A stretch of DNA of 64,000 nt from Candidatus Woesearchaeota archaeon (GTDB taxonomy: Archaea; Nanobdellota; Nanobdellia; Woesearchaeales; JAFGLG01). The notes under the pieces were generated by a model that saw only the letters and a list, made by a program, of their open reading frames with translations, had not been told where the DNA came from and ran no database searches. Below, one piece after another: positions 1 to 64,000 of the stretch (positions within the stretch are counted from its first letter, which is position 1; each line of letters begins with the position of its first letter). The translations under genes were made by a program, and so were the position numbers. Location of the stretch: positions 1-64,000 of the forward strand of contig JAFGLG010000002.1 in NCBI GenBank assembly GCA_016928155.1, given 5' to 3'.

Positions 1-341
1 CCATCTCTCGGACCATTGCCGTTGTTCAAGCCAAGCTCTGCCCTGAGTTCAGCAGCTGTCTCGAAATCACCATCCTGTGCAGCTTCATGAGCCCTGACAA
101 ATGTCCCGAAGTTATCTTCTGTGACAACATCCACAACTCTAGGGTGCCTGCCATCCTGTGTCATCAATGCATACCAGGCATCATAATCCAGGTTGTCCAT
201 GGCTGACTCCATGGCTTCATGCCTCTCCTCATCGCAGTTAGGCCCCTTAACATTGTAATCTCCGCGGTAAGCGCTGACAAGGGCTGTTGATGCCAACAAA
301 CCAACAACCATGAGCGCCAAACCAAATATTGTTTTTTTCAT
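1..341 (-). CDS. Small exported protein, family unknown (3' end outside window)
   Basis: The 113 visible codons start at 341 and run off the left edge. An N-terminal signal peptide (KK, then GLALMVVGLLASTALVSA) is followed by a short acidic, helical mature region containing DEERHEAMESAMDNLDYDAW and later RAHEAAQDGDFETAAELRAE. Such E/A-rich secreted proteins with a repeated 'x-A-x-E-x-G-D' helix pattern recur in small archaeal genomes, but I know no function. The start is well supported: GGAGGG lies 7 nt upstream and a TATA box about 75 nt upstream. It is probably exported to or beyond the cell envelope. The reading frame is sure; the role is unknown. Confidence 0.75.
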   Translation of the reverse strand, partial: MKKTIFGLALMVVGLLASTALVSAYRGDYNVKGPNCDEERHEAMESAMDNLDYDAWYALMTQDGRHPRVVDVVTEDNFGTFVRAHEAAQDGDFETAAELRAELGLNNGNGPRD

Positions 342-655
342 CTTATTTCCCTCCGGGCCCGCTTCCATCAACATTCAAAAGCAGGTCCAAATGAGATATC
401 AAAAGTGTCTTGTTTATAAGCAAGAAGAAGAGAAAATGTACACTTGAAGTACACAAAAAATACCCAGAACTCAGAGATATCTCTTGTGATAATGGCAGAT
501 GGAACTTTCCTTTCTCTGGTTTTACAGGACCTGGAGTACATATCAGGCTTATTAGAAGGTTTTTCTGATATTTTGAACCTAGATAATCGATATCCAAAGA
601 GGATATGTCAAAGATTCATAGAACCATAAAAAGCTCTTTTCAAGCCCGCCAACAC
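342..655. other. Intergenic stretch without a convincing gene
   Basis: These 314 bases hold the promoter and leader of the leftmost gene and the 3' flank of the surface-protein gene. Short open frames on both strands lack ribosome binding sites and protein-like composition. I see nothing else here. Confidence 0.6.
412..420 (-). promoter_or_regulatory. TATA box for the exported protein ending at the left edge
   Basis: CTTATAAAC on the minus strand lies about 75 nt before the ATG at 341. This gives a leader of about 45-50 nt that carries the GGAGGG ribosome binding site. Confidence 0.45.
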
Positions 656-1936
656 TTAGCCCGCCACTATCCTCTGGAATGATATTATCTTTGAGACGCA
701 GGCGCCGTCAGAACAGCTCCCGGGGCAGCCATGATATTCAAAATTCCTGACATCATTTATGCAGTAGTTCTCAGTCAGGGTGTTTCCGTTGCAGGAATCC
801 GTGTAATTGGCCCCATTGTATGAGACTGTCCCATGGACACCATAATCCACACCAGCATCAGTGTCTGAACATACAGGAACCAGCCTGCATGCCCCATCAT
901 AACAGCCATCAGGACACGAATAAGAAATCATTTTGATATCCCCATACTCACAATACAACTCATTCAGGAAAATATTTCTATTACACCAGTCTGCTGTCGT
1001 ATAATCCCCACAATCCCCAGCCATGCAACCAGTACCTGAAATATTGCCCCTGAGAGTATAATTTATGCCTCCATCTGTCTCAGCACAGATGCCGTGCACA
1101 GTGATGTTAAAAGACTGCTCATCAGAACCTCCTTTGCTGTCTTCTACTCTCACAATGACAGAATTATCAGCATTCAAATTATACGAATTGATCTGATAAG
1201 GCGTTGGCGTCCATTGAATCAAACCAGAGCTCTCATTAATCGACATGCCTGCAGGAAAATCGACAAGCAAATATGAGAGTGTATCATTATCAATTGCATC
1301 CACATCATATCCATATGAAGAATAAACAACCGCTTCAGAAACTGGCTCAGAGACAATAATAGGGCTGTCATTGGGAGCAACAACATCAACAAGAACAACA
1401 TCTGTCCTCGCAATCTCTGTCACAGGATCTCCTATGTCATCTGTATACAAAGAATCTACAACAGCTACCACATTCCATGCAGTGGCATTGTCCTCTGTGA
1501 TCTCGACATTCCACGTGACGATGCAGACATCGCCATCCCTCATATTCTCCAGGCAGCCGACCTGTTGCTTGTTCGGAACAGTATAGAACGGCTCAACATA
1601 AGACTCAGGCACAACTTCCTCAATGATACACGGCCCTGGACACATCTTGTAACTGTGGAAAGGTTGCTCTGGAATTTCTGTATAGTTTGCTGTGCCATAG
1701 TTTGGTTGTTTATATCTATCCTTAGTTACTAAAACAGATCTATGATTCTGCGATAAATTTCTAAACAAATAATAAATAGAATTGTCTTTGTTCAAAACCA
1801 ATTGCATAGATGTTGCCTCTGTTGGACCAGAACCGCACAAATTATCCCATTCAATTATCACTCTTCTTGTGGATTTATTATAATGTCTGATTCCTCCGCA
1901 ATTTTGATTTTCAAAAATTGTATCATAGGCAGTCAT
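656..1936 (-). CDS. C-terminal part of a secreted surface protein (Ig-like plus Cys-rich), split from its N-terminal part by an in-frame TAA
   Basis: This 426-residue frame has no signal peptide, yet its content is extracellular. A putative-Ig/cadherin-like domain lies at about residues 185-285 (motif GLIQWTPTP, then VRVEDSKGG). Two Cys-rich repeats follow, ending in CPDGCYDGACR and CPGSCSDGACV. It lies in exactly the same frame as the upstream 745-residue secreted frame. Only a TAA at 1952-1954 and five sense codons separate them. I therefore read it as the distal half of one gene of about 1177 codons (656-4189). Independent translation from ATG 1936 would leave the product in the cytosol, and I see no promoter or ribosome binding site for it. 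Confidence 0.7.
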   Translation of the reverse strand: MTAYDTIFENQNCGGIRHYNKSTRRVIIEWDNLCGSGPTEATSMQLVLNKDNSIYYLFRNLSQNHRSVLVTKDRYKQPNYGTANYTEIPEQPFHSYKMCPGPCIIEEVVPESYVEPFYTVPNKQQVGCLENMRDGDVCIVTWNVEITEDNATAWNVVAVVDSLYTDDIGDPVTEIARTDVVLVDVVAPNDSPIIVSEPVSEAVVYSSYGYDVDAIDNDTLSYLLVDFPAGMSINESSGLIQWTPTPYQINSYNLNADNSVIVRVEDSKGGSDEQSFNITVHGICAETDGGINYTLRGNISGTGCMAGDCGDYTTADWCNRNIFLNELYCEYGDIKMISYSCPDGCYDGACRLVPVCSDTDAGVDYGVHGTVSYNGANYTDSCNGNTLTENYCINDVRNFEYHGCPGSCSDGACVSKIISFQRIVAG

Positions 1937-1951
1937 ATGTGTAGTTTCATA

Positions 1952-4189
1952 TTAATCCCAAGCACCTCCAACACCTTGGCAATAATCCATATACAAATTC
2001 ATCCATCCCTTTGGACCCACACAACCATGGTTTGTTGTATATTCTGAATAATTATAATATTTAAAATCAAATGGCAAATCATACATAACTTCATCAACAA
2101 TGCCTACTTCTGTTAAAAACTCTGTTTGATTATACCATGTAAAAGGCATCTCATACCAATCATAAGCACCATTTTCTCCAGGTGTTGAACTCTTTGGAGA
2201 ACTCCAGTTTGTCTCATTATTCCAATAGACAAGCTCTGCTATTGTATCTCCACATTCGCCACCAAGACATTCAATTTCCAATTCCATATCTACATGACTA
2301 TTTTTGGTTAAATTATCTAAATCAGATGTCAAAATATTCAAGATATATTGTCCCCAAGGTATTTTCCATTCCTTTACTTCAGTATTAGAAAAGCCATTGC
2401 TGTCATAGCACGTGACTTCCAAAGCAAATTCTCCAGAATCATTTATTATCATATCGGGGTTGTCATATTCATAAGCTCCCCCATTAAATGATTCATAGAA
2501 CAATACATTATTATCAGGAATATTTGTTAATTTAAATTTAACATCAGTAACTGTTCCACCAGATGTGCTTGTGCAGCTTGCTCTTACTTTTTCAAAATCA
2601 TCGCCAAAACCAACTTCTGAACACTCCCGCCAAATTCCATCATAACATTCAATATTTGTAATGTCTGGAGGCAATAAATCTAAGATTGTAACGTCAACAG
2701 CACTTGTCTGGTGCTCAATTACAGATGGATTTGATGAAGAATAAACAGTAAAAACATCCCAATTTGAACCCACATTTCCAGTTGCATTGACTCTCCACGT
2801 CTGTTCACATGATTCTCCCGCATTCATTCCCTGAAGACATGTCTGGTTTTCAGGATATCTTGGATTCTGATCTATTGTATAAAATGGAATTGAAACAGTC
2901 ATTGGAATTGTTCCATTTTTAAAAAGAGCAGTGTAATTAATTGTGATCTCTGCTTTTCCAACCCAAGTCTCATATCCGCAAGATCCTGGACCGCCGCCAC
3001 AATCTGCAATTAAATTATAATTCATTAAATTCAATTCATTCCAATTATCGCCAGGAATAAAGAAATCATTAAATTCAGTCAAATGATATGTTACTACAAA
3101 TGTATCAGGTAAGGTGTGGGGAGGATCACAATAATAATTATAATCCATATTCTGAGAAGCTAACCAAGTCTCTATTAATTCTCCATTTAAAGAAAGTCGA
3201 AAACTATCTCCCATCGTACCATATGCATACCAGACTTTTACTTCAACACCATCAATAGAAGTTGCATTTGGTAATTTAAAATCAGAAGTTTCATTAAAAT
3301 CCTGTTGCCACCCATAAGAACAAATATCAGTAAAATCAATAGTACAATCATTAAAACCAACATCAAAAACACAATATTCTTCCTGCTCCGGAGGATCTAA
3401 AGTTGCAGTTGTATCACCGCACTCTCCACCAACACACTCCACGCCTGTTGTGAAATTAAAGAACATATTGTGATAGACATCATATGTTGGGCCTGTTGGA
3501 TCGATCAGATAAGGAGAATATGTTCCCCATGTCAGGAAGAATGATTTTTCCAAGAAGATCCCTTGCGCTTTTGAATTATAGCATGTTGCAGTCAATAGCC
3601 AATTGCCAGAATCAAGCAGCTTCACATCCTTATTGTCCAGGTAGAAAGTGTTCTTGTCTCTTGAAGTATAGCTCTCTTCAAAATAGACTTCCCTGTCATC
3701 TAAGTTCTCCAGCCTGAACTTGACATCAGATATCTTATTATAACTATCAAAACAATCAACCCGTGCTTGAGATATCACATCATTGTATTTCAGGTTTGAC
3801 TGGTCCACCCATGTCTTGCCTTTCAGAACTTTAAGGTTAGACAAAGACATTGTGCTTGCAAAAGAAGGATCAACATAGCTCTTCAATAGCAAGAGCTCTT
3901 TCTCAGGCAGCTTATCAGCAAGATAATCATAATCAATTTTATCTGCAAGCCTCTGTGTATTGAAGCTTGAAAATAGATATGAATATTTTTCAGGGTTATT
4001 CAAAGCAGTCCTCAATATGAACATGTCCCTTTTTGTGAAATCCCCTGAAGAAAGAAAATCCTCTGCCAACGCAATCTCACCTGAAATGACCTTCTTGGAA
4101 ATATCCCTGGCAGGATCATCAAGCTGAGAATATGTCAATGCAGAGAATGAGATGATGAGCACCAACCATATAAGTGATTTTTTTCTCAT
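1952..4189 (-). CDS. Secreted N-glycosylated-type surface protein, N-terminal part
   Basis: The protein opens with a signal peptide (MRKK, then a hydrophobic core ending ALTYSQ). A charged helical region of about 110 residues follows, then an extracellular-type sequence rich in N-x-S/T. Two related modules are visible. Each has a Cys, a DVKF(R/K)L strand with FEES/FYES, then (N)DSG...CY(N/D)S, a W..WG.Y segment and the signature EC(V/L)GGECGDT. The frame stops at a TAA (1952-1954), but the same frame stays open for another 431 codons. Base composition is mosaic: about 2000-3450 is clearly more AT-rich than the 5' third of the gene. The function is unknown; adhesin or S-layer-associated is a guess from the domain style. 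A TATA box lies at 4241-4250. Confidence 0.75.
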   Translation of the reverse strand: MRKKSLIWLVLIISFSALTYSQLDDPARDISKKVISGEIALAEDFLSSGDFTKRDMFILRTALNNPEKYSYLFSSFNTQRLADKIDYDYLADKLPEKELLLLKSYVDPSFASTMSLSNLKVLKGKTWVDQSNLKYNDVISQARVDCFDSYNKISDVKFRLENLDDREVYFEESYTSRDKNTFYLDNKDVKLLDSGNWLLTATCYNSKAQGIFLEKSFFLTWGTYSPYLIDPTGPTYDVYHNMFFNFTTGVECVGGECGDTTATLDPPEQEEYCVFDVGFNDCTIDFTDICSYGWQQDFNETSDFKLPNATSIDGVEVKVWYAYGTMGDSFRLSLNGELIETWLASQNMDYNYYCDPPHTLPDTFVVTYHLTEFNDFFIPGDNWNELNLMNYNLIADCGGGPGSCGYETWVGKAEITINYTALFKNGTIPMTVSIPFYTIDQNPRYPENQTCLQGMNAGESCEQTWRVNATGNVGSNWDVFTVYSSSNPSVIEHQTSAVDVTILDLLPPDITNIECYDGIWRECSEVGFGDDFEKVRASCTSTSGGTVTDVKFKLTNIPDNNVLFYESFNGGAYEYDNPDMIINDSGEFALEVTCYDSNGFSNTEVKEWKIPWGQYILNILTSDLDNLTKNSHVDMELEIECLGGECGDTIAELVYWNNETNWSSPKSSTPGENGAYDWYEMPFTWYNQTEFLTEVGIVDEVMYDLPFDFKYYNYSEYTTNHGCVGPKGWMNLYMDYCQGVGGAWD

Positions 4190-4240
4190 AAGGACCCCCC
4201 AAGTGATTTCTCTGAGATCAGCCTATAGAAAGACAAGCCA

Positions 4241-4250
4241 TTATATAAAG
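4241..4250 (-). promoter_or_regulatory. TATA box of the surface-protein gene
   Basis: CTTTATATAA on the minus strand lies about 52 nt before the ATG at 4189. GGGGGG lies just upstream of the start and may act in ribosome binding. Confidence 0.5.
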
Positions 4251-4316
4251 ATTTTTGGATTTCTCCCAATATTTATACAAGAAATAAAGGATCAGATGTG
4301 ATTCAACAGACAAGCA

Positions 4317-5144
4317 TCAGAATGGTACCCCTGGATCAGACATGGATGCATCAAATCCCACCCTCTTGGTGCCGTACTTCCTTATCAGGAAATCCACAAT
4401 ATTCGGCTTTGCATCAGCAAGCCTTCTCGCTGTCCAATCCTGGTATTCTCCCAGCTCATCTTCATATGTCATCCTGACAATATCATTCCTGAATCTCCTG
4501 TAATAATCTATCTTGGATCCAAGCACCCATTCCCTGCTGAGCATCCTCTCGAGCTCCCTTGCCTCTGCCATGTCGCTGAAAGGTATTCCCACTCGTGTCA
4601 TGAGATCATCGAAGAACTCCCTGGCCTTTTTCCGGGTGGCATTGCCCTCGAAGCCGGCGATATAATTCAGAGAGTCCCTGAGATTCCTGAATAATGCCCT
4701 GCCCATGCGCCTGATCCCATCATAAGCCAGAGCAGCATGGCCGAGAGGGAGGATGATTATCTTATCCTCTATCGTCCTTATCATATCAGCATGATCCCTG
4801 CAGTATGTGTATTCCAGACCGACATTATACCCCTCATCCCTTGTGCCTCTTGCAGTCATCGCAGTCGCTGGCTCACTGCAGCCATCAAAATTGCAGCTGA
4901 TGCCGTGATCATAGCTGTTCAGGAGAAACATGATGTATCTTATGGAGTCAGGACCATCACAGCTGAAGAACCTCCTCGCTTCCATGATCTCCAATAATCT
5001 TCCTTTCGGAGAATTCAGGTCAGACAGAAAGGGATAATCAGAGAGCCCTATCTGCTCCAGGGTGCGATTGACATGCCTTGCTCCCCTGTAGGGATGAGTC
5101 CTCGGCCTGCTGAACCTCATCTCAAAATCACGCTGGTATACCAT
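4317..5144 (-). CDS. Unknown cytosolic protein with a Cys/His knuckle
   Basis: This 275-residue soluble protein has no signal peptide or membrane segment. Residues of about 80-115 contain C-x4-C...C-x2-H (CNFDGC, later YCRDH), which could bind zinc. The C-terminal half is helical and rich in Arg and Asp. I do not recognise the family. The start at 5144 fits a leaderless transcript because a TTTAATAA-type TATA box lies at 5167-5176. A second Met at codon 9 (MRFSRP) is a possible alternative start. It stands alone between two differently composed genes. Confidence 0.65.
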   Translation of the reverse strand: MVYQRDFEMRFSRPRTHPYRGARHVNRTLEQIGLSDYPFLSDLNSPKGRLLEIMEARRFFSCDGPDSIRYIMFLLNSYDHGISCNFDGCSEPATAMTARGTRDEGYNVGLEYTYCRDHADMIRTIEDKIIILPLGHAALAYDGIRRMGRALFRNLRDSLNYIAGFEGNATRKKAREFFDDLMTRVGIPFSDMAEARELERMLSREWVLGSKIDYYRRFRNDIVRMTYEDELGEYQDWTARRLADAKPNIVDFLIRKYGTKRVGFDASMSDPGVPF

Positions 5145-5166
5145 GCAGATGCATAGTCTGAAGGAT

Positions 5167-5176
5167 TATTAAATGT
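5167..5176 (-). promoter_or_regulatory. TATA box, leaderless start at 5144
   Basis: CATTTAATAA on the minus strand is centred about 28 nt before the ATG at 5144. That is the usual archaeal spacing for transcription starting at the start codon. Confidence 0.45.
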
Positions 5177-5299
5177 TTCTGTTGTTATAACTTAATAGAA
5201 GTAAATAATATTTGATCTGTTATTTATTTCAATATTGAAATCAGATAATGCTGACCAAAATACTGACCAGAAGACATGTGATGAACAGAAACACAGCTC

Positions 5300-6082
5300 T
5301 CAGCGCCTGGTCTTCAGGACATTGATCAGCAGGAACCTATTGTACAGCACAGCAAGATAGAGCAGCGCATAGAAAAGGCCTGAGAAGATTCCCTTGTACA
5401 CAGCGTAGAAATCCTGCGAGGTCTCGAATTTCGTGTAGAGATAATCCCTCATAATCCATCCGCCGCCGCCGAAAATAATCGTGAGTATGAGGAAAGGCAT
5501 CAGGAGCACAAGGAATGAAAGAGATAATTTTCCGAAGCGCCTGAAAGATCTGAAAGACAGCGCAATGATATCTGCAACAGACTCAGATGGATGGAGAAGA
5601 AAGACTGTATGCATGACATTGAAGAAGAGATAGACAAAGAGGAAAATGATGACAGCAACAACGAAACCAAGGACAGCCAGGGGGACCGAGGCAGTGAATA
5701 CCGCCGACAAAAGAATGAACAATATCGAGAGCACAGCCAAGCCCCCGAGTGCAGAAAAGTTCTGCAGGACGAATCCCCTCCAGGGACCTATCTTCAGTGA
5801 AAATCTCACGGCCAGCTCGCGCAGCACAAGATACTTCGCCACCGAATACACCAGGGTGATGAGAGATACATAGACAATCACAAATGCCACGCCGAAAAGG
5901 AAAGTCACAAGATCCGGCTTGTAGAAATCAGGATCTGTCGGGACGATATCTGAGAAGAATATGCCGAGAAGAACAAGAGCAAGGATGAAGCCGGCATCAA
6001 TCAGGACAATCCTCCAGAGATCCCTCCTGCTGATGATCTGATGATAAGTCCTTGAAAGCAGATTCCCCTCCTTTCTTGCCAT
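5300..6082 (-). CDS. Six-helix integral membrane protein of unknown function
   Basis: About 260 residues with six hydrophobic segments: near residues 25-45, 55-85, 98-120, 125-155, 170-195 and 215-250. A basic N terminus (MARKEGNLLSRTYHQI) precedes them. No transporter or enzyme motif is visible. The layout resembles the poorly characterised multi-helix archaeal membrane proteins often found in small genomes. An in-frame ATG at 6091 is possible. ATG 6082 is preferred because a TATTTAAATA box at 6106-6115 places the transcription start close to it. Confidence 0.65.
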   Translation of the reverse strand: MARKEGNLLSRTYHQIISRRDLWRIVLIDAGFILALVLLGIFFSDIVPTDPDFYKPDLVTFLFGVAFVIVYVSLITLVYSVAKYLVLRELAVRFSLKIGPWRGFVLQNFSALGGLAVLSILFILLSAVFTASVPLAVLGFVVAVIIFLFVYLFFNVMHTVFLLHPSESVADIIALSFRSFRRFGKLSLSFLVLLMPFLILTIIFGGGGWIMRDYLYTKFETSQDFYAVYKGIFSGLFYALLYLAVLYNRFLLINVLKTRR

Positions 6083-6158
6083 GAATCCCATTCCGGACAG
6101 CAGTTATTTAAATATTACTTATCGGACAAGCCCGGGCAGGCCGGGGCAGGCCAGGTTA

Positions 6159-6167
6159 TTTATAAAG
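6159..6167 (+). promoter_or_regulatory. TATA box of endonuclease V gene
   Basis: TTTATAAAG lies about 60 nt before the start codon. Just upstream is a GC-rich direct repeat of GGGCAGGCC that I cannot assign. Confidence 0.5.
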
Positions 6168-6225
6168 GGTTAAATTTAAAAGGGAGTGAATTCCCTCCAG
6201 ACCAATCTCATATAAACTGGTGAAA

Positions 6226-6858
6226 ATGGACCTCAAGAAGCTCAAGGAAGAACAGATCAGGCTATCCAGAAAGCTTGAACTGAAGGATTCCCTGGAAAAA
6301 ACTGAACTATATGGCGGAGCTGACCAGGCATTCTACAAAGACAACATAATCTCATGCTTCGTGGTGCTGGACAAGGATCTCAGGCTGGTTGAGAAACAGA
6401 CAGCTATCATCCAGTCCAAGATACCTTATATACCCGGATTCTTAGGCTATCGGGAAGGACCGGCCATATTAGAGGCTTACAACAAGATAGAGAACAAGCC
6501 TGATGTCATATTCGTCGACGGCAACGGCATACTGCATCCGAGAAGGTTCGGGATGGCATCGCAGATAGGGCTGATCCTCGGCAAACCATCGATCGGTGTC
6601 GCAAAGAAGCTCCTCTGCGGAGAGCTCCAGGACGACAAGGTGATGATGGAAGACAAGGTAGTCGGCAAGGCAGTGAAGACAAAAGAGCACAGCAACCCCC
6701 TGTATGTATCGCCGGGGAACATGATAAGCCTCAAGACAGCAGTCGAGCTCGTCAAGAAGACAATCGTGGAACCGCACAAGATGCCAGAGCCGCTACACCT
6801 GGCCCACAAGTTCTCCAAGCAGAAAAGGGACCAGATGGACAATCCCAACATGGAATGA
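6226..6858 (+). CDS. nfi: Endonuclease V (deoxyinosine-specific)
   Basis: This enzyme nicks DNA one base 3' of deoxyinosine and so starts repair of deaminated adenine. Family hallmarks appear in order: GADQAFY (first catalytic Asp) near residue 31, YIPGFLGYREGP (wedge and substrate loop), DGNGILHPRRFG (second Asp), GKPSIGVAKK, and YVSPGNMISL near the C terminus. The length (about 210) fits the family. A GTG at 6220 is also in frame, but ATG 6226 follows GGTGAAA, the ribosome binding motif common in this window. The gene converges with the trmB-type regulator downstream. Confidence 0.93.
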   Translation: MDLKKLKEEQIRLSRKLELKDSLEKTELYGGADQAFYKDNIISCFVVLDKDLRLVEKQTAIIQSKIPYIPGFLGYREGPAILEAYNKIENKPDVIFVDGNGILHPRRFGMASQIGLILGKPSIGVAKKLLCGELQDDKVMMEDKVVGKAVKTKEHSNPLYVSPGNMISLKTAVELVKKTIVEPHKMPEPLHLAHKFSKQKRDQMDNPNME

Positions 6859-6878
6859 AGCGAAATTCGGATGCCCTA

Positions 6879-7634
6879 TCACTTCTTAGCCATGCCCCAC
6901 ATTGTGTCGAAGAATTTCTTGCATGCATCCATGGCCTCCCTGTTCCTTATCCTTATGACAATCGGCCTCCTCAGCAGCATGATGAACAGGACTGTGTCCT
7001 TGTAAAGGTTCAGCTCTGCGAAAGTATCCTGATACAGATACCTGACCTCATGGGGCGGATTATTCTGGAAATAATTCGTCCTCATCCTGTCCCTGAGATT
7101 CTCGTTGAAGATTATGTGGACAGTGTAGCCTTTTTCATTTACTTTCCTGTAATATTGGTTGAAGAACCGGTCAGCCAACTCAGGTGTCTGGCCCAAGCTA
7201 GCGCCGAAGATATAATTGTCATCTCCCTTTTTCAGGGTCCGGGCGATATCATTGAAAACAGTCTTCATGCCCTCCCATCCGTAGAAGACCTCTATGTCTG
7301 TTCCGGCCTCGATCCCTGAATACTTTGCCATCAGAGCAGGCAGCATGCCATCCACGAGCTCTTTTTCCCTTTCTATCTCTGCCCCTTTCCTCTCGAGGAA
7401 ATCCTTTATCCTCTCAGGATTCGCTGCGCTGAAATGGATGACACCATTCTTTTTCACTGAAGAGACTATGCCTTTCTCAAGGAGCCTGTTAGCGACGTCA
7501 TATATCTTTGATGGGGAGATGCCTGATTTCTTGGCTAGCATTGTCCTGGTCGATTCCCCTAATTCAAGAAGAGCAGAATAAAGCCTTATCTCGCCTGAGG
7601 TCAGACCGATCTTCTTCAGTCCTGATATATCCAT
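6879..7634 (-). CDS. TrmB-family transcriptional regulator
   Basis: The N terminus is a winged helix-turn-helix (about residues 8-70: LTSGEIRLYSALLELG, SGISPSKIYDVANRL). A coiled linker follows, then a C-terminal sensor domain (about 105-251) of the TrmB/PLD-like type with FYGWEGMKTVFNDI and a YIFGAS strand. TrmB proteins bind palindromic operators and respond to sugars or related metabolites; the ligand here cannot be read. The start fits a leaderless transcript: an ATTATATAGG box lies at 7656-7665. The CCCCC-TT-GGGGG inverted repeat in the divergent promoter region could be its operator. Confidence 0.88.
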   Translation of the reverse strand: MDISGLKKIGLTSGEIRLYSALLELGESTRTMLAKKSGISPSKIYDVANRLLEKGIVSSVKKNGVIHFSAANPERIKDFLERKGAEIEREKELVDGMLPALMAKYSGIEAGTDIEVFYGWEGMKTVFNDIARTLKKGDDNYIFGASLGQTPELADRFFNQYYRKVNEKGYTVHIIFNENLRDRMRTNYFQNNPPHEVRYLYQDTFAELNLYKDTVLFIMLLRRPIVIRIRNREAMDACKKFFDTMWGMAKK

Positions 7635-7678
7635 GTTAATAGGGTTTTACAGCCCCTATATAATTTTTTCTTAAATTG

Positions 7679-7690
7679 CCCCCTTGGGGG
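7679..7690. promoter_or_regulatory. Inverted repeat between divergent genes, candidate TrmB operator
   Basis: CCCCCTTGGGGG sits directly upstream of the TATA box of the TrmB gene and in front of the divergent exported-protein gene. GC-rich dyads are rare in these AT-rich spacers. That it is an operator is inference. Confidence 0.35.
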
Positions 7691-7776
7691 ACACTAATAA
7701 TTAAATATCTGTTATCACCATAAAGTTGTAACAAAATCGTTATACGGGCATAGACCCGGCAAACGGAGGATGGAAA

Positions 7777-8439
7777 ATGGGAATAACAACCAAGGTGAAA
7801 AGGATATTGGCAGGAACCCTGCTGGCTGCAGGACTCTATGCAGGTGCTGCCAGGGCAGAAGAGGCAGGAACACAAAGCGGACATGCAGGTTTCATAAGTC
7901 AGGGATACAATGCTGTCGAGATGGCTGTGACAGACCAGCAGTTCAGGACAAGGCTGCTCACGAACATAGATGCGTCAATTGAGGGGATGCAGGTTGGAAT
8001 CCATGGGATGAATGAGACAAATGACCTTAGCAAGGACGGCTATTTCGGAAGGAATGTCCTGACAGCAGGCAAGAAAGGCGCAGGGACCTCACTGGCATAT
8101 GTCTTATTGACGAACAGCAATGGAATAGTCGACCAGAAAATCGGGATAAGGAACACGAGCATTCTGAAGAAACTCGGCTGCTATGGATCTGTCGATGCAG
8201 CTGTTGATGCTGATGGAGGGAACATGACGGTCTTTGTAGGAAAACCACTGCCAGGCGGGATGTCAGCAGAGATGTATCATTCAGCTGAGATGCCTTTCAG
8301 CGGAGACCCGAACCATTACACAGAAGCGCAGCTAAACAAGGATCTCGGAAAGAATATGTCAGGCTTTGTGAGAGCAGAGATACCGGACCTTAAATTGGAT
8401 GATGCCGCTTATCTCGGTGGAGTGACTGTCAGATTTTAA
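7777..8439 (+). CDS. Exported protein, possibly beta-stranded, family unknown
   Basis: Residues 1-27 form a signal peptide (basic MGITTKVKR, hydrophobic GTLLAAGLYAGA, cleavage after ARA). The mature part of about 190 residues is Gly-rich with alternating polar and hydrophobic residues. It ends AYLGGVTVRF; a terminal strand closing on Phe is typical of bacterial outer-membrane barrels. Only one Cys is present. GGAGG lies 8 nt before the ATG. A T-rich tract follows the stop and probably terminates transcription. I do not recognise a family; export is sure, and the barrel idea is speculative. Confidence 0.75.
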   Translation: MGITTKVKRILAGTLLAAGLYAGAARAEEAGTQSGHAGFISQGYNAVEMAVTDQQFRTRLLTNIDASIEGMQVGIHGMNETNDLSKDGYFGRNVLTAGKKGAGTSLAYVLLTNSNGIVDQKIGIRNTSILKKLGCYGSVDAAVDADGGNMTVFVGKPLPGGMSAEMYHSAEMPFSGDPNHYTEAQLNKDLGKNMSGFVRAEIPDLKLDDAAYLGGVTVRF

Positions 8440-8472
8440 TTATTTTTTCTGATTCATTTTTTCTGTTTTCTT
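8440..8472 (+). terminator. T-rich archaeal-type terminator
   Basis: Several runs of five or six T (TATTTTTTC, CATTTTTTC) directly follow the stop codon. Archaeal RNA polymerase terminates at such tracts without a hairpin. Confidence 0.5.
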
Positions 8473-8577
8473 ATTCACATATAGGTGAAAACATGTCTTC
8501 TGATAAAACAAATAAATATTTATACCTGTGAAATATGGTGTTAGATATCATATTTAAAGGAGAAAAAAGGTGGTAAG

Positions 8578-9375
8578 ATGACTGATCTGAATGAAGAAGA
8601 GATGCTAAGACTGAATTCTGAATACGAAAAGACAGCACCGAAGACAGATGTGCCAGGCTATAATGACATGGTCAAGACAGAGAAAGATTACAAGAGATAT
8701 GACATGGACACATTGCGGAAGCTTGTGCCTGCACTCATCGAGAAGGGCATAGACAATGTGAACCTGTCGATGTTCAGCCAGGAGCTGAGGAATGACCTGC
8801 TCAATGCAGCCGGAGACGAGTATTTCAGGAAAGGAAAGATGAACGAGGCCATAAAGGCATTCACACTGACCAAGAACTCACAGAAACTGAGCGAGATAGG
8901 CGACAACTTCGTCAAGGTCGGCATGTTCAACAGCGCAGTGGATTCCTACAGGCTTGCAGACAACAGGGACAAGCTATGCGAAGTAGGGGACAAATGCCTC
9001 AGGGAAGGGCATTTCACCTCGGCAATCAAGGCCTTCAGGGTCGCAGGCGACAGGGAAAGGCTGATCAGGGTCGGTAACGAATGCCTGGACAAGGAGAAGA
9101 TAGACTTTGCTATCGAGGTCTTCGGTGCGGCTGATTCATACGAGAAACTTAATGAGCTCGGCGACAAATGCCTCAATGACGGAAGACTCGGATATGCGGT
9201 CCGGGCCTATGAGCTCTCAGGAGACAAGGAGAGGCTGAGCAAGCTCGGCGATGTCTGCCTCAAGGAAGGACTCTTATCGAGCGCACTGAAGGTTTATGAC
9301 CTCGCGGGGAATGAGATGATGGTAGAGTTCATCAAGCAGAACTTCCCGAACAAGGCAGACATATACTCAAAGTAA
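8578..9375 (+). CDS. Alpha-solenoid protein with 29-residue tandem repeats
   Basis: After about 85 residues of charged N-terminal sequence there are six consecutive repeats of 29 residues. The consensus is (E/D)KL.E(L/V)GDKCL.EG....A(I/V)KA(F/Y).LAGD(R/K). Each is a helix pair resembling TPR or clathrin-type repeats, but with a shorter period than the 34 of TPR. The protein ends 15 residues after the last repeat. There is no signal peptide or membrane segment, so it is probably a cytosolic scaffold for protein binding. Partners are unknown. AAAGGTGG precedes the ATG, and ATATTTAAAGG upstream is a possible TATA box. Confidence 0.8.
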   Translation: MTDLNEEEMLRLNSEYEKTAPKTDVPGYNDMVKTEKDYKRYDMDTLRKLVPALIEKGIDNVNLSMFSQELRNDLLNAAGDEYFRKGKMNEAIKAFTLTKNSQKLSEIGDNFVKVGMFNSAVDSYRLADNRDKLCEVGDKCLREGHFTSAIKAFRVAGDRERLIRVGNECLDKEKIDFAIEVFGAADSYEKLNELGDKCLNDGRLGYAVRAYELSGDKERLSKLGDVCLKEGLLSSALKVYDLAGNEMMVEFIKQNFPNKADIYSK

Positions 9376-9439
9376 GAGTGCAGCAGAGAAATCGCCATCC
9401 CTGATATTTCTTATTTTTTTCCAAATCCAGACAGAATCC

Positions 9440-10000
9440 TCAGCGGCCAGAGATATCCCGGCCAAAGCGACGGCATAATGAAGCAAGATTCCTCTCATGT
9501 ATCCTATCTGCAACAAATTGGATGCTGTCCTCCACATCAGCACAGAAATCCAGGCCATCTGTCCAGGTAACACCCATCTTGTCCCAGAACTCCCTTGACT
9601 CCGGCTTTGAAGTCGCATTCAGGTAATTTATGCCCATCTTCTGGACGATATCCAGGATTGCAAGATAAGAGAGCGAACCCCAACCAGAATATCTGGAACT
9701 GCCATTGATGGACTTCGGACACCTGAGCATCTCAGCCATCTCAATCTGATACAAGAATGCAGGATCATGCTTCAGATCCATCTCGGCGAACGACCCGCTG
9801 ACTACTCCTATCCCGATCCAAATCCTGTCCAAGAAAGAATTGGGGAGCTGTTCGAACTCAAGCTCCATCCGTGAGAAAGGCGTCTCTAGCTCAGGATATC
9901 TCCTGGCAAGCCTATAAGGAGCTGACTCTACAACCTTTTCAAGGACCAGATTTCCGTCCCTGTTAAGATGATCGTATATATCAAAAGCCAAGGGAATCAC
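9440..10000 (-). CDS. GNAT-like acetyltransferase, divergent
   Basis: The 186-residue protein is weakly GNAT-like. GIGVVSG is a plausible central strand. The segment GWGSLSYLAILDIVQKMGI followed by NATSKPESREFWDKMGV matches the usual end of the fold (helix, strand, then 'R.FWeKmGF'). The acetyl-CoA loop Q/R-x-x-G-x-G/A is not clear. It starts with GTG at 10000; no upstream ATG is in frame, and TTTATATA at about 10034-10041 gives leaderless spacing. Substrate unknown. The 3' end faces the solenoid gene. Confidence 0.55.
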   Translation of the reverse strand: MIPLAFDIYDHLNRDGNLVLEKVVESAPYRLARRYPELETPFSRMELEFEQLPNSFLDRIWIGIGVVSGSFAEMDLKHDPAFLYQIEMAEMLRCPKSINGSSRYSGWGSLSYLAILDIVQKMGINYLNATSKPESREFWDKMGVTWTDGLDFCADVEDSIQFVADRIHERNLASLCRRFGRDISGR

Positions 10001-10051
10001 ATGATGGGATCTGCAGAGAGAGCAAAGCTGCTGATATATAAATGTTGCACA

Positions 10052-10062
10052 ATATTTATAAA
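10052..10062 (+). promoter_or_regulatory. TATA box of lysS, leaderless start
   Basis: ATATTTATAAA is centred about 29 nt before the lysS ATG. No ribosome binding site is seen, consistent with a leaderless mRNA. Confidence 0.55.
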
Positions 10063-10085
10063 TTGATGTTCAATTTTTTGGGCTT

Positions 10086-11555
10086 ATGGAAGACGAAAAC
10101 AGGCTCATCGCAGAGAGGAAGAGAAAGCTCGATGAGATAAAAAAGATGGGGATAAACCCATATGCATACAAGTATTCTGCGACACACCATTCTGAGGAGC
10201 TGCAGGAGAAATACTCAAGACTGAATGCAGAGGAGAAGACAGAAGACACAGTCAAGGTATCCGGCAGACTGATGATACTCAGGAGGATGGGAAAAGTGAC
10301 ATTCTCGCATCTCCAGGATTCAAGAGGCAAGATACAGCTCTACTTCTCCAAAGATGACCTTGGAGATGGATATGACCTCGTGAAACTGCTCGACATAGGA
10401 GACATCGTAGGAGCTGAAGGCATGATCTTCAAGACAAAGACAGGAGAAGTGACTGTGCTTGTGAAAAAGATCGAGCTGCTCACAAAATCACTGCGCCCCC
10501 TGCCAGACAAATGGCACGGGCTCAAGGATGAGGATGCAAGATACAGGATGAGATATGTCGACCTGATCGTGAATCCGGAAGTCAAGAAGACATTTGCCAT
10601 CCGTGAGAAACTCATCTCGGAGATGAGGAAATTCCTTGCGTCAAAAGGATTCCTGGAAGTCGAGACACCAGTGCTGCAACCGATATACGGGGGAGGGCTG
10701 GCAAAGCCTTTCGTGACCCATCACAATGCACTTGACAGGCAGATGTATCTGAGGATATCGAATGAGCTCTATCTGAAAAGGCTCCTTGTCGGCGGATATG
10801 ACAAGGTCTTCGAGTTCTCCCGCGACTTCAGGAATGAGGGGATAGACACAAGGCATAATCCAGAATTCACAATCATGGAGACAATGTGCGCATATGCAGA
10901 CTATCTCGACTCAATGGCTGTGGTCGAGGAGATGATCTCGACGCTTGCTGTGGAGATCCTCGGCAAGACAAAGCTGAACTATCAAGGGACAGAGATAGAC
11001 CTGACACCTCCATGGAAGAAGATGAGCATGATGGAGGCAGTCCTTGAATTCACAGGAAAAGACTTCAAAGGGATAGACCTGGAGACAGCAAGAACATATG
11101 CAAAGGAGCTTCGGGTTGAAATAAATAATGAGATGGGAGTCGCCGGCATAATGGCAGCAGTCTTCGACGAGATCGTCGAGGAGAGGATAATACAGCCGAC
11201 ATTCGTGATGGACCATCCGGTTGAGATCAGTCCCTTGGCCAAAAAGAAGAGAGGCGATGAGGATTTCACAGAAAGATTCGAGCTGATAATTGGCGGAAGG
11301 GAGTATGCGAATGTTTATTCTGAACTGAATGACCCATCTGTGCTGCGCGAGAACTTCGAGAAACACAAGGAACTCAGAGAAGCAGGACAGGATGAGACGC
11401 ACCCGGTTGATGATGATTTCTTATGCGCACTGGAATACGGCATGCCGCCAGCATCTGGCATCGGGATCGGCATGGACAGGCTAGCGATGCTGTTTGCTAA
11501 TGCTGGGTCTATCAGAGATGTGATATTCTTTCCGATACTGAGGAAGAAAGAGTAA
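10086..11555 (+). CDS. lysS: Lysyl-tRNA synthetase, class II
   Basis: It charges tRNA-Lys with lysine. An N-terminal OB-fold anticodon-binding domain (about residues 55-160, VSGRLMILRRMGKVTFSHLQD) precedes the class II catalytic core. The core has motif 2 FEFSRDFRNEGID near 250, the MYLRISNELYLKRL segment before it, and motif 3 GIGIGMDRLAMLF near 460. At 489 residues the length is typical. Many archaea use a class I LysRS, so the class II (bacterial/eukaryal-type) form is notable. Translation is probably leaderless. It is followed 33 nt later by the ACT-domain gene, which has its own TATA box. Confidence 0.95.
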   Translation: MEDENRLIAERKRKLDEIKKMGINPYAYKYSATHHSEELQEKYSRLNAEEKTEDTVKVSGRLMILRRMGKVTFSHLQDSRGKIQLYFSKDDLGDGYDLVKLLDIGDIVGAEGMIFKTKTGEVTVLVKKIELLTKSLRPLPDKWHGLKDEDARYRMRYVDLIVNPEVKKTFAIREKLISEMRKFLASKGFLEVETPVLQPIYGGGLAKPFVTHHNALDRQMYLRISNELYLKRLLVGGYDKVFEFSRDFRNEGIDTRHNPEFTIMETMCAYADYLDSMAVVEEMISTLAVEILGKTKLNYQGTEIDLTPPWKKMSMMEAVLEFTGKDFKGIDLETARTYAKELRVEINNEMGVAGIMAAVFDEIVEERIIQPTFVMDHPVEISPLAKKKRGDEDFTERFELIIGGREYANVYSELNDPSVLRENFEKHKELREAGQDETHPVDDDFLCALEYGMPPASGIGIGMDRLAMLFANAGSIRDVIFFPILRKKE

Positions 11556-11588
11556 TATTTATATACTTCTTGTTAAAATAATAACAAA

Positions 11589-12245
11589 ATGGTAACTATA
11601 GCACATATTGCAAAGAAACTCATTGAAGACAAACCATTCCTTCTTGATGCACTGGCAAAGAAGATCATCAATTATGGAGCACTGGCTGACATGATACAGC
11701 CGGATGTCGAGAAAGAGATGGGCAAGAAAGTCAAGCACAGCGCAGTGATGATGGCGATAAGGAGATATGCAGATGCCCTTGACAAGGTCGATGCTGCACA
11801 GAAATTCGATTATAATTCTGAGATAATAATGAAGACAAACCTCTGCGACATAGCAGTCAGCAAGAGCCCATCGCTCTTCATCAAACTGAAGAAGATATAT
11901 GAGACTGTGAATTATGAGAAAGGGGACCAGCTGAATGTGATACACGGAAACAATGAAGTGTCGATCATAATCAGCTCAAAATACCTGGAGAAGATAAGCA
12001 AGATACTTGAAGGGGAGAGGATCCTCAACACAGAGAAAGACCTTGTGTCGCTGTCATTATCATATGGGATGGACTTCTACCGCACCCCAGGCATCATCTA
12101 TCATGTGACTAAGCTGTTCGCATGGGAGAACATAAACATCATCGAGATAGTATCAACACTGACTGAACTCACATTCATAATCTCTAATAAGGATTCGATG
12201 CGTGCTTATAATGCACTGCAGAAACTGATAACAAGCAAGAGGTGA
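11589..12245 (+). CDS. ACT-domain protein, putative amino-acid-responsive regulator
   Basis: A 218-residue archaeal protein. The N-terminal 70 residues look helix-turn-helix-like (MVTIAHIAKKLIEDKPFLLDAL ending in a VKHSAVMMAIRRYADAL helix). The C terminus (about 165-215) is an ACT fold of the aspartokinase type: GIIYHVTKLFAWENINI, then a TELTFIISNKDSMRAYNAL strand-helix. ACT domains bind small ligands, often amino acids. The family is widespread in archaea without an assigned role. A TATATA box lies just upstream of the ATG. The downstream gene starts 4 nt after the stop. Confidence 0.75.
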   Translation: MVTIAHIAKKLIEDKPFLLDALAKKIINYGALADMIQPDVEKEMGKKVKHSAVMMAIRRYADALDKVDAAQKFDYNSEIIMKTNLCDIAVSKSPSLFIKLKKIYETVNYEKGDQLNVIHGNNEVSIIISSKYLEKISKILEGERILNTEKDLVSLSLSYGMDFYRTPGIIYHVTKLFAWENINIIEIVSTLTELTFIISNKDSMRAYNALQKLITSKR

Positions 12246-12249
12246 AAAA

Positions 12250-12918
12250 ATGAAGAAAGCAATAAGCTTTATCCTTTGCGCACTGCTGCTCTGCTCGTTT
12301 GCAATAGCACAGCCAAACAGGGACAGGGACGGAGGAATGGCAGGATCAGGATCTGATGGATCAGGAAATGACTCCGGAAACGGAGACGGCAACGGAAGCC
12401 AGGCAAATACCCAGAACCAACAGCAGAACCAAGGAGAAGAGAACCAGATACAGAACCAAGAGAGGACAGAACTCCAGGCAGGAAGCTATAGGATGGAGAA
12501 CGGACAGCAGCTACAGGTGCAAGGCGGAGAGCAGAAACAGCTCAAGATGGGAGAAGCAGTGGCAGAGACCAAAATGGCACTTTCTCAGGAAAGGGTACAG
12601 CAGAAGACAATGCTCTCAGCAAAACTCAGCAACGGCAAGAACGCAGAGATAAAAATCATGCCGGATACAGCATCAGATAAAGCGATTGAGATGCTTCAGC
12701 TGCATGTGTGCTCTGAGGAGAATGGATGCACCATAGAGCTGAAAGAGGTAGGCCAAGGCGAAGAAGTCAAGGCTGCATATGAAGTCAAAGCACAGAAACA
12801 GGTCAAAGTGCTTGGATTCATAAAAGCACAGATGAAAGTGCAAGCCCAAGTGAATGCAGAGAACGGCGAGGCCATAAAGGCAAAGAAAGCATGGTGGGCA
12901 TTCATGGCAGCAGAATAG
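12250..12918 (+). CDS. Exported Q/N-rich protein with conserved KAWWAFMAAE tail
   Basis: The signal peptide (MKKAISFILCALLLCSFAIAQ) is followed by a disordered D/G/S then Q/N-rich stretch (about residues 22-75). A beta-rich domain with two Cys (CSEENGC) and an Ala/Lys/Gln-rich tail ending KAKKAWWAFMAAE complete it. GAGGTGA lies 5 nt before the ATG. A degenerate copy of the last 24 codons lies at 13734-13808, so the family has been duplicated locally. Probably cell surface; function unknown. The low-complexity region resembles secreted linkers. Confidence 0.75.
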   Translation: MKKAISFILCALLLCSFAIAQPNRDRDGGMAGSGSDGSGNDSGNGDGNGSQANTQNQQQNQGEENQIQNQERTELQAGSYRMENGQQLQVQGGEQKQLKMGEAVAETKMALSQERVQQKTMLSAKLSNGKNAEIKIMPDTASDKAIEMLQLHVCSEENGCTIELKEVGQGEEVKAAYEVKAQKQVKVLGFIKAQMKVQAQVNAENGEAIKAKKAWWAFMAAE

Positions 12919-12963
12919 GGCAATAGTTTTTTTCCTTTCTTTGCATAGATTATCGGTCAGAAA

Positions 12964-13287
12964 ATGAAAAAGTTTTATGTGAACAGGATATTTGCAGGCA
13001 GCATATCTCTCCTGAACATCCTGGAGATGTATGACGGCAGCTTTGTGCTGAAAGGACTCTTCAAGGAAAGAAAGATATCTTATGAGGAGATTGATTTCAT
13101 AAAGCTGTCAATCCTATCATTCAGGAGGAACATCGAGATCTATCTGAAAGAGAATGATAATCCAATAATTATCCATTCATTGTTCAGCTAGAAGAGAATC
13201 ATAGAGGAATTCAAGAAACACAATGTCGAGTTCTCAGATGACACAAAAGAAAAAGAACCTGTAGAATTCACTGATGAGGACCATTAG
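12964..13287 (+). pseudogene. PH-like small protein interrupted by an in-frame TAG
   Basis: The frame from ATG 12964 encodes 75 residues and meets TAG at 13189-13191. It then continues in the same frame for 31 codons (KRIIEEFKKHNVEFSDDTKE...) to a TAG at 13285. The parts fit together as one protein of about 107 residues: beta strands, then IIHSLFS, then a C-terminal amphipathic helix, as in bacterial-type PH domains. Without the helix the fold would be incomplete. It is most simply a nonsense mutation. Recoding of UAG is unlikely, because nothing else in the window suggests pyrrolysine. Confidence 0.6.
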
Positions 13288-13409
13288 AAGGGGCAGAGGG
13301 CTTGAGAAGGGAAATATTTATAAAAAATACTATATTTAGGATAGTATAATTGTATATTAGATTTGCAGAAAATCTATGCTTTTCCTACCTAAACAAAAAT
13401 TGAGGTGAA

Positions 13410-13688
13410 ATGATGGATCAAAGAAATTTAGCTTTTGTCTCTATAGTAGCAATCGTGGCAATAGTCGCGCTTGTTGTGATGATTTCTGGAGGAAGGACAA
13501 GACAGATGACAGCAGAACCAATAGTCCTTGACATGGCAAGCGACAGAGTGGGGGAAAGTACAACCAATGATTTCATGGTTATGCAAGCTTTGGCACTTAG
13601 AAGCACACTATCTAACAGGAAGGTTGTCAACCAGGCACTGGTAAACTCTGGGGGCGCAGATTTATTGACGCAGGAGATGACAGAGTAA
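13410..13688 (+). CDS. Short membrane-anchored protein, possibly truncated
   Basis: Residues 6-26 form one strong hydrophobic segment (VSIVAIVAIVALVVMI) after MMDQRNLAF, with a short exported tail of about 65 residues. GAGGTGA precedes the ATG and a TATTTATAAAAA box lies at about 13314. The stop is followed by 120 bp containing the tail remnant of the Q/N-rich family, and a shifted frame across the stop stays open for about 45 codons. The gene may therefore be the truncated front of a longer, decayed exported protein. Function unknown. Confidence 0.5.
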   Translation: MMDQRNLAFVSIVAIVAIVALVVMISGGRTRQMTAEPIVLDMASDRVGESTTNDFMVMQALALRSTLSNRKVVNQALVNSGGADLLTQEMTE

Positions 13689-13733
13689 TGGAAACATGGT
13701 CAGGTGATTTTGGTACAGGTCTAACATGCCATG

Positions 13734-13808
13734 CAGGCCCAAGTAGATGCAGAAAATGGCGAAGTCAAGACAAAGAAAGCAGGGTGGGCATTCATGGCAG
13801 CAGAATAA
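13734..13808 (+). pseudogene. C-terminal remnant of the Q/N-rich exported protein family
   Basis: Reading from 13734 gives QAQVDAENGEVKTKKAGWAF followed by MAAE and a stop. It matches the last 24 residues of the gene at 12250-12918 with few changes. No start codon or upstream domain is attached in this frame. It is a leftover of a duplicated or recombined copy. Confidence 0.75.
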
Positions 13809-13867
13809 ATCTTATTTTTTATTCATTTTTATAAAGCAGAAAGAACATACAGATTCAGAATATCCTT

Positions 13868-14086
13868 TCAGACCTTCTGCTGTTTCAGACGGTATGCTTT
13901 CTCGATTATCTCATCATCAGCATCCCAGCCAACAGGTTTCTTCTCCACAGGCTTCTCAACCTTAGGATTCCTTCTTGAGGCAACACAATTAGGGCACACC
14001 ATCATGCGGAAATAAGGATCAAGAACAAACTTATCTGACATCGTTTTCTTACCACAATTCCTACAATTCACTGGAACGCTTTCCAT
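13868..14086 (-). CDS. Small zinc-ribbon protein
   Basis: 72 residues. An N-terminal zinc ribbon has C-x2-C (NCRNCGKK) and C-x2-C (VCPNCVAS) about 20 residues apart. A basic/proline linker (PKVEKPVEKKPVGW) and an acidic helix follow. No enzyme motif is visible; such proteins usually bind nucleic acid or partner proteins. It lies 38 nt downstream of the parvulin gene on the same strand, so co-transcription is plausible. Confidence 0.7.
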   Translation of the reverse strand: MESVPVNCRNCGKKTMSDKFVLDPYFRMMVCPNCVASRRNPKVEKPVEKKPVGWDADDEIIEKAYRLKQQKV

Positions 14087-14124
14087 GCAGGCACATTTTC
14101 AATCCTAATTTAAAAATATGTCGG

Positions 14125-14418
14125 TCATCTCTCATCAGTCTTCTTGATGATATGGAAACCGAACTGAGTCCTTACCGGACCTGATATCTCACCGACCTTG
14201 AGTCTCATAGCAGCATTCTCGAACTGAGGCACCATCTGGCCTTTACCGAAGAAACCCAAGTCACCGCCTGACTTCTTGCCCGAAGGGCACTTAGAGAACT
14301 GCCTTGCGAGCTCTTCAAAATTCGCTCCGTTCTTCAGCTTCTGGATCAATTCCTTGCAGAAGACTTCCTTCTCGACTAATATATGGGATGCGCGTATTTG
14401 CTTTGGCATTGGTTTCAC
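14125..14418 (-). CDS. Parvulin-type peptidyl-prolyl cis-trans isomerase
   Basis: A single-domain PPIase of 97 residues that speeds Xaa-Pro isomerisation in protein folding. Hallmarks: RASHILVEKE at the N terminus, GANFEELARQFSKCPSG, GGDLGFFGKGQMVPQFE, and the closing FGFHIIKK. The length equals that of stand-alone bacterial parvulins. There is no signal peptide, so it acts in the cytosol. Its start region lies beside the putative left attachment site of the integrated element, which may provide part of its present promoter (AATTTATTTTT upstream). Confidence 0.92.
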   Translation of the reverse strand: MKPMPKQIRASHILVEKEVFCKELIQKLKNGANFEELARQFSKCPSGKKSGGDLGFFGKGQMVPQFENAAMRLKVGEISGPVRTQFGFHIIKKTDER

Positions 14419-14442
14419 CTGACTCTATGTAAAAATAAATTA

Positions 14443-14453
14443 TGCGGGGCACA
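14443..14453. other. Putative left attachment site (att)
   Basis: TGCGGGGCACA here equals the 11 bases at 21383-21393 that form the 3' end of tRNA-Leu. Homology stops directly afterwards. It is short for an archaeal att site. Confidence 0.45.
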
Positions 14454-14508
14454 CGTTCCCCGACTAAACTTTAATTCTGAGATTACAATGAGCTGGAAAT
14501 ATGACCAA

Positions 14509-14518
14509 GTTTAAATAC
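14509..14518 (+). promoter_or_regulatory. TATA box of the AbrB-like gene
   Basis: GTTTAAATAC lies about 29 nt before the ATG at 14542, fitting a leaderless mRNA. Confidence 0.45.
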
Positions 14519-14541
14519 TTTGCGTAGGTCTCGTTTAAGGT

Positions 14542-14721
14542 ATGCCACGATTGCAATCATCCAAGAACCGGTTCTCCTTGACTATCCCTGCCAATGTAAT
14601 CCGATTATTGGGCTGGCAGAAAGGAGATCATATAGATCTGGAGTCCGATCTCAAAGGCAGGTTATACCTGAAGAAAGCATCCTCAATGAGACAGCAGCCA
14701 CATGATGAGATAGAGTATTAA
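14542..14721 (+). CDS. SpoVT/AbrB-type DNA-binding protein
   Basis: A 59-residue protein with the AbrB swapped-hairpin signature: SSKNRFSLTIPANVIRLLGW, then QKGDHIDLESD and a closing strand GRLYLKKA. Members are dimeric transcription regulators or antitoxins. It is the first gene inside the element and probably regulates it, or itself. Its last 39 bases overlap, tail to tail, the small membrane-protein gene on the other strand. There is no ribosome binding site; a TATA box at leaderless distance supports the start. Confidence 0.75.
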   Translation: MPRLQSSKNRFSLTIPANVIRLLGWQKGDHIDLESDLKGRLYLKKASSMRQQPHDEIEY

Positions 14722-14811
14722 AAACATGATGGCCAGCTTGCCTATTGTTCTCAGAAGGATCCCGATAATATAACTTCCAAATTCAATAATTGATTTTACA
14801 ATCTTCTTCAT
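14683..14811 (-). CDS. Small single-span membrane protein of the element
   Basis: 42 residues: a basic MKKIVKSIIEFGSYIIG leads into a hydrophobic helix (KLAIMFLILYLIMWLL). The stop of the upstream gene lies inside GGGTGATTATG, which provides ribosome binding site and start together, a strong sign of coupled translation. It overlaps the AbrB gene on the other strand by 39 bp. Holin-like or stress peptide roles are possible but unproven. Confidence 0.5.
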   Translation of the reverse strand: MKKIVKSIIEFGSYIIGILLRTIGKLAIMFLILYLIMWLLSH

Positions 14812-14813
14812 AA

Positions 14814-15071
14814 TCACCCAATATAATCTCTTGATACAAGATACTCAGGGCTTACATCCTTGAGTATTTTTTTATAATCTATCTCTGGCTCTCCGTCATC
14901 TGAATCATGCTCCGGCTGATCAAGGTATCGCTTCTTATCAAAACACGCAACAACCTGAACCTTCCCATGCTCAATAAGCAGACTTACAACACATGGCCTT
15001 TCCATCTGCTTTTCAAAGCCTAAAAGCCACGCTTCATAATCCTTCGCATCACTTTCTCTTGCTTTTTCCAT
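14814..15071 (-). CDS. Small acidic protein of the element, unknown
   Basis: 85 residues with a likely alpha/beta core: WLLGFEKQMERPCVVSLLIE, KVQVVACFDKKRY, then an acidic stretch DSDDGEPEIDYKK and a C-terminal SRDYIG. No family recognised. The gene start overlaps the 3' end of the preceding 40-codon frame by 52 bp, and its stop is coupled to the next small gene. This is the dense packing typical of viral or plasmid operons. Confidence 0.55.
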   Translation of the reverse strand: MEKARESDAKDYEAWLLGFEKQMERPCVVSLLIEHGKVQVVACFDKKRYLDQPEHDSDDGEPEIDYKKILKDVSPEYLVSRDYIG

Positions 15072-15142
15072 TGAATATCAATCTCCCTAAACATCTTATC
15101 AAACTCCTGCTTTGTCCTCACATCCAAAAAAAATATCCCCAT
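15020..15142 (-). CDS. Tiny basic helical protein of the element
   Basis: A 40-codon frame (MGIFFLDVRTKQEFDKMFRE, then KKQEKVMRRIMKRGF) preceded by GAGGGGAG at good spacing. It overlaps the next gene by 52 bp in another frame. The strong ribosome binding site is the main evidence; function unknown. Confidence 0.4.
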   Translation of the reverse strand: MGIFFLDVRTKQEFDKMFREIDIQWKKQEKVMRRIMKRGF

Positions 15143-15151
15143 TGACTCCCC

Positions 15152-15448
15152 TCATCTATTACTCTGCCACTTGATTGCACATTGTTCTTTATGGCAAAAG
15201 AATAATACATTGATAGGCTTCTCCTTCTCCTTTGGGTTATGCAAGATAACAATCCAGTCATCAACTATCTTCTTATCACAATAGGCACAATGAATATCAT
15301 GATTGTTTATTATCCCATGAAGATCAGCATGATTGCTGATCGCATCCAATGAAACCAAACCATAACCTTTGATGTTCGCTTTCTTTTTTGGATACATTCT
15401 CTTGATGTAATCTATTTGTTGTTGATACTGCTCCCCTTGTTGCATCAT
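15152..15448 (-). CDS. Zinc-finger-like protein of the element
   Basis: About 98 residues. The first 40 are polar and helical (MMQQGEQYQQQIDYIKRMYP). The C-terminal half carries HCAYCDKK and FFCHKEQC, a Cys4-type zinc site enclosing a beta hairpin (DWIVILHNP). ATG 15448 is preferred over the in-frame GTG at 15457 because GAGGTGG sits before it. It is probably a nucleic-acid-binding or adaptor protein. A GTATATAGC box about 60 nt upstream could start a transcript here. Confidence 0.6.
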   Translation of the reverse strand: MMQQGEQYQQQIDYIKRMYPKKKANIKGYGLVSLDAISNHADLHGIINNHDIHCAYCDKKIVDDWIVILHNPKEKEKPINVLFFCHKEQCAIKWQSNR

Positions 15449-15533
15449 TGTTGCCACCTCATCTTTCCGGAATTAACTCATACCCGCATCTTGCTCCCTT
15501 GTATGTGCGTGAATATGCAATATAGCTATATAC

Positions 15534-16439
15534 TCAGGGTATATTCCCTATTACTTCATAATAAATTACCTTCTGCCTTTCCTTAACAGGCCTGAACTCC
15601 AAACCTTTTTTCTTTATAAACTCCATTTGGGCATAAATATACCTTTCATTGTTGCCCATCTTCTCAGCAACCTGACTCACATTAAGGTTCTGCATCAAAT
15701 ACTCCACTATTCGCTCCTGAATCTGCGTCAATGGTTTATGCTGCTTTCCAGATTCTTTATCTTCCATCCTTTGCAGATCCCGACCTATACTTTCATTCAA
15801 TGATCTTGTGAAAGCATCCTTCTTCGCCTCATAGGCCTCCAGCAATTCTGGCGAAGGCAAATGTATCTTCATGCTCTTCAAGGGTATCACACCATGCTGC
15901 TCAGTATAAACCCGCAGATACTTCTCATAAACAACTCCGGTCTTCTGATTAACCTGAATAAGCATGGGCTTAAGAGTGGTCTGCTTCTTTTTAGGATCAA
16001 TGCTGATAGTCTCCATCCTTGCATGAAAAAGCTTTCTCAAAGATGCATTGATAAAACTGAAATGAGGGCTTGTCATAAATAAAATAAAATTCTTATGCCT
16101 GAAAGTCTGAAAGACATAATTCAAAACTTTGGCCTGTAATGTCTGATACTCAAGATGACTCATGCTCACCTGAATCTCATCAAAAATAATAACAGCACCA
16201 CGCTTCAATTTCTTATCCACTCCATTAATCAGATCCATAAATTCCTTTGGCGAAAAACAACAATTCCGAATATCAAAATCAGGATCCAACATCTCGCCCA
16301 GTCTTAAGGCACTATAAGATTTTCCACTGCCTGTCTGGCCGGTGATGGCTGCAATAAAATTCTTATTGCGCTCAATCCTCTGCAAAATATAAGAATTGAA
16401 ATAACTTCCCTGCCCCCGATTTGATACTACCAATGCCAT
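15534..16439 (-). CDS. P-loop ATPase with C-terminal HTH, element-encoded
   Basis: 301 residues. The P-loop GQTGSGKS near residue 38 and Walker B VIIFDEIQ near 95 define an ATPase of the FtsK/HerA/Zot-like additional-strand group. Motif III-like FRHKNFILFMTSPH follows. The C-terminal 60 residues hold a helix-turn-helix (LTQIQERIVEYLMQNLNVSQ, VAEKMGNNERYIYAQM). Related ATPases package or pump DNA in archaeal viruses and plasmids, or act at membranes in phage assembly. The HTH suggests recognition of element DNA. Its start lies 2 nt from the preceding gene's stop, so both belong to one operon. The exact role is inference. Confidence 0.75.
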   Translation of the reverse strand: MALVVSNRGQGSYFNSYILQRIERNKNFIAAITGQTGSGKSYSALRLGEMLDPDFDIRNCCFSPKEFMDLINGVDKKLKRGAVIIFDEIQVSMSHLEYQTLQAKVLNYVFQTFRHKNFILFMTSPHFSFINASLRKLFHARMETISIDPKKKQTTLKPMLIQVNQKTGVVYEKYLRVYTEQHGVIPLKSMKIHLPSPELLEAYEAKKDAFTRSLNESIGRDLQRMEDKESGKQHKPLTQIQERIVEYLMQNLNVSQVAEKMGNNERYIYAQMEFIKKKGLEFRPVKERQKVIYYEVIGNIP

Positions 16440-16441
16440 TT

Positions 16442-16933
16442 TTATGTCTCATCAATGAAGGATTTGCCTTCCATATATTTCTGGCGATACAAGAAACAGC
16501 TTAATTCTCGGAAAAGTTCTCTGCTGATCTGTCGCTTAACATCCCTGAAGGTTATGCGAACATCAACATTCTTGAAACGCCTCTCACCATCAATGATATC
16601 AGTATTCTCATTATAAGCATCCTCTAACATCTTTTCTGCTTCTTGACCTATCTTTTTCATTTCCTCATCAAAATGTGGGTATAATATATCATATAGGTAT
16701 TCCACTGAATTGGAATAGACTTCTCGGGAGTCAGGAATATAAATTTTAATTATGGCATTGCTATTTGGCCGAGGATCAGGCCGCTCTTGCCAATAACCAC
16801 CCAAAAACTCGCAAGAAGAATAACCGCCTATCTTTCTCAAATGCTCCAAAACAATCATCTTGAAAGTCAGCTTTTCATCTGCTCTGCCCTGATAAGATTC
16901 TGCATCAATAAATTTGACATCATCATCAGCCAT
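16442..16933 (-). CDS. Element protein of unknown function upstream of the ATPase
   Basis: 163 residues, soluble and charged. The middle holds NAIIKIYIPDSREVYSNSVE, and the C terminus is helical (VKRQISRELFRELSCFLYRQ). No motif recognised. The gene ends 2 nt before the ATPase start, so the two products probably work together. The frame is real by operon position and composition; function cannot be stated. Confidence 0.6.
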   Translation of the reverse strand: MADDDVKFIDAESYQGRADEKLTFKMIVLEHLRKIGGYSSCEFLGGYWQERPDPRPNSNAIIKIYIPDSREVYSNSVEYLYDILYPHFDEEMKKIGQEAEKMLEDAYNENTDIIDGERRFKNVDVRITFRDVKRQISRELFRELSCFLYRQKYMEGKSFIDET

Positions 16934-16939
16934 ATTCCA

Positions 16940-17110
16940 TCAACCCACATTCCTTTTTTGCTCCAAATGCCTTTTAAGATTCTGCTCCCACAAAAACCGA
17001 AGCTCATTATATCTTTCAAGCCTCTTGAGGATCTCAACCTTCTCATTACTCATGGCCTTCGCATAATACATGACCGCATCAAGATGCGAATTAAAGGTCT
17101 TTGACAACAT
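16940..17110 (-). CDS. Small helical element protein
   Basis: 56 residues, almost wholly helical (SNEKVEILKRLERYNELRFL, WEQNLKRHLEQKRNVG). GAGGAG lies 6 nt before the ATG. It overlaps the upstream 51-codon gene by 20 bp. Function unknown. Confidence 0.5.
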   Translation of the reverse strand: MLSKTFNSHLDAVMYYAKAMSNEKVEILKRLERYNELRFLWEQNLKRHLEQKRNVG

Positions 17111-17246
17111 GATCTAACTCCTCTTTATACCTATCAATGATCAACTGAATCCTCTCCTTATTCTCAGCTTTTTGGAGCAATATCCCATATTTCTTGATTT
17201 GCAGCTCATAAAACCTGATTACCGCTTTCTGACTTCTCTCTTCCAT
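17091..17246 (-). CDS. Small coiled-coil element protein
   Basis: 51 residues, predicted as one long charged helix (MEERSQKAVIRFYELQIKKY to KEELDHVVKDL). Its ATG overlaps the stop of the zinc-ribbon gene (TGATG), which strongly suggests translational coupling. Function unknown. Confidence 0.5.
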   Translation of the reverse strand: MEERSQKAVIRFYELQIKKYGILLQKAENKERIQLIIDRYKEELDHVVKDL

Positions 17247-17437
17247 CACTTTGCACCCGATTTTTTGGATTCTAATTCTTTCCTTCTCAACCTGAAAGTC
17301 TCATTACATGATCTGCTGCAAAATAATGCATCAGATCTCATATTACCAGGAATAGGATTCCTGCACCAAATACAAACCTTGCCTTTTGCAGCTGCTTGGT
17401 TTCCTGGCAAAAACCTTCCTTTCTTGTCTCTTTTCAT
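17246..17437 (-). CDS. Small zinc-knuckle protein of the element
   Basis: 63 residues, basic. CIWCRNPIP and FCSRSCNETF form a C-x2-C...C-x3-C site resembling the small zinc fingers of phage and plasmid genomes that include a 'CS..C...F' helix. Lys/Arg-rich ends suggest nucleic-acid binding. GAGAGGAAAA precedes the ATG. It lies just downstream of the iteron array. Confidence 0.65.
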   Translation of the reverse strand: MKRDKKGRFLPGNQAAAKGKVCIWCRNPIPGNMRSDALFCSRSCNETFRLRRKELESKKSGAK

Positions 17438-17460
17438 TTTTCCTCTCTGTTCCAGGATAT

Positions 17461-17519
17461 AGTGTCACAAGTGTCATAAGTGTCATAAGTGTCACAGCTT
17501 AAGTGTCACAAGTGTCACC
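17461..17519. repeat. Iteron array, putative replication origin of the element
   Basis: Six copies of the 9-mer AGTGTCA(C/T)A occur: four head-to-tail (17461-17496), a 5-bp gap, then two more (17502-17519, the last ending in C). The array covers the stop codon of the replication-protein gene, whose final residues (GDTCDT) are encoded by it. Looser TGTGATAC copies lie at about 17568-17590. Short direct iterons next to a Rep/helicase gene are the usual plan of iteron-controlled plasmid origins. Confidence 0.65.
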
Positions 17520-19013
17520 TTCAATTTCTTCTTCTGTCACATTTTTGCGAGTGATTTCTTCATTTTGTGATACATATGATAGATGTGATACTATATTTTG
17601 GGTTTGTAAAATGAAGAAAAAAGTTTTTTCACTCAACAGATATGCATTACCATCTCGGAAATGCTTAAAATATCTCTTGAATCCCAATTTGTTTAAAAAT
17701 GATGCAATATACCTCTGGCTGGGCTTTTTCTCACCATCAAGGAGAACAATACCACCCCTTATCTCAATTGTCTTAATAGGTATTGGATCCTGCACACCAT
17801 CCAATTTCTCAGATAATACCTCAAGAATTTTGTAATCCCAGCTATCAGGACTCAAATCATTTGTGATATTTTTGCTCTCAGTCAGCTCCTCTGCAAACTG
17901 CCCCATCTCAAGATATAGCTCTTTTGATATCAGTTTGGCTATACAGAGGATTGGCTTCCAGATCTGCCAGTCCCTATTAGTAAGCTTAAACTCCTTTTTA
18001 ATCCCAAACTGATCGCTTGAATAATAAGCATCAACCTGCTTCCAATGAAGCAGAGCAAAAGGATATAAATTGTCCCTGATTGTTTTGAAATCAGGATCCT
18101 TATCTGTGGGCCATGAATCCCCTCTCTTATCTTTCTCTGGACTCTTGATAAAAATCTCTGTGATACAACGATCCTGTAATGCCCCTTCCAAACCCTTAAT
18201 AGAAGCAAACTGCTTGGGGCAATATGCATCATGCATTATTGAAACAAACTTTTCCCCCCTTTTCTCAAGCCTCGGGACTTTCCCTCCCTTCTGCCATCCA
18301 CTATTACACAGCTCAACAATCTCAGAATTTAAGAGATTGCCCTTTTTATCCCTGGTAAATAACTTCTCAGCCTCATCCAGATATAATGTTGGCCTGTTCC
18401 TCTCAACAAACCTGAATATTGTCGCCCCTGTCGGATTCACAAAAACAATCCCATTAAAAGATATAAAAGAACTGATGGTCATGGCTTTGGTTTTGCTTGT
18501 CCCTTTCAATCCAGTATTTTCAATATAAGGGTATGCATCAAAGATATCATAAATGTATGTGCCCATATCCCATAAAGCTCTCAAGGAATTAAATCTCTCA
18601 TCCTGGCAGAAACGATATTCCTCATATTTGCCTCGGATTTTAAGAAATAAATCCTGAGGAGATAGTGTCTTATACTGCTTTCTTAATACACCTTGATAGG
18701 TAATAAAATTTTGAATCTCCTGCAAGCTCCAGGGCTTAAAACCCTCCATTGGTGGATCCAAAAATTTAACATTCTGCTGCCTCTCAAAATCTTGAGTGAT
18801 CTCTCGGAAATCATGATTATCAAATACAATGCACGCCCTCTCTTCCTGGACTGGAGCAGTATATTCCTTCTTATCCTTACTCCTAAACTTTTTCTTCACC
18901 ATTTTAGGTATAATAAACCCAAAATATTTCTGGCCCTTCAGGATACCAATTGCGGGATATAATTTCTGAGTCCTTTTATTTTCATCAAAGATAAAATCCT
19001 CTGTTTCAGTCAT
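17499..19013 (-). CDS. Helicase-like replication protein (phage/plasmid type)
   Basis: 504 residues. The ATPase core has a degenerate Walker A, TGLKGTSKTKAM near residue 175 (SKT instead of GKT), and Walker B RPTLYLDEAEKLF near 220. SGWQKGGKVPR and QDRCITEIFI (sensor/arginine-finger region) follow. The C terminus is winged-helix-like (RYIASFLNKLGFKRYFKHF). It resembles the DUF3631-type helicases of plasmids and phages that unwind an origin. ATG 19013 is chosen over GTG 19019 because it overlaps the upstream gene's stop as ATGA. The gene ends inside the iterons. Confidence 0.7.
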   Translation of the reverse strand: MTETEDFIFDENKRTQKLYPAIGILKGQKYFGFIIPKMVKKKFRSKDKKEYTAPVQEERACIVFDNHDFREITQDFERQQNVKFLDPPMEGFKPWSLQEIQNFITYQGVLRKQYKTLSPQDLFLKIRGKYEEYRFCQDERFNSLRALWDMGTYIYDIFDAYPYIENTGLKGTSKTKAMTISSFISFNGIVFVNPTGATIFRFVERNRPTLYLDEAEKLFTRDKKGNLLNSEIVELCNSGWQKGGKVPRLEKRGEKFVSIMHDAYCPKQFASIKGLEGALQDRCITEIFIKSPEKDKRGDSWPTDKDPDFKTIRDNLYPFALLHWKQVDAYYSSDQFGIKKEFKLTNRDWQIWKPILCIAKLISKELYLEMGQFAEELTESKNITNDLSPDSWDYKILEVLSEKLDGVQDPIPIKTIEIRGGIVLLDGEKKPSQRYIASFLNKLGFKRYFKHFRDGNAYLLSEKTFFFILQTQNIVSHLSYVSQNEEITRKNVTEEEIEGDTCDT

Positions 19014-19147
19014 CTGCACGCCTCTCTATGACAGGGCTTGGGCAGATTTGTCCTGATGTATTCAGAAATGGTAATCCCCTTTTTTTGTGCTTCTTCTCGC
19101 CAGAACCGACTCAATTCAGGATCCGCTTTGAATGTGGTTATCAACAT
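19010..19147 (-). CDS. Small ribbon-helix-helix-like protein
   Basis: 45 residues: strand LITTFKAD, then PELSRFWREEAQKKGITISE and YIRTNLP, the two-helix pattern of Arc/CopG repressors. GGTGA lies 6 nt before the ATG and the stop overlaps the start of the helicase gene (ATGA). It is a probable copy-number or operon regulator placed directly before the replication gene. Confidence 0.6.
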   Translation of the reverse strand: MLITTFKADPELSRFWREEAQKKGITISEYIRTNLPKPCHREACR

Positions 19148-19184
19148 AGTATCACCAGTCTTTTATAGGAAATCCCAGAATAAG

Positions 19185-19295
19185 TTATTTTGGCAATTTT
19201 GAATCTGGGTTTTTTTGAACAGGCACTTTCCCAAGTGCCTTCAGTTTCTCATAAAGGTCATTGAACCACTGGATATGCTCACTTTCCATGATCAT
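19185..19295 (-). CDS. Tiny element protein, doubtful
   Basis: 36 codons (MIMESEHIQWFNDLYEKLKA, ending PDSKLPK) overlapping the end of the RHH gene by 17 bp. Only its position inside a compact operon supports it. Confidence 0.3.
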   Translation of the reverse strand: MIMESEHIQWFNDLYEKLKALGKVPVQKNPDSKLPK

Positions 19296-19428
19296 CGCCT
19301 CGCATTTTGGGAAGATGATTTCTCAAGCACAATTTTACACAGGCTGACATTGTTATACCATTCCACTGCGCTGTTTCTATGAGTTCAGAATGGATATCTT
19401 CAGGTAGATCAACAATAATCTTCTTCAT
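19279..19428 (-). CDS. CopG/Arc ribbon-helix-helix regulator
   Basis: 49 residues. KKIIVDLPEDIHSELIETAQ, then WNGITMSACVKLCLRNHLP, is a textbook ribbon-helix-helix: one strand, helix, turn 'GIT.S', helix. It is the first gene of the leftward operon, next to the divergent promoter region with repeated GGGTAGAAATAAT boxes, and probably represses from there. Confidence 0.7.
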   Translation of the reverse strand: MKKIIVDLPEDIHSELIETAQWNGITMSACVKLCLRNHLPKMRGDDHGK

Positions 19429-19474
19429 GAGCTGAAAATCCCAATATTCAATATTTAAGATTTTTGGTAGAATT

Positions 19475-19573
19475 GGGTAGAAATAATTATTATTTATTTA
19501 TATATCAGTGCCATAATAACGTAAAATATATAAATTTAATATATTATTAAATTGTGAAATGGGTAGAAATAAT
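19475..19573. promoter_or_regulatory. Divergent promoter region with a repeated 13-mer
   Basis: GGGTAGAAATAAT occurs at 19475-19487 and again at 19561-19573, over the start of the rightward gene. A shorter copy, GGTAGAA, lies at 19466. Between them are TTTATATA and AAATATATAAATTTAA boxes. This is a likely switch between the leftward operon and the rightward regulator gene. That it is an operator is inference. Confidence 0.45.
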
Positions 19574-20077
19574 AAAGAAGATTTATTGATGGAACTGGCG
19601 AAAAAAGTATTTGGTGAGAAAAAATTTAAAGAAATAAATGATAAATTAGATTATCAATGGAATTCATTTTTTATGATTGTATATGATATTCAATCAGCAT
19701 TTTCGGCTCGCAAAATGAATTTTCAACATATGGAAATGTTTTATTTATTATTCAAATTGTTCAATTCGGATATTAAATTTTCAAATTCACAACATTTTTT
19801 TCAAAAAATAAAAGATGAGAAACATATTTGGTTATCTGTTAAACAAAATACTCTTTCCAAATTATTTAAGGATTTAAGGGAAAATGATTTTATTATGTCT
19901 GATAAAACAAAAACATCTTCAAGAGGCAAACAAGGCTATTTTGTTCCTGTATTTGCAGAATATTTTAATAAAGAATATAAACTTTCAAATGAAAACATAA
20001 TAGAATTATTCAATATAATCTTATATCATTCTGATGATGGGGGCAGCATTTTTCATTTTACAAAAAAAATAAATTAA
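19559..20077 (+). CDS. AT-rich element gene, possible winged-helix regulator
   Basis: 172 residues from a strikingly AT-rich gene. Codons such as AAA, AAT and TTT dominate, unlike its neighbours, which suggests foreign origin. Middle segment: KHIWLSVKQNTLSKLFKDLR, then a NDFI...TSSRGKQGYFVP hairpin resembling a winged helix. No signal peptide or membrane span. It is transcribed away from the main operon and converges with the integrase gene, a common position for a lysogeny or copy-control regulator. Family not recognised. Confidence 0.5.
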   Translation: MGRNNKEDLLMELAKKVFGEKKFKEINDKLDYQWNSFFMIVYDIQSAFSARKMNFQHMEMFYLLFKLFNSDIKFSNSQHFFQKIKDEKHIWLSVKQNTLSKLFKDLRENDFIMSDKTKTSSRGKQGYFVPVFAEYFNKEYKLSNENIIELFNIILYHSDDGGSIFHFTKKIN

Positions 20078-21318
20078 TTTTTTTTAATTTCTTGATCAAA
20101 GGTGCCTTTCAATCTCTCATCCTTGTATATCATTTCTATAAAAGCATCATATCTCTCCAGCCTTTGCTTGATCTCATGCATCTCCTTTTGGATGCTGCCT
20201 TCATTCTGCACGAGATCCTCCTTCTTGACCTTCAAGAACAGCCCACATTTCTTGCAGTAAGTCATATCAGCCGGATTCCTCTCCTGACATCTGAGGCAAA
20301 TCTGACTATCAAAGACTGACTGCACCTTATCACTTTCCAGGCCATTCAATGCTCTTATCTCTCGCTGATAATCCTTTGCAGAGCTCTTATCATAATTCAC
20401 TATGACCTTTGTGCCTTTTCGCCATCCATACTTTTGCTCCAGGGCACCTGTCGTAACTCCCTTGATCCTGTCCATTGTGACTGAGAATTTTCTGAGCTTG
20501 TAAGGATAGGCCCTTTTATTGATGCCTTGTCTCTGGCAGATCTCTTTCAGCACTAAACCCAGGCCCGCAATTGAGATATCAAATAAATAGATCTTATCTT
20601 TCGGCAGGCTTTTCACATAACTTGATATATGATTGAGCACCCAGCTCTCATAAATATAGATGTCTCTTGTCCCTGTTTTTCCCGAAACTTTGATCTTTAT
20701 GCCATCCTTTATCTCTGAAATGTCCTGTTTTCTGATGGTCAATAACTCTTCTGGCCTTAATCCCTGGCTTGCTGTGATACTGATCCAGCATTTATCTCTG
20801 AGATTTCTTGCTCCCTCAATGATCCTCATGACATCGTCTTCATTAAACCACTCTTCCTTTTCCTTCTTCTTTGAGGGGTTATCCTTTTTCTTGAAATAAG
20901 GAGTCCTCCGATCATAAATCCAGAAATAAATTGGAGTTAAATTCTCATACTTGTCCAGGGTTGTGATGGTCTTATAGAGCATTTGCACAGCTCCCCTATG
21001 ATCATCCTTGGTGCTTTCCCTATGATCCTGGCTGTTGATCTTGGCTGCCAGCTTGATCAGATCCTCTTTGTTGCTGGCTTCTAGGATGTCCTTATCCATC
21101 CAGCTGATCATGTTCTTCCAATGCATGATATACTTGCTTCTCCTGGCATGAGTAAGGCCCTGAGCCTCTAATAGGGCAAAGAAATCCTCCATGACCTGCT
21201 TATTTGAGGGGCTTAAACCTGGCCACTTATCAGGGTGCATATTGCCCTTACCCCCATTTATAAATAAGGGATAGATTCTATTGAAATTGGCTTCATGCCT
21301 GTATATGTCCTTTGGCAT
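20074..21318 (-). CDS. int: Tyrosine recombinase (integrase) with C-terminal zinc ribbon
   Basis: 414 residues. An N-terminal SAM-like DNA-binding domain (about 35-140) precedes the catalytic domain with Arg I in QGLRPEELLTIR, a Lys in the SGKTGTRDIY hairpin, box II YKLRKFS and the nucleophile region VNYDKSS. In box II the usual His-x-x-Arg reads Lys-Leu-Arg with a preceding Tyr, so His is replaced. A C-terminal zinc ribbon (CLRCQERN...CKKCG) and a coiled tail follow, as in several archaeal integrases. It lies 65 bp from the tRNA-Leu 3' end, its likely target. TTAAATA upstream and GGTGAT before the ATG support the start. Confidence 0.88.
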   Translation of the reverse strand: MPKDIYRHEANFNRIYPLFINGGKGNMHPDKWPGLSPSNKQVMEDFFALLEAQGLTHARRSKYIMHWKNMISWMDKDILEASNKEDLIKLAAKINSQDHRESTKDDHRGAVQMLYKTITTLDKYENLTPIYFWIYDRRTPYFKKKDNPSKKKEKEEWFNEDDVMRIIEGARNLRDKCWISITASQGLRPEELLTIRKQDISEIKDGIKIKVSGKTGTRDIYIYESWVLNHISSYVKSLPKDKIYLFDISIAGLGLVLKEICQRQGINKRAYPYKLRKFSVTMDRIKGVTTGALEQKYGWRKGTKVIVNYDKSSAKDYQREIRALNGLESDKVQSVFDSQICLRCQERNPADMTYCKKCGLFLKVKKEDLVQNEGSIQKEMHEIKQRLERYDAFIEMIYKDERLKGTFDQEIKKN

Positions 21319-21340
21319 GGGACATCACCATCCTTCCTGT

Positions 21341-21350
21341 TATTTAAGCA
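21341..21350 (-). promoter_or_regulatory. TATA box of the integrase gene
   Basis: TGCTTAAATA on the minus strand, about 28 nt before the ATG at 21318, between the gene and the attachment site. Confidence 0.4.
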
Positions 21351-21382
21351 TGGTAATACAGAGAATTAAAGTTGAGTATAAG

Positions 21383-21393
21383 TGCGGGGCACA
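21383..21393. other. Putative right attachment site in tRNA-Leu 3' end
   Basis: TGCGGGGCACA forms the discriminator, the acceptor 3' strand and the last bases of the T-stem of the tRNA-Leu gene. It is repeated at 14443-14453. Confidence 0.45.
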
Positions 21394-21499
21394 GGATTCG
21401 AACCTGCGTAGGCACTAAGCCAACAGGGTTCTTAGACAGAACCTCACGACGGTTTTAGTCACCTAAACCTGTCCCGTTTGACCACTCCGGCAACCCCGC
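21383..21499 (-). tRNA. tRNA-Leu (anticodon TAG) with a 33-nt intron
   Basis: Read on the minus strand: acceptor GCGGGGT/GCCCCGC with A73, D-stem CCG/CGG, anticodon stem ACAGG/CCTGT, variable arm GGC-TTAGT-GCC, and T-arm GCAGG-TTCGAAT-CCTGT. The anticodon loop is TTTAGG plus C after removing an intron at 21429-21461, the canonical 37/38 site. The intron forms a textbook bulge-helix-bulge: 4-bp helix TTTA/TAAG, 3-nt bulges GGT and AAC. The mature tRNA has about 84 nt, normal for the type II leucine class. CCA is not encoded. It is the likely integration target of the element. Confidence 0.93.
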
Positions 21500-21572
21500 A
21501 TTGGAATTGAGTGGTCTTGCTCCTATGATTTTTCTCCCTTTTTTAAATATTGCCCTAGAAATGTAAAAAGTG

Positions 21573-21687
21573 CGCCGGCGCAGGGATTTTCAAACCACCG
21601 GCAGAAACCGAAAGCTTTTTGAACCCTGATGTCCCTAAGGACACTCAGGTATCAGCTGAGCGGTCTACAGGGTTGACCGTCGCCGGC
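21573..21687 (-). tRNA. Type II (Ser-like) tRNA with GAT anticodon and a T-loop intron
   Basis: Acceptor GCCGGCG/CGCCGGC with G73, D-stem GGTC/GACC, anticodon arm CTCAG-CTGATAC-CTGAG, long variable arm GTCC-TTAG-GGAC. The T-arm is only complete (CAGGG-TTCAAAT-CCCTG) if 31 nt at 21587-21617 are removed. That segment forms a bulge-helix-bulge (TTCA/TGAA, bulges AAA and AAT), placing the intron at 59/60. Long variable arm plus G73 are serine identity elements, yet the anticodon reads GAT (Ile). The loop differs from the usual Ser(GCT) loop by one base. D-loop G18-G19 and U8 are missing. It is either an unusual serine-charged tRNA or a decaying gene. Confidence 0.75.
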
Positions 21688-21826
21688 ACACATTATTTCC
21701 TTTTTTTATATCTTAATATCTCTTTAGTCAGGATATCTGAAAATCTTTCCTATATGTTACAAGATAAACAATATTAAGAAAGAAAAATCCTGAGAATAAA
21801 TCAAGAAAGACAAGTAATCCGGAATC

Positions 21827-22000
21827 TCACTTCTTCCTCTGGGCCTTCCAGGCAAACTTCCTTCTCTTGGCAGAATTGCCATAACCGCATGAAGAGCAGA
21901 TGCCTGTCTTCATGTGATAAGACCTCTTGCCGCACCTGCGGCAATAGAAGTGAAGCCTCTTACCTGACTTCTTCCCCATAGAAGGAGTTCCTTTAGCCAT
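21827..22000 (-). CDS. rpl37e: Ribosomal protein L37e
   Basis: 57 residues, matching the archaeal/eukaryal L37e pattern: MAKGTPSMGKKSGKRLHFYC, two C-x2-C pairs (CRRCGKR, CSSCGYG) forming a zinc ribbon, and a basic tail SAKRRKFAWKAQRKK. It is a structural protein of the large subunit. It starts 2 nt after the LSm stop on the same strand, the LSm-L37e pair common in archaea. Confidence 0.96.
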   Translation of the reverse strand: MAKGTPSMGKKSGKRLHFYCRRCGKRSYHMKTGICSSCGYGNSAKRRKFAWKAQRKK

Positions 22001-22002
22001 GC

Positions 22003-22230
22003 TCACTCAACCGGAGATATTATTATGATTGTGTCCCCTCTTATAAACACGGTGCCAAGCTTCCTTGTGACCTGGCCATCCACCCTTTCCTCTGCTTCAG
22101 CAAGCACAGTATTGATGTGGATATCAAATGCCTTGAGCTTCCCTATGATCTGCTTCGAGTTCTTCAGCTCAATTATCACTCGCTTATCCCTTGCATGATT
22201 CAATGTGTCTAATGGTCTTGATGCTTCCAT
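22003..22230 (-). CDS. Sm-like archaeal protein (SmAP/LSm)
   Basis: 75 residues with Sm1 (RVIIELKNSKQIIGKLKAFD, HINTVLAEAEE) and Sm2 (VFIRGDTIIIISPVE). SmAPs form heptameric rings that bind U-rich RNA. It is the first gene of the LSm-L37e operon and divergent from S8e. A start-proximal GGGGTCC may help ribosome binding. Confidence 0.95.
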   Translation of the reverse strand: MEASRPLDTLNHARDKRVIIELKNSKQIIGKLKAFDIHINTVLAEAEERVDGQVTRKLGTVFIRGDTIIIISPVE

Positions 22231-22344
22231 ATTATGGACCCCCTTTAAAAAACAAATACTAGGAAAAACATGCGGCCACTATATAAATTTTTCCTATGAA
22301 AAAGCAAAACATATTTAAACAGGGGCCAGACTCAAACAGCCAGA

Positions 22345-22728
22345 ATGGCAATATCACAGAGAAGATCAAAGAGAAAGGTCTCAGGCACGATTTACAACAG
22401 GAAAGGCCGAGGCAAGAGAAAATACGAGCTAGGCAGACTGCCGACAATGACCAAGCTCGGCAAAGAGAAGAGAAAGACCATAAGGGTCAGAGGAGGGAAC
22501 CTCAAGACAAGGCTCATCGGAGCAGAATTCGCCAACCTTTATGATCCCAAGACCAAGAAATACCAGAAAGCAAAGATCAAGACAGTGGCTGACAATCCGG
22601 CAAACAAGAACTATGTCAGGCGAAACATCATCACAAAAGGCACAATCATAGATACTGAAGCAGGAAAAGCGAGAATAACAAGCAGGCCCGGACAGGATGG
22701 GATCCTGAATGCAGTGCTGGTCAAATAA
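22345..22728 (+). CDS. rps8e: Ribosomal protein S8e
   Basis: 127 residues, the compact archaeal form of small-subunit protein S8e: [56 protein letters not shown], and the end [15 protein letters not shown]. Divergent from LSm with a TATTTAAAC-type box upstream. Its 3' end overlaps that of the isochorismatase-like gene by 8 bp. Confidence 0.95.
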
Positions 22729-23281
22729 GTTTTCTCAATATCTCTTTTGAAGATAATACTTCCCCAAAATGATCATTGATATTCTCCAAAGACATCTTAT
22801 GTGTCCTCTTATCATATGTGAAATTCAGATCTGAACAGAAAAAGACATTGAAATCCCTGTACATGGCACCCCTTGCAGTGGAATCACAGCAGACATTTGT
22901 CATTGTGCCGATGATTATTATGTTCTTGATCCTTTTCTTCTTAAGGATTGACTCAAGATCAGTGCCATAAAACGCATCATAACGATGCTTGTCAATTATG
23001 ATATCATCTTCAGTGTAAATGCTCTCATGGATATTCCAACCATGAGTGCCTTTCTTCAATACTTCACCAATGAGCTCAGGATAAAGCCTGGCCTCAATAG
23101 GGTTCTTCTTCGGCGAGAAGCAGTGCCTTGTATAGATTATCAAGAATCCTTTTTCCCTGCAGGCATCGATGAATGACTTGATCCTTTTCAGGTTCTTCCT
23201 GATAGAAATGTTGCCATAAACTGAATCTTCCTCAATGAAATCATTCTGGAGATCAACCACAAGCAATGCTGTTCCTGCCAT
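22721..23281 (-). CDS. Isochorismatase-fold hydrolase (nicotinamidase-like)
   Basis: 186 residues of the cysteine hydrolase superfamily. The catalytic triad is visible: Asp in [10 protein letters not shown] (about residue 9), Lys in [12 protein letters not shown], and Cys in [16 protein letters not shown] (usual cis-peptide before Cys). Members hydrolyse nicotinamide, isochorismate or related amides. The motif pattern is closest to nicotinamidase-like enzymes, but the metal-binding His set is not clear. An alternative ATG at 23287 sits at leaderless distance from TTTATATG; the longer upstream frame has no signals. It is divergent from korA. Confidence 0.85.
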
Positions 23282-23358
23282 CAGCATATCCAGATATTGC
23301 ACATATAAATAGTTTAGCATGGAAACCTTTAAAAACACGGATTCCAAAAAGAGAAACA

Positions 23359-25092
23359 ATGAAGACAAACTCTTTTGTCTGGAAAATAGGTGGAGAAGCA
23401 GGATACGGCATAATGACAGCAGGCATAGCGTTTGCAAGATGCTGCATGAGAGCCGGCCTCTATGTGTTTGCGAACAATGAATACCCCTCTCTTATCCGCG
23501 GCGGACACAACACTTATGATGTCAGAGTCAGCGAAAAGCCGGCCAAAGCACCGCTCACAAAAATAGATCTTCTCGTAGCGCTCAACCAGGACACAATAGA
23601 CAGGCACAAGGAAAATCTGAATCCGGGAGCAGGTATTGTGTATGACAAAGCAGAAATGGACATGTCCATCAATGATGTCAAGCTCTATGATGTGCCGCTG
23701 AAAGCGATTGCAAAAGAATGCGGCAACGAGAAACTGATGCAGAACACAGTCGCCATGGGAGCAAGCTTTGCACTCCTGAAATTACCTTTTTCTCATTTTG
23801 AAGATGTCATCAAAGACTGGTTCAAGGGAAAGAAAGAGGATATAATCCAGAACAACATCAAGGCAGCAAAGAAGGGATATGACCATATAATAGAGAACTA
23901 TGAGCCAAATGAATTCGGATGCAAACTCGAGCCAAAGCAGGGCCCGAAGAAGCTGCTGATCTGCGGAAGCGAAGCGCTTTCAGTCGGAGCAATAAGGGCA
24001 GGATGCAAACTACTGTTCCAATATCCCATGACGCCGTCATCAGGAGTGATACACTACATGATGAATGTGTCAAGGCAGAAAGACATCGTGGTTGTGCAGC
24101 CAGAGGATGAGATCGCTGCGATGAACATGACAATAGGCGCCAATTTTGCAGGAGTAAGGGCGATGACAGCAACATCAGGAGGAGGATTTGCGCTCATGGC
24201 AGAAGGGCTTGGATTAGCAGGACTCTCAGAGACACCTGTAGTGATAAATCTTGCAATGAGGCCGGGACCTGCGACAGGACTTCCGACGCATTCAGGACAA
24301 GCGGACCTGAGATTCGCGATGCATGCAGCACAGGATGAGTTCCCGAGGATGATAATGGCGCCAGGAGACGCAGAAGAATGCTTCTATTGCGCAATGGAAG
24401 CCTTCAATTATGCAGAGAAATACCAGATACCTGTCTTCATCCTTACAGATAAATACCTAGCAGAGAGCTATGAATCAATAGGATTCCCAGACCAGGACAA
24501 GGTGAAAGTGGATAAAGGCAAACTAGTTCTGGAGCTTCCGGAACTTGGAGAGAAAGGCCTGTTCAAGAGATATGAATTCACAGAAGACGGAATAAGCCCC
24601 AGAAGCATACCTGGAATAAAGAATGGTCTTTTTCATTCTGCAGGAGATGAGCATGATGAACGAGGATTCGTGGAAGAAGACACAGAGAACAGGACAAGGA
24701 TGCACGCAAAGAGGCTGAAGAAATTCGAGACACTGAAGAAAGAAGTCCCGAATCCGACAATTTATGGGGATGAGGACGCAGAGATAACACTCATCTCCTG
24801 GGGATCAAACAAAGGGAATGCCATGGAAGCGATGGAGATGCTCAAGAAAGAAGGAACAAACTGCAAGCTGATGCACATCAAGTATGTGTGGCCTTTCCCG
24901 ACACAATCTGTGAAAGAAACATTATCAAAATCAAAAAAAGCAGTGCTGATAGAGAACAATGCGACAGCACAATTAGGATCACTTATCAAAGAACACTGTT
25001 TTATTGATGTTGAGAAAAAGGTCTTGAAATGGGACGGAAGGCCGTTCCACGCAGATGAGCTGCATGAAAAACTCAAGAAGGCAATAAGATGA
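23359..25092 (+). CDS. korA: 2-oxoacid:ferredoxin oxidoreductase, fused gamma-alpha subunit
   Basis: 577 residues. The gamma domain (about 1-190: FVWKIGGEAGYGIMTAGIAF, NEYPSLIRGGHNTYDVRVSE) is fused to the alpha/pyrimidine-binding domain (about 200-577: FQYPMTPSSGVIHYM, QPEDEIAAMNMTIGANFAG, ATSGGGFALM). With KorB it oxidatively decarboxylates 2-oxoacids (2-oxoglutarate or pyruvate type) to acyl-CoA, reducing ferredoxin. No ferredoxin-type delta domain is present, as in the two-subunit archaeal enzymes. An in-frame upstream extension to 23266 is rejected because it crosses the promoter. The stop overlaps the korB start (ATGA). Confidence 0.93.
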   Translation: MKTNSFVWKIGGEAGYGIMTAGIAFARCCMRAGLYVFANNEYPSLIRGGHNTYDVRVSEKPAKAPLTKIDLLVALNQDTIDRHKENLNPGAGIVYDKAEMDMSINDVKLYDVPLKAIAKECGNEKLMQNTVAMGASFALLKLPFSHFEDVIKDWFKGKKEDIIQNNIKAAKKGYDHIIENYEPNEFGCKLEPKQGPKKLLICGSEALSVGAIRAGCKLLFQYPMTPSSGVIHYMMNVSRQKDIVVVQPEDEIAAMNMTIGANFAGVRAMTATSGGGFALMAEGLGLAGLSETPVVINLAMRPGPATGLPTHSGQADLRFAMHAAQDEFPRMIMAPGDAEECFYCAMEAFNYAEKYQIPVFILTDKYLAESYESIGFPDQDKVKVDKGKLVLELPELGEKGLFKRYEFTEDGISPRSIPGIKNGLFHSAGDEHDERGFVEEDTENRTRMHAKRLKKFETLKKEVPNPTIYGDEDAEITLISWGSNKGNAMEAMEMLKKEGTNCKLMHIKYVWPFPTQSVKETLSKSKKAVLIENNATAQLGSLIKEHCFIDVEKKVLKWDGRPFHADELHEKLKKAIR

Positions 25093-25940
25093 CTGACATG
25101 AAGGACTTCAATGTGGCAGAGTTCCCGACATGGTGCCCGGGATGCGGCAACTTCGGGATATGGACAGCACTGAAAAAGACATTCAGCGAGATGGACCTCA
25201 AGCCAGAGGACTGTGCAGTCATATCAGGAGTCGGATGCCACGGCAAATTCCCATACTGGTTCAGGAGCTACGGATTCTCAGGACTGCATGGAAGGCCGCT
25301 GCCTCTTGCACAGGGAGCCAAGATAGCGAACCACAAACTGAATGTCGTCGTGATGTCAGGAGACGGAGACTGCTACGGAGAAGGCGGGAATCATTTCATA
25401 CATGCATGCCGCCGCAATGTCGACATCACATTGATAGTGCACAACAACGGCAATTACGGCCTGACAACAGGGCAGTACAGCCCGACATCAAGGCAGGAAT
25501 ACAAATCAAAGACATCGCCATTCGGGGTCGAGGAGCTTCCGGTCAACCCATTGATGACATCACTGACAATGGGCGCCACATTCGTGGCCCGTGGATATGC
25601 AGGAAACATGCCCCTCCTGGTGGAACTGATAAAGAAAGGGATGCAGCACAAGGGATTTGCGCACATAGATGTACTGCAGCCCTGCGTCACATTTAACAAG
25701 ATAGACACATACGAAGCACTGAACTCCAGAGTGTATGACCTCAACAAAGAGGGACATGACACAAAGGACTGGAAAAAGGCATTCGAGAAAGCGCAGGAAA
25801 ACGAGAGGATGCCTATAGGCGTGTTCTATGAAGGCGACAGGCCGAGCTTCGAGCAATGGAGCCCGCAGCTGAAAGAGACAGCGCTTGTCGAGAAGAAACT
25901 GCAGCCGGATGTAAGGGATCTATTGGAAGGGTTCTATTGA
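25089..25940 (+). CDS. korB: 2-oxoacid:ferredoxin oxidoreductase, beta subunit (TPP-binding)
   Basis: 283 residues. FPTWCPGCGNFGIWTALKKT carries the first of the [4Fe-4S] cysteines; C-x2-C here and further Cys in GVGCHGKF and PCVTFN complete the set. GDGDCYGEGGNHFIHACRRN with LIVHNNGNYGLTTGQ is the thiamine diphosphate/Mg motif. It forms the catalytic unit with KorA, overlapped by 4 bp. Substrate choice cannot be read from sequence. It links central carbon flow to ferredoxin, consistent with anaerobic metabolism. Confidence 0.94.
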   Translation: MTDMKDFNVAEFPTWCPGCGNFGIWTALKKTFSEMDLKPEDCAVISGVGCHGKFPYWFRSYGFSGLHGRPLPLAQGAKIANHKLNVVVMSGDGDCYGEGGNHFIHACRRNVDITLIVHNNGNYGLTTGQYSPTSRQEYKSKTSPFGVEELPVNPLMTSLTMGATFVARGYAGNMPLLVELIKKGMQHKGFAHIDVLQPCVTFNKIDTYEALNSRVYDLNKEGHDTKDWKKAFEKAQENERMPIGVFYEGDRPSFEQWSPQLKETALVEKKLQPDVRDLLEGFY

Positions 25941-25961
25941 GAAGATTTAAATATATGGAGT

Positions 25962-26076
25962 TGCTCACCTTTCTTATCATAACAGAACGGTTTCATCACT
26001 GGAGAGCCTCCAAGCACTCCTCAGCTCTACTCGTTTAGTTCATCGAAAGGTGAGCAGCCACCTGCGGGGGCAGGTG
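25962..26076 (+). ncRNA. Putative structured RNA downstream of korB
   Basis: TGCTCACCTTTC (25962-25973) pairs perfectly over 12 bp with GAAAGGTGAGCA (26045-26056), enclosing 71 nt with a GGAG/CTCC stem. It is followed directly by a second perfect hairpin, CCACCTGC-GGGG-GCAGGTG (26058-26076), and ACAAATATT. No reading frame fits. It could be a stable RNA, a 3' UTR structure or a terminator of korAB; a TTTAAATATA box at 25945-25954 lies close by. Strand is uncertain because the pairing works on both. Confidence 0.4.
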
Positions 26077-26096
26077 ACAAATATTTCTATGATTTA

Positions 26097-26132
26097 AAGG
26101 TTCATTAAGTTTTAGCAGAAAAAATCGGAAGA
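26097..26132. repeat. Imperfect direct repeat, left copy, flanking the toxin-antitoxin pair
   Basis: AAGGTTCATTAAGTTTTAGC plus the 16 following bases matches 26767-26801 with a few substitutions. The two copies bracket the RelE/RHH genes. Confidence 0.6.
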
Positions 26133-26170
26133 AGTTCTGAGAAGTCGGAGATGCTTTAGAAGATGGCGAC

Positions 26171-26500
26171 TCAATAACCTAATCTCCTCAGATAGGCTTT
26201 CAGATCCTTATAACCCCTGCTCCTGTCAAGGATGCAGAGAACGCGGATCTGATGATTTTCAACAGGATATATCAATCTCTTCTCTTTATCATTATCTTGG
26301 AATCTTATCCTAAACAAGAACCTATATCCTTTCAGACTTTTGTTCCTAAACGGATTCCTCAAAGCGAGGGACAATTTATTATCCAGAATGGATCTTGCTT
26401 TTGAACTTAGCGATTCAATCTGATCAAGAAATAAATTTGAAGGGACAAGGACATATCTATCTTCTTCTGAGCGCCTTGAATAAATCTTCTTCTGTGCCAT
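26171..26500 (-). CDS. RelE/ParE-type toxin
   Basis: About 109 residues with the RelE-superfamily layout: helical N terminus (LFLDQIESLSSKARSILDNK), then KSLKGYRFLFRIRFQDN, KRLIYPVENHQIRVLCILDR and the closing helix YKDLKAYLRRLGY. RelE toxins cleave mRNA on ribosomes; ParE relatives attack gyrase. Which applies is not clear. Upstream in-frame starts (26515) exist, but GAGAGGGGG sits correctly before ATG 26500. The start lies within the 3' end of the antitoxin gene, the usual coupled order. Confidence 0.8.
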   Translation of the reverse strand: MAQKKIYSRRSEEDRYVLVPSNLFLDQIESLSSKARSILDNKLSLALRNPFRNKSLKGYRFLFRIRFQDNDKEKRLIYPVENHQIRVLCILDRSRGYKDLKAYLRRLGY

Positions 26501-26699
26501 AAAGCCCCCTCTCATCACTGACTCTCTTCAGCTTCTTTATGAGGGCAGCCTCTTCTGCAGTAAGTTCAGGCTCAAAGACCTTCTCTCTTACGGTCTCCTT
26601 TATGAAATCCTGCAATGTACCGAATCCATGCTTCTTGGCATAATTCCTAGCTGAGACCAGCAGCTTGCTCGGCATCCTGATATTCACCTGAGTATTCAT
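26457..26699 (-). CDS. Ribbon-helix-helix antitoxin
   Basis: 80 residues from ATG 26699. MNTQVNIRMPSKLLVSARNY, then AKKHGFGTLQDFIKETVREK, is a CopG-type DNA-binding N terminus, followed by an acidic tail (EPELTAEEAALIKKLKRVSD) that would cover the toxin. It probably represses its own operon. The longer upstream frame is rejected: a CTTAAATATC box at 26722-26731 gives a leaderless start at 26699. Overlaps the toxin gene by 44 bp. Confidence 0.8.
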   Translation of the reverse strand: MNTQVNIRMPSKLLVSARNYAKKHGFGTLQDFIKETVREKVFEPELTAEEAALIKKLKRVSDERGLYGTEEDLFKALRRR

Positions 26700-26766
26700 G
26701 CTATCAATAGATACCAAATGATATTTAAGCTTTCCGGTCTGCCCCATGAGATGATCTTGATACATG

Positions 26767-26801
26767 AAGGTTCATTAATTTTTGGCAGAAAAATTCGAAG
26801 A
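26767..26801. repeat. Imperfect direct repeat, right copy
   Basis: AAGGTTCATTAATTTTTGGC and the following 15 bases repeat 26097-26132. It lies just upstream of the antitoxin promoter. Confidence 0.6.
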
Positions 26802-26894
26802 CAATTTGAAAGATATCAAATATATCCGGGATAGCCAGTGTGAGCAGATTAGGAAACAATAGATTATTAAACAAGCAAATGCTGGAGACAGTTG

Positions 26895-27476
26895 ATGGCA
26901 GACAAACCGATCGATAAGACCATTGCAAAGATGCCGGAAGAGCAGAAGCAGGCAATAATCCAGCTGGCGCAGGTGAGCCTGTGGATAGACACATATGACG
27001 ACATATTCTCTGATTTCGATCCCAGGCCATATTCCCAGAGAGCACTGTCAGATGACTTCATAAATGAGGCAAAGAAAGCAGTGAGAGAGACAAGCAGGGG
27101 CAAGATAGAGCTGAAGATCCTGATACCTGCTGCCAAGAGGGACAATGCGCAGGAGATCATGATCAAGAAAAGGCTCAGGAGCAATTTCAAGCAGTATCTC
27201 CAGAACATGCACCTGAAAAAAAGAAAACTCCAGAACCAAGGACTGTTCTTCATTGCCTTGGGGGTCATATTCATGTTCATAGCAACATTCATCCTGGTCA
27301 GGAATCCAGGACAAGGATTCCTGCTGACATTCCTGACTGTACTCGCAGAGCCGGCAGGATGGTTCCTGTTCTGGGAAGGAGGCAATCTCCTGATATTCAA
27401 ATCCAGAGAAAGGGACAAGGACCTGGAATTCAATGAGAAGATGGCCAACAGCAGCATAGAGTTCAATTCTTACTGA
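26895..27476 (+). CDS. Two-span membrane protein with helical cytosolic domain
   Basis: 193 residues. The N-terminal 115 are soluble and helical (QAIIQLAQVSLWIDTYDDIF, SRGKIELKILIPAAKRDNAQ). Two hydrophobic helices follow (LFFIALGVIFMFIATFILV and GFLLTFLTVLAEPAGWFLFW), and a short charged tail ends the protein. No family recognised; the arrangement is common in unannotated archaeal membrane proteins. ATG 26895 is preferred over TTG 26892. The stop abuts the stop of the convergent Doc remnant. Confidence 0.65.
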   Translation: MADKPIDKTIAKMPEEQKQAIIQLAQVSLWIDTYDDIFSDFDPRPYSQRALSDDFINEAKKAVRETSRGKIELKILIPAAKRDNAQEIMIKKRLRSNFKQYLQNMHLKKRKLQNQGLFFIALGVIFMFIATFILVRNPGQGFLLTFLTVLAEPAGWFLFWEGGNLLIFKSRERDKDLEFNEKMANSSIEFNSY

Positions 27477-27950
27477 TCACATCTTGGAAAGCTTCTCTGC
27501 AACACCGATGCTCTTGATGACTAGCCTATAGAAATCATGATAACCCCTTATCGGCGTTGCATCTTCAATCAGATCCTGATGACATAACTGCTTCGCAAGA
27601 TCAAACGCATCATCAATAGTCGGAAGTGCGGCGACTTGATTGACCTCTTCTGCTGCTTCCTCGATGCTGCTGCCATTGAAATCCGCTCCATTGAGCATCA
27701 GGAAATATCTTGCAGCAAAATAAGCTGTCCTCTTGTTGCCATCAGCATATGGGTGGGTCTTTGCTAATCTTTAAAGAATAAAAGCAGCGCCATTGCAAAG
27801 GTCAGAATGATCCTGATAATACAAGCTATGGAGCATAGTGCTGGGGTAATCATCAATGAGAGTGCCTGATTTGCCCCCTGTCACATTAAGGATATCATCA
27901 TGCAATTTAGCGATATCTTCAGGAGCGGGATACTTAATCTCTTGGGACAT
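27477..27950 (-). pseudogene. doc: Doc/Fic-family toxin interrupted by an in-frame TAA
   Basis: Reading from ATG 27950 gives MSQEIKYPAPEDIAKLHDDI and so on for 59 codons, then TAA at 27771-27773. The same frame continues as RLAKTHPYADGNKRTAYFAA for the rest of the protein (157 codons in all). The Fic motif HPYADGNKR is intact but lies after the stop. Doc toxins phosphorylate EF-Tu/EF-1A. A nonsense mutation that removes the active site fits loss of a toxin whose antitoxin is absent; no antitoxin gene is seen next to it. Confidence 0.75.
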
Positions 27951-28088
27951 AGGAGTATATGATAATTTGCTATATATAAAACTTATTATTTTTAGTACTA
28001 TAAAGTAGATATTTTATTTATTTCTATATTGAAATTAATAAAAAAGAGAGGCATAACATTTATATTAAAATAAGAGGAAATAAAACTC

Positions 28089-28577
28089 ATGAAAATAGCC
28101 ATCATGAGCGACTCGCATGACCATCTAGAGCACTTTGATAAAGCGATTGGGATGATCAGAGCGCTCGGGATCAGGACAATCCTGCACTGCGGGGACCTCT
28201 CTGCACCAATATTATTGAAGAAGTTTGCTGAACTTGAGTTTGAGCTGCATATGGTTTCAGGAAACACAAATGATGAGTACACCTTCATGAAGATCTGCTG
28301 TGCAAATAAGCATCTCAACCATCATGGCATATATGCCGACCTTGAATTGGGCGGCAAGAAGATCGCCATGGTACATTATCCAGAGCTGGCAGAAGGGCTT
28401 GCATCAACCGGAAAATATAATATCATATTCTATGGACATGATCATACATCTGCAGTGAAGAAGATCGGAAAGACAATACTGGCAAACCCCGGAGAGATAT
28501 TAGGCTTCAGGAACAGGCCAAGCATTGCAGTATATGACACTGAGACAAATGAAGTCGAGATAAAGGAGGTAGAATAA
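28089..28577 (+). CDS. YfcE/MJ0936-type phosphodiesterase
   Basis: 162 residues, a calcineurin-like metallophosphoesterase. Metal ligands appear in order: DSHDH near the N terminus, HCGDL, SGNTND, VHYPEL and FYGHDHT (usual GHTH). Members hydrolyse phosphodiesters, mostly tested on model substrates. The physiological substrate is unknown. A downstream membrane protein gene starts 2 nt after the stop, forming an operon. Confidence 0.9.
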   Translation: MKIAIMSDSHDHLEHFDKAIGMIRALGIRTILHCGDLSAPILLKKFAELEFELHMVSGNTNDEYTFMKICCANKHLNHHGIYADLELGGKKIAMVHYPELAEGLASTGKYNIIFYGHDHTSAVKKIGKTILANPGEILGFRNRPSIAVYDTETNEVEIKEVE

Positions 28578-28578
28578 A

Positions 28579-28914
28579 ATGGCAAAATTAAGTTCAGACG
28601 AGCAGATGGCATCAATCCTGTCATATCTAGGCATACTTGTATTGATACCATGGTTAGCGATAAAGAAGAAGAGCCCATTCGCACTGTTCCACATCAGGCA
28701 GGGGATGCTGCTCTTCATCATTGAAGTCATTGTGTGGGTCTTGGTAGCTATCCTGAGCTCATTCCTATGGTTCATGTGGGTCGCGATCATGCCGCTACTG
28801 CAGCTGCTGTTCCTTGTCGTGATAATAGTCGCGATAGTCAAGGCTTTCCAGGGAGAGCAGTGGAAGATCCCATTGATCGGAGACCATCTGGACAAGGTAG
28901 AGTGGGTCAAGTAA
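28579..28914 (+). CDS. Tic20/DUF4870-like membrane protein
   Basis: 111 residues, about three to four hydrophobic helices. The FALFHIRQGMLLFIIEVIVW segment is the signature of Tic20-like/DUF4870 proteins ('H.rQal.f'). Function unknown in prokaryotes. It follows the phosphodiesterase by 1 nt, with AAGGAGGTAG as ribosome binding site. A hairpin with a T-run lies after it. Confidence 0.75.
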   Translation: MAKLSSDEQMASILSYLGILVLIPWLAIKKKSPFALFHIRQGMLLFIIEVIVWVLVAILSSFLWFMWVAIMPLLQLLFLVVIIVAIVKAFQGEQWKIPLIGDHLDKVEWVK

Positions 28915-28942
28915 ACATAATTTTTTTATTTCCATTTAATCG

Positions 28943-28971
28943 AGCAGCCCTGACTTGTGTAAGGGCTTGCT
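28943..28971 (+). terminator. Hairpin after the Tic20-like gene
   Basis: AGCAGCCCT pairs with AGGGCTTGCT (one bulged T) around a 10-nt loop. TCTCTTTTTCTG follows. It is a plausible terminator or 3'-end stabiliser. Confidence 0.4.
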
Positions 28972-29168
28972 GATCTCTTTTTCTGACATAAAAGAATCAA
29001 TGCTGCTCCTCAACAGAAATACCGGCCATCAGGACACACAAGAATGTCACTATTTGTCATGTGCACATTATGAATTTTTCAGTATTTAAATCTTGCTGTT
29101 TTTCTGTTTTGCCGACGAAAAAGCTTTTATAGACAAAGAGCCAAAGAGTTCGGAAAAAGGTGGGGCAA

Positions 29169-30350
29169 ATGAAAAAAGAGACATTGTTCATCATTTCCAT
29201 CATCACTATGATCTTGTTCTGCACACTGCTCTCCGGATGCAAATATTTCCCTTATCTCTTCGGATCAGGAGGGATGGATGACATCACAGGACAGGTAATC
29301 AAAGAGATCGGAGAAGAGAATCTCACAAAACTTTTTGAAAAGCTTGCAAATTATTCTGAAAACCTGACATTCAATGGGACAGGCGGAGGATCAGGCCGAG
29401 CAGGCGGAACTGAAAATGGGACCGGCAGCGGAGCTGGCGGCTACAAGTCACCAAAAGGGACGCAGTCATACACCATAGGACCATCGGGCGGAAGCGCCTC
29501 GCCAATGATGATGAAAGGAGGCTCTCCATTAATCATGAAAGGAGGCTCTTCAGGAGGATCCGGTGGATCAAGCGGTGGCTCAACAGGAGGAACTGACAAT
29601 CAAACAAACGGCACCGGAGGAACAGGCGGAAGCGGAGGTTCCGGAGGGACAGGCGGGACAGGAGGGCCTGGAACAGGCAACCAAACCAATAGCACAGGAG
29701 GAACAGGAGGGAGTGGTGGCACAGGAGGTACCGGTGGCACTGGGACCAACAATCAAACAAACGGCACCGGAGGAACAGGAGGGACAGGAGGAACTGGTGG
29801 GACAGGAGGAACCCCTCTCGATTGCGGAGACGGATACTGCGATGCAGACGAGAACTGCGCCAACTGTCAGGAAGACTGCGAATGCGACCAAGGATATGAA
29901 TGCAACCCCAGCCATCCGAATATAGATGTCAAAGGATGCTATCTCCTGTCACTCGAGGACTGCGGCGACGGATTCTGCGACGATGAAGAGAACTGCCTGA
30001 ACTGCGAACTGGACTGCAGATGCACGCCATCACAGCAATGCAACCCTGAAGTCCCCATCTCAGATGAATATGGATGCTATTCTTTTTACTGCGGCGACGG
30101 GATATGCTCATATTATTTTGAGGATATAGACACATGTTTCATCGACTGCAAGACCGGATGCGGCAATGGGCTGTGCGAGATAAACCTCGGAGAGACATGC
30201 AAGAACTGCAGGGACTGCTACTGCACACAGGGATTCATATGCGGCAATACTCTCCAATGTGTCAGGGAGGGAGTATGCGGAAATGGAGTATGCGAAGCTG
30301 AATATGGAGAATACTGCATGAGCTGCCCTGCTGACTGCGGCGTGTGCTGA
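29169..30350 (+). CDS. Gly/Thr-repeat lipoprotein with five Cys-rich modules
   Basis: 393 residues. A lipoprotein signal ends LLSGC (residue 21), so the protein is anchored outside. After a short domain there is a low-complexity linker of about 110 residues built from GGTGGSGGTGG units and repeated NQTN(G/S)TGG glycosylation-type sites. Five Cys modules follow with consensus CG(D/N)G.C....(E).C..C..DC. They probably form disulphide- or metal-stabilised knots. ATG 29169 is preferred over GTG 29160 because AAGGTGGGGCAA precedes it; GCTTTTATAGAC at about 29119 is the TATA box. It is a probable adhesin or cell-contact protein. Confidence 0.8.
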   Translation: MKKETLFIISIITMILFCTLLSGCKYFPYLFGSGGMDDITGQVIKEIGEENLTKLFEKLANYSENLTFNGTGGGSGRAGGTENGTGSGAGGYKSPKGTQSYTIGPSGGSASPMMMKGGSPLIMKGGSSGGSGGSSGGSTGGTDNQTNGTGGTGGSGGSGGTGGTGGPGTGNQTNSTGGTGGSGGTGGTGGTGTNNQTNGTGGTGGTGGTGGTGGTPLDCGDGYCDADENCANCQEDCECDQGYECNPSHPNIDVKGCYLLSLEDCGDGFCDDEENCLNCELDCRCTPSQQCNPEVPISDEYGCYSFYCGDGICSYYFEDIDTCFIDCKTGCGNGLCEINLGETCKNCRDCYCTQGFICGNTLQCVREGVCGNGVCEAEYGEYCMSCPADCGVC

Positions 30351-30497
30351 TCAATATTTTTTCCTTTTCTCTGTCTTTAACAGGATTCATTCCCTGTTGT
30401 TATTATATTAACATTAAGTTATTATATTAATTCAACCTATAGCAGCCATATGGCAGTTCCCAAGACAAAGAAATGAAGAAATTCTAAAGGTGATCAC

Positions 30498-31490
30498 ATG
30501 AGAATATGCAATGCAACAAGAATAGACAGCGCTATGCCAGTTGAGGCAACCCAGATGGCAGCAAGTGAATCCTGCCAGCATAGTGAGGAAAAACAGAGTT
30601 ATGTGAACCCAAGCCTGGGCCAGATAGGGGTCATGTACCATGACAGCCGAAACGACCGGATAAAATATTTCTCCACTGACATCCACACCTCACCAAATTC
30701 AGTTGATGACCTTGTTGATGAAGGGCTTAGGCTCGCCAGTGAGAGAGGAACAACAAGACTGAACGCCAGATTCCTGTGCACCGAAGAATGCAGCTATGAT
30801 GGGCCTATCGAAGCGAGAATCCCATTGAACAATGGATTCACCGGCCTTGAACTCATATATGTGGGGATAAATTCATCAGAAAGGACCACTGACCCGAAGA
30901 CAAGAGCAGACGAGGACAGGCTCGTTGCTGTCATACTCTCCTCAGAAAGATCCAGCAGAGAAACCACACCAGGCTATTCAATACACCACCTGACTGCCCA
31001 GAACACAACTGAATCTGACATCAGCGACATGGTCAGGCTTTATGCAGAGGCATTCACAACATACACAACAGTATTGGACGCTGAAAACGTCAGAAGGATG
31101 ATCGACAACTCAGTGGTGTATGCAGTAAGAAATCCCGCAGGGAGAATAGTCTCCACTGTCGTCGCAGAGATCGGAGAAGTACCCACAGAAAGAGGGATCA
31201 TGAGGATCACAGAGCTCAGCGAGATGGCGACTCTGCGTGAATGCCGGGGATCAGGCCTTGTCACCTTAGCCACTGAACAATTGGTAGAAGATATCAGGGA
31301 CAGGGTGGATCTGATCTATGCAGAAGCGAGAGCCCCACATGCAGCAATAAACAAATCCTTCCATAACATGGGATTCTCATATGCAGGAAGACTCGACAAG
31401 CAATGCATACTGTCAGGAGACAGGGAGATCGCTGAAACCGGACCTTATGAAAACCTCAATGTCTGGTACATGCTGCCCCATGACGATTAG
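30498..31490 (+). CDS. GNAT acetyltransferase, AblB (beta-lysine acetyltransferase)-like
   Basis: 330 residues. The C-terminal half (about 160-330) is a GNAT domain resembling AblB: ITELSEMATLRECRGSGLVT (acetyl-CoA loop RECRGSGL), AEARAPHAAINKSFHNMGF and an ending ENLNVWYMLP like the 'ESMNVWY' end of AblB. AblB makes the osmolyte N-epsilon-acetyl-beta-lysine, but no lysine aminomutase (ablA) is adjacent, so the substrate is open. The N-terminal 150 residues are an extra domain I cannot place. GGTGATC precedes the ATG. The M23 peptidase gene follows after 9 bp. Confidence 0.7.
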   Translation: MRICNATRIDSAMPVEATQMAASESCQHSEEKQSYVNPSLGQIGVMYHDSRNDRIKYFSTDIHTSPNSVDDLVDEGLRLASERGTTRLNARFLCTEECSYDGPIEARIPLNNGFTGLELIYVGINSSERTTDPKTRADEDRLVAVILSSERSSRETTPGYSIHHLTAQNTTESDISDMVRLYAEAFTTYTTVLDAENVRRMIDNSVVYAVRNPAGRIVSTVVAEIGEVPTERGIMRITELSEMATLRECRGSGLVTLATEQLVEDIRDRVDLIYAEARAPHAAINKSFHNMGFSYAGRLDKQCILSGDREIAETGPYENLNVWYMLPHDD

Positions 31491-31499
31491 GAGGAGAAG

Positions 31500-32171
31500 A
31501 TGATACAGACAGGGATCCTGATGAAGGACAGAGAAAGATTCTCAAAGATAATTGATCTTGACCTCAGCAGAAGCGTAATACTTGACCTGACAAACAAGAA
31601 TCAGGAGCTGAGCCAATTCGATATCACAAACCCAGAGCATTTTGAGAGCTACATCAGAAGGAAGATAGCAGAGAACAAAGCACAGATAGCGATAGGCAGA
31701 TACGACGAGAACAGGGTGATATATGACCACAGCAATGTCTTTGACGGCACCCAAAGAAGAACTGTGCACCTAGGGATCGATCTGTGGACAGAACCTGGCA
31801 CCAAAGTGTTCTCCCCATTGGCCGGCAGGGTGCACAGTTTCAGGTTCAACAATAATGTGGGTGATTATGGCCCGACAATGATCCTCGAGCACGAAACCGA
31901 CGGCAGGTTCTACACATTGTATGGGCATCTCAGCCTGGACTCTCTTGATGGGCTCCATGAAGGGAAAAAGATAGAGGCAGGACAAGAGATCGCCCGAGTC
32001 GGCAATTATCCGACGAATGGGAACTGGGCGCCGCATCTGCATTTCCAACTAATCCTTGATATGAAAGGCATGAAAGGGGATTTTCCAGGAGTTGCATCAG
32101 AGAAAGACAGAGAGAAAATGCTGAAACTGTGTCCTGATCCGAATATCATCCTTAACTTAAATCATCTTTAA
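31500..32171 (+). CDS. M23/LytM-type metallopeptidase
   Basis: 223 residues without a signal peptide. The domain (about 75-195) carries HLGIDLWTEPGTKVFSPLAG (H and D zinc ligands), ILEHETDGRFYTLYGHLS and WAPHLHFQLI (final H-x-H). Classical M23 enzymes cut peptidoglycan cross-links, but the host should lack murein and the protein seems cytosolic. Similar domains in archaea occur beside aminotransferase or modification genes with unknown substrates. GGAGGAG lies before the ATG. It is co-transcribed with the acetyltransferase. Confidence 0.85.
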   Translation: MIQTGILMKDRERFSKIIDLDLSRSVILDLTNKNQELSQFDITNPEHFESYIRRKIAENKAQIAIGRYDENRVIYDHSNVFDGTQRRTVHLGIDLWTEPGTKVFSPLAGRVHSFRFNNNVGDYGPTMILEHETDGRFYTLYGHLSLDSLDGLHEGKKIEAGQEIARVGNYPTNGNWAPHLHFQLILDMKGMKGDFPGVASEKDREKMLKLCPDPNIILNLNHL

Positions 32172-32276
32172 TTTAAGATAGCAAAAATCTTATTTTTACA
32201 GTCCATGCGCCATCAAAGAAAGCCTAATCAGTGTTATTATTTACCTGCATCCTCTGCCAGTCCGTGTGCATTTATT

Positions 32277-32349
32277 GAAAATTCAAGAGTTCCTGACCAG
32301 ATCTGCAGGGCAGATCTGGATATAATAAAAACTTATTCCTTGAATTTTC
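32277..32349. repeat. Nested perfect inverted repeats
   Basis: The outer arms GAAAATTCAAG (32277-32287) and CTTGAATTTTC (32339-32349) pair over 11 bp. The inner arms CCAGATCTGC (32297-32306) and GCAGATCTGG (32310-32319) pair over 10 bp with a 3-nt loop. An RNA from here would fold strongly. Terminator, small RNA or miniature mobile-element remnant are all possible. Confidence 0.55.
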
Positions 32350-32373
32350 CAGCAATTGGAAGAAGGTGGGCAA

Positions 32374-32463
32374 ATGATCAAAGAAAAGCAGCAAAAAATA
32401 GGAAACAGAGATCATTCAAAAAGGACTGCACAGAAGATCAGACCATCTTCAATTTTCCAGTGA
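32374..32463 (+). CDS. Very short reading frame after the inverted repeat, doubtful
   Basis: 29 codons (MIKEKQQKIGNRDHSKRTAQ...) preceded by GGTGGGCAA, the same ribosome binding arrangement as the lipoprotein gene. It overlaps the 3' end of pth2 on the other strand by 26 bp. Only the start signal supports it. Confidence 0.25.
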   Translation: MIKEKQQKIGNRDHSKRTAQKIRPSSIFQ

Positions 32464-32782
32464 CCTTGTCAATCTTCTCTTCTTCATCGGGGCCGATGCC
32501 AAGGCAAGTGACTGTGCCAGGAGCAATGACTGTCCTGCCGGCATCAGTTATTATGGATGCGACAAGCTTCTCCTGCTTTGCCAACTGCTGATATCCAAGA
32601 AGCTCTTTCAGATCAGCCACATACAGAACAACTTTCTTGCTGCCTTCGGACTGCCATGTGCTGAACTTATCCTCACTGACCCTATAAGCAGACTCAACTG
32701 AAGCATGAGCTACCTGCGCAGCAAGCTTGCCCTTGGGAAGCCTGAGATCCTTCCTTACCAAAATGACCTGTTTGAATGACAT
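32438..32782 (-). CDS. pth2: Peptidyl-tRNA hydrolase, Pth2 type
   Basis: 114 residues, the archaeal/eukaryal PTH2 fold. KQVILVRKDLRLPKGKLAAQ, VAHASVESA, then ITDAGRTVIAPGTVTCLGIG and the final DKVTGKLKMV. It recycles peptidyl-tRNAs released from stalled ribosomes. An ATTTATATAAGC box at about 32806 gives a leaderless or near-leaderless start. Divergent from corA. Confidence 0.95.
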   Translation of the reverse strand: MSFKQVILVRKDLRLPKGKLAAQVAHASVESAYRVSEDKFSTWQSEGSKKVVLYVADLKELLGYQQLAKQEKLVASIITDAGRTVIAPGTVTCLGIGPDEEEKIDKVTGKLKMV

Positions 32783-32840
32783 ACTGAATTTTCGGGGATA
32801 TGCTTATATAAATTTTATCTAAAAAAATATGTAATAAAAT

Positions 32841-32856
32841 AGTATACCTGTATACT
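32841..32856. promoter_or_regulatory. Inverted repeat in the pth2/corA divergent spacer
   Basis: AGTATAC-CT-GTATACT is a perfect 7-bp dyad upstream of the likely corA TATA (TGTATAAAAA, about 32881). It could be a binding site for a metal-responsive regulator; inference only. Confidence 0.35.
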
Positions 32857-32937
32857 TTTTATTCTCATCCATTTTTAAATTGTATAAAAAGAAATATAAA
32901 CCATAGACAATGCAGAAAACAAAGAAAAAGAGGGAAT

Positions 32938-33882
32938 ATGATAGAAGGATACAAGATACAAAAAAATCAGCTGGTGAACGCAAAGGCCAGTGACCTGGCC
33001 AGCAAAGATTTTGTCTGGCTTGACTACACAAACCCTTCTGAAAAAGAACTGAAAGACCTTTCTGAAGCAACAGACATCCCTTTCGAGTACCTCGAGAATG
33101 TGCATTTCCCGACAGAGAGGCCCAAGATATTCGAATACGGCAACTACTCGATGATCATATATGGCTCAGCATACCACAACAGGACCTCATTCAACACACA
33201 GCCCGTCTTCATCCTGATATCAGAAAACAACAATGTAATCACTCTCAAGCAGCAGGAGCATGAGGCATTCGCCAAGATAAAAGCCCTGAATGACGAGCAG
33301 AAAAAAATCCTCATGCAGAACCAGACATACTTCATCTATAGGCTGCTCGACAACCTGAACAACCAGTTCTTCAGTGTCCTCGAAGAGGTTGAAGATATCA
33401 TGGAGAGCATCGAACACGAGGTCATGCATACAGTATCCAAAACCATCGTGAACAAGATATTCAGGGTGAAGAAAAGCATCATCTATTTCCACAAGGCCCT
33501 CATCGCCAACAGGGAAGTCGTCACCATGATAGAGAAAGAATACCTCTCCATAATCGTAAAGAAAGAACTCAGGAGATTCAGGGATGTATACAATGATGTG
33601 ATCCAGCTCATAGACCTTGAAGAGACATACAGGGACATACTGACAAATGTGCTCGAGATATACCTGACAAACATATCAAACAACATGAATGAGGTTGTCA
33701 AGAAGCTGACAGTATACGGAAGCTTTGTGCTTGTGCCGACACTCATCGCAAGCATCTACGGCATGAATTTCAAGAACATGCCTGAGCTGTTCTGGCATTA
33801 TGGGTATTTCTTTTCGATAGGATTCATGGCCCTATCTGTCCTTGCAATGTATCTCACATTCAAGAGATATAAGTGGATATAG
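32938..33882 (+). CDS. corA: CorA-type Mg2+/Co2+ transporter
   Basis: 314 residues. A cytoplasmic alpha/beta domain and long stalk helix (about 1-245) lead to two C-terminal membrane helices. The selectivity motif YGMNF sits at the end of TM1 (LVPTLIASIYGMNFKNMP), and the C terminus is basic (TFKRYKWI). Forms pentamers that admit divalent cations. AGAGGGAAT precedes the ATG. A dyad at 32841-32856 may regulate it. Confidence 0.94.
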   Translation: MIEGYKIQKNQLVNAKASDLASKDFVWLDYTNPSEKELKDLSEATDIPFEYLENVHFPTERPKIFEYGNYSMIIYGSAYHNRTSFNTQPVFILISENNNVITLKQQEHEAFAKIKALNDEQKKILMQNQTYFIYRLLDNLNNQFFSVLEEVEDIMESIEHEVMHTVSKTIVNKIFRVKKSIIYFHKALIANREVVTMIEKEYLSIIVKKELRRFRDVYNDVIQLIDLEETYRDILTNVLEIYLTNISNNMNEVVKKLTVYGSFVLVPTLIASIYGMNFKNMPELFWHYGYFFSIGFMALSVLAMYLTFKRYKWI

Positions 33883-34016
33883 GCACAATCCCCATAGAAT
33901 TGCTATACTCGCTATATGATTTTTGCATAAATCTATAAGAAATTCCAAAAACATATGCAAAATATAGCAACCTTTATATATTTTGGATACTTATATATTA
34001 TATCTACATCTAAAAA

Positions 34017-34163
34017 ATGGTAGCAATAAAATTCTTTGAATCAATGGACTTTTTGGAACCAAAGTGCCCCCATTGCGAGGCCAAACTAGATTACGGAGTG
34101 AACACCCGTTTCGACAAAGAGAAAGACTCTGAAATCTGCAATAATTGCGGGAATGAAATCTAA
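34017..34163 (+). CDS. Small zinc-ribbon protein
   Basis: 48 residues: a short amphipathic start (MVAIKFFESMDFLEP), CPHCEAKLDYGV, then ICNNCGNEI, a single Cys4 ribbon. CTTTATATATT lies about 45 nt upstream with a second TATATTATAT nearer. No ribosome binding site. It stands alone between corA and ileS. Function unknown; RNA or protein binding is typical for such ribbons. Confidence 0.65.
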   Translation: MVAIKFFESMDFLEPKCPHCEAKLDYGVNTRFDKEKDSEICNNCGNEI

Positions 34164-34229
34164 ATCCTGGGGCATTAACTTTATAAATCAAGCCCAGCTT
34201 CTCCAAATGTCTTTGATGGTGATAAAAAC

Positions 34230-37184
34230 ATGTCCCAAGAACCAAAAAACTATGATTTCAGGCAGATAGAGAGCGAAATACTCGATTACTGGAAAGAAAA
34301 TCTCATATTTGACAAGGCCAAAGCCAAAAACAGGGGCAGGAAGATATTCTATTTCCTGGACGGGCCGCCATACACATCAGGAAAAGTGCATATCGGCACT
34401 GCCTGGAACAAATCCCTCAAAGACGCAGTCCTCAGGTACAAGAGGATGTCAGGGCTTGATGTATGGGACAGGGCAGGATATGACATGCACGGGCTGCCCA
34501 CAGAGAATGCAGTGCAGAAGAACCTCAATCTGAAGAACAAGGATGACATCCCAAAATATGGGGTGCAGAAATTCATAGAAGAGTGCAGGGCCTTCTCAAC
34601 AGGAAACCTCAAGATAATGAATGAGGACTTCAAGCGCATGGGTATATGGATGGACTTCGACAATGCATACCAATCCATCAAGAACGAATTCATGGAAGGG
34701 GAATGGTGGCTGGTCAAGAAAGCCCATGAGAAAGGAAGGCTGTATGAAGGAGAAAAGCCCATGCACTGGTGCGGGCACTGCGCAACAGCGCTCGCAAAAC
34801 ACGAGCTCGAGTACCAGGATGTTGAAGATGACTCCATATTCGTGAAGTTCCCGGTGGTCGGGAAGAAGAATGAATTCCTGATAATCTGGACAACGACACC
34901 ATGGACAATACCCTACAATCTCGGCGTGATGGTGAATCCGGAGCTTGAATATGTCAAGGCACAGGTCGATGATGAGGTATGGATCGTGGCAGCAGGGCTT
35001 GTCGCGCCTGTCGTACAGGCTGTGGCGAACAAGAGATACAAGGTGCTCGAGACATTCATGGGAGAGCAGCTGAAAGGGATAAAATACCATCATCCATTCG
35101 AGAAAGAGCTGAAGAAGAGATACGATGAGCTCCGCAAGGAGAGCGACAAGATCCATTCAGTTGTCCTATCAGAAGAATATGTAGACCTGAGCGCAGGAAC
35201 AGGCCTTGTGCACATGGCGCCAGGATGCGGACCAGAAGATTATGCAATAGGTCACAGGGAGGGCATACCTGGATTCAACAATCTCCAGGAAGATGGAAGC
35301 TTCCCTGATGACATGGGCAAATTCTCAAAGCTTGTGGCAAAGGTCGATGACAAGAGATTCATCGAGGCATTGCGGGAAGAAGGAGCGCTCATCGAGACAA
35401 CAAAGGTATCACATGATTATGCGCACTGCTGGAGATGCCACAAACCAGTCATATTCAAGCTCACAAAGCAATGGTTCTTCAAGATAGAAGACCTCAAAGA
35501 GAACATGAGAGAGCTCAACAAGGACATCTACTGGGTGCCGGACTGGGCAGGGAACAGGCAGTTCGACTCATGGCTCGACAATCTCCGAGACAATGGCATA
35601 ACACGACAGAGATACTGGGGAACACCGGTGCCGATATGGCGATGCGACAAGTGCGAAGCCTATGATGTCATCGGCTCAGTGAGAGAGCTGCAGGAGAAGG
35701 CAGGCAAGGTGCCTGATGACCTCCACATACCCTATATCGACGAGATAAAATGGGGATGCAAGTGCGGCGGAGAGATGAAGAGGGTGCCGGATGTGCTCGA
35801 TGTATGGATAGATGCAGGGACAACATCATGGAGCTGCCTGGATTACCCACAGAGGACAGATCTTTTCGAAAGCATGTTCCCGCCAGACTTCATCCTCGAA
35901 GGCAAAGACCAGATAAGGGGATGGTTCAACCTGCTATTTGTCGCAAGCATGATATCAATGGAGAAGACAGCATTCAAAGCAGTCTACATGCACGGGTTCG
36001 TCCAGGATTCCCAGGGAAGGAAGATGTCCAAGTCATTGGGGAATTACATCCTGCCGGAAGAGGTCATCGGGCAATACGGCGCAGACACCCTCAGATACTA
36101 CATGATAGGAGGGGCCAATCCAGGCATCGACATCAATTACAACTTCGATGACATGAAGACAAAACACAAGAACCTCATGATACTATGGAACCTAATGAAA
36201 TACCTTCTGGAGCTCGGCAAGACCAACAAGATAGGCAATGCAGGCAAGATCAGCATAGAAGAGAGGTATATCCTATCAAAACTGCATTCAACAATAAAGG
36301 ATGTCACAGAGAAATTCGAAGGATACTTCATCAACAACATCCCGTGGAAGATAGAGGAACTGCTGCTCGAGCTGTCAAGGACATACATCCAGCTGATAAG
36401 GGACAAGGCAGCAAGCGGGGAACAGGAAGATAAGGATACAGTGACTGACACAATATTCCAGGTGATGATGGGAGTTCTCAAGATGTTCTCAACCATTGCG
36501 CCGTTCATATCAGAGAAGGTGTATCTGGAGCTGAAGAACGGATTCGGCCTCAAGGAGGAGTCAATAAGCCTCTATGACTGGCCGAAATATGACCAGAAGA
36601 TGATCGATGTGAAGCTCGAGCAGGATTTCGAGCACATGAAATCAATAATAGGCGGAATACTCAGCGCAAGAGAGGCTGCACAGCTCGGGGTCAGATGGCC
36701 GCTGCTCAAGGCAGTTGCTGTGAGCGAGAAGAAACAGATAAGAGAGAGCGCTGAGAGCCTGAAAGAGCTGATAATCAGCCATACAAACATAAGAGGCCTT
36801 GAGATCAAGGAGAAGATAGATGAAGAAGAGAAGCTCAGCCTCAAGGAAGCTGAGTTCCCGGGAGGGACAGTCTACATCGACATCTCAAGGAATGACGAGC
36901 TTGAAGCAGAGGGATTCATGAGAGAGCTTATCAGGAGAGTGCAGGTGCAGAGGAAGAAGACAGGGCTCATGAAAGAGGACAAGATCAACATCATAATAAA
37001 ATCACAGAGAAATGAGCTTTTTGAGAGATCAAAAGAGCAGATAAGAGAAAAAGTAGGCGCATCAGGGATAAGATTCGTGAATGATACAGTCGACAAGGCA
37101 TACCCAAACAGGGCAACTATCAAGATCAAAGGATTGATATTCGAGATATTCTTCGAGAAGCATGAGCCAAAAGAGGTGGAATGA
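34230..37184 (+). CDS. ileS: Isoleucyl-tRNA synthetase
   Basis: 984 residues, class I, archaeal/eukaryal type. The HIGH motif reads HIGT (GKVHIGTAWNKSLKDAVLRY) near residue 55. The CP1 editing domain carries IWTTTPWTIPYNLG and a GTGLVHMAPGCGPEDY loop. KMSKSLGNY is near 598, followed by an anticodon-binding helical domain and a C-terminal region. It charges tRNA-Ile and edits valine. Cys pairs in CWRCHKP and CDKCEAYD...CKCGG suggest zinc sites. GGTGAT precedes the ATG. The stop overlaps the start of the next gene. Confidence 0.97.
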   Translation: MSQEPKNYDFRQIESEILDYWKENLIFDKAKAKNRGRKIFYFLDGPPYTSGKVHIGTAWNKSLKDAVLRYKRMSGLDVWDRAGYDMHGLPTENAVQKNLNLKNKDDIPKYGVQKFIEECRAFSTGNLKIMNEDFKRMGIWMDFDNAYQSIKNEFMEGEWWLVKKAHEKGRLYEGEKPMHWCGHCATALAKHELEYQDVEDDSIFVKFPVVGKKNEFLIIWTTTPWTIPYNLGVMVNPELEYVKAQVDDEVWIVAAGLVAPVVQAVANKRYKVLETFMGEQLKGIKYHHPFEKELKKRYDELRKESDKIHSVVLSEEYVDLSAGTGLVHMAPGCGPEDYAIGHREGIPGFNNLQEDGSFPDDMGKFSKLVAKVDDKRFIEALREEGALIETTKVSHDYAHCWRCHKPVIFKLTKQWFFKIEDLKENMRELNKDIYWVPDWAGNRQFDSWLDNLRDNGITRQRYWGTPVPIWRCDKCEAYDVIGSVRELQEKAGKVPDDLHIPYIDEIKWGCKCGGEMKRVPDVLDVWIDAGTTSWSCLDYPQRTDLFESMFPPDFILEGKDQIRGWFNLLFVASMISMEKTAFKAVYMHGFVQDSQGRKMSKSLGNYILPEEVIGQYGADTLRYYMIGGANPGIDINYNFDDMKTKHKNLMILWNLMKYLLELGKTNKIGNAGKISIEERYILSKLHSTIKDVTEKFEGYFINNIPWKIEELLLELSRTYIQLIRDKAASGEQEDKDTVTDTIFQVMMGVLKMFSTIAPFISEKVYLELKNGFGLKEESISLYDWPKYDQKMIDVKLEQDFEHMKSIIGGILSAREAAQLGVRWPLLKAVAVSEKKQIRESAESLKELIISHTNIRGLEIKEKIDEEEKLSLKEAEFPGGTVYIDISRNDELEAEGFMRELIRRVQVQRKKTGLMKEDKINIIIKSQRNELFERSKEQIREKVGASGIRFVNDTVDKAYPNRATIKIKGLIFEIFFEKHEPKEVE

Positions 37185-37597
37185 TGGTCACAGAGCCAGA
37201 ATCAATGGATGAGCTGGTCTATTACACCAACAGGAAAGTCGGGAACGGAAAAATAACTGCCTGGACATACAGGGGAGAATGCCCGAAATGCAAGAAAGGA
37301 CTGATGGGCAAGCCAAAAGACCCCAAGACCGGAAAGCCGAAGGTCAGGGCAACAGAATATGAATGCCCAGAATGCGGCTACACTGCCGAGAAAGAAGAGT
37401 ATGAGGACACTCTCGAATGCGAAGCTAAATACACATGCCCCAAATGCAGGAAAGAAGGGGAAGGAGCAGTGCCGTTCAAGAGGAAGAAAGTGATGCTCTT
37501 TGATGAGGAGAAGCAGAAGAAGACAACAGTAGATGCAGTCGTGTTCCTTTGCTCGAAATGCGGAGAGAAGATACCAGTCACAAAGAAATTGAAGTGA
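37181..37597 (+). CDS. Multi-zinc-ribbon protein coupled to ileS
   Basis: 138 residues with eight Cys in four C-x2-C pairs (CPKCKKG, CPECGYT, CPKCRKE, CSKCGEK), suggesting two or more zinc ribbons, between Lys-rich segments. The ATG overlaps the ileS stop (AATGATGG), so it is translated with ileS. Conserved small archaeal ribbons of this kind often bind RNA; no specific function known. Confidence 0.75.
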   Translation: MMVTEPESMDELVYYTNRKVGNGKITAWTYRGECPKCKKGLMGKPKDPKTGKPKVRATEYECPECGYTAEKEEYEDTLECEAKYTCPKCRKEGEGAVPFKRKKVMLFDEEKQKKTTVDAVVFLCSKCGEKIPVTKKLK

Positions 37598-37812
37598 AGG
37601 TCCATCTATCAATTTTCTGATTCTATATATTCTTAACATATTCTGAAAAGCGGGTCCATACTGCATCATCTTTCAAGTTTATTACCGGAATATCCTGCAA
37701 AGACTCCAAAATCGGCCAAAATCAGATACGCACACAAGAAAGGCCTATCAGCAGAATCCTGATACCTGCAAAACAGCAGTGATAATCCTAAAAAACAAAA
37801 GATTTAAATAGT

Positions 37813-37834
37813 ATTATGCATTATAATGCATAAT
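37813..37834. promoter_or_regulatory. Perfect 22-bp palindrome over the start of the UPF0251 gene
   Basis: ATTATGCATTA followed by its exact complement TAATGCATAAT. The ATG of the DNA-binding protein gene begins within its last 2 bases and the TATA box (GATTTAAATA) lies just upstream. It is placed to block transcription start, so it is a probable autoregulatory operator of the whole metal/redox cluster. Confidence 0.65.
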
Positions 37835-38327
37835 GGTTAGGCCAAGAAAGACAAGGATCGTCAACTTTGAACCTAATGTCACTTATTTCAAGCCCAGAGC
37901 AGTGCCGCTGAACCTGCTTGAAGAAGCTGACCTGACAATCGATGAGCTTGAGACCCTCAGATTATCAGATCTTGAGAAACTGAGCCAGGCAGATGCAGCA
38001 GAAAAGATGAGGATACACCAGTCAACTTTCCAGAGGACACTGGCAAGAGCAAGAGAGAAAGTGACAGATGCTCTAGTCAATGGAAAGGCAATAAAGATAC
38101 ACGGAGGTGAATATACCATGCCAGGAAGAGACGGAACAGGACCAAGCCCGGGCCGCGGAATAGGCCGAGGAGGCAGAGGAATTGGAAGGATGGGAGGACA
38201 GCTGGCAGCAGGACCAGGAGGAAAATGCGTCTGCCCGAAATGCAGCTACGAGATGCCGCATGCAAGAGGACAGCCCTGCAATCAGATAACCTGCCCAAAG
38301 TGCAAAAGCCCGATGACAAGAGGATAA
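37833..38327 (+). CDS. UPF0251/DUF134 DNA-binding protein with Cys-rich tail
   Basis: 164 residues. The N terminus is typical UPF0251 (MVRPRKTRIVNFEPNVTYFK, PRAVPLNLL). A sigma-like helix-turn-helix follows (LSQADAAEKMRIHQSTFQRT). A Gly/Arg-rich linker leads to a tail GGKCVCPKCSYEMPH...CNQITCPKCKSPMTRG that can bind metal. The same tail ends the next protein. DUF134 genes often accompany NifX-like and MinD-Fe-S genes in anaerobes; a metal- or redox-sensing regulator is a reasonable inference. One base separates the stop from the transporter gene. Confidence 0.85.
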   Translation: MVRPRKTRIVNFEPNVTYFKPRAVPLNLLEEADLTIDELETLRLSDLEKLSQADAAEKMRIHQSTFQRTLARAREKVTDALVNGKAIKIHGGEYTMPGRDGTGPSPGRGIGRGGRGIGRMGGQLAAGPGGKCVCPKCSYEMPHARGQPCNQITCPKCKSPMTRG

Positions 38328-38328
38328 T

Positions 38329-39414
38329 ATGTGCAAAGGGATGAATAAAGGAAAAGTGTCTGTAATCGCAGTAGCAGCCAACCTTGTCCTGGCAATCTCC
38401 AAGATAAGCATCGGCCTCATCAGCAAGAGCTCTGCCGTGCTTGCAGAAGGCCTTCATTCCAGTGTTGACATCTTATCCTCAATGCTTTCTTTTTTAGGAA
38501 TACGCGCTGCAAAAAAACCGGCAGACAAGGAACACCCATACGGGCACCATAAATTTGAAGTCCTATCAGGACTGGCGATCACAATCATCCTTTTTCTTAC
38601 AGGAGCATGGATAATCTACAGATCATATAACGGATTCATCAATCCCAGCCTGACAGAGATAAATTATCTGGCATTGGGGGTTATGGCTTTCTCAGCAACC
38701 ATAAATGAGATAATGGCAAGAATAAAACTGCATTATGGCAGAAAAGAGCATTCATTATCACTAATCTCAGACGGAATCCATTCCCGCATAGACGTCATAT
38801 CCTCATTGGTCATATTCGCAGGATTATTCCTGACACCGATATTCAAGTATTCTGATCCATTGCTCACATTCCTTATCGGAGCATACATACTCAAAGAATC
38901 ATTCAGTCTCGGGAAGGAAGCTACTGATTCCTTATTGGATGTATCAGCAGGAGAAGAGATTGAGAAAAAGATAAGAGACATAATCCACGGTCAAAAAATC
39001 GAGCTATCTGAACTAAAAACACAAAAAAAAGGATCAGTGATCACTGCAAACATGATAATAAAACTGGAAAGATCATTGAGCATAGGGCAGGCGAACGCGA
39101 TCTCATCAGGATTACAGAAAAGATTAACAGAAGAGATACCAAATCTCCAGTATATCTCAGTGCAAATGAGTTCCCATGATCTGGAAAGCAACTATTATCA
39201 GCCCACAAAAATAATCCCAGGCATAAAAATCGTGCAGGGATTCGGATGGCAAAGGAAAGGCAAATTCATTGAGAAGATACCAGAAGCCAAAGGACGCGGA
39301 CCAGGCGGAAAATGCATATGCAATAAATGCAGATATGAGACAGGACACAAACAGGGAGTGCCTTGCTCGACCATCAAGTGCCCAAAATGCAAAAACCCGA
39401 TGACAAGGGGATAA
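38329..39414 (+). CDS. Cation diffusion facilitator transporter with Cys-rich tail
   Basis: 361 residues. Six membrane helices occupy about 5-210. The metal sites have the H-x3-D pattern in EGLHSSVDILSS (TM2) and DGIHSRIDVISS (TM5), with HPYGHHKFE in the first cytosolic loop. A cytosolic beta domain follows (about 215-285). The end is a GGKCICNKCRYETGH...CSTIKCPKCKNPMTRG tail nearly identical to that of the regulator before it. CDF proteins export Zn2+, Fe2+, Mn2+ or Co2+. His-Asp site chemistry allows several of these. Confidence 0.92.
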   Translation: MCKGMNKGKVSVIAVAANLVLAISKISIGLISKSSAVLAEGLHSSVDILSSMLSFLGIRAAKKPADKEHPYGHHKFEVLSGLAITIILFLTGAWIIYRSYNGFINPSLTEINYLALGVMAFSATINEIMARIKLHYGRKEHSLSLISDGIHSRIDVISSLVIFAGLFLTPIFKYSDPLLTFLIGAYILKESFSLGKEATDSLLDVSAGEEIEKKIRDIIHGQKIELSELKTQKKGSVITANMIIKLERSLSIGQANAISSGLQKRLTEEIPNLQYISVQMSSHDLESNYYQPTKIIPGIKIVQGFGWQRKGKFIEKIPEAKGRGPGGKCICNKCRYETGHKQGVPCSTIKCPKCKNPMTRG

Positions 39415-39435
39415 AATCGTCAGGAGGAAAATAAA

Positions 39436-39765
39436 ATGCCAAGAGGAGACGGAACAGGACCAAGAGGGCTGGGTGCAGGAACAGGATGGGGCTTAGGCCC
39501 ATGCGGAGCCGGAATGAGGATGGGGCAAGGAAAAGGATTTGGACAGGGATTTGGAAGAGGATATGGGAGAGGACCAGGAAATGGAATGTGGCAAGGAAGA
39601 GGGTATGGATACAGAAGATTCGCGCCTGCACCACCTGCACCAGAACCTACAAAAGAACAGGAAAAAGACCTCCTTGAGGAACAGATAAAAATGCTTGAAT
39701 CTGAACATGAACAGATCGATAAAGAGATAGAAACCATAAAGAAAAGGATTAAAGAAATAAAGTGA
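39436..39765 (+). CDS. Gly/Arg-rich DUF5320-type protein with coiled-coil end
   Basis: 109 residues. MPRGDGTGPRGLGAGTGWGL starts a Gly/Met/Arg-rich, presumably flexible part. The C-terminal 45 residues form a charged coiled coil (QEKDLLEEQIKMLESEHEQI). This is the usual form of DUF5320, nearly always next to NifX-type or MinD-Fe-S genes. AGGAGGAAAA precedes the ATG. Possibly an assembly or metal-handling factor; function unproven. Confidence 0.8.
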   Translation: MPRGDGTGPRGLGAGTGWGLGPCGAGMRMGQGKGFGQGFGRGYGRGPGNGMWQGRGYGYRRFAPAPPAPEPTKEQEKDLLEEQIKMLESEHEQIDKEIETIKKRIKEIK

Positions 39766-39776
39766 GGAGGCAGAAA

Positions 39777-40505
39777 ATGAGGATTGCAATAACTTGCCAA
39801 GAAGACACCCTGGACAGCATGATCGACCAAAGATTCGGCAGATGCAGATATTTCCTGATTGTTGATATAGAAAAAGGGGAAATAACACGTACTGAAGCTG
39901 TGCTGAACCAGGGAGCAGAGCAGGGCCATGGCGCTGCAATAAAAGCAGGAGAACAGATGGGAGACCTTAAAGTGGAAAAAGTCCTGACAGGACAATTAGG
40001 GCCGAATGCAACAACTGTGCTTGGCAGTCTCGGGATAACAGCATACCATGCATCAGGGACTGCAAAGGAAGCCATAAAGCAATTGATCAATGATGAGCTG
40101 GAAACCATATCAGAGACAGCAAAACCCCATCCGGACACAAAAAAAACCAGTGACCAGGAAAGGATCCTCTTCCCGCTCCTTGACAACAAAGGGATGGATT
40201 CAGAGATAAGCCAGCATTTCGGCCATGCACCATTCGTCGGGTTGTATGATGCTGAAAAAAAGGAATTGGACATCATTGAAAATGATCTGGACCACACTGA
40301 CCCCAGCAAGAGCCCAATAGACCAGATCGAAGAAAAATTCAACCCCACAGCAATCTTCGCAAAAGACATAGGGGGAAGAGCTGTCAGCATAATAAAAGAG
40401 AAGGGGCTGGCCCTCAAGACAGGGGATTACAAGACTGTGAAGGAGGCAATAGCAAACATAGACAGGCTTGAAGACCAAAAAAAGGACTGCGGACAGAAAC
40501 ACTAG
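39777..40505 (+). CDS. Double-domain NifX/NafY (dinitrogenase FeMo-cofactor) family protein
   Basis: 242 residues made of two copies of the FeMo-co-binding-type domain: MRIAITCQEDTLDSMIDQRF, GRCRYF (about 1-105), and ILFPLLDNKGMDSEISQHFG, HAPFVG (about 128-225), each with a C-terminal AI.../GD.AV helix. Single-domain relatives include NifX, the C terminus of NifB and the Mo-Cu orange protein ORP. No nitrogenase genes are seen, so metal-cluster carriage of the ORP kind is more likely. GGAGG lies before ATG 39777; the in-frame upstream extension is rejected. Confidence 0.85.
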   Translation: MRIAITCQEDTLDSMIDQRFGRCRYFLIVDIEKGEITRTEAVLNQGAEQGHGAAIKAGEQMGDLKVEKVLTGQLGPNATTVLGSLGITAYHASGTAKEAIKQLINDELETISETAKPHPDTKKTSDQERILFPLLDNKGMDSEISQHFGHAPFVGLYDAEKKELDIIENDLDHTDPSKSPIDQIEEKFNPTAIFAKDIGGRAVSIIKEKGLALKTGDYKTVKEAIANIDRLEDQKKDCGQKH

Positions 40506-40507
40506 CA

Positions 40508-40560
40508 ATACAGATGACAAGAGCGATACAGATAACAAGATCGATACAGATGACAAGAAT
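40508..40560. repeat. 18-bp tandem repeat at the start of the first MinD-ferredoxin gene
   Basis: ATACAGATGACAAGAGCG, ATACAGATAACAAGATCG and ATACAGATGACAAGAAT lie head to tail. Each unit carries an in-frame ATGACAAGA or ATAACAAGA, so the start codon itself is repeated. Confidence 0.75.
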
Positions 40561-41377
40561 AATCGCAATCACTGGAGGGAAAGGAGGGACCGGGAAATCA
40601 ACAGTGGCAACATCCCTAGCCTTCGAATTGTCAAAAGAGAAAAGAGTGCTCCTGGTGGATGCTGATGTCGACTGCCCCAATGACCATCTGCTCCTGAGCA
40701 TAAAAAGAGAGCATCTGAAAACAGTCAGGCAGAGGATACCCAAGTTCAATCCTGACAGATGCACAAAGTGCGGAGCATGCGGAAAAGTCTGCAAGACAAA
40801 TGCCATAATGTCGATAAAAGGAAAGAACCCCATATTCATGCCTGACCAATGCAATGGATGCGGAGCCTGCAAGATCATCTGCCCGTCAGGCGCAATCGAA
40901 TGGGATTCCAAGGAGATAGGCAGGATATACTCCGGCAAAAAGGACAATCTTGATTTCCTGTCAGGAGAACTGAAGACAAACCAGCCCATCTCAGAATTCA
41001 TAGTCAACAGCCTAAATGAGGAGATAGAAAAAAGAAAAGATGGATATGACTATATCATAATAGACACTGCCGCCGGCACACACTGCCCGGTCATAGCTGC
41101 TCTTGAAAATGCAGATTATGCATTCGCTGTGACAGAGCCGACCCCGCTCGGAGCGCACGATCTTGAGATAATCCTGCAGCTGCTGGCCAGGATGAACAAG
41201 AAAGGGGGGATAATCCTGAACCGCTCTGACATCGGAGACAAAAAAATCATAGAATCCATGGCAAAAAAGCACAGCGCAGGGATAATATTTGAGATACCTT
41301 TCTCAAAAGAGATAATAATCCAATATTCAAAAGGAGAGCCTGTCAACATCCCAAGAATATCGTCAATAATAAAATGA
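40550..41377 (+). CDS. MinD/ParA-type ATPase with inserted ferredoxin domain (first copy)
   Basis: 275 residues. The deviant Walker A is ITGGKGGTGKSTVATSLA, with VLLVDADVDCPN as Walker A'. Two [4Fe-4S] motifs are inserted (CTKCGACGKVCKTN and CNGCGACKIICPSG, about 65-110), and the switch is IIIDTAAGTHCPV. Such ATPases pair in ORP/NifX operons and are related to the Nbp35/NifH-like cluster carriers. ATG 40550 gives the natural family start; starts 36 nt upstream arise from the tandem repeat. The stop overlaps the next start (ATGA). Confidence 0.93.
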   Translation: MTRIIAITGGKGGTGKSTVATSLAFELSKEKRVLLVDADVDCPNDHLLLSIKREHLKTVRQRIPKFNPDRCTKCGACGKVCKTNAIMSIKGKNPIFMPDQCNGCGACKIICPSGAIEWDSKEIGRIYSGKKDNLDFLSGELKTNQPISEFIVNSLNEEIEKRKDGYDYIIIDTAAGTHCPVIAALENADYAFAVTEPTPLGAHDLEIILQLLARMNKKGGIILNRSDIGDKKIIESMAKKHSAGIIFEIPFSKEIIIQYSKGEPVNIPRISSIIK

Positions 41378-42267
41378 AATCAATAATAGTCTTATCAGGG
41401 AAAGGAGGTGTGGGAAAAAGCAGCATCGCTGCCTCATTAGCAATAGCTTTCTCTGAAGACAAGAGGATAGTGTGCGCAGACTGTGATGTCGATGCCTCAA
41501 ACCTCTCTATCCTGTTCTCACTGCCGACAGAGAGATATGAAGAATGGACCCCTCTGTCCACCAACCAGATAGCCTCAATCGACAGGGATAAGTGCATAAG
41601 ATGCGGAAAATGCATCGCCACATGCTATTTCAAGGCACTGCGATCCGAAGACAATATCCCTAAACTGAATGAATTCGGTTGCGAGGGCTGCGGAGCATGC
41701 GAACTGATATGCCCAGCCAAGGCAATAACACTGAAAGATATCGATAATGCATACATCGGGTACTCAAGAACAGGCTATGGATTCAAGATCGCATCTGCAC
41801 AGCTGCTTCCGGGCAATTCCGGCTCAGGGAAAGTGGTCTCAGAGGTCAGGAAGAAGGCAAAAGAGATAGAACCTGATGCAGAGCTGATGATAATAGATGC
41901 TGCAGCAGGGATAGGATGCCCTGTCATAGCTTCTGTCACAGGGAATGACTATGCTTTATTGGTCACTGAACCAACACCCTCAGGATATGAGGATATGCTG
42001 AGAGCGCTTGACATAGTGGACCATTTCAGGATCAAAAAAGGGATCATAATAAATAAATATGACCTGAACAAGGATTATTCTGCAAAGATAGAGCTTTTTG
42101 CGCAGGAGAAAAAAATCCCCATCATCCATAAGATACCTTTTGACAGGGCTTTTGTAGACGCGATGACCAATATGGTGCCGATAATCGATCATGACAAAGA
42201 TTTCAGGAAAATGTTCATGGATATGAAGAAAAAAATTGAAGCTGAGGTGATAGACAGTGAAAAATAA
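41374..42267 (+). CDS. MinD/ParA-type ATPase with inserted ferredoxin domain (second copy)
   Basis: 297 residues, paralogous to the preceding gene. VLSGKGGVGKSSIAASLA, CADCDVDASNL, ferredoxin motifs CIRCGKCIATCYFK and CEGCGACELICPAK, and switch IIDAAAGIGCPV. The pair probably forms a heterodimer with iron-sulphur clusters near the nucleotide sites. Its 3' end overlaps the start of the membrane thioredoxin gene by 11 bp, so all are co-translated. Confidence 0.93.
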   Translation: MKSIIVLSGKGGVGKSSIAASLAIAFSEDKRIVCADCDVDASNLSILFSLPTERYEEWTPLSTNQIASIDRDKCIRCGKCIATCYFKALRSEDNIPKLNEFGCEGCGACELICPAKAITLKDIDNAYIGYSRTGYGFKIASAQLLPGNSGSGKVVSEVRKKAKEIEPDAELMIIDAAAGIGCPVIASVTGNDYALLVTEPTPSGYEDMLRALDIVDHFRIKKGIIINKYDLNKDYSAKIELFAQEKKIPIIHKIPFDRAFVDAMTNMVPIIDHDKDFRKMFMDMKKKIEAEVIDSEK

Positions 42268-43411
42268 AGTCATCATTTTGCTGTGCACAATGATTATATT
42301 ACAATCCTTTCTCATATCAGCAGAAGGTGAGACTGCCAATGAAGTGCATCTGCACCTGTTCTACGGCCAGGGATGCCCGCACTGCTCACAACTGAGGATT
42401 TTCCTGAATGATATACAGCCAAAATACCCATCTCTCACAATCCACGAACATGAGGTGTATTCAGACAATGAAGGGAGACTGCTATTTGAACAGATGTCCC
42501 ATGATTTCAATGTGTCGATAGAAGGTGTTCCGACTGTCTTTGTCGATGATAAGGTGATTGTCGGTTTCAGTAAGTCCATAGGAGAATCAATAGAAAGAGA
42601 GATAAAAAGATGCCTTGAAATGGACTGTGGAGACCCGGAAAAAAAGCAGGGAAGCCCTGAAACAATAAAGATGATCGGAGAGAGCTCTCCTTCTGATAAT
42701 CCAGAGAAAAAAGAATTTTCCCAGAAACTCACCATACCAATAGTAGTGGCAGCTGCTGCAGTGGATGCAATTAACCCATGCGCCTTTGCAGTGCTTATCA
42801 TCCTCATGACAGCCGCCCTGTCGATAGCAAACAAGAAGAGGGCATTAAGATTCGGGCTGGCATTCACTGTATCTATCTACATATCATATTTCCTGATGGG
42901 ACTGGGCCTGTTCTCAGCACTGCAAGCGACAGGCATAAGCCATGCATTCTACATATTTGTCAGCGTGCTTGCGGTCATTGTCGGATTATTGAACATCAAG
43001 GATTATTTCTGGTACGGCAAAGGATTCCTCATGGAAGTGCCGCTCAGCTGGAGACCGACCATGAAAAAAATCCTGAAAAGCACGACTTCCCCATTCGGCG
43101 CATTCATTGCCGGATTTGCAGTATCATTGTTCGAACTGCCATGCACAGGAGGGCCTTACATTGTGATTTTGGGGCTGTTGGCAAAGGAAGTGACACGGGA
43201 AACAGGGATATTATACCTGCTTTTATACAATCTGGTGTTTGTATCTCCCCTGATAATCCTGTCAATCATATTATATAAGGGCTTATCAACTACAGAGAAA
43301 CTTGAATCCATAAGGCAGAATAAAATAAGACTGCTGCACCTGATTGCAGGAATCCTGATGCTGGGCATAGCAGTTGTGATGATCCTGTCAATCAGCTATG
43401 GATGGGTCTAA
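42257..43411 (+). CDS. Exported thioredoxin fused to a CcdA/DsbD-type membrane domain
   Basis: 384 residues from a GTG start. A signal/anchor (KNKVIILLCTMIILQSFLIS) leads to an exported thioredoxin-like domain with GQGCPHCSQL (C-x2-C) and the cis-Pro loop EGVPTVFVD. A linker and a six-helix CcdA/DsbD-type domain follow, with its cysteines in DAINPCAFAVL and ELPCTGGPY. The fusion could pass electrons from cytosolic thioredoxin across the membrane to the outer thioredoxin. Clustering with metal genes suggests reduction of a metal or of Cys ligands outside; this is inference. The gene closes the cluster. Confidence 0.88.
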   Translation: MKNKVIILLCTMIILQSFLISAEGETANEVHLHLFYGQGCPHCSQLRIFLNDIQPKYPSLTIHEHEVYSDNEGRLLFEQMSHDFNVSIEGVPTVFVDDKVIVGFSKSIGESIEREIKRCLEMDCGDPEKKQGSPETIKMIGESSPSDNPEKKEFSQKLTIPIVVAAAAVDAINPCAFAVLIILMTAALSIANKKRALRFGLAFTVSIYISYFLMGLGLFSALQATGISHAFYIFVSVLAVIVGLLNIKDYFWYGKGFLMEVPLSWRPTMKKILKSTTSPFGAFIAGFAVSLFELPCTGGPYIVILGLLAKEVTRETGILYLLLYNLVFVSPLIILSIILYKGLSTTEKLESIRQNKIRLLHLIAGILMLGIAVVMILSISYGWV

Positions 43412-43498
43412 AAAAATTTCATTATTTATTGATTTTTTATTGATGAGAGATAATAAAAATAACAACAATAGATTGATTCATATGAATTTAAGCATATC

Positions 43499-44434
43499 CT
43501 AGAAATCTTTCAGAACATCAATCAAAGCATCCCTTTCTTCGATCCTTGACAGCCTATCCCTCAGCTTATTGCTGCCATCCAGGCCCTTTGTGAACCACAT
43601 TGCATATTCCCTATAAGCCTTGATGCCAAAATCATATTTCTTCATAATACTGTAGAGCTCAAGGAGCATCTCCAGCTTCTGGGTTTTTTCAGGCTCAGGA
43701 AGAAGCTCTCCAGTGCTCAGATAATGATCTGTCCTCCTGAAGATGGACGGGTCCTTCATCGCAGCCCTGCCGATCATGATGAAATCGCAATTGGTTTGGT
43801 CTAACATGGCTTTTGCATCCTCTGGAGAGAAAACATCACCGTTGCCGATGACAGGTATTGAGATACTGTCCTTGACCTCCTTTATTACTGACCACTTCGC
43901 CTTCCCTGAATAGCCCTGCTGCTGGGTCCTCGCATGGATGGTTATCGCAGAAGCGCCGGCTGACTCTATTATCCTGGCTGTCTTGACAGCCTGATTGTCA
44001 GAGATGCCAGACCTAATCTTTGCAGTGACTGGGATCTTCACAGTGTCAACTAGTGTTTCAATTATCTCCTTGATCTTTGCAGGACGCTTTAGCAAGGCAG
44101 ATCCTGCGCCGATGTTGACAACAGAAGATGCAGGACATCCTAAGTTGAAATCCAATATATCACATTTCTTTTCAAGAATCAGAGCAGATGCTTTTATGTT
44201 ATCAATCTTTGCAGCGAACATCTGCATTGCAACAGGCTTCTCCTGAGGGTCTGTTAGGATCATCTTCAGGGTTGCCTTGTTTGATCTCGCCAGGGCATTC
44301 GCATTCACCATCTGATTGAAGACAAGGCCTGCGCCGTATCTCCTGCAAAGAAGCCTGAAAGGGAGCCAGCAGACATCAGCCATCGGAGCCAGGACAAGCT
44401 GGTTCGGAATCCTGACATTGCCTATGTTTTGCAT
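43499..44434 (-). CDS. dus: tRNA-dihydrouridine synthase
   Basis: 311 residues, FMN TIM barrel. LVLAPMADVCWLPFRLLCRR, DFNLGCPASSVVNIGAGSAL (catalytic Cys in NLGCPA), ITIHARTQQQGYSGKAKW, VIGNGDVFSPEDA and IGRAAMKDP. A helical C-terminal domain ends the protein. Reduces uridine to dihydrouridine in the tRNA D-loop. The family's residue after the catalytic pair differs slightly (SS for K), which is seen in archaeal members. Start by family length; converges with the metal/redox cluster. Confidence 0.94.
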   Translation of the reverse strand: MQNIGNVRIPNQLVLAPMADVCWLPFRLLCRRYGAGLVFNQMVNANALARSNKATLKMILTDPQEKPVAMQMFAAKIDNIKASALILEKKCDILDFNLGCPASSVVNIGAGSALLKRPAKIKEIIETLVDTVKIPVTAKIRSGISDNQAVKTARIIESAGASAITIHARTQQQGYSGKAKWSVIKEVKDSISIPVIGNGDVFSPEDAKAMLDQTNCDFIMIGRAAMKDPSIFRRTDHYLSTGELLPEPEKTQKLEMLLELYSIMKKYDFGIKAYREYAMWFTKGLDGSNKLRDRLSRIEERDALIDVLKDF

Positions 44435-44573
44435 GAAATCGGCTTAATCTATGGTCTTAATAAAGATTTCCGGGTGGAATTGCGAAAAATTTATATATGA
44501 AAACAAAATCCTTTAACATAAAGTATTATTATATAAGATAATATCATATAAAATCATATAAAAGTGAATTCAA

Positions 44574-45377
44574 ATGGATTACCAGCCGCCAAACTTCGTC
44601 CCATACAACATACAGGAAATGCTGAAAATCAGGACACTCGAAAATGTTAGGCTTTCAGAACCGCTGGCGCAGAGCCTCAACCATGGAAGGCAGGACTCAT
44701 ATGGAAAAAGACTGATATACATATCCGGGCCCAATGGAGTCGGGAAGGATACGCTGCTTGACATCGCACTTGATATTCTTGCCGAAAAAGGGATAGAGAG
44801 CATATCAAGATTCCCCAGGACAACAACGAGGCCCAGGAGAAAAGCTGAAAGGGATGGGATAGACTATTTCTTCCAGAGCGAAGAGGAGATGCTCGACGGG
44901 TGGAGAAGATACATAGCGATGACAAGATATCCGGCAAACCAATGCCTGTACGGCATCGACGGAGCAAAGATGGGGGATGCACTGCAGGGAGGCAGGCATG
45001 TAGTCATGGTTGCAGGGATTGATTTCGCGCCTGTGCTGAAGAAATTCTTCCCTGAATCCACATCAATCTACATACTGCCGCCGTCAGCAGAAGAGCTCGA
45101 GAGAAGGCTGAGCGAGAGGGAATCTGACTCAGAAGAGCTTAGGGAAAGATTCAGGGTCGGCGAAGAAGAGATCATATCAGTATTCGGCTCGCTCTACGGA
45201 AGAAGATGCTACTTCAACAATGCGATAGATGCGGCAATAAACAATGATGATCTGCAAAAGTCTTCGCTTCAGCTTGCTGAGATGATAGAGAAGGCCATGG
45301 ATGGAGTGAGACCAGACCCGAGTGACAGGCTGGAAAGGCTCAGGGCAGAATTCCACAGGGTGATGGACGCAAGATGA
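44574..45377 (+). CDS. Guanylate kinase-like P-loop protein
   Basis: 267 residues. After a 45-residue N-terminal extension: ISGPNGVGKDTLLDIALD (P-loop), ISRFPRTTTRPRRKAERDGI, DYFF (GMP-binding region of guanylate kinase), YGIDGAKMGDAL, and a helical lid (PPSAEELERRLSERESDSEE). The LID ends in RERF. Guanylate kinases make GDP from GMP; archaea often lack this bacterial type. D replaces the usual S/T after GK, as in some nucleotide kinases. TATA-like boxes crowd the AT-rich upstream 60 bp. Confidence 0.8.
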   Translation: MDYQPPNFVPYNIQEMLKIRTLENVRLSEPLAQSLNHGRQDSYGKRLIYISGPNGVGKDTLLDIALDILAEKGIESISRFPRTTTRPRRKAERDGIDYFFQSEEEMLDGWRRYIAMTRYPANQCLYGIDGAKMGDALQGGRHVVMVAGIDFAPVLKKFFPESTSIYILPPSAEELERRLSERESDSEELRERFRVGEEEIISVFGSLYGRRCYFNNAIDAAINNDDLQKSSLQLAEMIEKAMDGVRPDPSDRLERLRAEFHRVMDAR

Positions 45378-45472
45378 AACACTGCCTGAAGAAAAAAGAC
45401 TGGAAGCAGAGACTTCCACAACCATTATCAGGATCCCAAGGATAAAACATATAAGCAAAGGAATGATACACC

Positions 45473-46012
45473 ATGATCATGGCACATGATGAAAAGGTCG
45501 ATATAGTGGACAGCGAAGACAGAGTGATAGGCGAGGACACAAAAGAGAGATGCCACCTATCAGGGAAAAGGCACAGATGCGCGGCCATATACGTGATGAA
45601 CGAAGGCAAGCTGTTCCTGCAGATACGCGCAGACCACAAGAAAGTGGAGCCTGGCAAGATGGACCATTCAGCAGCAGGGCATGTCAAGAAAGGGGAGAAT
45701 TATGAAGACGCAGCTGTAAGAGAGCTTGAAGAGGAACTAGGGATAAAGACAAACCTCACATTCCTGGGAAAAGCCGCAGAGAACAAGACCCACACTGATG
45801 GGAGGGACATAAAACACATCTTCCAGATGTACATAGCAGAGCACGACGGTGCCATAAAGCTAAACAAGGACGAGCTCAAGGGCATTGCGCTTATAGAACC
45901 TGAAGAGATAGAAAAAATGATAAAAGAGAAACCTTCACAGTTCGCCCAAGGATTCCTAGAGACATTCCCCACATTCATCGAATGGTACAGGGAATTCGGG
46001 AATCTGCCCTAA
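45473..46012 (+). CDS. Nudix hydrolase, IPP-isomerase-like subgroup
   Basis: 179 residues. The Nudix box GHVKKGENYEDAAVRELEEE plus LGI is intact (REL-EEE). The N terminus (EKVDIVDSEDRVIGEDTKER, CHLSGKRHRCAA) is like that of the Nudix/IPP isomerase-type proteins, and DHSAAGHV fits. Substrate cannot be told: nucleotide diphosphate hydrolysis or isopentenyl diphosphate isomerisation. ACATATAAGC about 26 nt upstream supports a leaderless start at 45473, with ATG 45479 as alternative. Overlaps the convergent gene by 4 bp. Confidence 0.85.
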   Translation: MIMAHDEKVDIVDSEDRVIGEDTKERCHLSGKRHRCAAIYVMNEGKLFLQIRADHKKVEPGKMDHSAAGHVKKGENYEDAAVRELEEELGIKTNLTFLGKAAENKTHTDGRDIKHIFQMYIAEHDGAIKLNKDELKGIALIEPEEIEKMIKEKPSQFAQGFLETFPTFIEWYREFGNLP

Positions 46013-47016
46013 AACAAGGTGGCCCTGTTCAGGGGGAATGCAGTAGACTTCCTGATATCCTTCTGCTGGAGTATGGATTGCGTGACCCTGCTTATGCCTA
46101 TCCCGCAGCCTGCATGGGGTATGGGGTGCTCCTTGATAATCTTCATATACCAGTCAAATCTCCTGAGAGCCTCAGAGTGGAGCTCTTTATCAGAGAAGGC
46201 GCTGAAACCATACTCTTCCTTGATCGCTTCCTTCAACAATCTCAGCATATCTGAGCTCTCCAGCCTCTCAACCAGCCTTCCATGGCTCTCCTCGCGTTCT
46301 GCTGCACCGACAGCCTCACCGCTAAAGGGCATGAGAAGATCCATGCTGTTGACAACAGAACCATCATCCCTGTTGACCTTCATATTGAAGAACTTTATCT
46401 CCTTAGGATAATGAGTGATGAACAGAGGCCTACCCCCATTGAGCGCAACAAGCTCCTGCTCATGAGCAGCTTTCAGATCATCTCCGAACTTAAGCCCATG
46501 ATGAGACAACAGCTTGATGGCATTGGAATAAGTGATGCTGTTATAGGGAGGCCTTAGGACATCCAGATCCGGGGATTCAATAAGCATATTCAGCTCTTCC
46601 TCACAATTCTGCTCGACATAATCAATCATCGCACCGAAGATATTGGAGATCTCTCCCTGAAGCTGCAGGAGATCCATATCAGCGACCTCAATCTCAAACA
46701 ATGGGAACTCTATGAGATGCCTCTCATCAGCCTTGAGCTCCTTCCTAAAGCTCGGGCCGCAGCAGAAGGTCTTCCTATACACATGCATGAATGCCTCCAA
46801 CATCAGCTGGCCAGTCTGGTTCAGGTAAGCTGCCTGAGAAAACAGGTCTGTCCTGAACAAGGTGCTGAAGTTCTCGCAAGCACCAGTGGCCTTTGTCAGG
46901 TGAGGTATCAGGATCAGCTGATACCCGCTCTTCATGCAATAATCTGTCGCTGCTGTGACCAACCCAGCCTCAAGCTTCGCCACCAAAGCGGTCTCACTAC
47001 TCAAAATCTGCTCCAT
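46009..47016 (-). CDS. AsnRS-like protein without anticodon domain (archaeal asparagine synthetase type)
   Basis: 335 residues: only the class II catalytic core of Asp/AsnRS. Motif 2 is CCGPSFRKELKADERHLIEF, motif 3 GCGIGISRVTQSIL, with the adenylate region FITHYPKEIKFFNMKV. The OB-fold anticodon domain is missing. This matches the archaeal AS-AR family, where the AsnRS paralogue makes asparagine from aspartate rather than charging tRNA. GGAGGTGGAAGA precedes the ATG. The nearest good TATA (TTATTTATATCA, about 47203) would give a leader of about 165 nt with a hairpin. Confidence 0.85.
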   Translation of the reverse strand: MEQILSSETALVAKLEAGLVTAATDYCMKSGYQLILIPHLTKATGACENFSTLFRTDLFSQAAYLNQTGQLMLEAFMHVYRKTFCCGPSFRKELKADERHLIEFPLFEIEVADMDLLQLQGEISNIFGAMIDYVEQNCEEELNMLIESPDLDVLRPPYNSITYSNAIKLLSHHGLKFGDDLKAAHEQELVALNGGRPLFITHYPKEIKFFNMKVNRDDGSVVNSMDLLMPFSGEAVGAAEREESHGRLVERLESSDMLRLLKEAIKEEYGFSAFSDKELHSEALRRFDWYMKIIKEHPIPHAGCGIGISRVTQSILQQKDIRKSTAFPLNRATLF

Positions 47017-47158
47017 TCTTCCACCTCCGAGCCCTAGCTAGAATGCAATGACTCTATCTAGAACCTGCCAGCGTACCGGCCAATTACAAATACAAATGAA
47101 CATGAAAAAATCTACAGGGAATGAAATAGAATGTTTTGACGACGACAGAATTGAGGTA

Positions 47159-47184
47159 TTTTCCTAGATTTTTCATCTAGAAAA
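47159..47184 (-). promoter_or_regulatory. Hairpin in the long leader of the asparagine synthetase-like gene
   Basis: On the minus strand TTTTCTAGAT pairs with ATCTAGGAAAA (one bulge). It lies between the distant TATA box and the gene. A second pair of CTAGAT/CTAG motifs occurs at 47033-47072. Possible regulatory leader; inference. Confidence 0.3.
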
Positions 47185-47231
47185 CTTACAGAATCAGGGT
47201 GATATAAATAATTATCGGTTGCATGGGGCAG

Positions 47232-47822
47232 TCACTTCACCAATTTCTTCATCCTGGACAGGAAAGAGCTGTCCCTCTGATGGGATTCAGAGACATCACC
47301 ATCAAAAGAGAACCTCACATCCTCTATTGAACAGAAAGCATTTGGGTTATATTCATTGACAAGATCAAGCACCTTCTTGGTGTCATGGCGGTTTATGATT
47401 GTGAAGATTATCTTCACCTTGTCATCAGGACCATCAGCGCCGATCGTGGTAAAGGTGTATCTTTTGCTTTTCAGGGCATCCAATAGCTGGACTGCATCCC
47501 TGCCTGTTATTATCCTGATAATGACCTTGCCCATAGAGATCCTCTCCTCTATCACCATGCCGACATAGGTCCCGGCTGCAAAACCCAGCCCATAAGCCAG
47601 GAAGCAGAAAACATTGGAGAGATTAAGAAGTATCTGCCTGATAGCTAAAAGCCAAATCAGCACTTCAAAGAAACCCATGACAGGAGCCAGATACTTGAAG
47701 CCCCTGGAGATGAATATGACACGAATAGTGCCAATGCTGACATCAACAACCCTTGCACAGAATATCAAGACAGGTATGATGAAATAAGCATACAGATTCG
47801 AATCAAAAAAAGCAAGCGCCAT
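47232..47822 (-). CDS. UPF0316/DUF2179 membrane protein
   Basis: 196 residues. Three hydrophobic helices (about 8-28, 45-65, 68-88) with VVDVSIGTIRVIFISRG between, then a cytosolic DUF2179-type domain: MVIEERISMGKVIIRIITGR and KKVLDLVNEYNPNAFCSIED. The UPF0316 family has no assigned function. Extra C-terminal residues are basic. A TATTTTTATC/AATTTATAA region upstream is the likely promoter. Divergent from the TctA-like gene. Confidence 0.88.
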   Translation of the reverse strand: MALAFFDSNLYAYFIIPVLIFCARVVDVSIGTIRVIFISRGFKYLAPVMGFFEVLIWLLAIRQILLNLSNVFCFLAYGLGFAAGTYVGMVIEERISMGKVIIRIITGRDAVQLLDALKSKRYTFTTIGADGPDDKVKIIFTIINRHDTKKVLDLVNEYNPNAFCSIEDVRFSFDGDVSESHQRDSSFLSRMKKLVK

Positions 47823-47985
47823 GCACCATGAATATTTTTATCAATTTATAAAATTATTGGTTGGTATATGCAAAATCCAAAGAAACAGGCTATACAAGCC
47901 AGAATGCCAGAATGCCAGAAAATGACGGAGCAATTCCGGATTTATCCTGTGAAAACATATTAAGCATCAGTATCATCAATATCTC

Positions 47986-49185
47986 ATGATTATAGAAATA
48001 ATAATCGCAGTAATCATCGGGATCGGCGCAGGCATATTCACAGGCCTGTCCCCTGGAATCCACATAAATCTCGTCTCTGTACTGCTGCTCAGCCTAAGCC
48101 CGCTGCTGCTGCAATTCACAACACCGCTCATACTTGCATGCTTCATAATATCAATGTCTGTCACACAGACATTCATAGATCCTATACCAGCAACATTCTT
48201 AGGGGCGCCGGAATCAGAGAGTGCACTGGGAGTGCTTCCAGGCCACAGGTACCTGCTGAAAGGCATGGGCTATACTGCAGTCAAGCTGACAGTGATAGGA
48301 AGCATCGGGGCAATGATACTGAGCATAATCATGTTCCCATTCCTCATACCATTTGTGAAGCACATATATCCGATATTGCAGGGATACATGGGATACATAC
48401 TGCTTGGGGTCGTGATATTCATGATCCTCAGGGAGAAGAAAAAGATGTGGGCCATCATAATATTCGGGCTTTCAGGGATTCTCGGGCTCATAGTGATGAA
48501 CTACAGCTTCAAGGACCCCTTATTCCCACTATTCTCAGGATTGTATGGGATAAGCACACTACTGATCTCGCTGAATGAGAATGAGAAGATACCAAAACAG
48601 AAAGATAAACAGGAGCTGAAGCTTGATACATGGCAGACGACAAAAGCGCTTCTCTCAGGCCAGTTCTCTGGATTCATAACAGCAGTCTTCCCGGGATTAG
48701 GGGCAGCGACAGCAGCTGTGATAAGCATGCAGATAACAAGAAAACTCGGGGACCAGGGATTCATGATACTCATCGGGAGCATAAGCACTGTCAATTTCGT
48801 GCTATCGCTTGTGGCATTCTATGCCATAGACAAGGCAAGGAACGGAAGCATAATAGCGGTGCAGAAGCTGATGCCGGAGATAAGCATACCAATAATCATC
48901 GTCTATCTGTGCTGCGGACTGATTGCCGGGAGCATATCTGTATATCTGTGCCTGAAGATAACAAGATGGTTCTCTACAGCAATAACAAAAGTCAACTATA
49001 GGGCTGTGGTGCTAGGAGTCATAGGACTGATAATAATACTTGTCTGTGTGCTGACAAGATGGCAGGGACTGCTGATATTATTTGTGGGAACATGCATCGG
49101 GCTGATACCTGCTATAGTCAAGACGAGCAGGACACATGCAATGGGATCATTGCTATTGCCTGTGATGTGCTATTTCTTACTTTGA
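47986..49185 (+). CDS. TctA-like archaeal membrane permease (DUF112)
   Basis: 399 residues, about ten to twelve helices. The family signatures are GIGAGIFTGLSPGIHINLVS near the N terminus, TFIDPIPATFLGAPESESAL, and a second inverted copy FSGFITAVFPGLGAATAAVI. This is the archaeal branch of the TctA/DUF112 carriers. The small TctB and binding protein TctC genes are absent, so it is probably a stand-alone secondary transporter. Substrate unknown; bacterial members move tricarboxylates. The 3' end overlaps purO by 9 bp. Confidence 0.85.
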   Translation: MIIEIIIAVIIGIGAGIFTGLSPGIHINLVSVLLLSLSPLLLQFTTPLILACFIISMSVTQTFIDPIPATFLGAPESESALGVLPGHRYLLKGMGYTAVKLTVIGSIGAMILSIIMFPFLIPFVKHIYPILQGYMGYILLGVVIFMILREKKKMWAIIIFGLSGILGLIVMNYSFKDPLFPLFSGLYGISTLLISLNENEKIPKQKDKQELKLDTWQTTKALLSGQFSGFITAVFPGLGAATAAVISMQITRKLGDQGFMILIGSISTVNFVLSLVAFYAIDKARNGSIIAVQKLMPEISIPIIIVYLCCGLIAGSISVYLCLKITRWFSTAITKVNYRAVVLGVIGLIIILVCVLTRWQGLLILFVGTCIGLIPAIVKTSRTHAMGSLLLPVMCYFLL

Positions 49186-50010
49186 AGCAACTTTCCCCTC
49201 AAGATCCATCCTGTTGGTTATACTAACGTCAAGCAACATGGATCCTGGATTATAACAGACCACAGCCAAGCCACCCCTTACATCCTTGTCTCCGTCTTTG
49301 GGCGCAAGCTGATGCCAGATCTCGCCTGAGATGCTGGCTGCATCATGAGCACCAACCCTCACATCCAATGGATCACCTTCAAATGGAGGAGTGTCATCCA
49401 TATGGCCTTGATAGGTTGATATGAACTTTCCGTCGCCAGGCATCAAGTCTGCAAATGGGAAATGCCACATCTGGGAAACAGGCTCTCCATTCTCTCCCTT
49501 CTTAATAATATGCATCGCAAAACCATATGGCTGCACAACAGCGCTGATCCTTGCAGTGTTTATGGGGGCATCTGGCTCATAAGATGTCATATCAATCCAT
49601 CCAAACTTAGGATCATGGACATAGAATGGATCCCTGAATGACTCTCTCAGAATATCAGCTGGGTTGGATTCGGAATTGAAACCATGCTTCATCGTCGCAG
49701 TGTACATGCAGTTTGTCTGGAAACCATTGCTGACAAGCAAAGTCCTGCCAACCTGTGCAACTGCCGGATATAATAATAGCGCAGGATTGCCCTGCTCATA
49801 AGCCTTGCTGCTCGTCGGCGCAGTCCTTATGACGCCATGCTCATCCATCGGTGGAAACTCTCTTGCCCTGCTGCCTGGGCTCCTGCCCTCGAAACTATAT
49901 GCAATAAATACCTTATCCGGATCTGATATCAGAGGGTCATCTTGAACCCTGCCCACTGTTATATGCCTGCCCCTATAAGGCCTGTCTGCAACCTGTTGAA
50001 AACCATCCAT
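49177..50010 (-). CDS. purO: IMP cyclohydrolase, PurO-like
   Basis: 277 residues. ADRPYRGRHITVGRVQDD, then VFIAYSFEGRSPGSRAREFP, matches the archaeal-type IMP cyclohydrolase (IMP_cyclohyd). SSKAYEQGNPALLLYPA and NGFQTN follow. It closes the ring of FAICAR to IMP, the last step of purine synthesis. GGAGGT lies before ATG 50010; the longer GTG start at 50025 is less likely. It is the last gene of the operon, complementing the AICARFT protein that lacks its cyclohydrolase domain. Confidence 0.85.
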   Translation of the reverse strand: MDGFQQVADRPYRGRHITVGRVQDDPLISDPDKVFIAYSFEGRSPGSRAREFPPMDEHGVIRTAPTSSKAYEQGNPALLLYPAVAQVGRTLLVSNGFQTNCMYTATMKHGFNSESNPADILRESFRDPFYVHDPKFGWIDMTSYEPDAPINTARISAVVQPYGFAMHIIKKGENGEPVSQMWHFPFADLMPGDGKFISTYQGHMDDTPPFEGDPLDVRVGAHDAASISGEIWHQLAPKDGDKDVRGGLAVVCYNPGSMLLDVSITNRMDLEGKVASK

Positions 50011-50026
50011 TTTAGTTACCTCCACC

Positions 50027-51337
50027 TCATAAATTCAATATCTTATCCATGCTTGACTTATCAATAATCACCTGATGATCCTCAGGCCCGGTGCCGATCA
50101 TGAAAAACCTGTGACCCAGAAACTGCTCAATGAAATCGACATACTTTCTTGCCGGAGGAGTCAAGGTCTTGTGGTCAGCTTCCACAGTCCTGTCCCAAGG
50201 ATCAAATTCCTTATAGATTGGCTTGACCTGGGAGAGAACACCTCTTTTGTTGAATGATATGTCCCATCTGGTATAAACCCTGTTGTCGAGCTCATAAGCC
50301 ACAGCAACTTTTGGCCTGACACCCAGCTCTGAAAAAACCTCAAGCCTGTCAAGGCATGTCCCGGCAACATAATCCCCTTTTATAGCTCGCAGGGTCTTCT
50401 CTGCAGCAATGCAATCAAACCACCCAAGATGCCTCGGCTTTCCAGTGCTCGTGCCATATTCCCCCCATACCTGCCTCACCTTATCCTGCAGGTCATCAGG
50501 CATCTCAGTCATGAATGGCCTGTCACCTATACCGACGCTGCTGACAGTGAACTTATAAACAACAACAATATTCTTCGGCCTGTTAGGAGGATTTGTAGGA
50601 TGTGAAGAGGTAATACCTGGATATTGGCCGACATCAATGTCAATCAAGGCTCCCTGGGCTCCCTCTTCGACAGCAAAAACAAATCTGGGATCAAAGAAAA
50701 CATCATCATCATCAGCCAAGAAACCTTCCAGACCCCTCCTCTGATTATCATAAGAATCCGCAAATTCCCCAAAAGACCTCAATCCCGGCGGCACACCGGC
50801 TGGAAAAGCCTTTTCCTCAAGGATTTTCATCATCAATCCCTTATCGAGAAACTCAATGAACCTCATGCCGGTCCTGAAATACTTATCCCTTGCAACCTGC
50901 TTGATGCCCCTGCCAGTGGAGGTATGCTCCTTGAGATTATAACACCCCTGATCCTCAGCAGTATGATAATCAAGGATGACATGAGCATTTGAAGAGATAC
51001 CTAAATTATCCGGGGTTATCTTGATGCCCCTGCTCCTCAACAATTCAATCTCCTCAAGGAGTGATCTCGGCTCAATATACATCCCCCTGCCAAGAAGTCC
51101 ATAAACCTCGGGTGTGATGATGCTGCTGGTGACATGATGAAGCTGATATTTAACACCATCAATGATAACTGTATGGCCCGCATTGTGGGCACCCTGATAT
51201 CTGACTGCAAGAATCCTGCTGCTTGGAACATCAAGAAGATGATACCTGCCAATTGCGTGATCGGTGACAGTATAGACACACTTGCCCTTGCCCTCATCAC
51301 CATTCTGGCCCCCGATAAATGCCACATCTGACCTCAT
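50027..51337 (-). CDS. purA: Adenylosuccinate synthetase
   Basis: 436 residues. GGQNGDEGKGKCVYTVTDHA (the P-loop-like GDEGKGK), GAHNAGHTVIIDG, EEGAQGALIDIDVGQYPGIT, and GTSTGKPRHLGWFDC. Joins aspartate to IMP with GTP, first step to AMP. The STGRGI loop (HTSTGRGIKQVARDK) that binds IMP is intact. It belongs to the purine operon between guaB and purO, so both AMP and GMP branches are encoded together. Confidence 0.93.
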   Translation of the reverse strand: MRSDVAFIGGQNGDEGKGKCVYTVTDHAIGRYHLLDVPSSRILAVRYQGAHNAGHTVIIDGVKYQLHHVTSSIITPEVYGLLGRGMYIEPRSLLEEIELLRSRGIKITPDNLGISSNAHVILDYHTAEDQGCYNLKEHTSTGRGIKQVARDKYFRTGMRFIEFLDKGLMMKILEEKAFPAGVPPGLRSFGEFADSYDNQRRGLEGFLADDDDVFFDPRFVFAVEEGAQGALIDIDVGQYPGITSSHPTNPPNRPKNIVVVYKFTVSSVGIGDRPFMTEMPDDLQDKVRQVWGEYGTSTGKPRHLGWFDCIAAEKTLRAIKGDYVAGTCLDRLEVFSELGVRPKVAVAYELDNRVYTRWDISFNKRGVLSQVKPIYKEFDPWDRTVEADHKTLTPPARKYVDFIEQFLGHRFFMIGTGPEDHQVIIDKSSMDKILNL

Positions 51338-51374
51338 AAAAATCCCCCCATGAATTCTTCAATCTTCATTCTTA

Positions 51375-52946
51375 TCAGCTCGAACCAGGTTTATGATAAT
51401 TCGGCGGGTCATTGACCACCTTGACATCATGCACATGAGACTCCAGATGACCAGCGCCGGTCATCTTCCTGAAAGTGACCTGATCCCTCAACTGCTCAAG
51501 ATTCGCTGCGCCAGCCATGCCCATGCCACTGCGCAATCCTCCGACCAATTGGACAATGGTATTTGCGATAGGACCTGTATAAGGAACAAGGGCCTCAACT
51601 CCCTCTGGGACCAGTTTCTCATCTGCCACTTCACCTTGCTGGTATCTGGCTCGTGCCTGCCTGCTCTCTCTCATCGCAGCAAGGCTCCCCATGCCCCTGT
51701 AATCCTTCATCTGCCGGCTGCCAGAAAGGACAATCTCACCAGGCGCCTCTTCAGAGCCTGCAAGCATCATGCCTACCATGACAGAATGGGCTCCTGCAAT
51801 GATGGCCTTGGCAATATCACCAGAATACTTGATGCCGCCATCTGCAATAACAGGGATGCCTTTGGCCCTGGCGACTTCATACACTTCATAGATTGCTGTG
51901 ACCTGGGGGATGCCGCCGCCGGTTATTTTCCTTGTAGTGCAGATGGAACCAGGGCCTTGGCCGACCTTGATGCCGTCCGGGTCATACTTCACAAGCTCTG
52001 CAGCCTGGACAGCAGATGAGATATTGCCGACGACAACATCAAGATCCGGGTATTTGGCCTTTATCTCCCTCAATGTCCTGACGGCATTTGTGGTGCTGGC
52101 ATGAGCAGTATCAATGACAATAACATCAGGGTGTGCCTTCAGGATTACCTCAAGCCTATCCAAGGCATCAAGACCATCACCTATAGCAGCACCGACCCTC
52201 AGCTGGCCATTCTCGTCGACATTGTAAGCCTTATAGGATTCGGTCATGGTCCTCTTGACGTCGCTCAGCAAGTACATGGCAACAATCTTGCCCCCATCTA
52301 CAACAGGAATCACCTTCTTGCCCTCATCAACCATCATCCGATAAGCCTTATCAGGGGTTGTGGTCCTGTCAGCGGTTATCAAACCAGTGGTCATTATATC
52401 ACATGCCTTCTGAGAAGGGTCATCACAGAGATCAAAATCATTGCCTGTAAGGAGACCGACAAGGTTCCCTGCTTCATTGACGACAGGAAAGCTCCTGAAA
52501 GACCAGCCCCTCTCATCTGCCCTGTCCAGAATCTCCTCTATGGTATCTGACTCCTTGACAGTTATAGGCCCTTCAATCGGACAATTCAAATGATACTTGA
52601 CCCGTCTTATCTCTTCTTTCTGCTCCTCAGGAGACATGCTCTTATCAATTATGCCAAGACCACCTTCCTTGGCCATCGCAATCCCCATCTTATACCTAGT
52701 AACCCTATCCATCGCAGCACTAACAATCGGAATCTTCAATGGGACATTCCTTGAGAATCTAGAAGATACATCAACATCCTTCGGATAGACGTTCGTGAAT
52801 CTTGGGACAAAAGTGACGTCGTCATAGCTCAAAGCCTCCTGCATGAGCTGGGATGCCAGGAAGAACTCATCCACAGCACGGTTTATCCTAATATCAAATT
52901 CAAGACGATTCAATACATCCGACAGTTTAATATCACCAATATTCAT
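51375..52946 (-). CDS. guaB: IMP dehydrogenase
   Basis: 523 residues. The TIM barrel is interrupted by a CBS pair (about 115-235). The catalytic loop [20 protein letters not shown] holds the active Cys near 335, [20 protein letters not shown] is the phosphate-binding segment, and [10 protein letters not shown] the flap. It oxidises IMP to XMP with NAD+. The N terminus is about 25 residues longer than usual. Separated by 37 bp from purA and 9 bp from purH. CBS domains imply nucleotide control. Confidence 0.95.
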
Positions 52947-52955
52947 ATTATCACC

Positions 52956-54251
52956 CTAGTGCTTGAAACTTCGCTGGCCAGTGAATACCATCGTAGCATT
53001 CTTCTCATTGCAGGCCTCGATGACCTGCCAATCATTCACGCTGCCTCCTGGCTGGATGACTGCAGTGACTCCCTCTTCAAGTCCTACATCGATGCCATCC
53101 CTAAAAGGGAAGAATGCATCGCTCACCATTATCGCTCCAACAAGACCTCCATGGACATCTTGGACTGTCCACTTTATCTCTTTCAGAGTCTTGAGATCCT
53201 TCGGGGAGGCATATCTGGTCTTCACCCGATATAGCAACTCATTATAGGACAAACCAAGAGCTTCGTATACCATTATATCTGTCAGTTTAGAATAAGCTTT
53301 ATCCCTGGCAATCTCAGCTGCTCCAACCCTATCCTGCTCACCAGTGCCTATGCCTACTGTAACTCCATCCTTGACATAGATGACAGAATTCGATGAGACC
53401 CCTGACTCCACAAGCCACCCAAACAACATGTCCCTGAACTCGTTCTCAGTGGGCTCTCTTTGAACCTTAAACAACTCCCCTTTCCTTTGATGATATCCTA
53501 AAGGAAGTGCTTTAATATCCTCAAGAGTTCTTGCCTGCGGGACGTAAGATGTCTGTACAATCAAGCCACCATCTATGAGGCTCTTGAAATCAAGCACTGG
53601 GACCCCTACCCAATCCTTAAGTGCACTCATGTTACTGATACGCATGACCCTCAAATTCTTCTTCGTGCCCAATACACTCATGACACCACCCTCATACTCA
53701 GGAGCGACAACAACCTCAGCATACCGTGATGCGATGGCCTCTGCAGTCGCCATATCGACAGGAAGATTCAAAGCAATGGCACCACCAAAAGCAGCCAGAC
53801 GGTCTGCACAATCTGCCTTGACATAAGCATCTACAAGGCTTGTTCCGATAGCAACACCGCAAGGATTATTATGCTTCATAATTGCAACAACAGGCTCACC
53901 TGAGAAATATCTGAGTATATTCATCGCATTATCTGCATCTGTGATATTGATCTTACCAGGATGCTTGCCAGACTGAAGGAGCTCAGCATCAGAAGCAAGC
54001 CAGCGACCAGGCTGGATCGTCTCCACATCACCAATTATCAGGTTACCATTGAGTAGCCTATACATTGCAGCCTGCTGACCAGGATTCTCACCATAACGCA
54101 AGCCGCTCTCGACCAATGTGCCGTCGCTGTCAGGCACTTTCCAAGTGGCCTTCTCAAATCTCAACACCTTATCCCCCAGAGTGATGGTCATCGAATCCGG
54201 GAAATGTTCCTCCATCCTTGTCGTATAATCCTTCTGCAATCTTCTATCCAT
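52956..54251 (-). CDS. purH: AICAR formyltransferase domain protein (PurH C-terminal part)
   Basis: 431 residues. LRYGENPGQQAAMYR opens the transformylase, and VVAIMKHNNPCGVAIG (Lys-His-Asn) is the catalytic core. SDAFFPFRDGIDVGLEEGV and FTGQRSFKH end it. The MGS-like IMP cyclohydrolase domain of bacterial PurH is absent; its job is probably done by PurO in the same operon. Uses formyl-tetrahydrofolate, so folate-dependent chemistry is implied, unlike the ATP/formate PurP of many archaea. Confidence 0.92.
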   Translation of the reverse strand: MDRRLQKDYTTRMEEHFPDSMTITLGDKVLRFEKATWKVPDSDGTLVESGLRYGENPGQQAAMYRLLNGNLIIGDVETIQPGRWLASDAELLQSGKHPGKINITDADNAMNILRYFSGEPVVAIMKHNNPCGVAIGTSLVDAYVKADCADRLAAFGGAIALNLPVDMATAEAIASRYAEVVVAPEYEGGVMSVLGTKKNLRVMRISNMSALKDWVGVPVLDFKSLIDGGLIVQTSYVPQARTLEDIKALPLGYHQRKGELFKVQREPTENEFRDMLFGWLVESGVSSNSVIYVKDGVTVGIGTGEQDRVGAAEIARDKAYSKLTDIMVYEALGLSYNELLYRVKTRYASPKDLKTLKEIKWTVQDVHGGLVGAIMVSDAFFPFRDGIDVGLEEGVTAVIQPGGSVNDWQVIEACNEKNATMVFTGQRSFKH

Positions 54252-54263
54252 AGCAAATCACCT

Positions 54264-55718
54264 TCATGCCGCTTTTGTTCCTGAAAAATAAACAGGCTCA
54301 CCATTGTGGGCCCTGAATAATACCCCTGTCTTGCCATCCTCTGTAGATTTCAAAATACTGACAACCTTTGCATCAAGACCCTTTGATCTTATGAGTGCTA
54401 ATGCACTAGCTGGCTTATCGGATGCTATGAAAGCCTCATTCCCCATGGGGAACATACCATAGACAGCTTGGACTGGTGTATCACCACATAATGCAACCTC
54501 CCTTGGATCAGGTTCATAGATGCGACTGAGCTCTGCATATAAACCATGCTTGGCGAGAGGCTTAGCAAGCTTCGAATCAAAAGCGCCGCCGCTCATATGA
54601 GTGACCCATGAAGCAAGACCTCCGTCGATGAGCTGCTTGAATACTGGATAGAAGACAGTGGATGGCTCTGCAAGGAACCCCAGATATTTCTTGCCTTCAT
54701 CAGATAGATGATACCTAGGACCAAGCATCTCAACCATAGCTTTTCTCTTTGCACTGATGCCGTTAGACCGCGGTGTAGGATTGCCTCTGATAGCAATCAA
54801 GTAATCACCTGCTTTCGGATGCAATGAATTCCTCAATCTCTCCTCGTCGATCAAGCTGATCGCTGTTCCGCTGAGATTGAAAGCAGGAGCTTTCCTAGTA
54901 TAACCCATCCATCTGCTATCAGCCCTATGCGGAACAACATAATAAGGGAAGCCCATGGTCCGCGTGACATAACATGCCTCTTCTTCAAATGCTCTTGTCG
55001 GGATAGAACCCCTATGCTCAAGCATATCAAACACTGCAATCACTTCTGCACCTACCTTGCTCGCATCATCGACCTTCATGGCAAGGGAATCATACAAAGC
55101 ACCAGGGAACCTGCGCAACCGCTCATAGAACTCAGGCTTTGTGCCGATACCATCACAGTTGAGATAAATCGCTCTCCCTTTGGGATCAAAATCAAAATAT
55201 TGTATCCCCAACAAGGATAATCTCTCATTAACAAGTTCCTTCATGCGCTCTTCATACATGCACAACAAAGTACCACAGACATTTGCCTGGACATTCGGAT
55301 TGACACGAGCTCCAAGGATCGCATTCTCTCCATTTATTATGCCAAACCTATGATAATCAGCCCTCTCAGCCATAACTTTCCCGACCAAATCTATCAGACC
55401 GATATCACCAGAATTCGAGTCAACAACATCAGCAAGCACCAGAGGCTTTGCGCCTGCCTCTGCAGCAATCCAAGCAAGATAATCAACCATGGATGCAGTG
55501 TGCCAATCAGGTCTCTTGTAGTCCAGCCCTGGGACAGAGAAGGCAAGAGCACGATGTCCTTCAGGAATCCTAACAACCTTCAAACCACCCATCTCAGAGT
55601 CGAGAACCTCAACAAAGTCTTCCACATTCCTCAGCGTAGGAACACAAATAGCGTTCAGAAGAGCAGCACCCTCCTGATCCTGTGCAACAACCTTATCTAG
55701 GTATGGGCTTAAGTCCAT
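54264..55718 (-). CDS. purM: Phosphoribosylformylglycinamidine cyclo-ligase (PurM), long form
   Basis: 484 residues, longer than usual PurM (about 345). AIR-synthase features: NCDGIGTKPEFYERL (DG-GTK loop), HRGSIPTRAFEE, LSGTAISLI, TPRSNGISAKRKAMVEMLG, and THMSGGAFDSKLAKPL in the C-terminal domain. It closes FGAM to AIR. The extra N-terminal 110 residues contain the PurM-type strand LADVVDSNSGDIGLIDLVG. Divergent length could reflect a fusion with a degenerate N-terminal half. Separated from purH by 12 bp. Confidence 0.8.
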   Translation of the reverse strand: MDLSPYLDKVVAQDQEGAALLNAICVPTLRNVEDFVEVLDSEMGGLKVVRIPEGHRALAFSVPGLDYKRPDWHTASMVDYLAWIAAEAGAKPLVLADVVDSNSGDIGLIDLVGKVMAERADYHRFGIINGENAILGARVNPNVQANVCGTLLCMYEERMKELVNERLSLLGIQYFDFDPKGRAIYLNCDGIGTKPEFYERLRRFPGALYDSLAMKVDDASKVGAEVIAVFDMLEHRGSIPTRAFEEEACYVTRTMGFPYYVVPHRADSRWMGYTRKAPAFNLSGTAISLIDEERLRNSLHPKAGDYLIAIRGNPTPRSNGISAKRKAMVEMLGPRYHLSDEGKKYLGFLAEPSTVFYPVFKQLIDGGLASWVTHMSGGAFDSKLAKPLAKHGLYAELSRIYEPDPREVALCGDTPVQAVYGMFPMGNEAFIASDKPASALALIRSKGLDAKVVSILKSTEDGKTGVLFRAHNGEPVYFSGTKAA

Positions 55719-55727
55719 ATCAACACC

Positions 55728-57155
55728 TCATAAAATATCTTTCGGCTGGTACGCGGCCTGAGTCGGATACCTCTCGAAAAAAGGAACTGCAAAATCATGA
55801 ACCATTCCGATCTGCTGCAGAGCCAACCCGACAAAATGCTCCCTGTCCTGAAGAAGGTTCTCCAAGACAGACTTTGATATTCCAGCCCCTGCAAAAATTG
55901 GATCAACAGCAAGATCACTTGAGAGATCAGGAGGAGTTCCAGACTTCCTCATGCCAAGAGCTGCTGCAATAGAATGCTTCTTGATGACCTCATGAGCAGT
56001 CTCCCTATCGATACCATATGTCTGCGCGAGATTCAATATCTCAGTCGTGGCCAAGAACGGAAGATAACGATCAGCCTCAGCCGAGATAATCGCAGGATAA
56101 GCACCCATCTCCTTGAAGACTGTCAAAGCAGCCTCGCAAAGACCGTCAGAAGCATAGAAGGCATCAGGTAGTATTACCCTTCTCACAACAGAACAGGAAA
56201 CATCACCCTCTGCAAGCTGAGCACCTGAAAGCCTCGAACCTCCGTCAGCATACATCTTGAGAAGCTCGGCAAAACCCCAGACCCTCTCAGAGGTCCTTGT
56301 GTTCATCTTGTGAGGCATAGCACTTGAACCCACCTGACCTTCCTTGAAACCCTCAGTGACCAATTCACTGCTTGCCATGAGCCTCATGTTATTTGCGAAG
56401 TTCTCGACAGAAGAAGCGACCTGGGAAAGATGAGCAAGGAGGGAATAGTCAAGAGAACGAGGATATACCTGACCTGTAGAATGTAATACCCTGGAGAAAC
56501 CAAGACTCTCAGCAACCATTGCTTCCATCTGGTCAACCTTATCGCTGCTGCCTAACAGGGTCAATAGATCAAACTGGGTTCCTACCGGACCTTTGATGCC
56601 ACGCATCGGATAATCCCTGATGAAATCCTCAAAAGGAGCAAGGTGCTCAAGAAGCTCCTCTTCCCACATCGAGAATCGTCTTCCCAAAAGAGTGAGCTGA
56701 GCAGGCTGGAGATGAGTCCTTGCTGTAAGGCAAATGTTAGCATACGCGTCAGCCTTCTTGTCCATGGCAGCAAGAATCGCAACATATTTTCCGAAGACCA
56801 GCTTAGCAGCATCCATGATCTGCCATTGCTCAACATTATCAGTCAAATCCCTGCTTGTGAGCGGCCTATGGATGTAACCATTTACACCTGCAGCACCTGA
56901 AAAACCCTGGATTTTCGCCTTGATATCATGCCTAAGCTCTGCCTCCATTTCCCTAATAGCATCACGGTTATCAACATCAATCGCTGATTCGTATGCTTCG
57001 ATTATCGGAGAAGGTATATCAACGCCCATCTGCTTCTCAGCCTTGAGAATCTCAACCCAGAACCTCCTTTCCCTCCTTGTCTTCTCCAAATCTGACCAAA
57101 TAGAATTCATCTCATCTGTAGCATAACGATCTGACAAAACATTTAGATTAGCCAT
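55728..57155 (-). CDS. purB: Adenylosuccinate lyase
   Basis: 475 residues, fumarase/aspartase superfamily. TSRDLTDNVEQWQI, ARTHLQPAQLTLLGRRFSMW (general acid His) and the signature GSSAMPHKMNTRTSERVWGF near 283. Acts twice: SAICAR to AICAR, and adenylosuccinate to AMP. First gene of the operon. ATG 57155 is preferred over TTG 57158. CTTTTTATAG at about 57189-57198 is a probable TATA box for all six genes. Confidence 0.94.
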   Translation of the reverse strand: MANLNVLSDRYATDEMNSIWSDLEKTRRERRFWVEILKAEKQMGVDIPSPIIEAYESAIDVDNRDAIREMEAELRHDIKAKIQGFSGAAGVNGYIHRPLTSRDLTDNVEQWQIMDAAKLVFGKYVAILAAMDKKADAYANICLTARTHLQPAQLTLLGRRFSMWEEELLEHLAPFEDFIRDYPMRGIKGPVGTQFDLLTLLGSSDKVDQMEAMVAESLGFSRVLHSTGQVYPRSLDYSLLAHLSQVASSVENFANNMRLMASSELVTEGFKEGQVGSSAMPHKMNTRTSERVWGFAELLKMYADGGSRLSGAQLAEGDVSCSVVRRVILPDAFYASDGLCEAALTVFKEMGAYPAIISAEADRYLPFLATTEILNLAQTYGIDRETAHEVIKKHSIAAALGMRKSGTPPDLSSDLAVDPIFAGAGISKSVLENLLQDREHFVGLALQQIGMVHDFAVPFFERYPTQAAYQPKDIL

Positions 57156-57188
57156 CAAACCACCCAGCTACAGAAATCGATAGTTACT

Positions 57189-57198
57189 ATAAAAAGAT
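57189..57198 (-). promoter_or_regulatory. TATA box of the purine operon
   Basis: CTTTTTATAG on the minus strand, about 40 nt before the purB start. GGGTGG follows as a weak ribosome binding site. Confidence 0.4.
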
Positions 57199-57262
57199 GG
57201 ATAGTCCCATATCAGTAAAAAAGAGAAAGGTTTAAATAGTATGCTGACTACCTGACTTGGTT

Positions 57263-57328
57263 ATGCAAATGACCAGAATATTAAACATTATTATTGTCGT
57301 CGTCATCTTGCTAGTCCTTATCATATAA
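57263..57328 (+). CDS. 21-residue hydrophobic peptide
   Basis: MQMTRILNIIIVVVILLVLI plus one residue: a single membrane helix with a short basic start. TTTAAATA at 57233-57240 is at leaderless distance. Such tiny hydrophobic genes are easily missed; real expression is unproven. A strong hairpin directly follows. Confidence 0.35.
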   Translation: MQMTRILNIIIVVVILLVLII

Positions 57329-57332
57329 AACC

Positions 57333-57448
57333 GGGCTTTTCCGCCGTGATTCTGGAAAGGCCCCACACGAAAGACTTGATAAAAATATATCCTGTTGAAA
57401 TGACGGGGTAAAGGCATACTCCCAAGAACCCTGCTCCACGGGTTTCTT
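57333..57448 (+). ncRNA. Two hairpins between tiny ORF and next gene, possible structured RNA
   Basis: GGGCTTTTCC (57333-57342) pairs with GGAAAGGCCC (57354-57363), 10 bp with one wobble. AAGAACCC (57424-57431) pairs with GGGTTTCTT (57440-57448), one bulge. No frame covers the stretch. It may be a leader of the gene at 57510 or a separate RNA. Confidence 0.35.
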
Positions 57449-57509
57449 AGCCAGTAGCCTGATCAGACATAGATGGAGCCATGCAAAACAAAACAACAAA
57501 GGTGAGAAA

Positions 57510-57728
57510 ATGTTAGGACCAACAGACCAACAATTATTCGAACAGGAGCTAGGAGCAGACTTTTATGGATGCAGGCCAGCAGGGCCCAAAATGATAAAAG
57601 CCCAGCCTGGAACAGGGCCAACACTGGACGATAAAGTGCAGAATCCGGAACCCAAGCCTCTCCAGACAAACCAGATGACCTGCGTCAGCATGAATTATTT
57701 CGGAGTCGGTGCGCACAGGGGGTACTGA
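57510..57728 (+). CDS. Small Pro/Gln-rich protein, unknown
   Basis: 72 residues with no membrane span: MLGPTDQQLFEQELGADFYG, then a flexible Pro/Lys region and a Cys/Met/aromatic end (MTCVSMNYFGVGAHRGY). AAAGGTGAGAAA is a full ribosome binding site for ATG 57510. No family recognised. Confidence 0.5.
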   Translation: MLGPTDQQLFEQELGADFYGCRPAGPKMIKAQPGTGPTLDDKVQNPEPKPLQTNQMTCVSMNYFGVGAHRGY

Positions 57729-57747
57729 CCAATAGGAATAAAAAAAA

Positions 57748-58389
57748 TCATTTCTTCTTTTTCTTTACCTTCTCAGCCGGCTGGATCTTCCCGACAAGCT
57801 TCTTGTAGCTTATGCCGATAAGCACAAGGAATTCGAGCAATAGCACAATGAATCTCATAATCCGGCTCATATCACCGAAATACCTTATTGTGCCGTAAAT
57901 GATGAGCAAAATCCCGCCGATCATGACGCCTGAACCCATGAAATCAATCCGCCAGTAGACACCGAAGATTATCCCAATAAGCCCGAGAATCGTTGCCATG
58001 TAGAAGACAATCTGGCTGTGCTTCTTGTTATCTTCCCGGAAATCCCTGTTGCAGGTATCACATCTCTCAAACACCCTGCATCCATTCTCGTCGTATGTGA
58101 ATTTGGGTATATCCTCGCCGCACTCCTGATAATAACGGTCCATGTCAGCGCATTTGGATTCATCAATCGCCTTCATGGGCTCGGGGAACTCTTTTCCGCA
58201 ATAATCTTCCCATTCAGGGCTCGGATAGAAAGCCTCAATGCCGAAACCCACAACCAAAGCAAACATTATCGCAATCGCAACAGTCATGACAACATGCTTG
58301 AATGCCATCGTCTCACCTCTATTCTTGTGTTCATAATAGGCATACAAAACAACCAATAATACAACCAGCAAAATGCCTGGTATGACCAT
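57748..58389 (-). CDS. Membrane protein with Cys-rich loop
   Basis: 213 residues. Five hydrophobic helices: about 3-20, 28-50, 127-145, 148-170, 178-195. Between the second and third is an outside loop with eight Cys (DYCGKE, SKCADMD, QECGED, GCRVFERCDTCNRD). A Lys-rich tail ends KKKKK. Two starts look possible: 58389 with ATATTTATAAGC at leaderless distance, and 58308 with a perfect GAGGTGAG. They would give forms with and without the first helix. Function unknown. Confidence 0.65.
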   Translation of the reverse strand: MVIPGILLVVLLVVLYAYYEHKNRGETMAFKHVVMTVAIAIMFALVVGFGIEAFYPSPEWEDYCGKEFPEPMKAIDESKCADMDRYYQECGEDIPKFTYDENGCRVFERCDTCNRDFREDNKKHSQIVFYMATILGLIGIIFGVYWRIDFMGSGVMIGGILLIIYGTIRYFGDMSRIMRFIVLLLEFLVLIGISYKKLVGKIQPAEKVKKKKK

Positions 58390-58724
58390 CTTAGGCTTTA
58401 TTGCTCAAGAGCTTATAAATATTATGAATTAGAAGCTCTGTCCAGAATCCTGCTAATGCTCTATTCGCTTTAAAATATCTGCTTCAAAATGAAGGCTTTT
58501 CATTTGGATTTCCGGTGAGTGCAGATAATTCAGGCCTTTATCAGCCCAAAGAAAGTCAGCCCAAAGAAAGCCTTTGACAAACCCTTGCCACCCACTTAAT
58601 TCTGCTGTCAAGTTCTTCTACTGCCAAGTTCTTCTGCTGTCCTTCTTTCTGACCAAGCCAATGATTCACTGAACAGACAAAGAAACCCAAATATTTAAAT
58701 ATTGATTCTCCATAAAACCCGCTT
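58390..58724. other. Intergenic stretch with short tandem repeats
   Basis: 335 bases. CAGCCCAAAGAAAG is duplicated with one separating base (58542-58571), and CAAGTTCTTCT occurs twice at about 58609-58635. Promoters for both flanking genes lie at the ends (ATATTTATAAGC leftward, ATATTTAAAT rightward). I see no convincing gene. Confidence 0.5.
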
Positions 58725-58883
58725 ATGACACAGTTCACATGCAAATACTGCGGGTACAGGTTCCAGCCCAAAAAGGACATGAAAGAAGTCCCGAAGAAAT
58801 GCCCTTACTGCGCAAGGGAAGGCTTTGTGGAGAACACATCAGCGATAGTCAAGAACATACTGGATGAAGCCGGAGTCAGATAG
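58725..58883 (+). CDS. Small rubredoxin-like zinc-ribbon protein
   Basis: 52 residues. FTCKYCGYRFQPKK and KKCPYCAREGF form a Cys4 knuckle pair as in rubredoxin-like zinc ribbons; a C-terminal helix follows (TSAIVKNILDEAGV). ATATTTAAAT at 58691-58700 gives a leaderless start. Too few aromatic residues for a classical rubredoxin, so zinc binding is more likely than iron. Confidence 0.75.
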   Translation: MTQFTCKYCGYRFQPKKDMKEVPKKCPYCAREGFVENTSAIVKNILDEAGVR

Positions 58884-58898
58884 GACCGGAGCCCGCAG

Positions 58899-59870
58899 TC
58901 AGATAACCTCTTTCATCCTACTTATCTCTTTTCTCAGATCCGCTACAGACGTGACGACCCTGACATCACTGCCCCTGACAAAATCCTTCACCTTTCCAGA
59001 ATGCAGGAGGTCTGTCTTGGAAAGGTATATCAATAACGGCTTATCAAAGCCTTTCATCCTCATGAGCAGCTTATGCTGATCCGCAAGAGGGTAGCTCTCA
59101 GTGAGATCAAAGACAAAGACAATCGCATGGACGACATATTTGATCGCAAGATAAGCCTGCTTCTCGATATTATTCATCTTATCGACACGGTTCAGAGTCC
59201 CAGGGGTGTCGATGAACTGGACCCTGCGATGGTTGATCATGTCATAGCCAAGATTAAGTGATTTTGTGGTGAAGGCATATGTGTTTATCTCAGGCCTGCT
59301 TGTTGTGATCCTCGAAAGGAGAGTGGACTTCCCGACATTCGGGAATCCGGAGATGGCGACAGTGAAGAGAGAGGTCTTGATCGTCGGATATTCCCTCATT
59401 ATCTTCCTGCACTCCTCAAGATAATCAAGATTCTCAGAGACCTGCCTGAGGATGGATGATATCCTGCCCATGAACTGCTGCCTGAACCTGTTGACATCCT
59501 GGATGACCCTGCACCCAGTTATCTTCTTGATGTAGATCTTGTGTATCTCCTCTATCTTTCCAGCTGCCCAGTTGAGAGAACCCAGAGATTTCTTCAGTGC
59601 GACATAATCAAGGGTTATCCTGACGAGCTCCTGATAGAACTCATCAAGCTGATCGAATGAAGGGAAAGACCTGAGGATCATATCCAGGGATTCAACAAGA
59701 GACCTCTTGATCTCGTCAAGCTTCTCCCGCTCTATGTCCTTTGACTTCTTCAGGGGATCAAGCCTCTTCTTGGACAATCTTGCTGCTGCTGCCTTCTTGT
59801 TCGCCCTTTTAACAGCAACATCTAGATAGAACTGGTACTTCTCAATCTTGGAAAGCCCTTGAAAATTCAT
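58899..59870 (-). CDS. NOG1-family GTPase
   Basis: 323 residues, archaeal NOG1. The helical N-terminal domain (about 1-165) ends in CRKIMREYPTI. The GTPase motifs are GFPNVGKSTL (G1), FIDTPGTLNR (G3, typical DTPG), and SKTDLL (G4). TTKSLNLGYD holds the G2 Thr. NOG1 acts in large-subunit ribosome assembly. The C-terminal tail of the eukaryal protein is absent, as expected. Confidence 0.92.
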   Translation of the reverse strand: MNFQGLSKIEKYQFYLDVAVKRANKKAAAARLSKKRLDPLKKSKDIEREKLDEIKRSLVESLDMILRSFPSFDQLDEFYQELVRITLDYVALKKSLGSLNWAAGKIEEIHKIYIKKITGCRVIQDVNRFRQQFMGRISSILRQVSENLDYLEECRKIMREYPTIKTSLFTVAISGFPNVGKSTLLSRITTSRPEINTYAFTTKSLNLGYDMINHRRVQFIDTPGTLNRVDKMNNIEKQAYLAIKYVVHAIVFVFDLTESYPLADQHKLLMRMKGFDKPLLIYLSKTDLLHSGKVKDFVRGSDVRVVTSVADLRKEISRMKEVI

Positions 59871-59902
59871 GGATCTGGAAATAAATTGCAGTGTTTAAAT
59901 AG

Positions 59903-60424
59903 TTATTGGAGCTCCCTTATCATCGAACTGAGCTCCTCATTCCTCCTGTCGAATTCAACTGCATGATCATAAGATGGACCGTAGACAGACCTGCCTTCCT
60001 TGCTGAGGTCACACCTTATCTTCTTGGGACAGTCCCCGAGCATGCAGTGCTTTGCACTCAATATCGGGAAAGCCCTGCAGGCAAGAGGGCGCTTGTCATA
60101 ACAAGTGCAAAGAAGATTCTTCTCATCGAAAAAAGGGCAGACCTTATGGTCCATGAAATAATTGATGATAAAAATCTTATCGCCCCTCCTGAATGCCTTG
60201 AGCGGGCGTATCCTCAGATCAATATCCCTGTCTTCAGCCCCTTTCTCAAGAACAATCTTCTCATCCCTCGTCATCGGAAAAGTCATTGACCTCGGATCAG
60301 CAAGATAGAACAGGCCCTGCTTCTTTGCCTGGCTGACGAGAAATCCCACATCCTCATCCCTGAGATCAACGTTGTTGCGGATATGGCAGCACTGCCCGCA
60401 ATCACTGCAGTCAAATTTCTCCAT
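59903..60424 (-). CDS. YkgJ-family Cys-cluster protein (longer form)
   Basis: 173 residues. FDCSDCGQCCHIRNNVDLRD at the N terminus, CPFFDEKNLLCTCYDKRPLA, CRAFP in the middle, and CMLGDCPKKIRCD near the end: the Fe/Zn-chelating pattern C-x2-C-x2-CC of YkgJ proteins. These are linked to metal-centre assembly or chelation, but no reaction is established. Divergent from a second YkgJ-type gene 70 bp away. Confidence 0.88.
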   Translation of the reverse strand: MEKFDCSDCGQCCHIRNNVDLRDEDVGFLVSQAKKQGLFYLADPRSMTFPMTRDEKIVLEKGAEDRDIDLRIRPLKAFRRGDKIFIINYFMDHKVCPFFDEKNLLCTCYDKRPLACRAFPILSAKHCMLGDCPKKIRCDLSKEGRSVYGPSYDHAVEFDRRNEELSSMIRELQ

Positions 60425-60494
60425 GCAAAAAGCGGAAAAGAACAGGTATATAAATTTTCACAAAAATTATAAACCTGCCTGAGATGACAGGATC

Positions 60495-60824
60495 ATGCTC
60501 ACAAAAAAAGGATTCTTCTGCATAAGGTGCGGAAAGTGCTGCAGGTATTCAGTCACAATAAGCATACTTGAAAGATGGAGGATCCAGAAAAGATTTCCGG
60601 GCTTAAGGTTCTGGTCACCTGAAAGGCACTGGTGGCAGAGCAGCATCAGGATGAAAGACGGGAGATGCGTGTTCCTTGAAGAGAAAAACGGGCTCTATTC
60701 CTGCAGGATATTCGATATCAGGCCGAAGATATGCAGACAGTACCCATTTTTTAAAGTCAGCGAAGTCAAGTCATGCTTCCCTGAGGATTTGGGCACTACA
60801 GCCCTTAAAAACCCTAAATTCTGA
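60495..60824 (+). CDS. YkgJ-family Cys-cluster protein (short form)
   Basis: 109 residues: FFCIRCGKCCRYSVTISILE, then DGRCVFLEEKNGLYSCRIFD, IRPKICRQYPF and a later SCFPED. Same family as its divergent neighbour, with only the core. Probably binds Fe or Zn. The start is ATG 60495 with GATGACAGGATC upstream (weak ribosome binding site). Confidence 0.85.
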   Translation: MLTKKGFFCIRCGKCCRYSVTISILERWRIQKRFPGLRFWSPERHWWQSSIRMKDGRCVFLEEKNGLYSCRIFDIRPKICRQYPFFKVSEVKSCFPEDLGTTALKNPKF

Positions 60825-60905
60825 GTTTATCAGCAGGCATAATATTTATATATGACAGCCGATTTTTCCAGCATACTTTTATAAATGGGGGTATCCGGAG
60901 GAATA

Positions 60906-61334
60906 ATGATGGCAGATTATAAACTAGTCATAAGCGATCCAAAGACAGGCAAAAGCTACCAGAAGGAAGCCAAAGAACCAGATTCCAAATCATTATCTGG
61001 CCTGCAGATCGGGGACAAAGTTAAAGGAGAAACAATAGACATGGCAGGATATGAGTTCGAGATCACAGGCGGAAGCGACTTCGCCGGATTCCCGATGAGA
61101 AAAGATGTGAAAGGCATCCTACGAAAGAAGATCCTCGCAGTGAAAGGGACAGGGCTGGCACAGAAAGACAAAGGGATAAGGGTAAAAAAACTTGTGGCAG
61201 GGAACACAATAAGCGAAAAGACAGCACAGATAAACCTAAAGGTCATAAAGTACGGAAAAGAGCCTCTTGAGCCGAAAGAGGAAAAAGCAGAAGAGAAGAA
61301 AGAGCCTGCAGAAAAAGCAGAGGAGACGAAGTAA
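60906..61334 (+). CDS. rps6e: Ribosomal protein S6e
   Basis: About 142 residues: MADYKLVISDPKTGKSYQKE, GLQIGDKVKGETIDMAGYEF, EITGGSDFAGFPMRKDVKGI, then a charged tail of Glu/Lys (PAEKAEETK). The tail replaces the phosphorylated C terminus of eukaryal S6. GGAGGAATA precedes two adjacent ATGs (60906, 60909). Forms an operon with aIF2-gamma (TAATG overlap), the standard archaeal arrangement. Confidence 0.96.
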   Translation: MMADYKLVISDPKTGKSYQKEAKEPDSKSLSGLQIGDKVKGETIDMAGYEFEITGGSDFAGFPMRKDVKGILRKKILAVKGTGLAQKDKGIRVKKLVAGNTISEKTAQINLKVIKYGKEPLEPKEEKAEEKKEPAEKAEETK

Positions 61335-62560
61335 TGGCAAAGAAACCTGCCCTACAGCCGGAAATAAACATCGGTTTAGTGGGACATGTCGACCATGGCA
61401 AGACAACACTGACCGAAAGGCTGAGCGGCAAGTGGACAGACACTCATTCTGAAGAGATAAGGCGCGGGATCACGATCAGGCTTGGATATGCTGACGCAAG
61501 CTTCTACCAGTGCGAGAAATGCAAGAGATTCCTCACTGCACAGAAATGCGACTGCGGCGGAAAGGCAAAACTCCTGAGGAAAGTCAGCTTTGTCGACGCA
61601 CCAGGACACGAGAGCCTCATGGCCACAATGCTCTCAGGAGCCACTGTGATGGACGGAGCCCTGTTGCTGATCGCGGCAAACGAGGAATGCCCCCAGCCGC
61701 AGACAAGAGAGCACCTCATGGCGCTGCAGATAATGGGGATAAAGAACATCGTGGTGGTGCAGAACAAGATAGACATCATCCCGAAAGAGAAGACAATGAA
61801 GAACCACGGACAGATAAAGGAGTTCCTGAAAGACACTGACTTCAGGGATGCTCCGATAATACCCTTATCCGCGAAATTCAATGTCAACATAGACGTCCTC
61901 ATCGAGACGATCGAAAGCGTGATCAAGACACCTAAGAGGGACCAGAAGAAGGACCTCATCATGTTTGTCACGAGAAGCTTTGACATAAACAAGCCAGGCA
62001 CTGATATCGACGAACTGAAAGGAGGAGTGCTCGGCGGAGCCCTCAGGCAAGGCATCCTGAAAACCGGGGAAGAGATAGAGATCAGGCCCGGACAGAGGAT
62101 ACAGGAAGCAAACAAGTCTGTATTCCGGCCCATCAAGACCAAGGTAGTCGGGCTTATGTCAGGATCAGATCCCATGGAAAAGGTGGGGCCCGGGGGATCC
62201 ATAGGAGCATCTACGACACTCGACCCCTCGATAGTGAAATCTGACTCGCTCGCAGGATCTGTCGTCGGACACCCCGGAAAGCTTCCTCCGGTATGGGAAG
62301 ACCTCGAGCTTGAAGTGCACCTCCTCGATAGGCATGTCGGAACAAAAGAGGACCTTGAGATAGAGCCCATAAAGATGCAAGAAGTCCTAATGCTCAATGT
62401 GAATTCAGCCGCAACAGTTGGGATTGTCAATCAGCTCGGCAAGAACAGGTTCAAATGCAAGCTCAAGCTTCCGGTCTGCACTGAAAAAGGGAGCCGGGTC
62501 ACGATATCCAGAAGGATAGGGACAAGGTTCAGGCTGATCGGCTATGGTGTGATCATCTGA
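61334..62560 (+). CDS. eif2g: Translation initiation factor aIF2, gamma subunit
   Basis: 408 residues. GTPase motifs: GHVDHGKTT (residues 17-25), VDAPGHES, QNKIDI and SAKFNVNID. The zinc knuckle CEKCKRFLTAQKCDCGG is typical of aIF2-gamma. Domains II and III follow (GGVLGGALRQGILKTGEEIE; VEHLLDRHVG-like HLLDRHVG). Delivers initiator Met-tRNA to the small subunit. The start overlaps the S6e stop. Confidence 0.97.
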   Translation: MAKKPALQPEINIGLVGHVDHGKTTLTERLSGKWTDTHSEEIRRGITIRLGYADASFYQCEKCKRFLTAQKCDCGGKAKLLRKVSFVDAPGHESLMATMLSGATVMDGALLLIAANEECPQPQTREHLMALQIMGIKNIVVVQNKIDIIPKEKTMKNHGQIKEFLKDTDFRDAPIIPLSAKFNVNIDVLIETIESVIKTPKRDQKKDLIMFVTRSFDINKPGTDIDELKGGVLGGALRQGILKTGEEIEIRPGQRIQEANKSVFRPIKTKVVGLMSGSDPMEKVGPGGSIGASTTLDPSIVKSDSLAGSVVGHPGKLPPVWEDLELEVHLLDRHVGTKEDLEIEPIKMQEVLMLNVNSAATVGIVNQLGKNRFKCKLKLPVCTEKGSRVTISRRIGTRFRLIGYGVII

Positions 62561-62568
62561 CCAAAACA

Positions 62569-63480
62569 CTATTCTCTCCTGACAAATTCAATATTCTCGA
62601 TCGCTTGCCTCAGATCAACTGCACGATTGCAGTTCTGGGATATGACTGTGTTATAGAATTTTGTCACTTCTTTGCTGACTATCACAACACCCGTCGTCAC
62701 ACCAAGGTGCCTCAGAGAGATGTTGACCCGCTTGTCATTAACATCTATCTGCATGGGGATATAATCATCAAGAACAAATCCCTTCAGTTTATATCTCTCA
62801 AAATTCTTCAACAGAGAGGATTTCCAATGCTCAAAGAATTTTGGACCCAGCTTCATAATGATATCAAGGTGAAAATCCAGTGCGGATCTCTCAAGGACCG
62901 CCTCAATTGACTTACCTCTCTTCAATGCATCATTGTAGGTCTTATGAACAAGAAAAGTCATCTGTGGATCAAAATGGGTTATCGTCGGCCTTGATGCGAC
63001 AATCGCTCTCCTGAGCTTCACAAATCTCTTGAAATCCATCGGATAGAAAGCATAGGGGAAAGACTGGTGGAGCGACATATACCTGAAACTATTTGATTCC
63101 ACAATCATCTGCAGATGCATCTGGGTGAACTGCTTGCTGTTGTTTACAATATCTATATGCTCAGCTCCAGGACCTCGCATCTGATCAATAATGTCCGCTT
63201 GTGCAATCACCATCCGGTCGATATTGTGCTTCATGAAGTTGATAATGCGTTTGTTAAGATTGCCGACTGAATACAAAAAAGGCCTTTTAGGAGATTTCTC
63301 TATCAGACCACTGGTGATGAGGCCGTTCAGATAATCATATATCCTACCCTTTGGGATGCCAGTCTTGGCACAAACATCTTTGGCATCTAAGCCCTTGTCC
63401 CTTAGCACTTCGATAATGACAACCTGGCTGTCACTAAGGGCAAAGTTCTCCTGCAACTTTTCAAGAAGCTTATCCATCAT
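62569..63480 (-). CDS. TrmB-family transcriptional regulator (second)
   Basis: 303 residues. N-terminal winged HTH: NFALSDSQVVIIEVLRDKGL, CAKTGIPKGRIYDYLNGLIT, SGLIEK. The long C-terminal region (about 75-303) is a divergent sensor (VNDKRVNISLRHLGVTTGVV). Unlike the TrmB gene at 6879 it lacks the clear PLD-like motif. ATG 63480 or 63477 follows at leaderless distance from TATTTATAAAT (63499-63508). A 14-bp palindrome in the divergent spacer is a candidate operator. Confidence 0.82.
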   Translation of the reverse strand: MMDKLLEKLQENFALSDSQVVIIEVLRDKGLDAKDVCAKTGIPKGRIYDYLNGLITSGLIEKSPKRPFLYSVGNLNKRIINFMKHNIDRMVIAQADIIDQMRGPGAEHIDIVNNSKQFTQMHLQMIVESNSFRYMSLHQSFPYAFYPMDFKRFVKLRRAIVASRPTITHFDPQMTFLVHKTYNDALKRGKSIEAVLERSALDFHLDIIMKLGPKFFEHWKSSLLKNFERYKLKGFVLDDYIPMQIDVNDKRVNISLRHLGVTTGVVIVSKEVTKFYNTVISQNCNRAVDLRQAIENIEFVRRE

Positions 63481-63525
63481 AAGATATAACAAATACTTAT
63501 TTATAAATATTGTCAGAAAAACACG

Positions 63526-63539
63526 AAAAAACGTTTTTT
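63526..63539. promoter_or_regulatory. Palindrome in the divergent promoter region
   Basis: AAAAAACGTTTTTT, a perfect 14-bp palindrome between the TrmB-type gene and the divergent right-edge gene. Candidate operator, but its A/T runs make chance occurrence possible. Confidence 0.3.
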
Positions 63540-63600
63540 AGTAGGAAATGTTTAAATAATCAACCCACTTACCTTTACGCATCAAGCGGGGTGACAATGA

Positions 63601-64000
63601 GTGGTATGCAACATAACTGAGATAGTACTCAATCAGGCTAATAGAACTGACCATATCAAGAGAATGCTCACTCTAGATGGATTAACTGATGAAAGGATCA
63701 GGGAGCATATCACCAAATACCGTTCTATGGTCCAAGAAAGGATACCTGATATTTCTGAAGAAGACCTGGAAACAGCAAACCTATACATAATTGATGGCCA
63801 CAATCCCGGCTTTGACCCATGTGAGGTACAGGCCACAATAGACAAATACAAAGGCATAACCTCATTCCTTGATGATATTCTCCAACATCTGGGGGATACT
63901 GGCTTTCTAGAGGCTGAAGATGCCTGTTATTCTGGATTGGCATTAACTGGAGTTGCAAAGGATAAGATGCCAAATCTTCTAGCTGACCATGAGAGGATAA
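63601..64000 (+). CDS. Unknown cytosolic protein (3' end outside window)
   Basis: 133 codons visible, starting with GTG 63601 and open to the right edge: VCNITEIVLNQANRTDHIKR, then acidic helical sequence (ISEEDLETANLYIIDGHNPG, FDPCEVQA). GGGGTGA lies 6 nt before the GTG. ATG 63597 in another frame stops after seven codons, so GTG is preferred. TTTAAATA at about 63551 is the TATA box. No family recognised. It may be a target of the divergent TrmB regulator. Confidence 0.55.
   Translation, partial: MVCNITEIVLNQANRTDHIKRMLTLDGLTDERIREHITKYRSMVQERIPDISEEDLETANLYIIDGHNPGFDPCEVQATIDKYKGITSFLDDILQHLGDTGFLEAEDACYSGLALTGVAKDKMPNLLADHERI

Follow-up and report, generated by a model that had tools for sequence, protein, structure and literature searches.

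The window analysed here, a 64,000-nucleotide stretch of a Candidatus Woesearchaeota archaeon contig, carries at positions 21573–21687 of the minus strand a type II tRNA gene with a serine-type body, the isoleucine anticodon GAT and an intron in its T loop. The gene belongs to what is apparently a large and undescribed Woesearchaeota family of serine-type tRNAs with Phe, Leu, Ile and Val anticodons; a search of open-licence papers turned up no description of them in Woesearchaeota. Within this family the middle base of the anticodon is almost always held while the outer bases change, and ordinary tRNAs for the same codons coexist with it.

Structure of the window gene

The gene, which is recognised by covariance model, fold and homologues, runs from G1 at 21687 to the discriminator G73 at 21573, with an acceptor stem of 7 bp, a T stem of 5 bp and a variable arm of 15 nt; the long arm, G73 and the loop CTGATAC are as an earlier note on this DNA had described them. 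The 5' strand of the acceptor stem, GCCGGCG (21681–21687), pairs with CGCCGGC at 21574–21580, and the acceptor pairs covary in homologues, as do those of the D stem in the arm GGTC-AACCCTGTA-GACC (21662–21678), which lacks G18-G19. The anticodon arm, CTCAG-CTGATAC-CTGAG (21644–21660, anticodon at 21651–21653), shows double changes at 5/5 stem pairs in homologues, and the long variable arm TGTCCTTAGGGACAT (21629–21643) at 4/4 pairs. There follow, by sequence and fold, the 5' strand of the T stem with the first six T-loop bases (CAGGG TTCAAA, 21618–21628), a 31-nt intron (21587–21617), and a 3' exon made up of U60, the 3' strands of the T and acceptor stems and G73 (21573–21586), all on the minus strand.

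RNAfold draws the unspliced strand as a cloverleaf in which an intron hairpin prolongs the T arm (-53.5 kcal/mol, z = -5.3; 0/200 shuffles fold as well), and the spliced tRNA is also a cloverleaf (z = -4.7). The centroid and minimum-energy structures differ, so alternative folds exist. When the window was searched, neither ARAGORN nor Rfam at its gathering threshold matched the unspliced gene, since the T-loop intron causes standard tRNA finders to miss it; spliced in silico, it was called as tRNA-Ile(gat) by ARAGORN. The structure-based check suggested earlier came out in favour of the gene, which scores 124.5 bits against our covariance model R1, of whose training set it is part, and we conclude that the locus is a genuine tRNA gene.

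The absence of U8 and of G18-G19, on which the earlier note had remarked, is real for both features in the window copy. The A at position 8 recurs in two relatives (L035 and L078), which marks it as a lineage variant, whereas the GG of the D loop is kept in most other family members and the window copy may be a weaker member of the family for want of it.

T-loop intron

The ends of the intron fit the standard bulge-helix-bulge (BHB) motif: the central helix has 4 bp (TTCA/TGAA), the bulges AA^A and AA^T are 3 nt each, and pairing of the helix stands at 97% across nine homologues. The placing of a 31-nt BHB intron at 59/60 thus proved correct but, for this genome, a T-loop site cannot be called rare as had been claimed: about 12 canonical tRNA genes of the same genome have a T-loop intron, and many of its tRNA genes carry introns, often in that loop. 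A splicing endonuclease was found in 5/5 genomes searched, that of the window's genome lying at C17:108065. To judge from the motif and the presence of this enzyme, the cell's own endonuclease would remove the intron from the pre-tRNA at 59/60.

A multi-copy family across the order

BLAST found related genes in the window's genome and in four relatives, each relative from a different family. Nine sequences were aligned, with the cloverleaf and the BHB motif drawn on, and this alignment was the source of R1. In it 91.7% of cells pair, double changes occur at 20/39 pairs, and 46 cells are doubly changed compared to 14.5 ± 2.8 in shuffles and 1–7 when the structure is slid. R1 has matches in 180/193 genomes of the order, a count that includes canonical tRNA-Ser, and the anticodons were therefore read gene by gene. 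The family is multi-copy and spread over many families of the order, so that the conservation in relatives proposed earlier as a check is found, and Woesearchaeota, a group of tiny archaea, is the name on most public records that share the tRNA motif.

It is conceivable that these genes are tRNA-Ser duplicates in decay, without function and dispersed by recombination or by a mobile element, given that the family is multi-copy and found in tandem arrays, that the window copy lies near a tRNA-Leu gene with an adjoining integrase, and that a further copy in the same genome (C5:5783) is degraded. However, the covariation of the arms is a strong argument against neutral decay of the family, and the preserved BHB introns, the constraint on A35 and the possession of promoters of their own also speak against it. 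Decay, which had been raised for the window gene, is very unlikely for the family as a whole, given the excess of doubly changed cells over shuffles.

Several observations attach to individual copies. The copy at C5:5783–5962 of the window's genome (G000) is a degraded or divergent third copy with the loop CTAACCA and a long insertion, and may be a pseudogene. A second Ser-like subfamily in the same genome (C7:104247–104364 and C5:166298–166414) has the anticodons GAT and GAA, the acceptor GGCGTGG, a longer variable arm and near-identical T-loop introns, with a relative in G163 (L236). One family member (L158, 1190–1308, 94 bits) lies on a contig labelled Aenigmatarchaeota, where either real spread or a binning error is possible. 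A viral origin was dismissed, as the lone IMG/VR pattern match (L161) lacks a covariance-model match and is put down to chance, and a pattern match labelled 'bacterium' (L156) was set aside on the same ground. A distinctive acceptor of 9–11 bp was likewise abandoned as a family character, since canonical Ser genes here likewise extend their pairing past G73 through leader and trailer.

The tRNA-Leu gene in the window (21383–21499, minus strand) contains an intron and matches RF00005, and a tyrosine-recombinase-like ORF (20074–21318, minus strand) starts about 65 nt past its 3' end. Together they look like an integration site; the window yielded no second copy of the tRNA-Leu 3' end.

Most anticodons share their middle base

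We counted the genes with a non-Ser anticodon that combine G73 with a 7-nt loop, a T-loop intron and a variable arm no shorter than 12 nt, which gave 83 genes in 24 genomes; G73 is not an independent result in a set filtered for it, and a few of the 83 (e.g. L181, L201) have bodies that are possibly not Ser-type. The commonest anticodons are GAA (26), GAT (12), CAG (11), GAG (11) and AAG (9), followed by GAC (3), CAA (3), AAC (2), TAA (1) and TAG (1), while four genes without A35 carry CCT, GCC, ACG and GTC. A35 is therefore present in 79/83 (binomial p ~1e-38 against even choice, which is only indicative as the rows are related), and all A35 anticodons seen read NUN codons (Phe, Leu, Ile, Val). 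The training members of R1 all have A35, which introduces a small bias, but canonical Ser genes in which position 35 is G or C still turned up in the same search, 57 in all. A34, as in AAG and AAC, is unusual for archaea. The single TAA gene (L181, G036 C2:101071–101282), a type II tRNA with a Leu-like D arm and G73, is possibly a tRNA-Leu with a Ser discriminator.

On a tree of the bodies, built with the anticodon masked and with few forks well resolved, position 34 changed at least 21 times and position 36 at least 34 times, compared to four changes at position 35. The window gene clusters with genes whose anticodons are AAG, GAG and GAA; the anticodon switches among its relatives while A35 stays. 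A fixed middle base with diversified outer bases is the pattern expected if the target were a chemical class of amino acids and not a single codon.

The remainder of the anticodon loop is less regular. U33 is present in 73/83 genes and A37 in 69/83, C33 occurs in 10/83, and position 38 is C in 52/83 family genes compared to A in 31/31 canonical Ser genes; the lack of G18-G19 in the window copy, together with C33 and C38, means that activity on the ribosome may be reduced. These same features, namely the missing G18-G19, the unusual C38 and the occasional C33, would suit a role in which the anticodon is never read and these tRNA-shaped RNAs act off the ribosome, for instance by donating seryl groups, by giving rise to tRNA halves or as decoys. 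A free anticodon should however drift at all its positions, whereas changes at 34 and 36 go with a position 35 that is held, and U33 and A37 are mostly retained, so that we consider a purely non-decoding role unlikely.

Ordinary tRNAs and a single SerRS

The window's genome (1.48 Mb, 99.7% complete) has ordinary counterparts of these genes. A tRNA-Ile(GAT) of type I, with A73 and lacking a long arm, lies at C15:12120–12240, where it was found with R2, a second covariance model tolerant of tRNA introns; first searches had missed it, and the idea that the genome lacks tRNA-Ile(GAT) was accordingly discarded. Also present are tRNA-Phe(GAA) at C9:47008, tRNA-Ser(GCT) at C6:38206, tRNA-Ser(TGA) at C7:167817 and tRNA-Ser(CGA) at C4:2278. 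The separate tRNA-Ser(GCT) and tRNA-Ile(GAT) sought in the earlier note thus both exist, and the window gene and its kin are additions to the ordinary Ile, Phe and Ser tRNAs, not replacements for them.

In 14 genomes a single SerRS per genome passed the cut-off; further matches were weak, fell below it and are probably other class II synthetases, so a second SerRS was rejected. SepSecS gave no match over the cut-off in 8 genomes searched, which makes it unlikely that Ser is turned into Sec in that way.

The family might instead be charged with the amino acid that matches each anticodon (Ile, Phe, Leu or Val), in which case decoding would be normal and the shape of the body incidental. The anticodons do lie in hydrophobic boxes, and IleRS, PheRS and ValRS depend heavily on the anticodon. 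But G73 and a long variable arm are expected to disfavour these three enzymes, both are absent from the genome's own canonical Ile gene, and several different synthetases would need to accept one Ser-like body, all of which leaves matched charging quite unlikely.

Promoters and upstream architecture

The window gene belongs to a first group of genes (group 1) in which a single gene is preceded by a TATA-like element about 29 nt upstream, here the putative promoter GATATTAAGATAT (21710–21722, minus strand). In a comparison of upstream regions, most canonical Ser genes have the TATA box TTTATAAA near -32, while the family genes have other promoters.

In a second architecture (group 2, e.g. G008, G034, G081, G113, G133, G158, G165), which is not that of the window gene, the tRNA follows a promoter, a truncated duplicate of its own 5' half and an AT-rich TATA-like element, in that order. 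A run of at least 9 nt shared with the gene's own upstream region was found in 36/67 family genes (permutation mean 1.1, maximum 8) and in 0/14 canonical Ser genes. The copy includes the same anticodon arm as the downstream tRNA; in G165, the leaders of two paralogues differ only in their loops, TCAAGAC and CCGAAAC, each of which matches its own gene. This repetition of the anticodon loop suggests an additional role for it, a point in favour of the non-decoding reading discussed above. A model of the leader half as an RNA switch was rejected, as extensive pairing between leader and tRNA appeared in just 3/14 folds and no consistent model emerged. A common partner gene beside the tRNAs was also rejected, since the downstream ORFs vary.

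The sequence CACTGGACACTGGACA, with at most one mismatch, occurs 1–18 times in each of 12 genomes, in which its reversed control pattern has zero occurrences. A CACTGGACA-type box lies upstream of 15/67 family genes and 0/22 canonical Ser genes, and there is none at the window gene. Such boxes also precede genes for MCM helicase, a RadA/Rad51-like protein with an intein-like segment, tyrosine recombinases, Bro-N, ORF6N, type I restriction R-like (HsdR-like), PIN and phosphoribosyltransferase proteins, and look like the mark of a repair/recombination or mobile-element regulon. We infer that this regulon answers to DNA damage, a response that does not extend to the window gene.

The sharing of this box between group 2 promoters and the RadA, MCM, recombinase, Bro-N, ORF6N, HsdR-like and PIN genes would also fit a stress-killing device, in which induced mistranslation served abortive infection or dormancy instead of adaptive ambiguity. 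As the box precedes so few of the family genes, and not the window gene, we regard such a device as very unlikely.

A small protein (KKFRAG..ATVWQN..TVSLQRRYKD) is found repeatedly behind CACTGGACA boxes (L264, L266, L278, L284, L287), in L284 before the RadA-like gene, and also within a tRNA array of G113 (L172, 2712–2966); its L264 copy had no Pfam match. The RadA/Rad51-like protein of L284 has an apparent intein with a weak Pfam match.

Proposed function

We propose that the family consists of regulated, ambiguously decoding tRNAs charged by SerRS, and we give this reading, in which charging, expression and mistranslation are all inferred, an even chance of being right. The mature tRNA would keep its Ser-type features, namely the long variable arm, G73 and the Ser-type D arm and acceptor. 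Recognition by SerRS generally depends on the discriminator and the long variable arm, not on the anticodon, and the single ordinary SerRS would be expected to charge the tRNA with serine whatever its anticodon. The window tRNA would then compete with tRNA-Ile(GAT) at AUC and AUU and place Ser for Ile at some low level, a possibility that the earlier note had raised and that the sequence features support as such; the paralogues would insert Ser likewise at Phe, Leu and Val codons. Because the family promoters are distinct from those of canonical tRNA-Ser, regulated ambiguous decoding of NUN codons is to be preferred to a constitutive change of the code, and this regulation is possibly linked to stress. 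Strong substitution of Ser for hydrophobic residues should be toxic, which tells against the proposal.

A more specific version, which we hold as a doubtful possibility, is an inducible mistranslation system in which a diversified set of SerRS-charged tRNAs, each for some of the NUN codons, would be partly co-switched with the repair/recombination regulon, Ser would replace hydrophobic residues throughout the proteome under stress and the upstream 5'-half copy would act as a control RNA. If this were true, Ser substitution in times of stress could serve diversification, dormancy or abortive defence. To our knowledge only a few natural cases of tRNAs at odds with the genetic code have been described, for most of which the purpose is still a puzzle; an archaeal order with dozens of them would make purposeful ambiguous decoding directly testable.

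Comparison with known systems

Canonical tRNA-Ile has a short variable region and A73, where the window gene has its 15-nt arm and G73, and tRNA-Sec has a 13-bp acceptor branch and the anticodon UCA, where the window gene has 7/5 and GAT. Archaeal tRNAs with BHB introns at unusual positions resemble it in carrying such an intron outside the anticodon loop (PMC4090602), but here canonical tRNAs of the same genome use the 59/60 site too, and the novelty of the window gene lies elsewhere than in its intron. The tRNA-Ser(CAG) of CTG-clade yeasts is similarly a Ser tRNA that reads a Leu codon and decodes ambiguously (PMC9502446), although it concerns one codon throughout the clade, whereas the present family spans several codon boxes and coexists with normal tRNAs.

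The nematode nev-tRNAs, to which the earlier note had likened the gene, combine a type II body with type I anticodons including Ile, as the window gene does, and are highly conserved within their group (PMC4300185). The mismatch of body and anticodon is thus shared, but nev-tRNAs are eukaryotic, are charged with Leu in vitro and have CCC and UAU as their main anticodons (PMC4300185), and the body here, with its G73, resembles Ser and not Leu. Leu charging of that kind is argued against by G73 and by the clustering with tRNA-Ser. The nev-tRNAs do mature, yet no mistranslation was detectable in the proteome (PMC4300185), which is a warning for the present family.

Closer than these are the bacterial allo-tRNAs (Mukai 2017), which insert Ser in E. 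coli and whose natural role is unknown (review PMC7609411). They have Ser identity elements, a long variable arm and many non-Ser anticodons (PMC7609411), and the window gene likewise combines Ser identity elements, as sequence features, with a non-Ser anticodon. Allo-tRNAs have acceptor branches of 12 bp (8/4 or 9/3), which the window gene lacks, and anticodons over 35 codons (PMC7609411), whereas the present family is archaeal and 7/5, has a T-loop intron and uses almost only A35. In functional terms, the bacterial allo-tRNAs are the closest known counterpart of the family.
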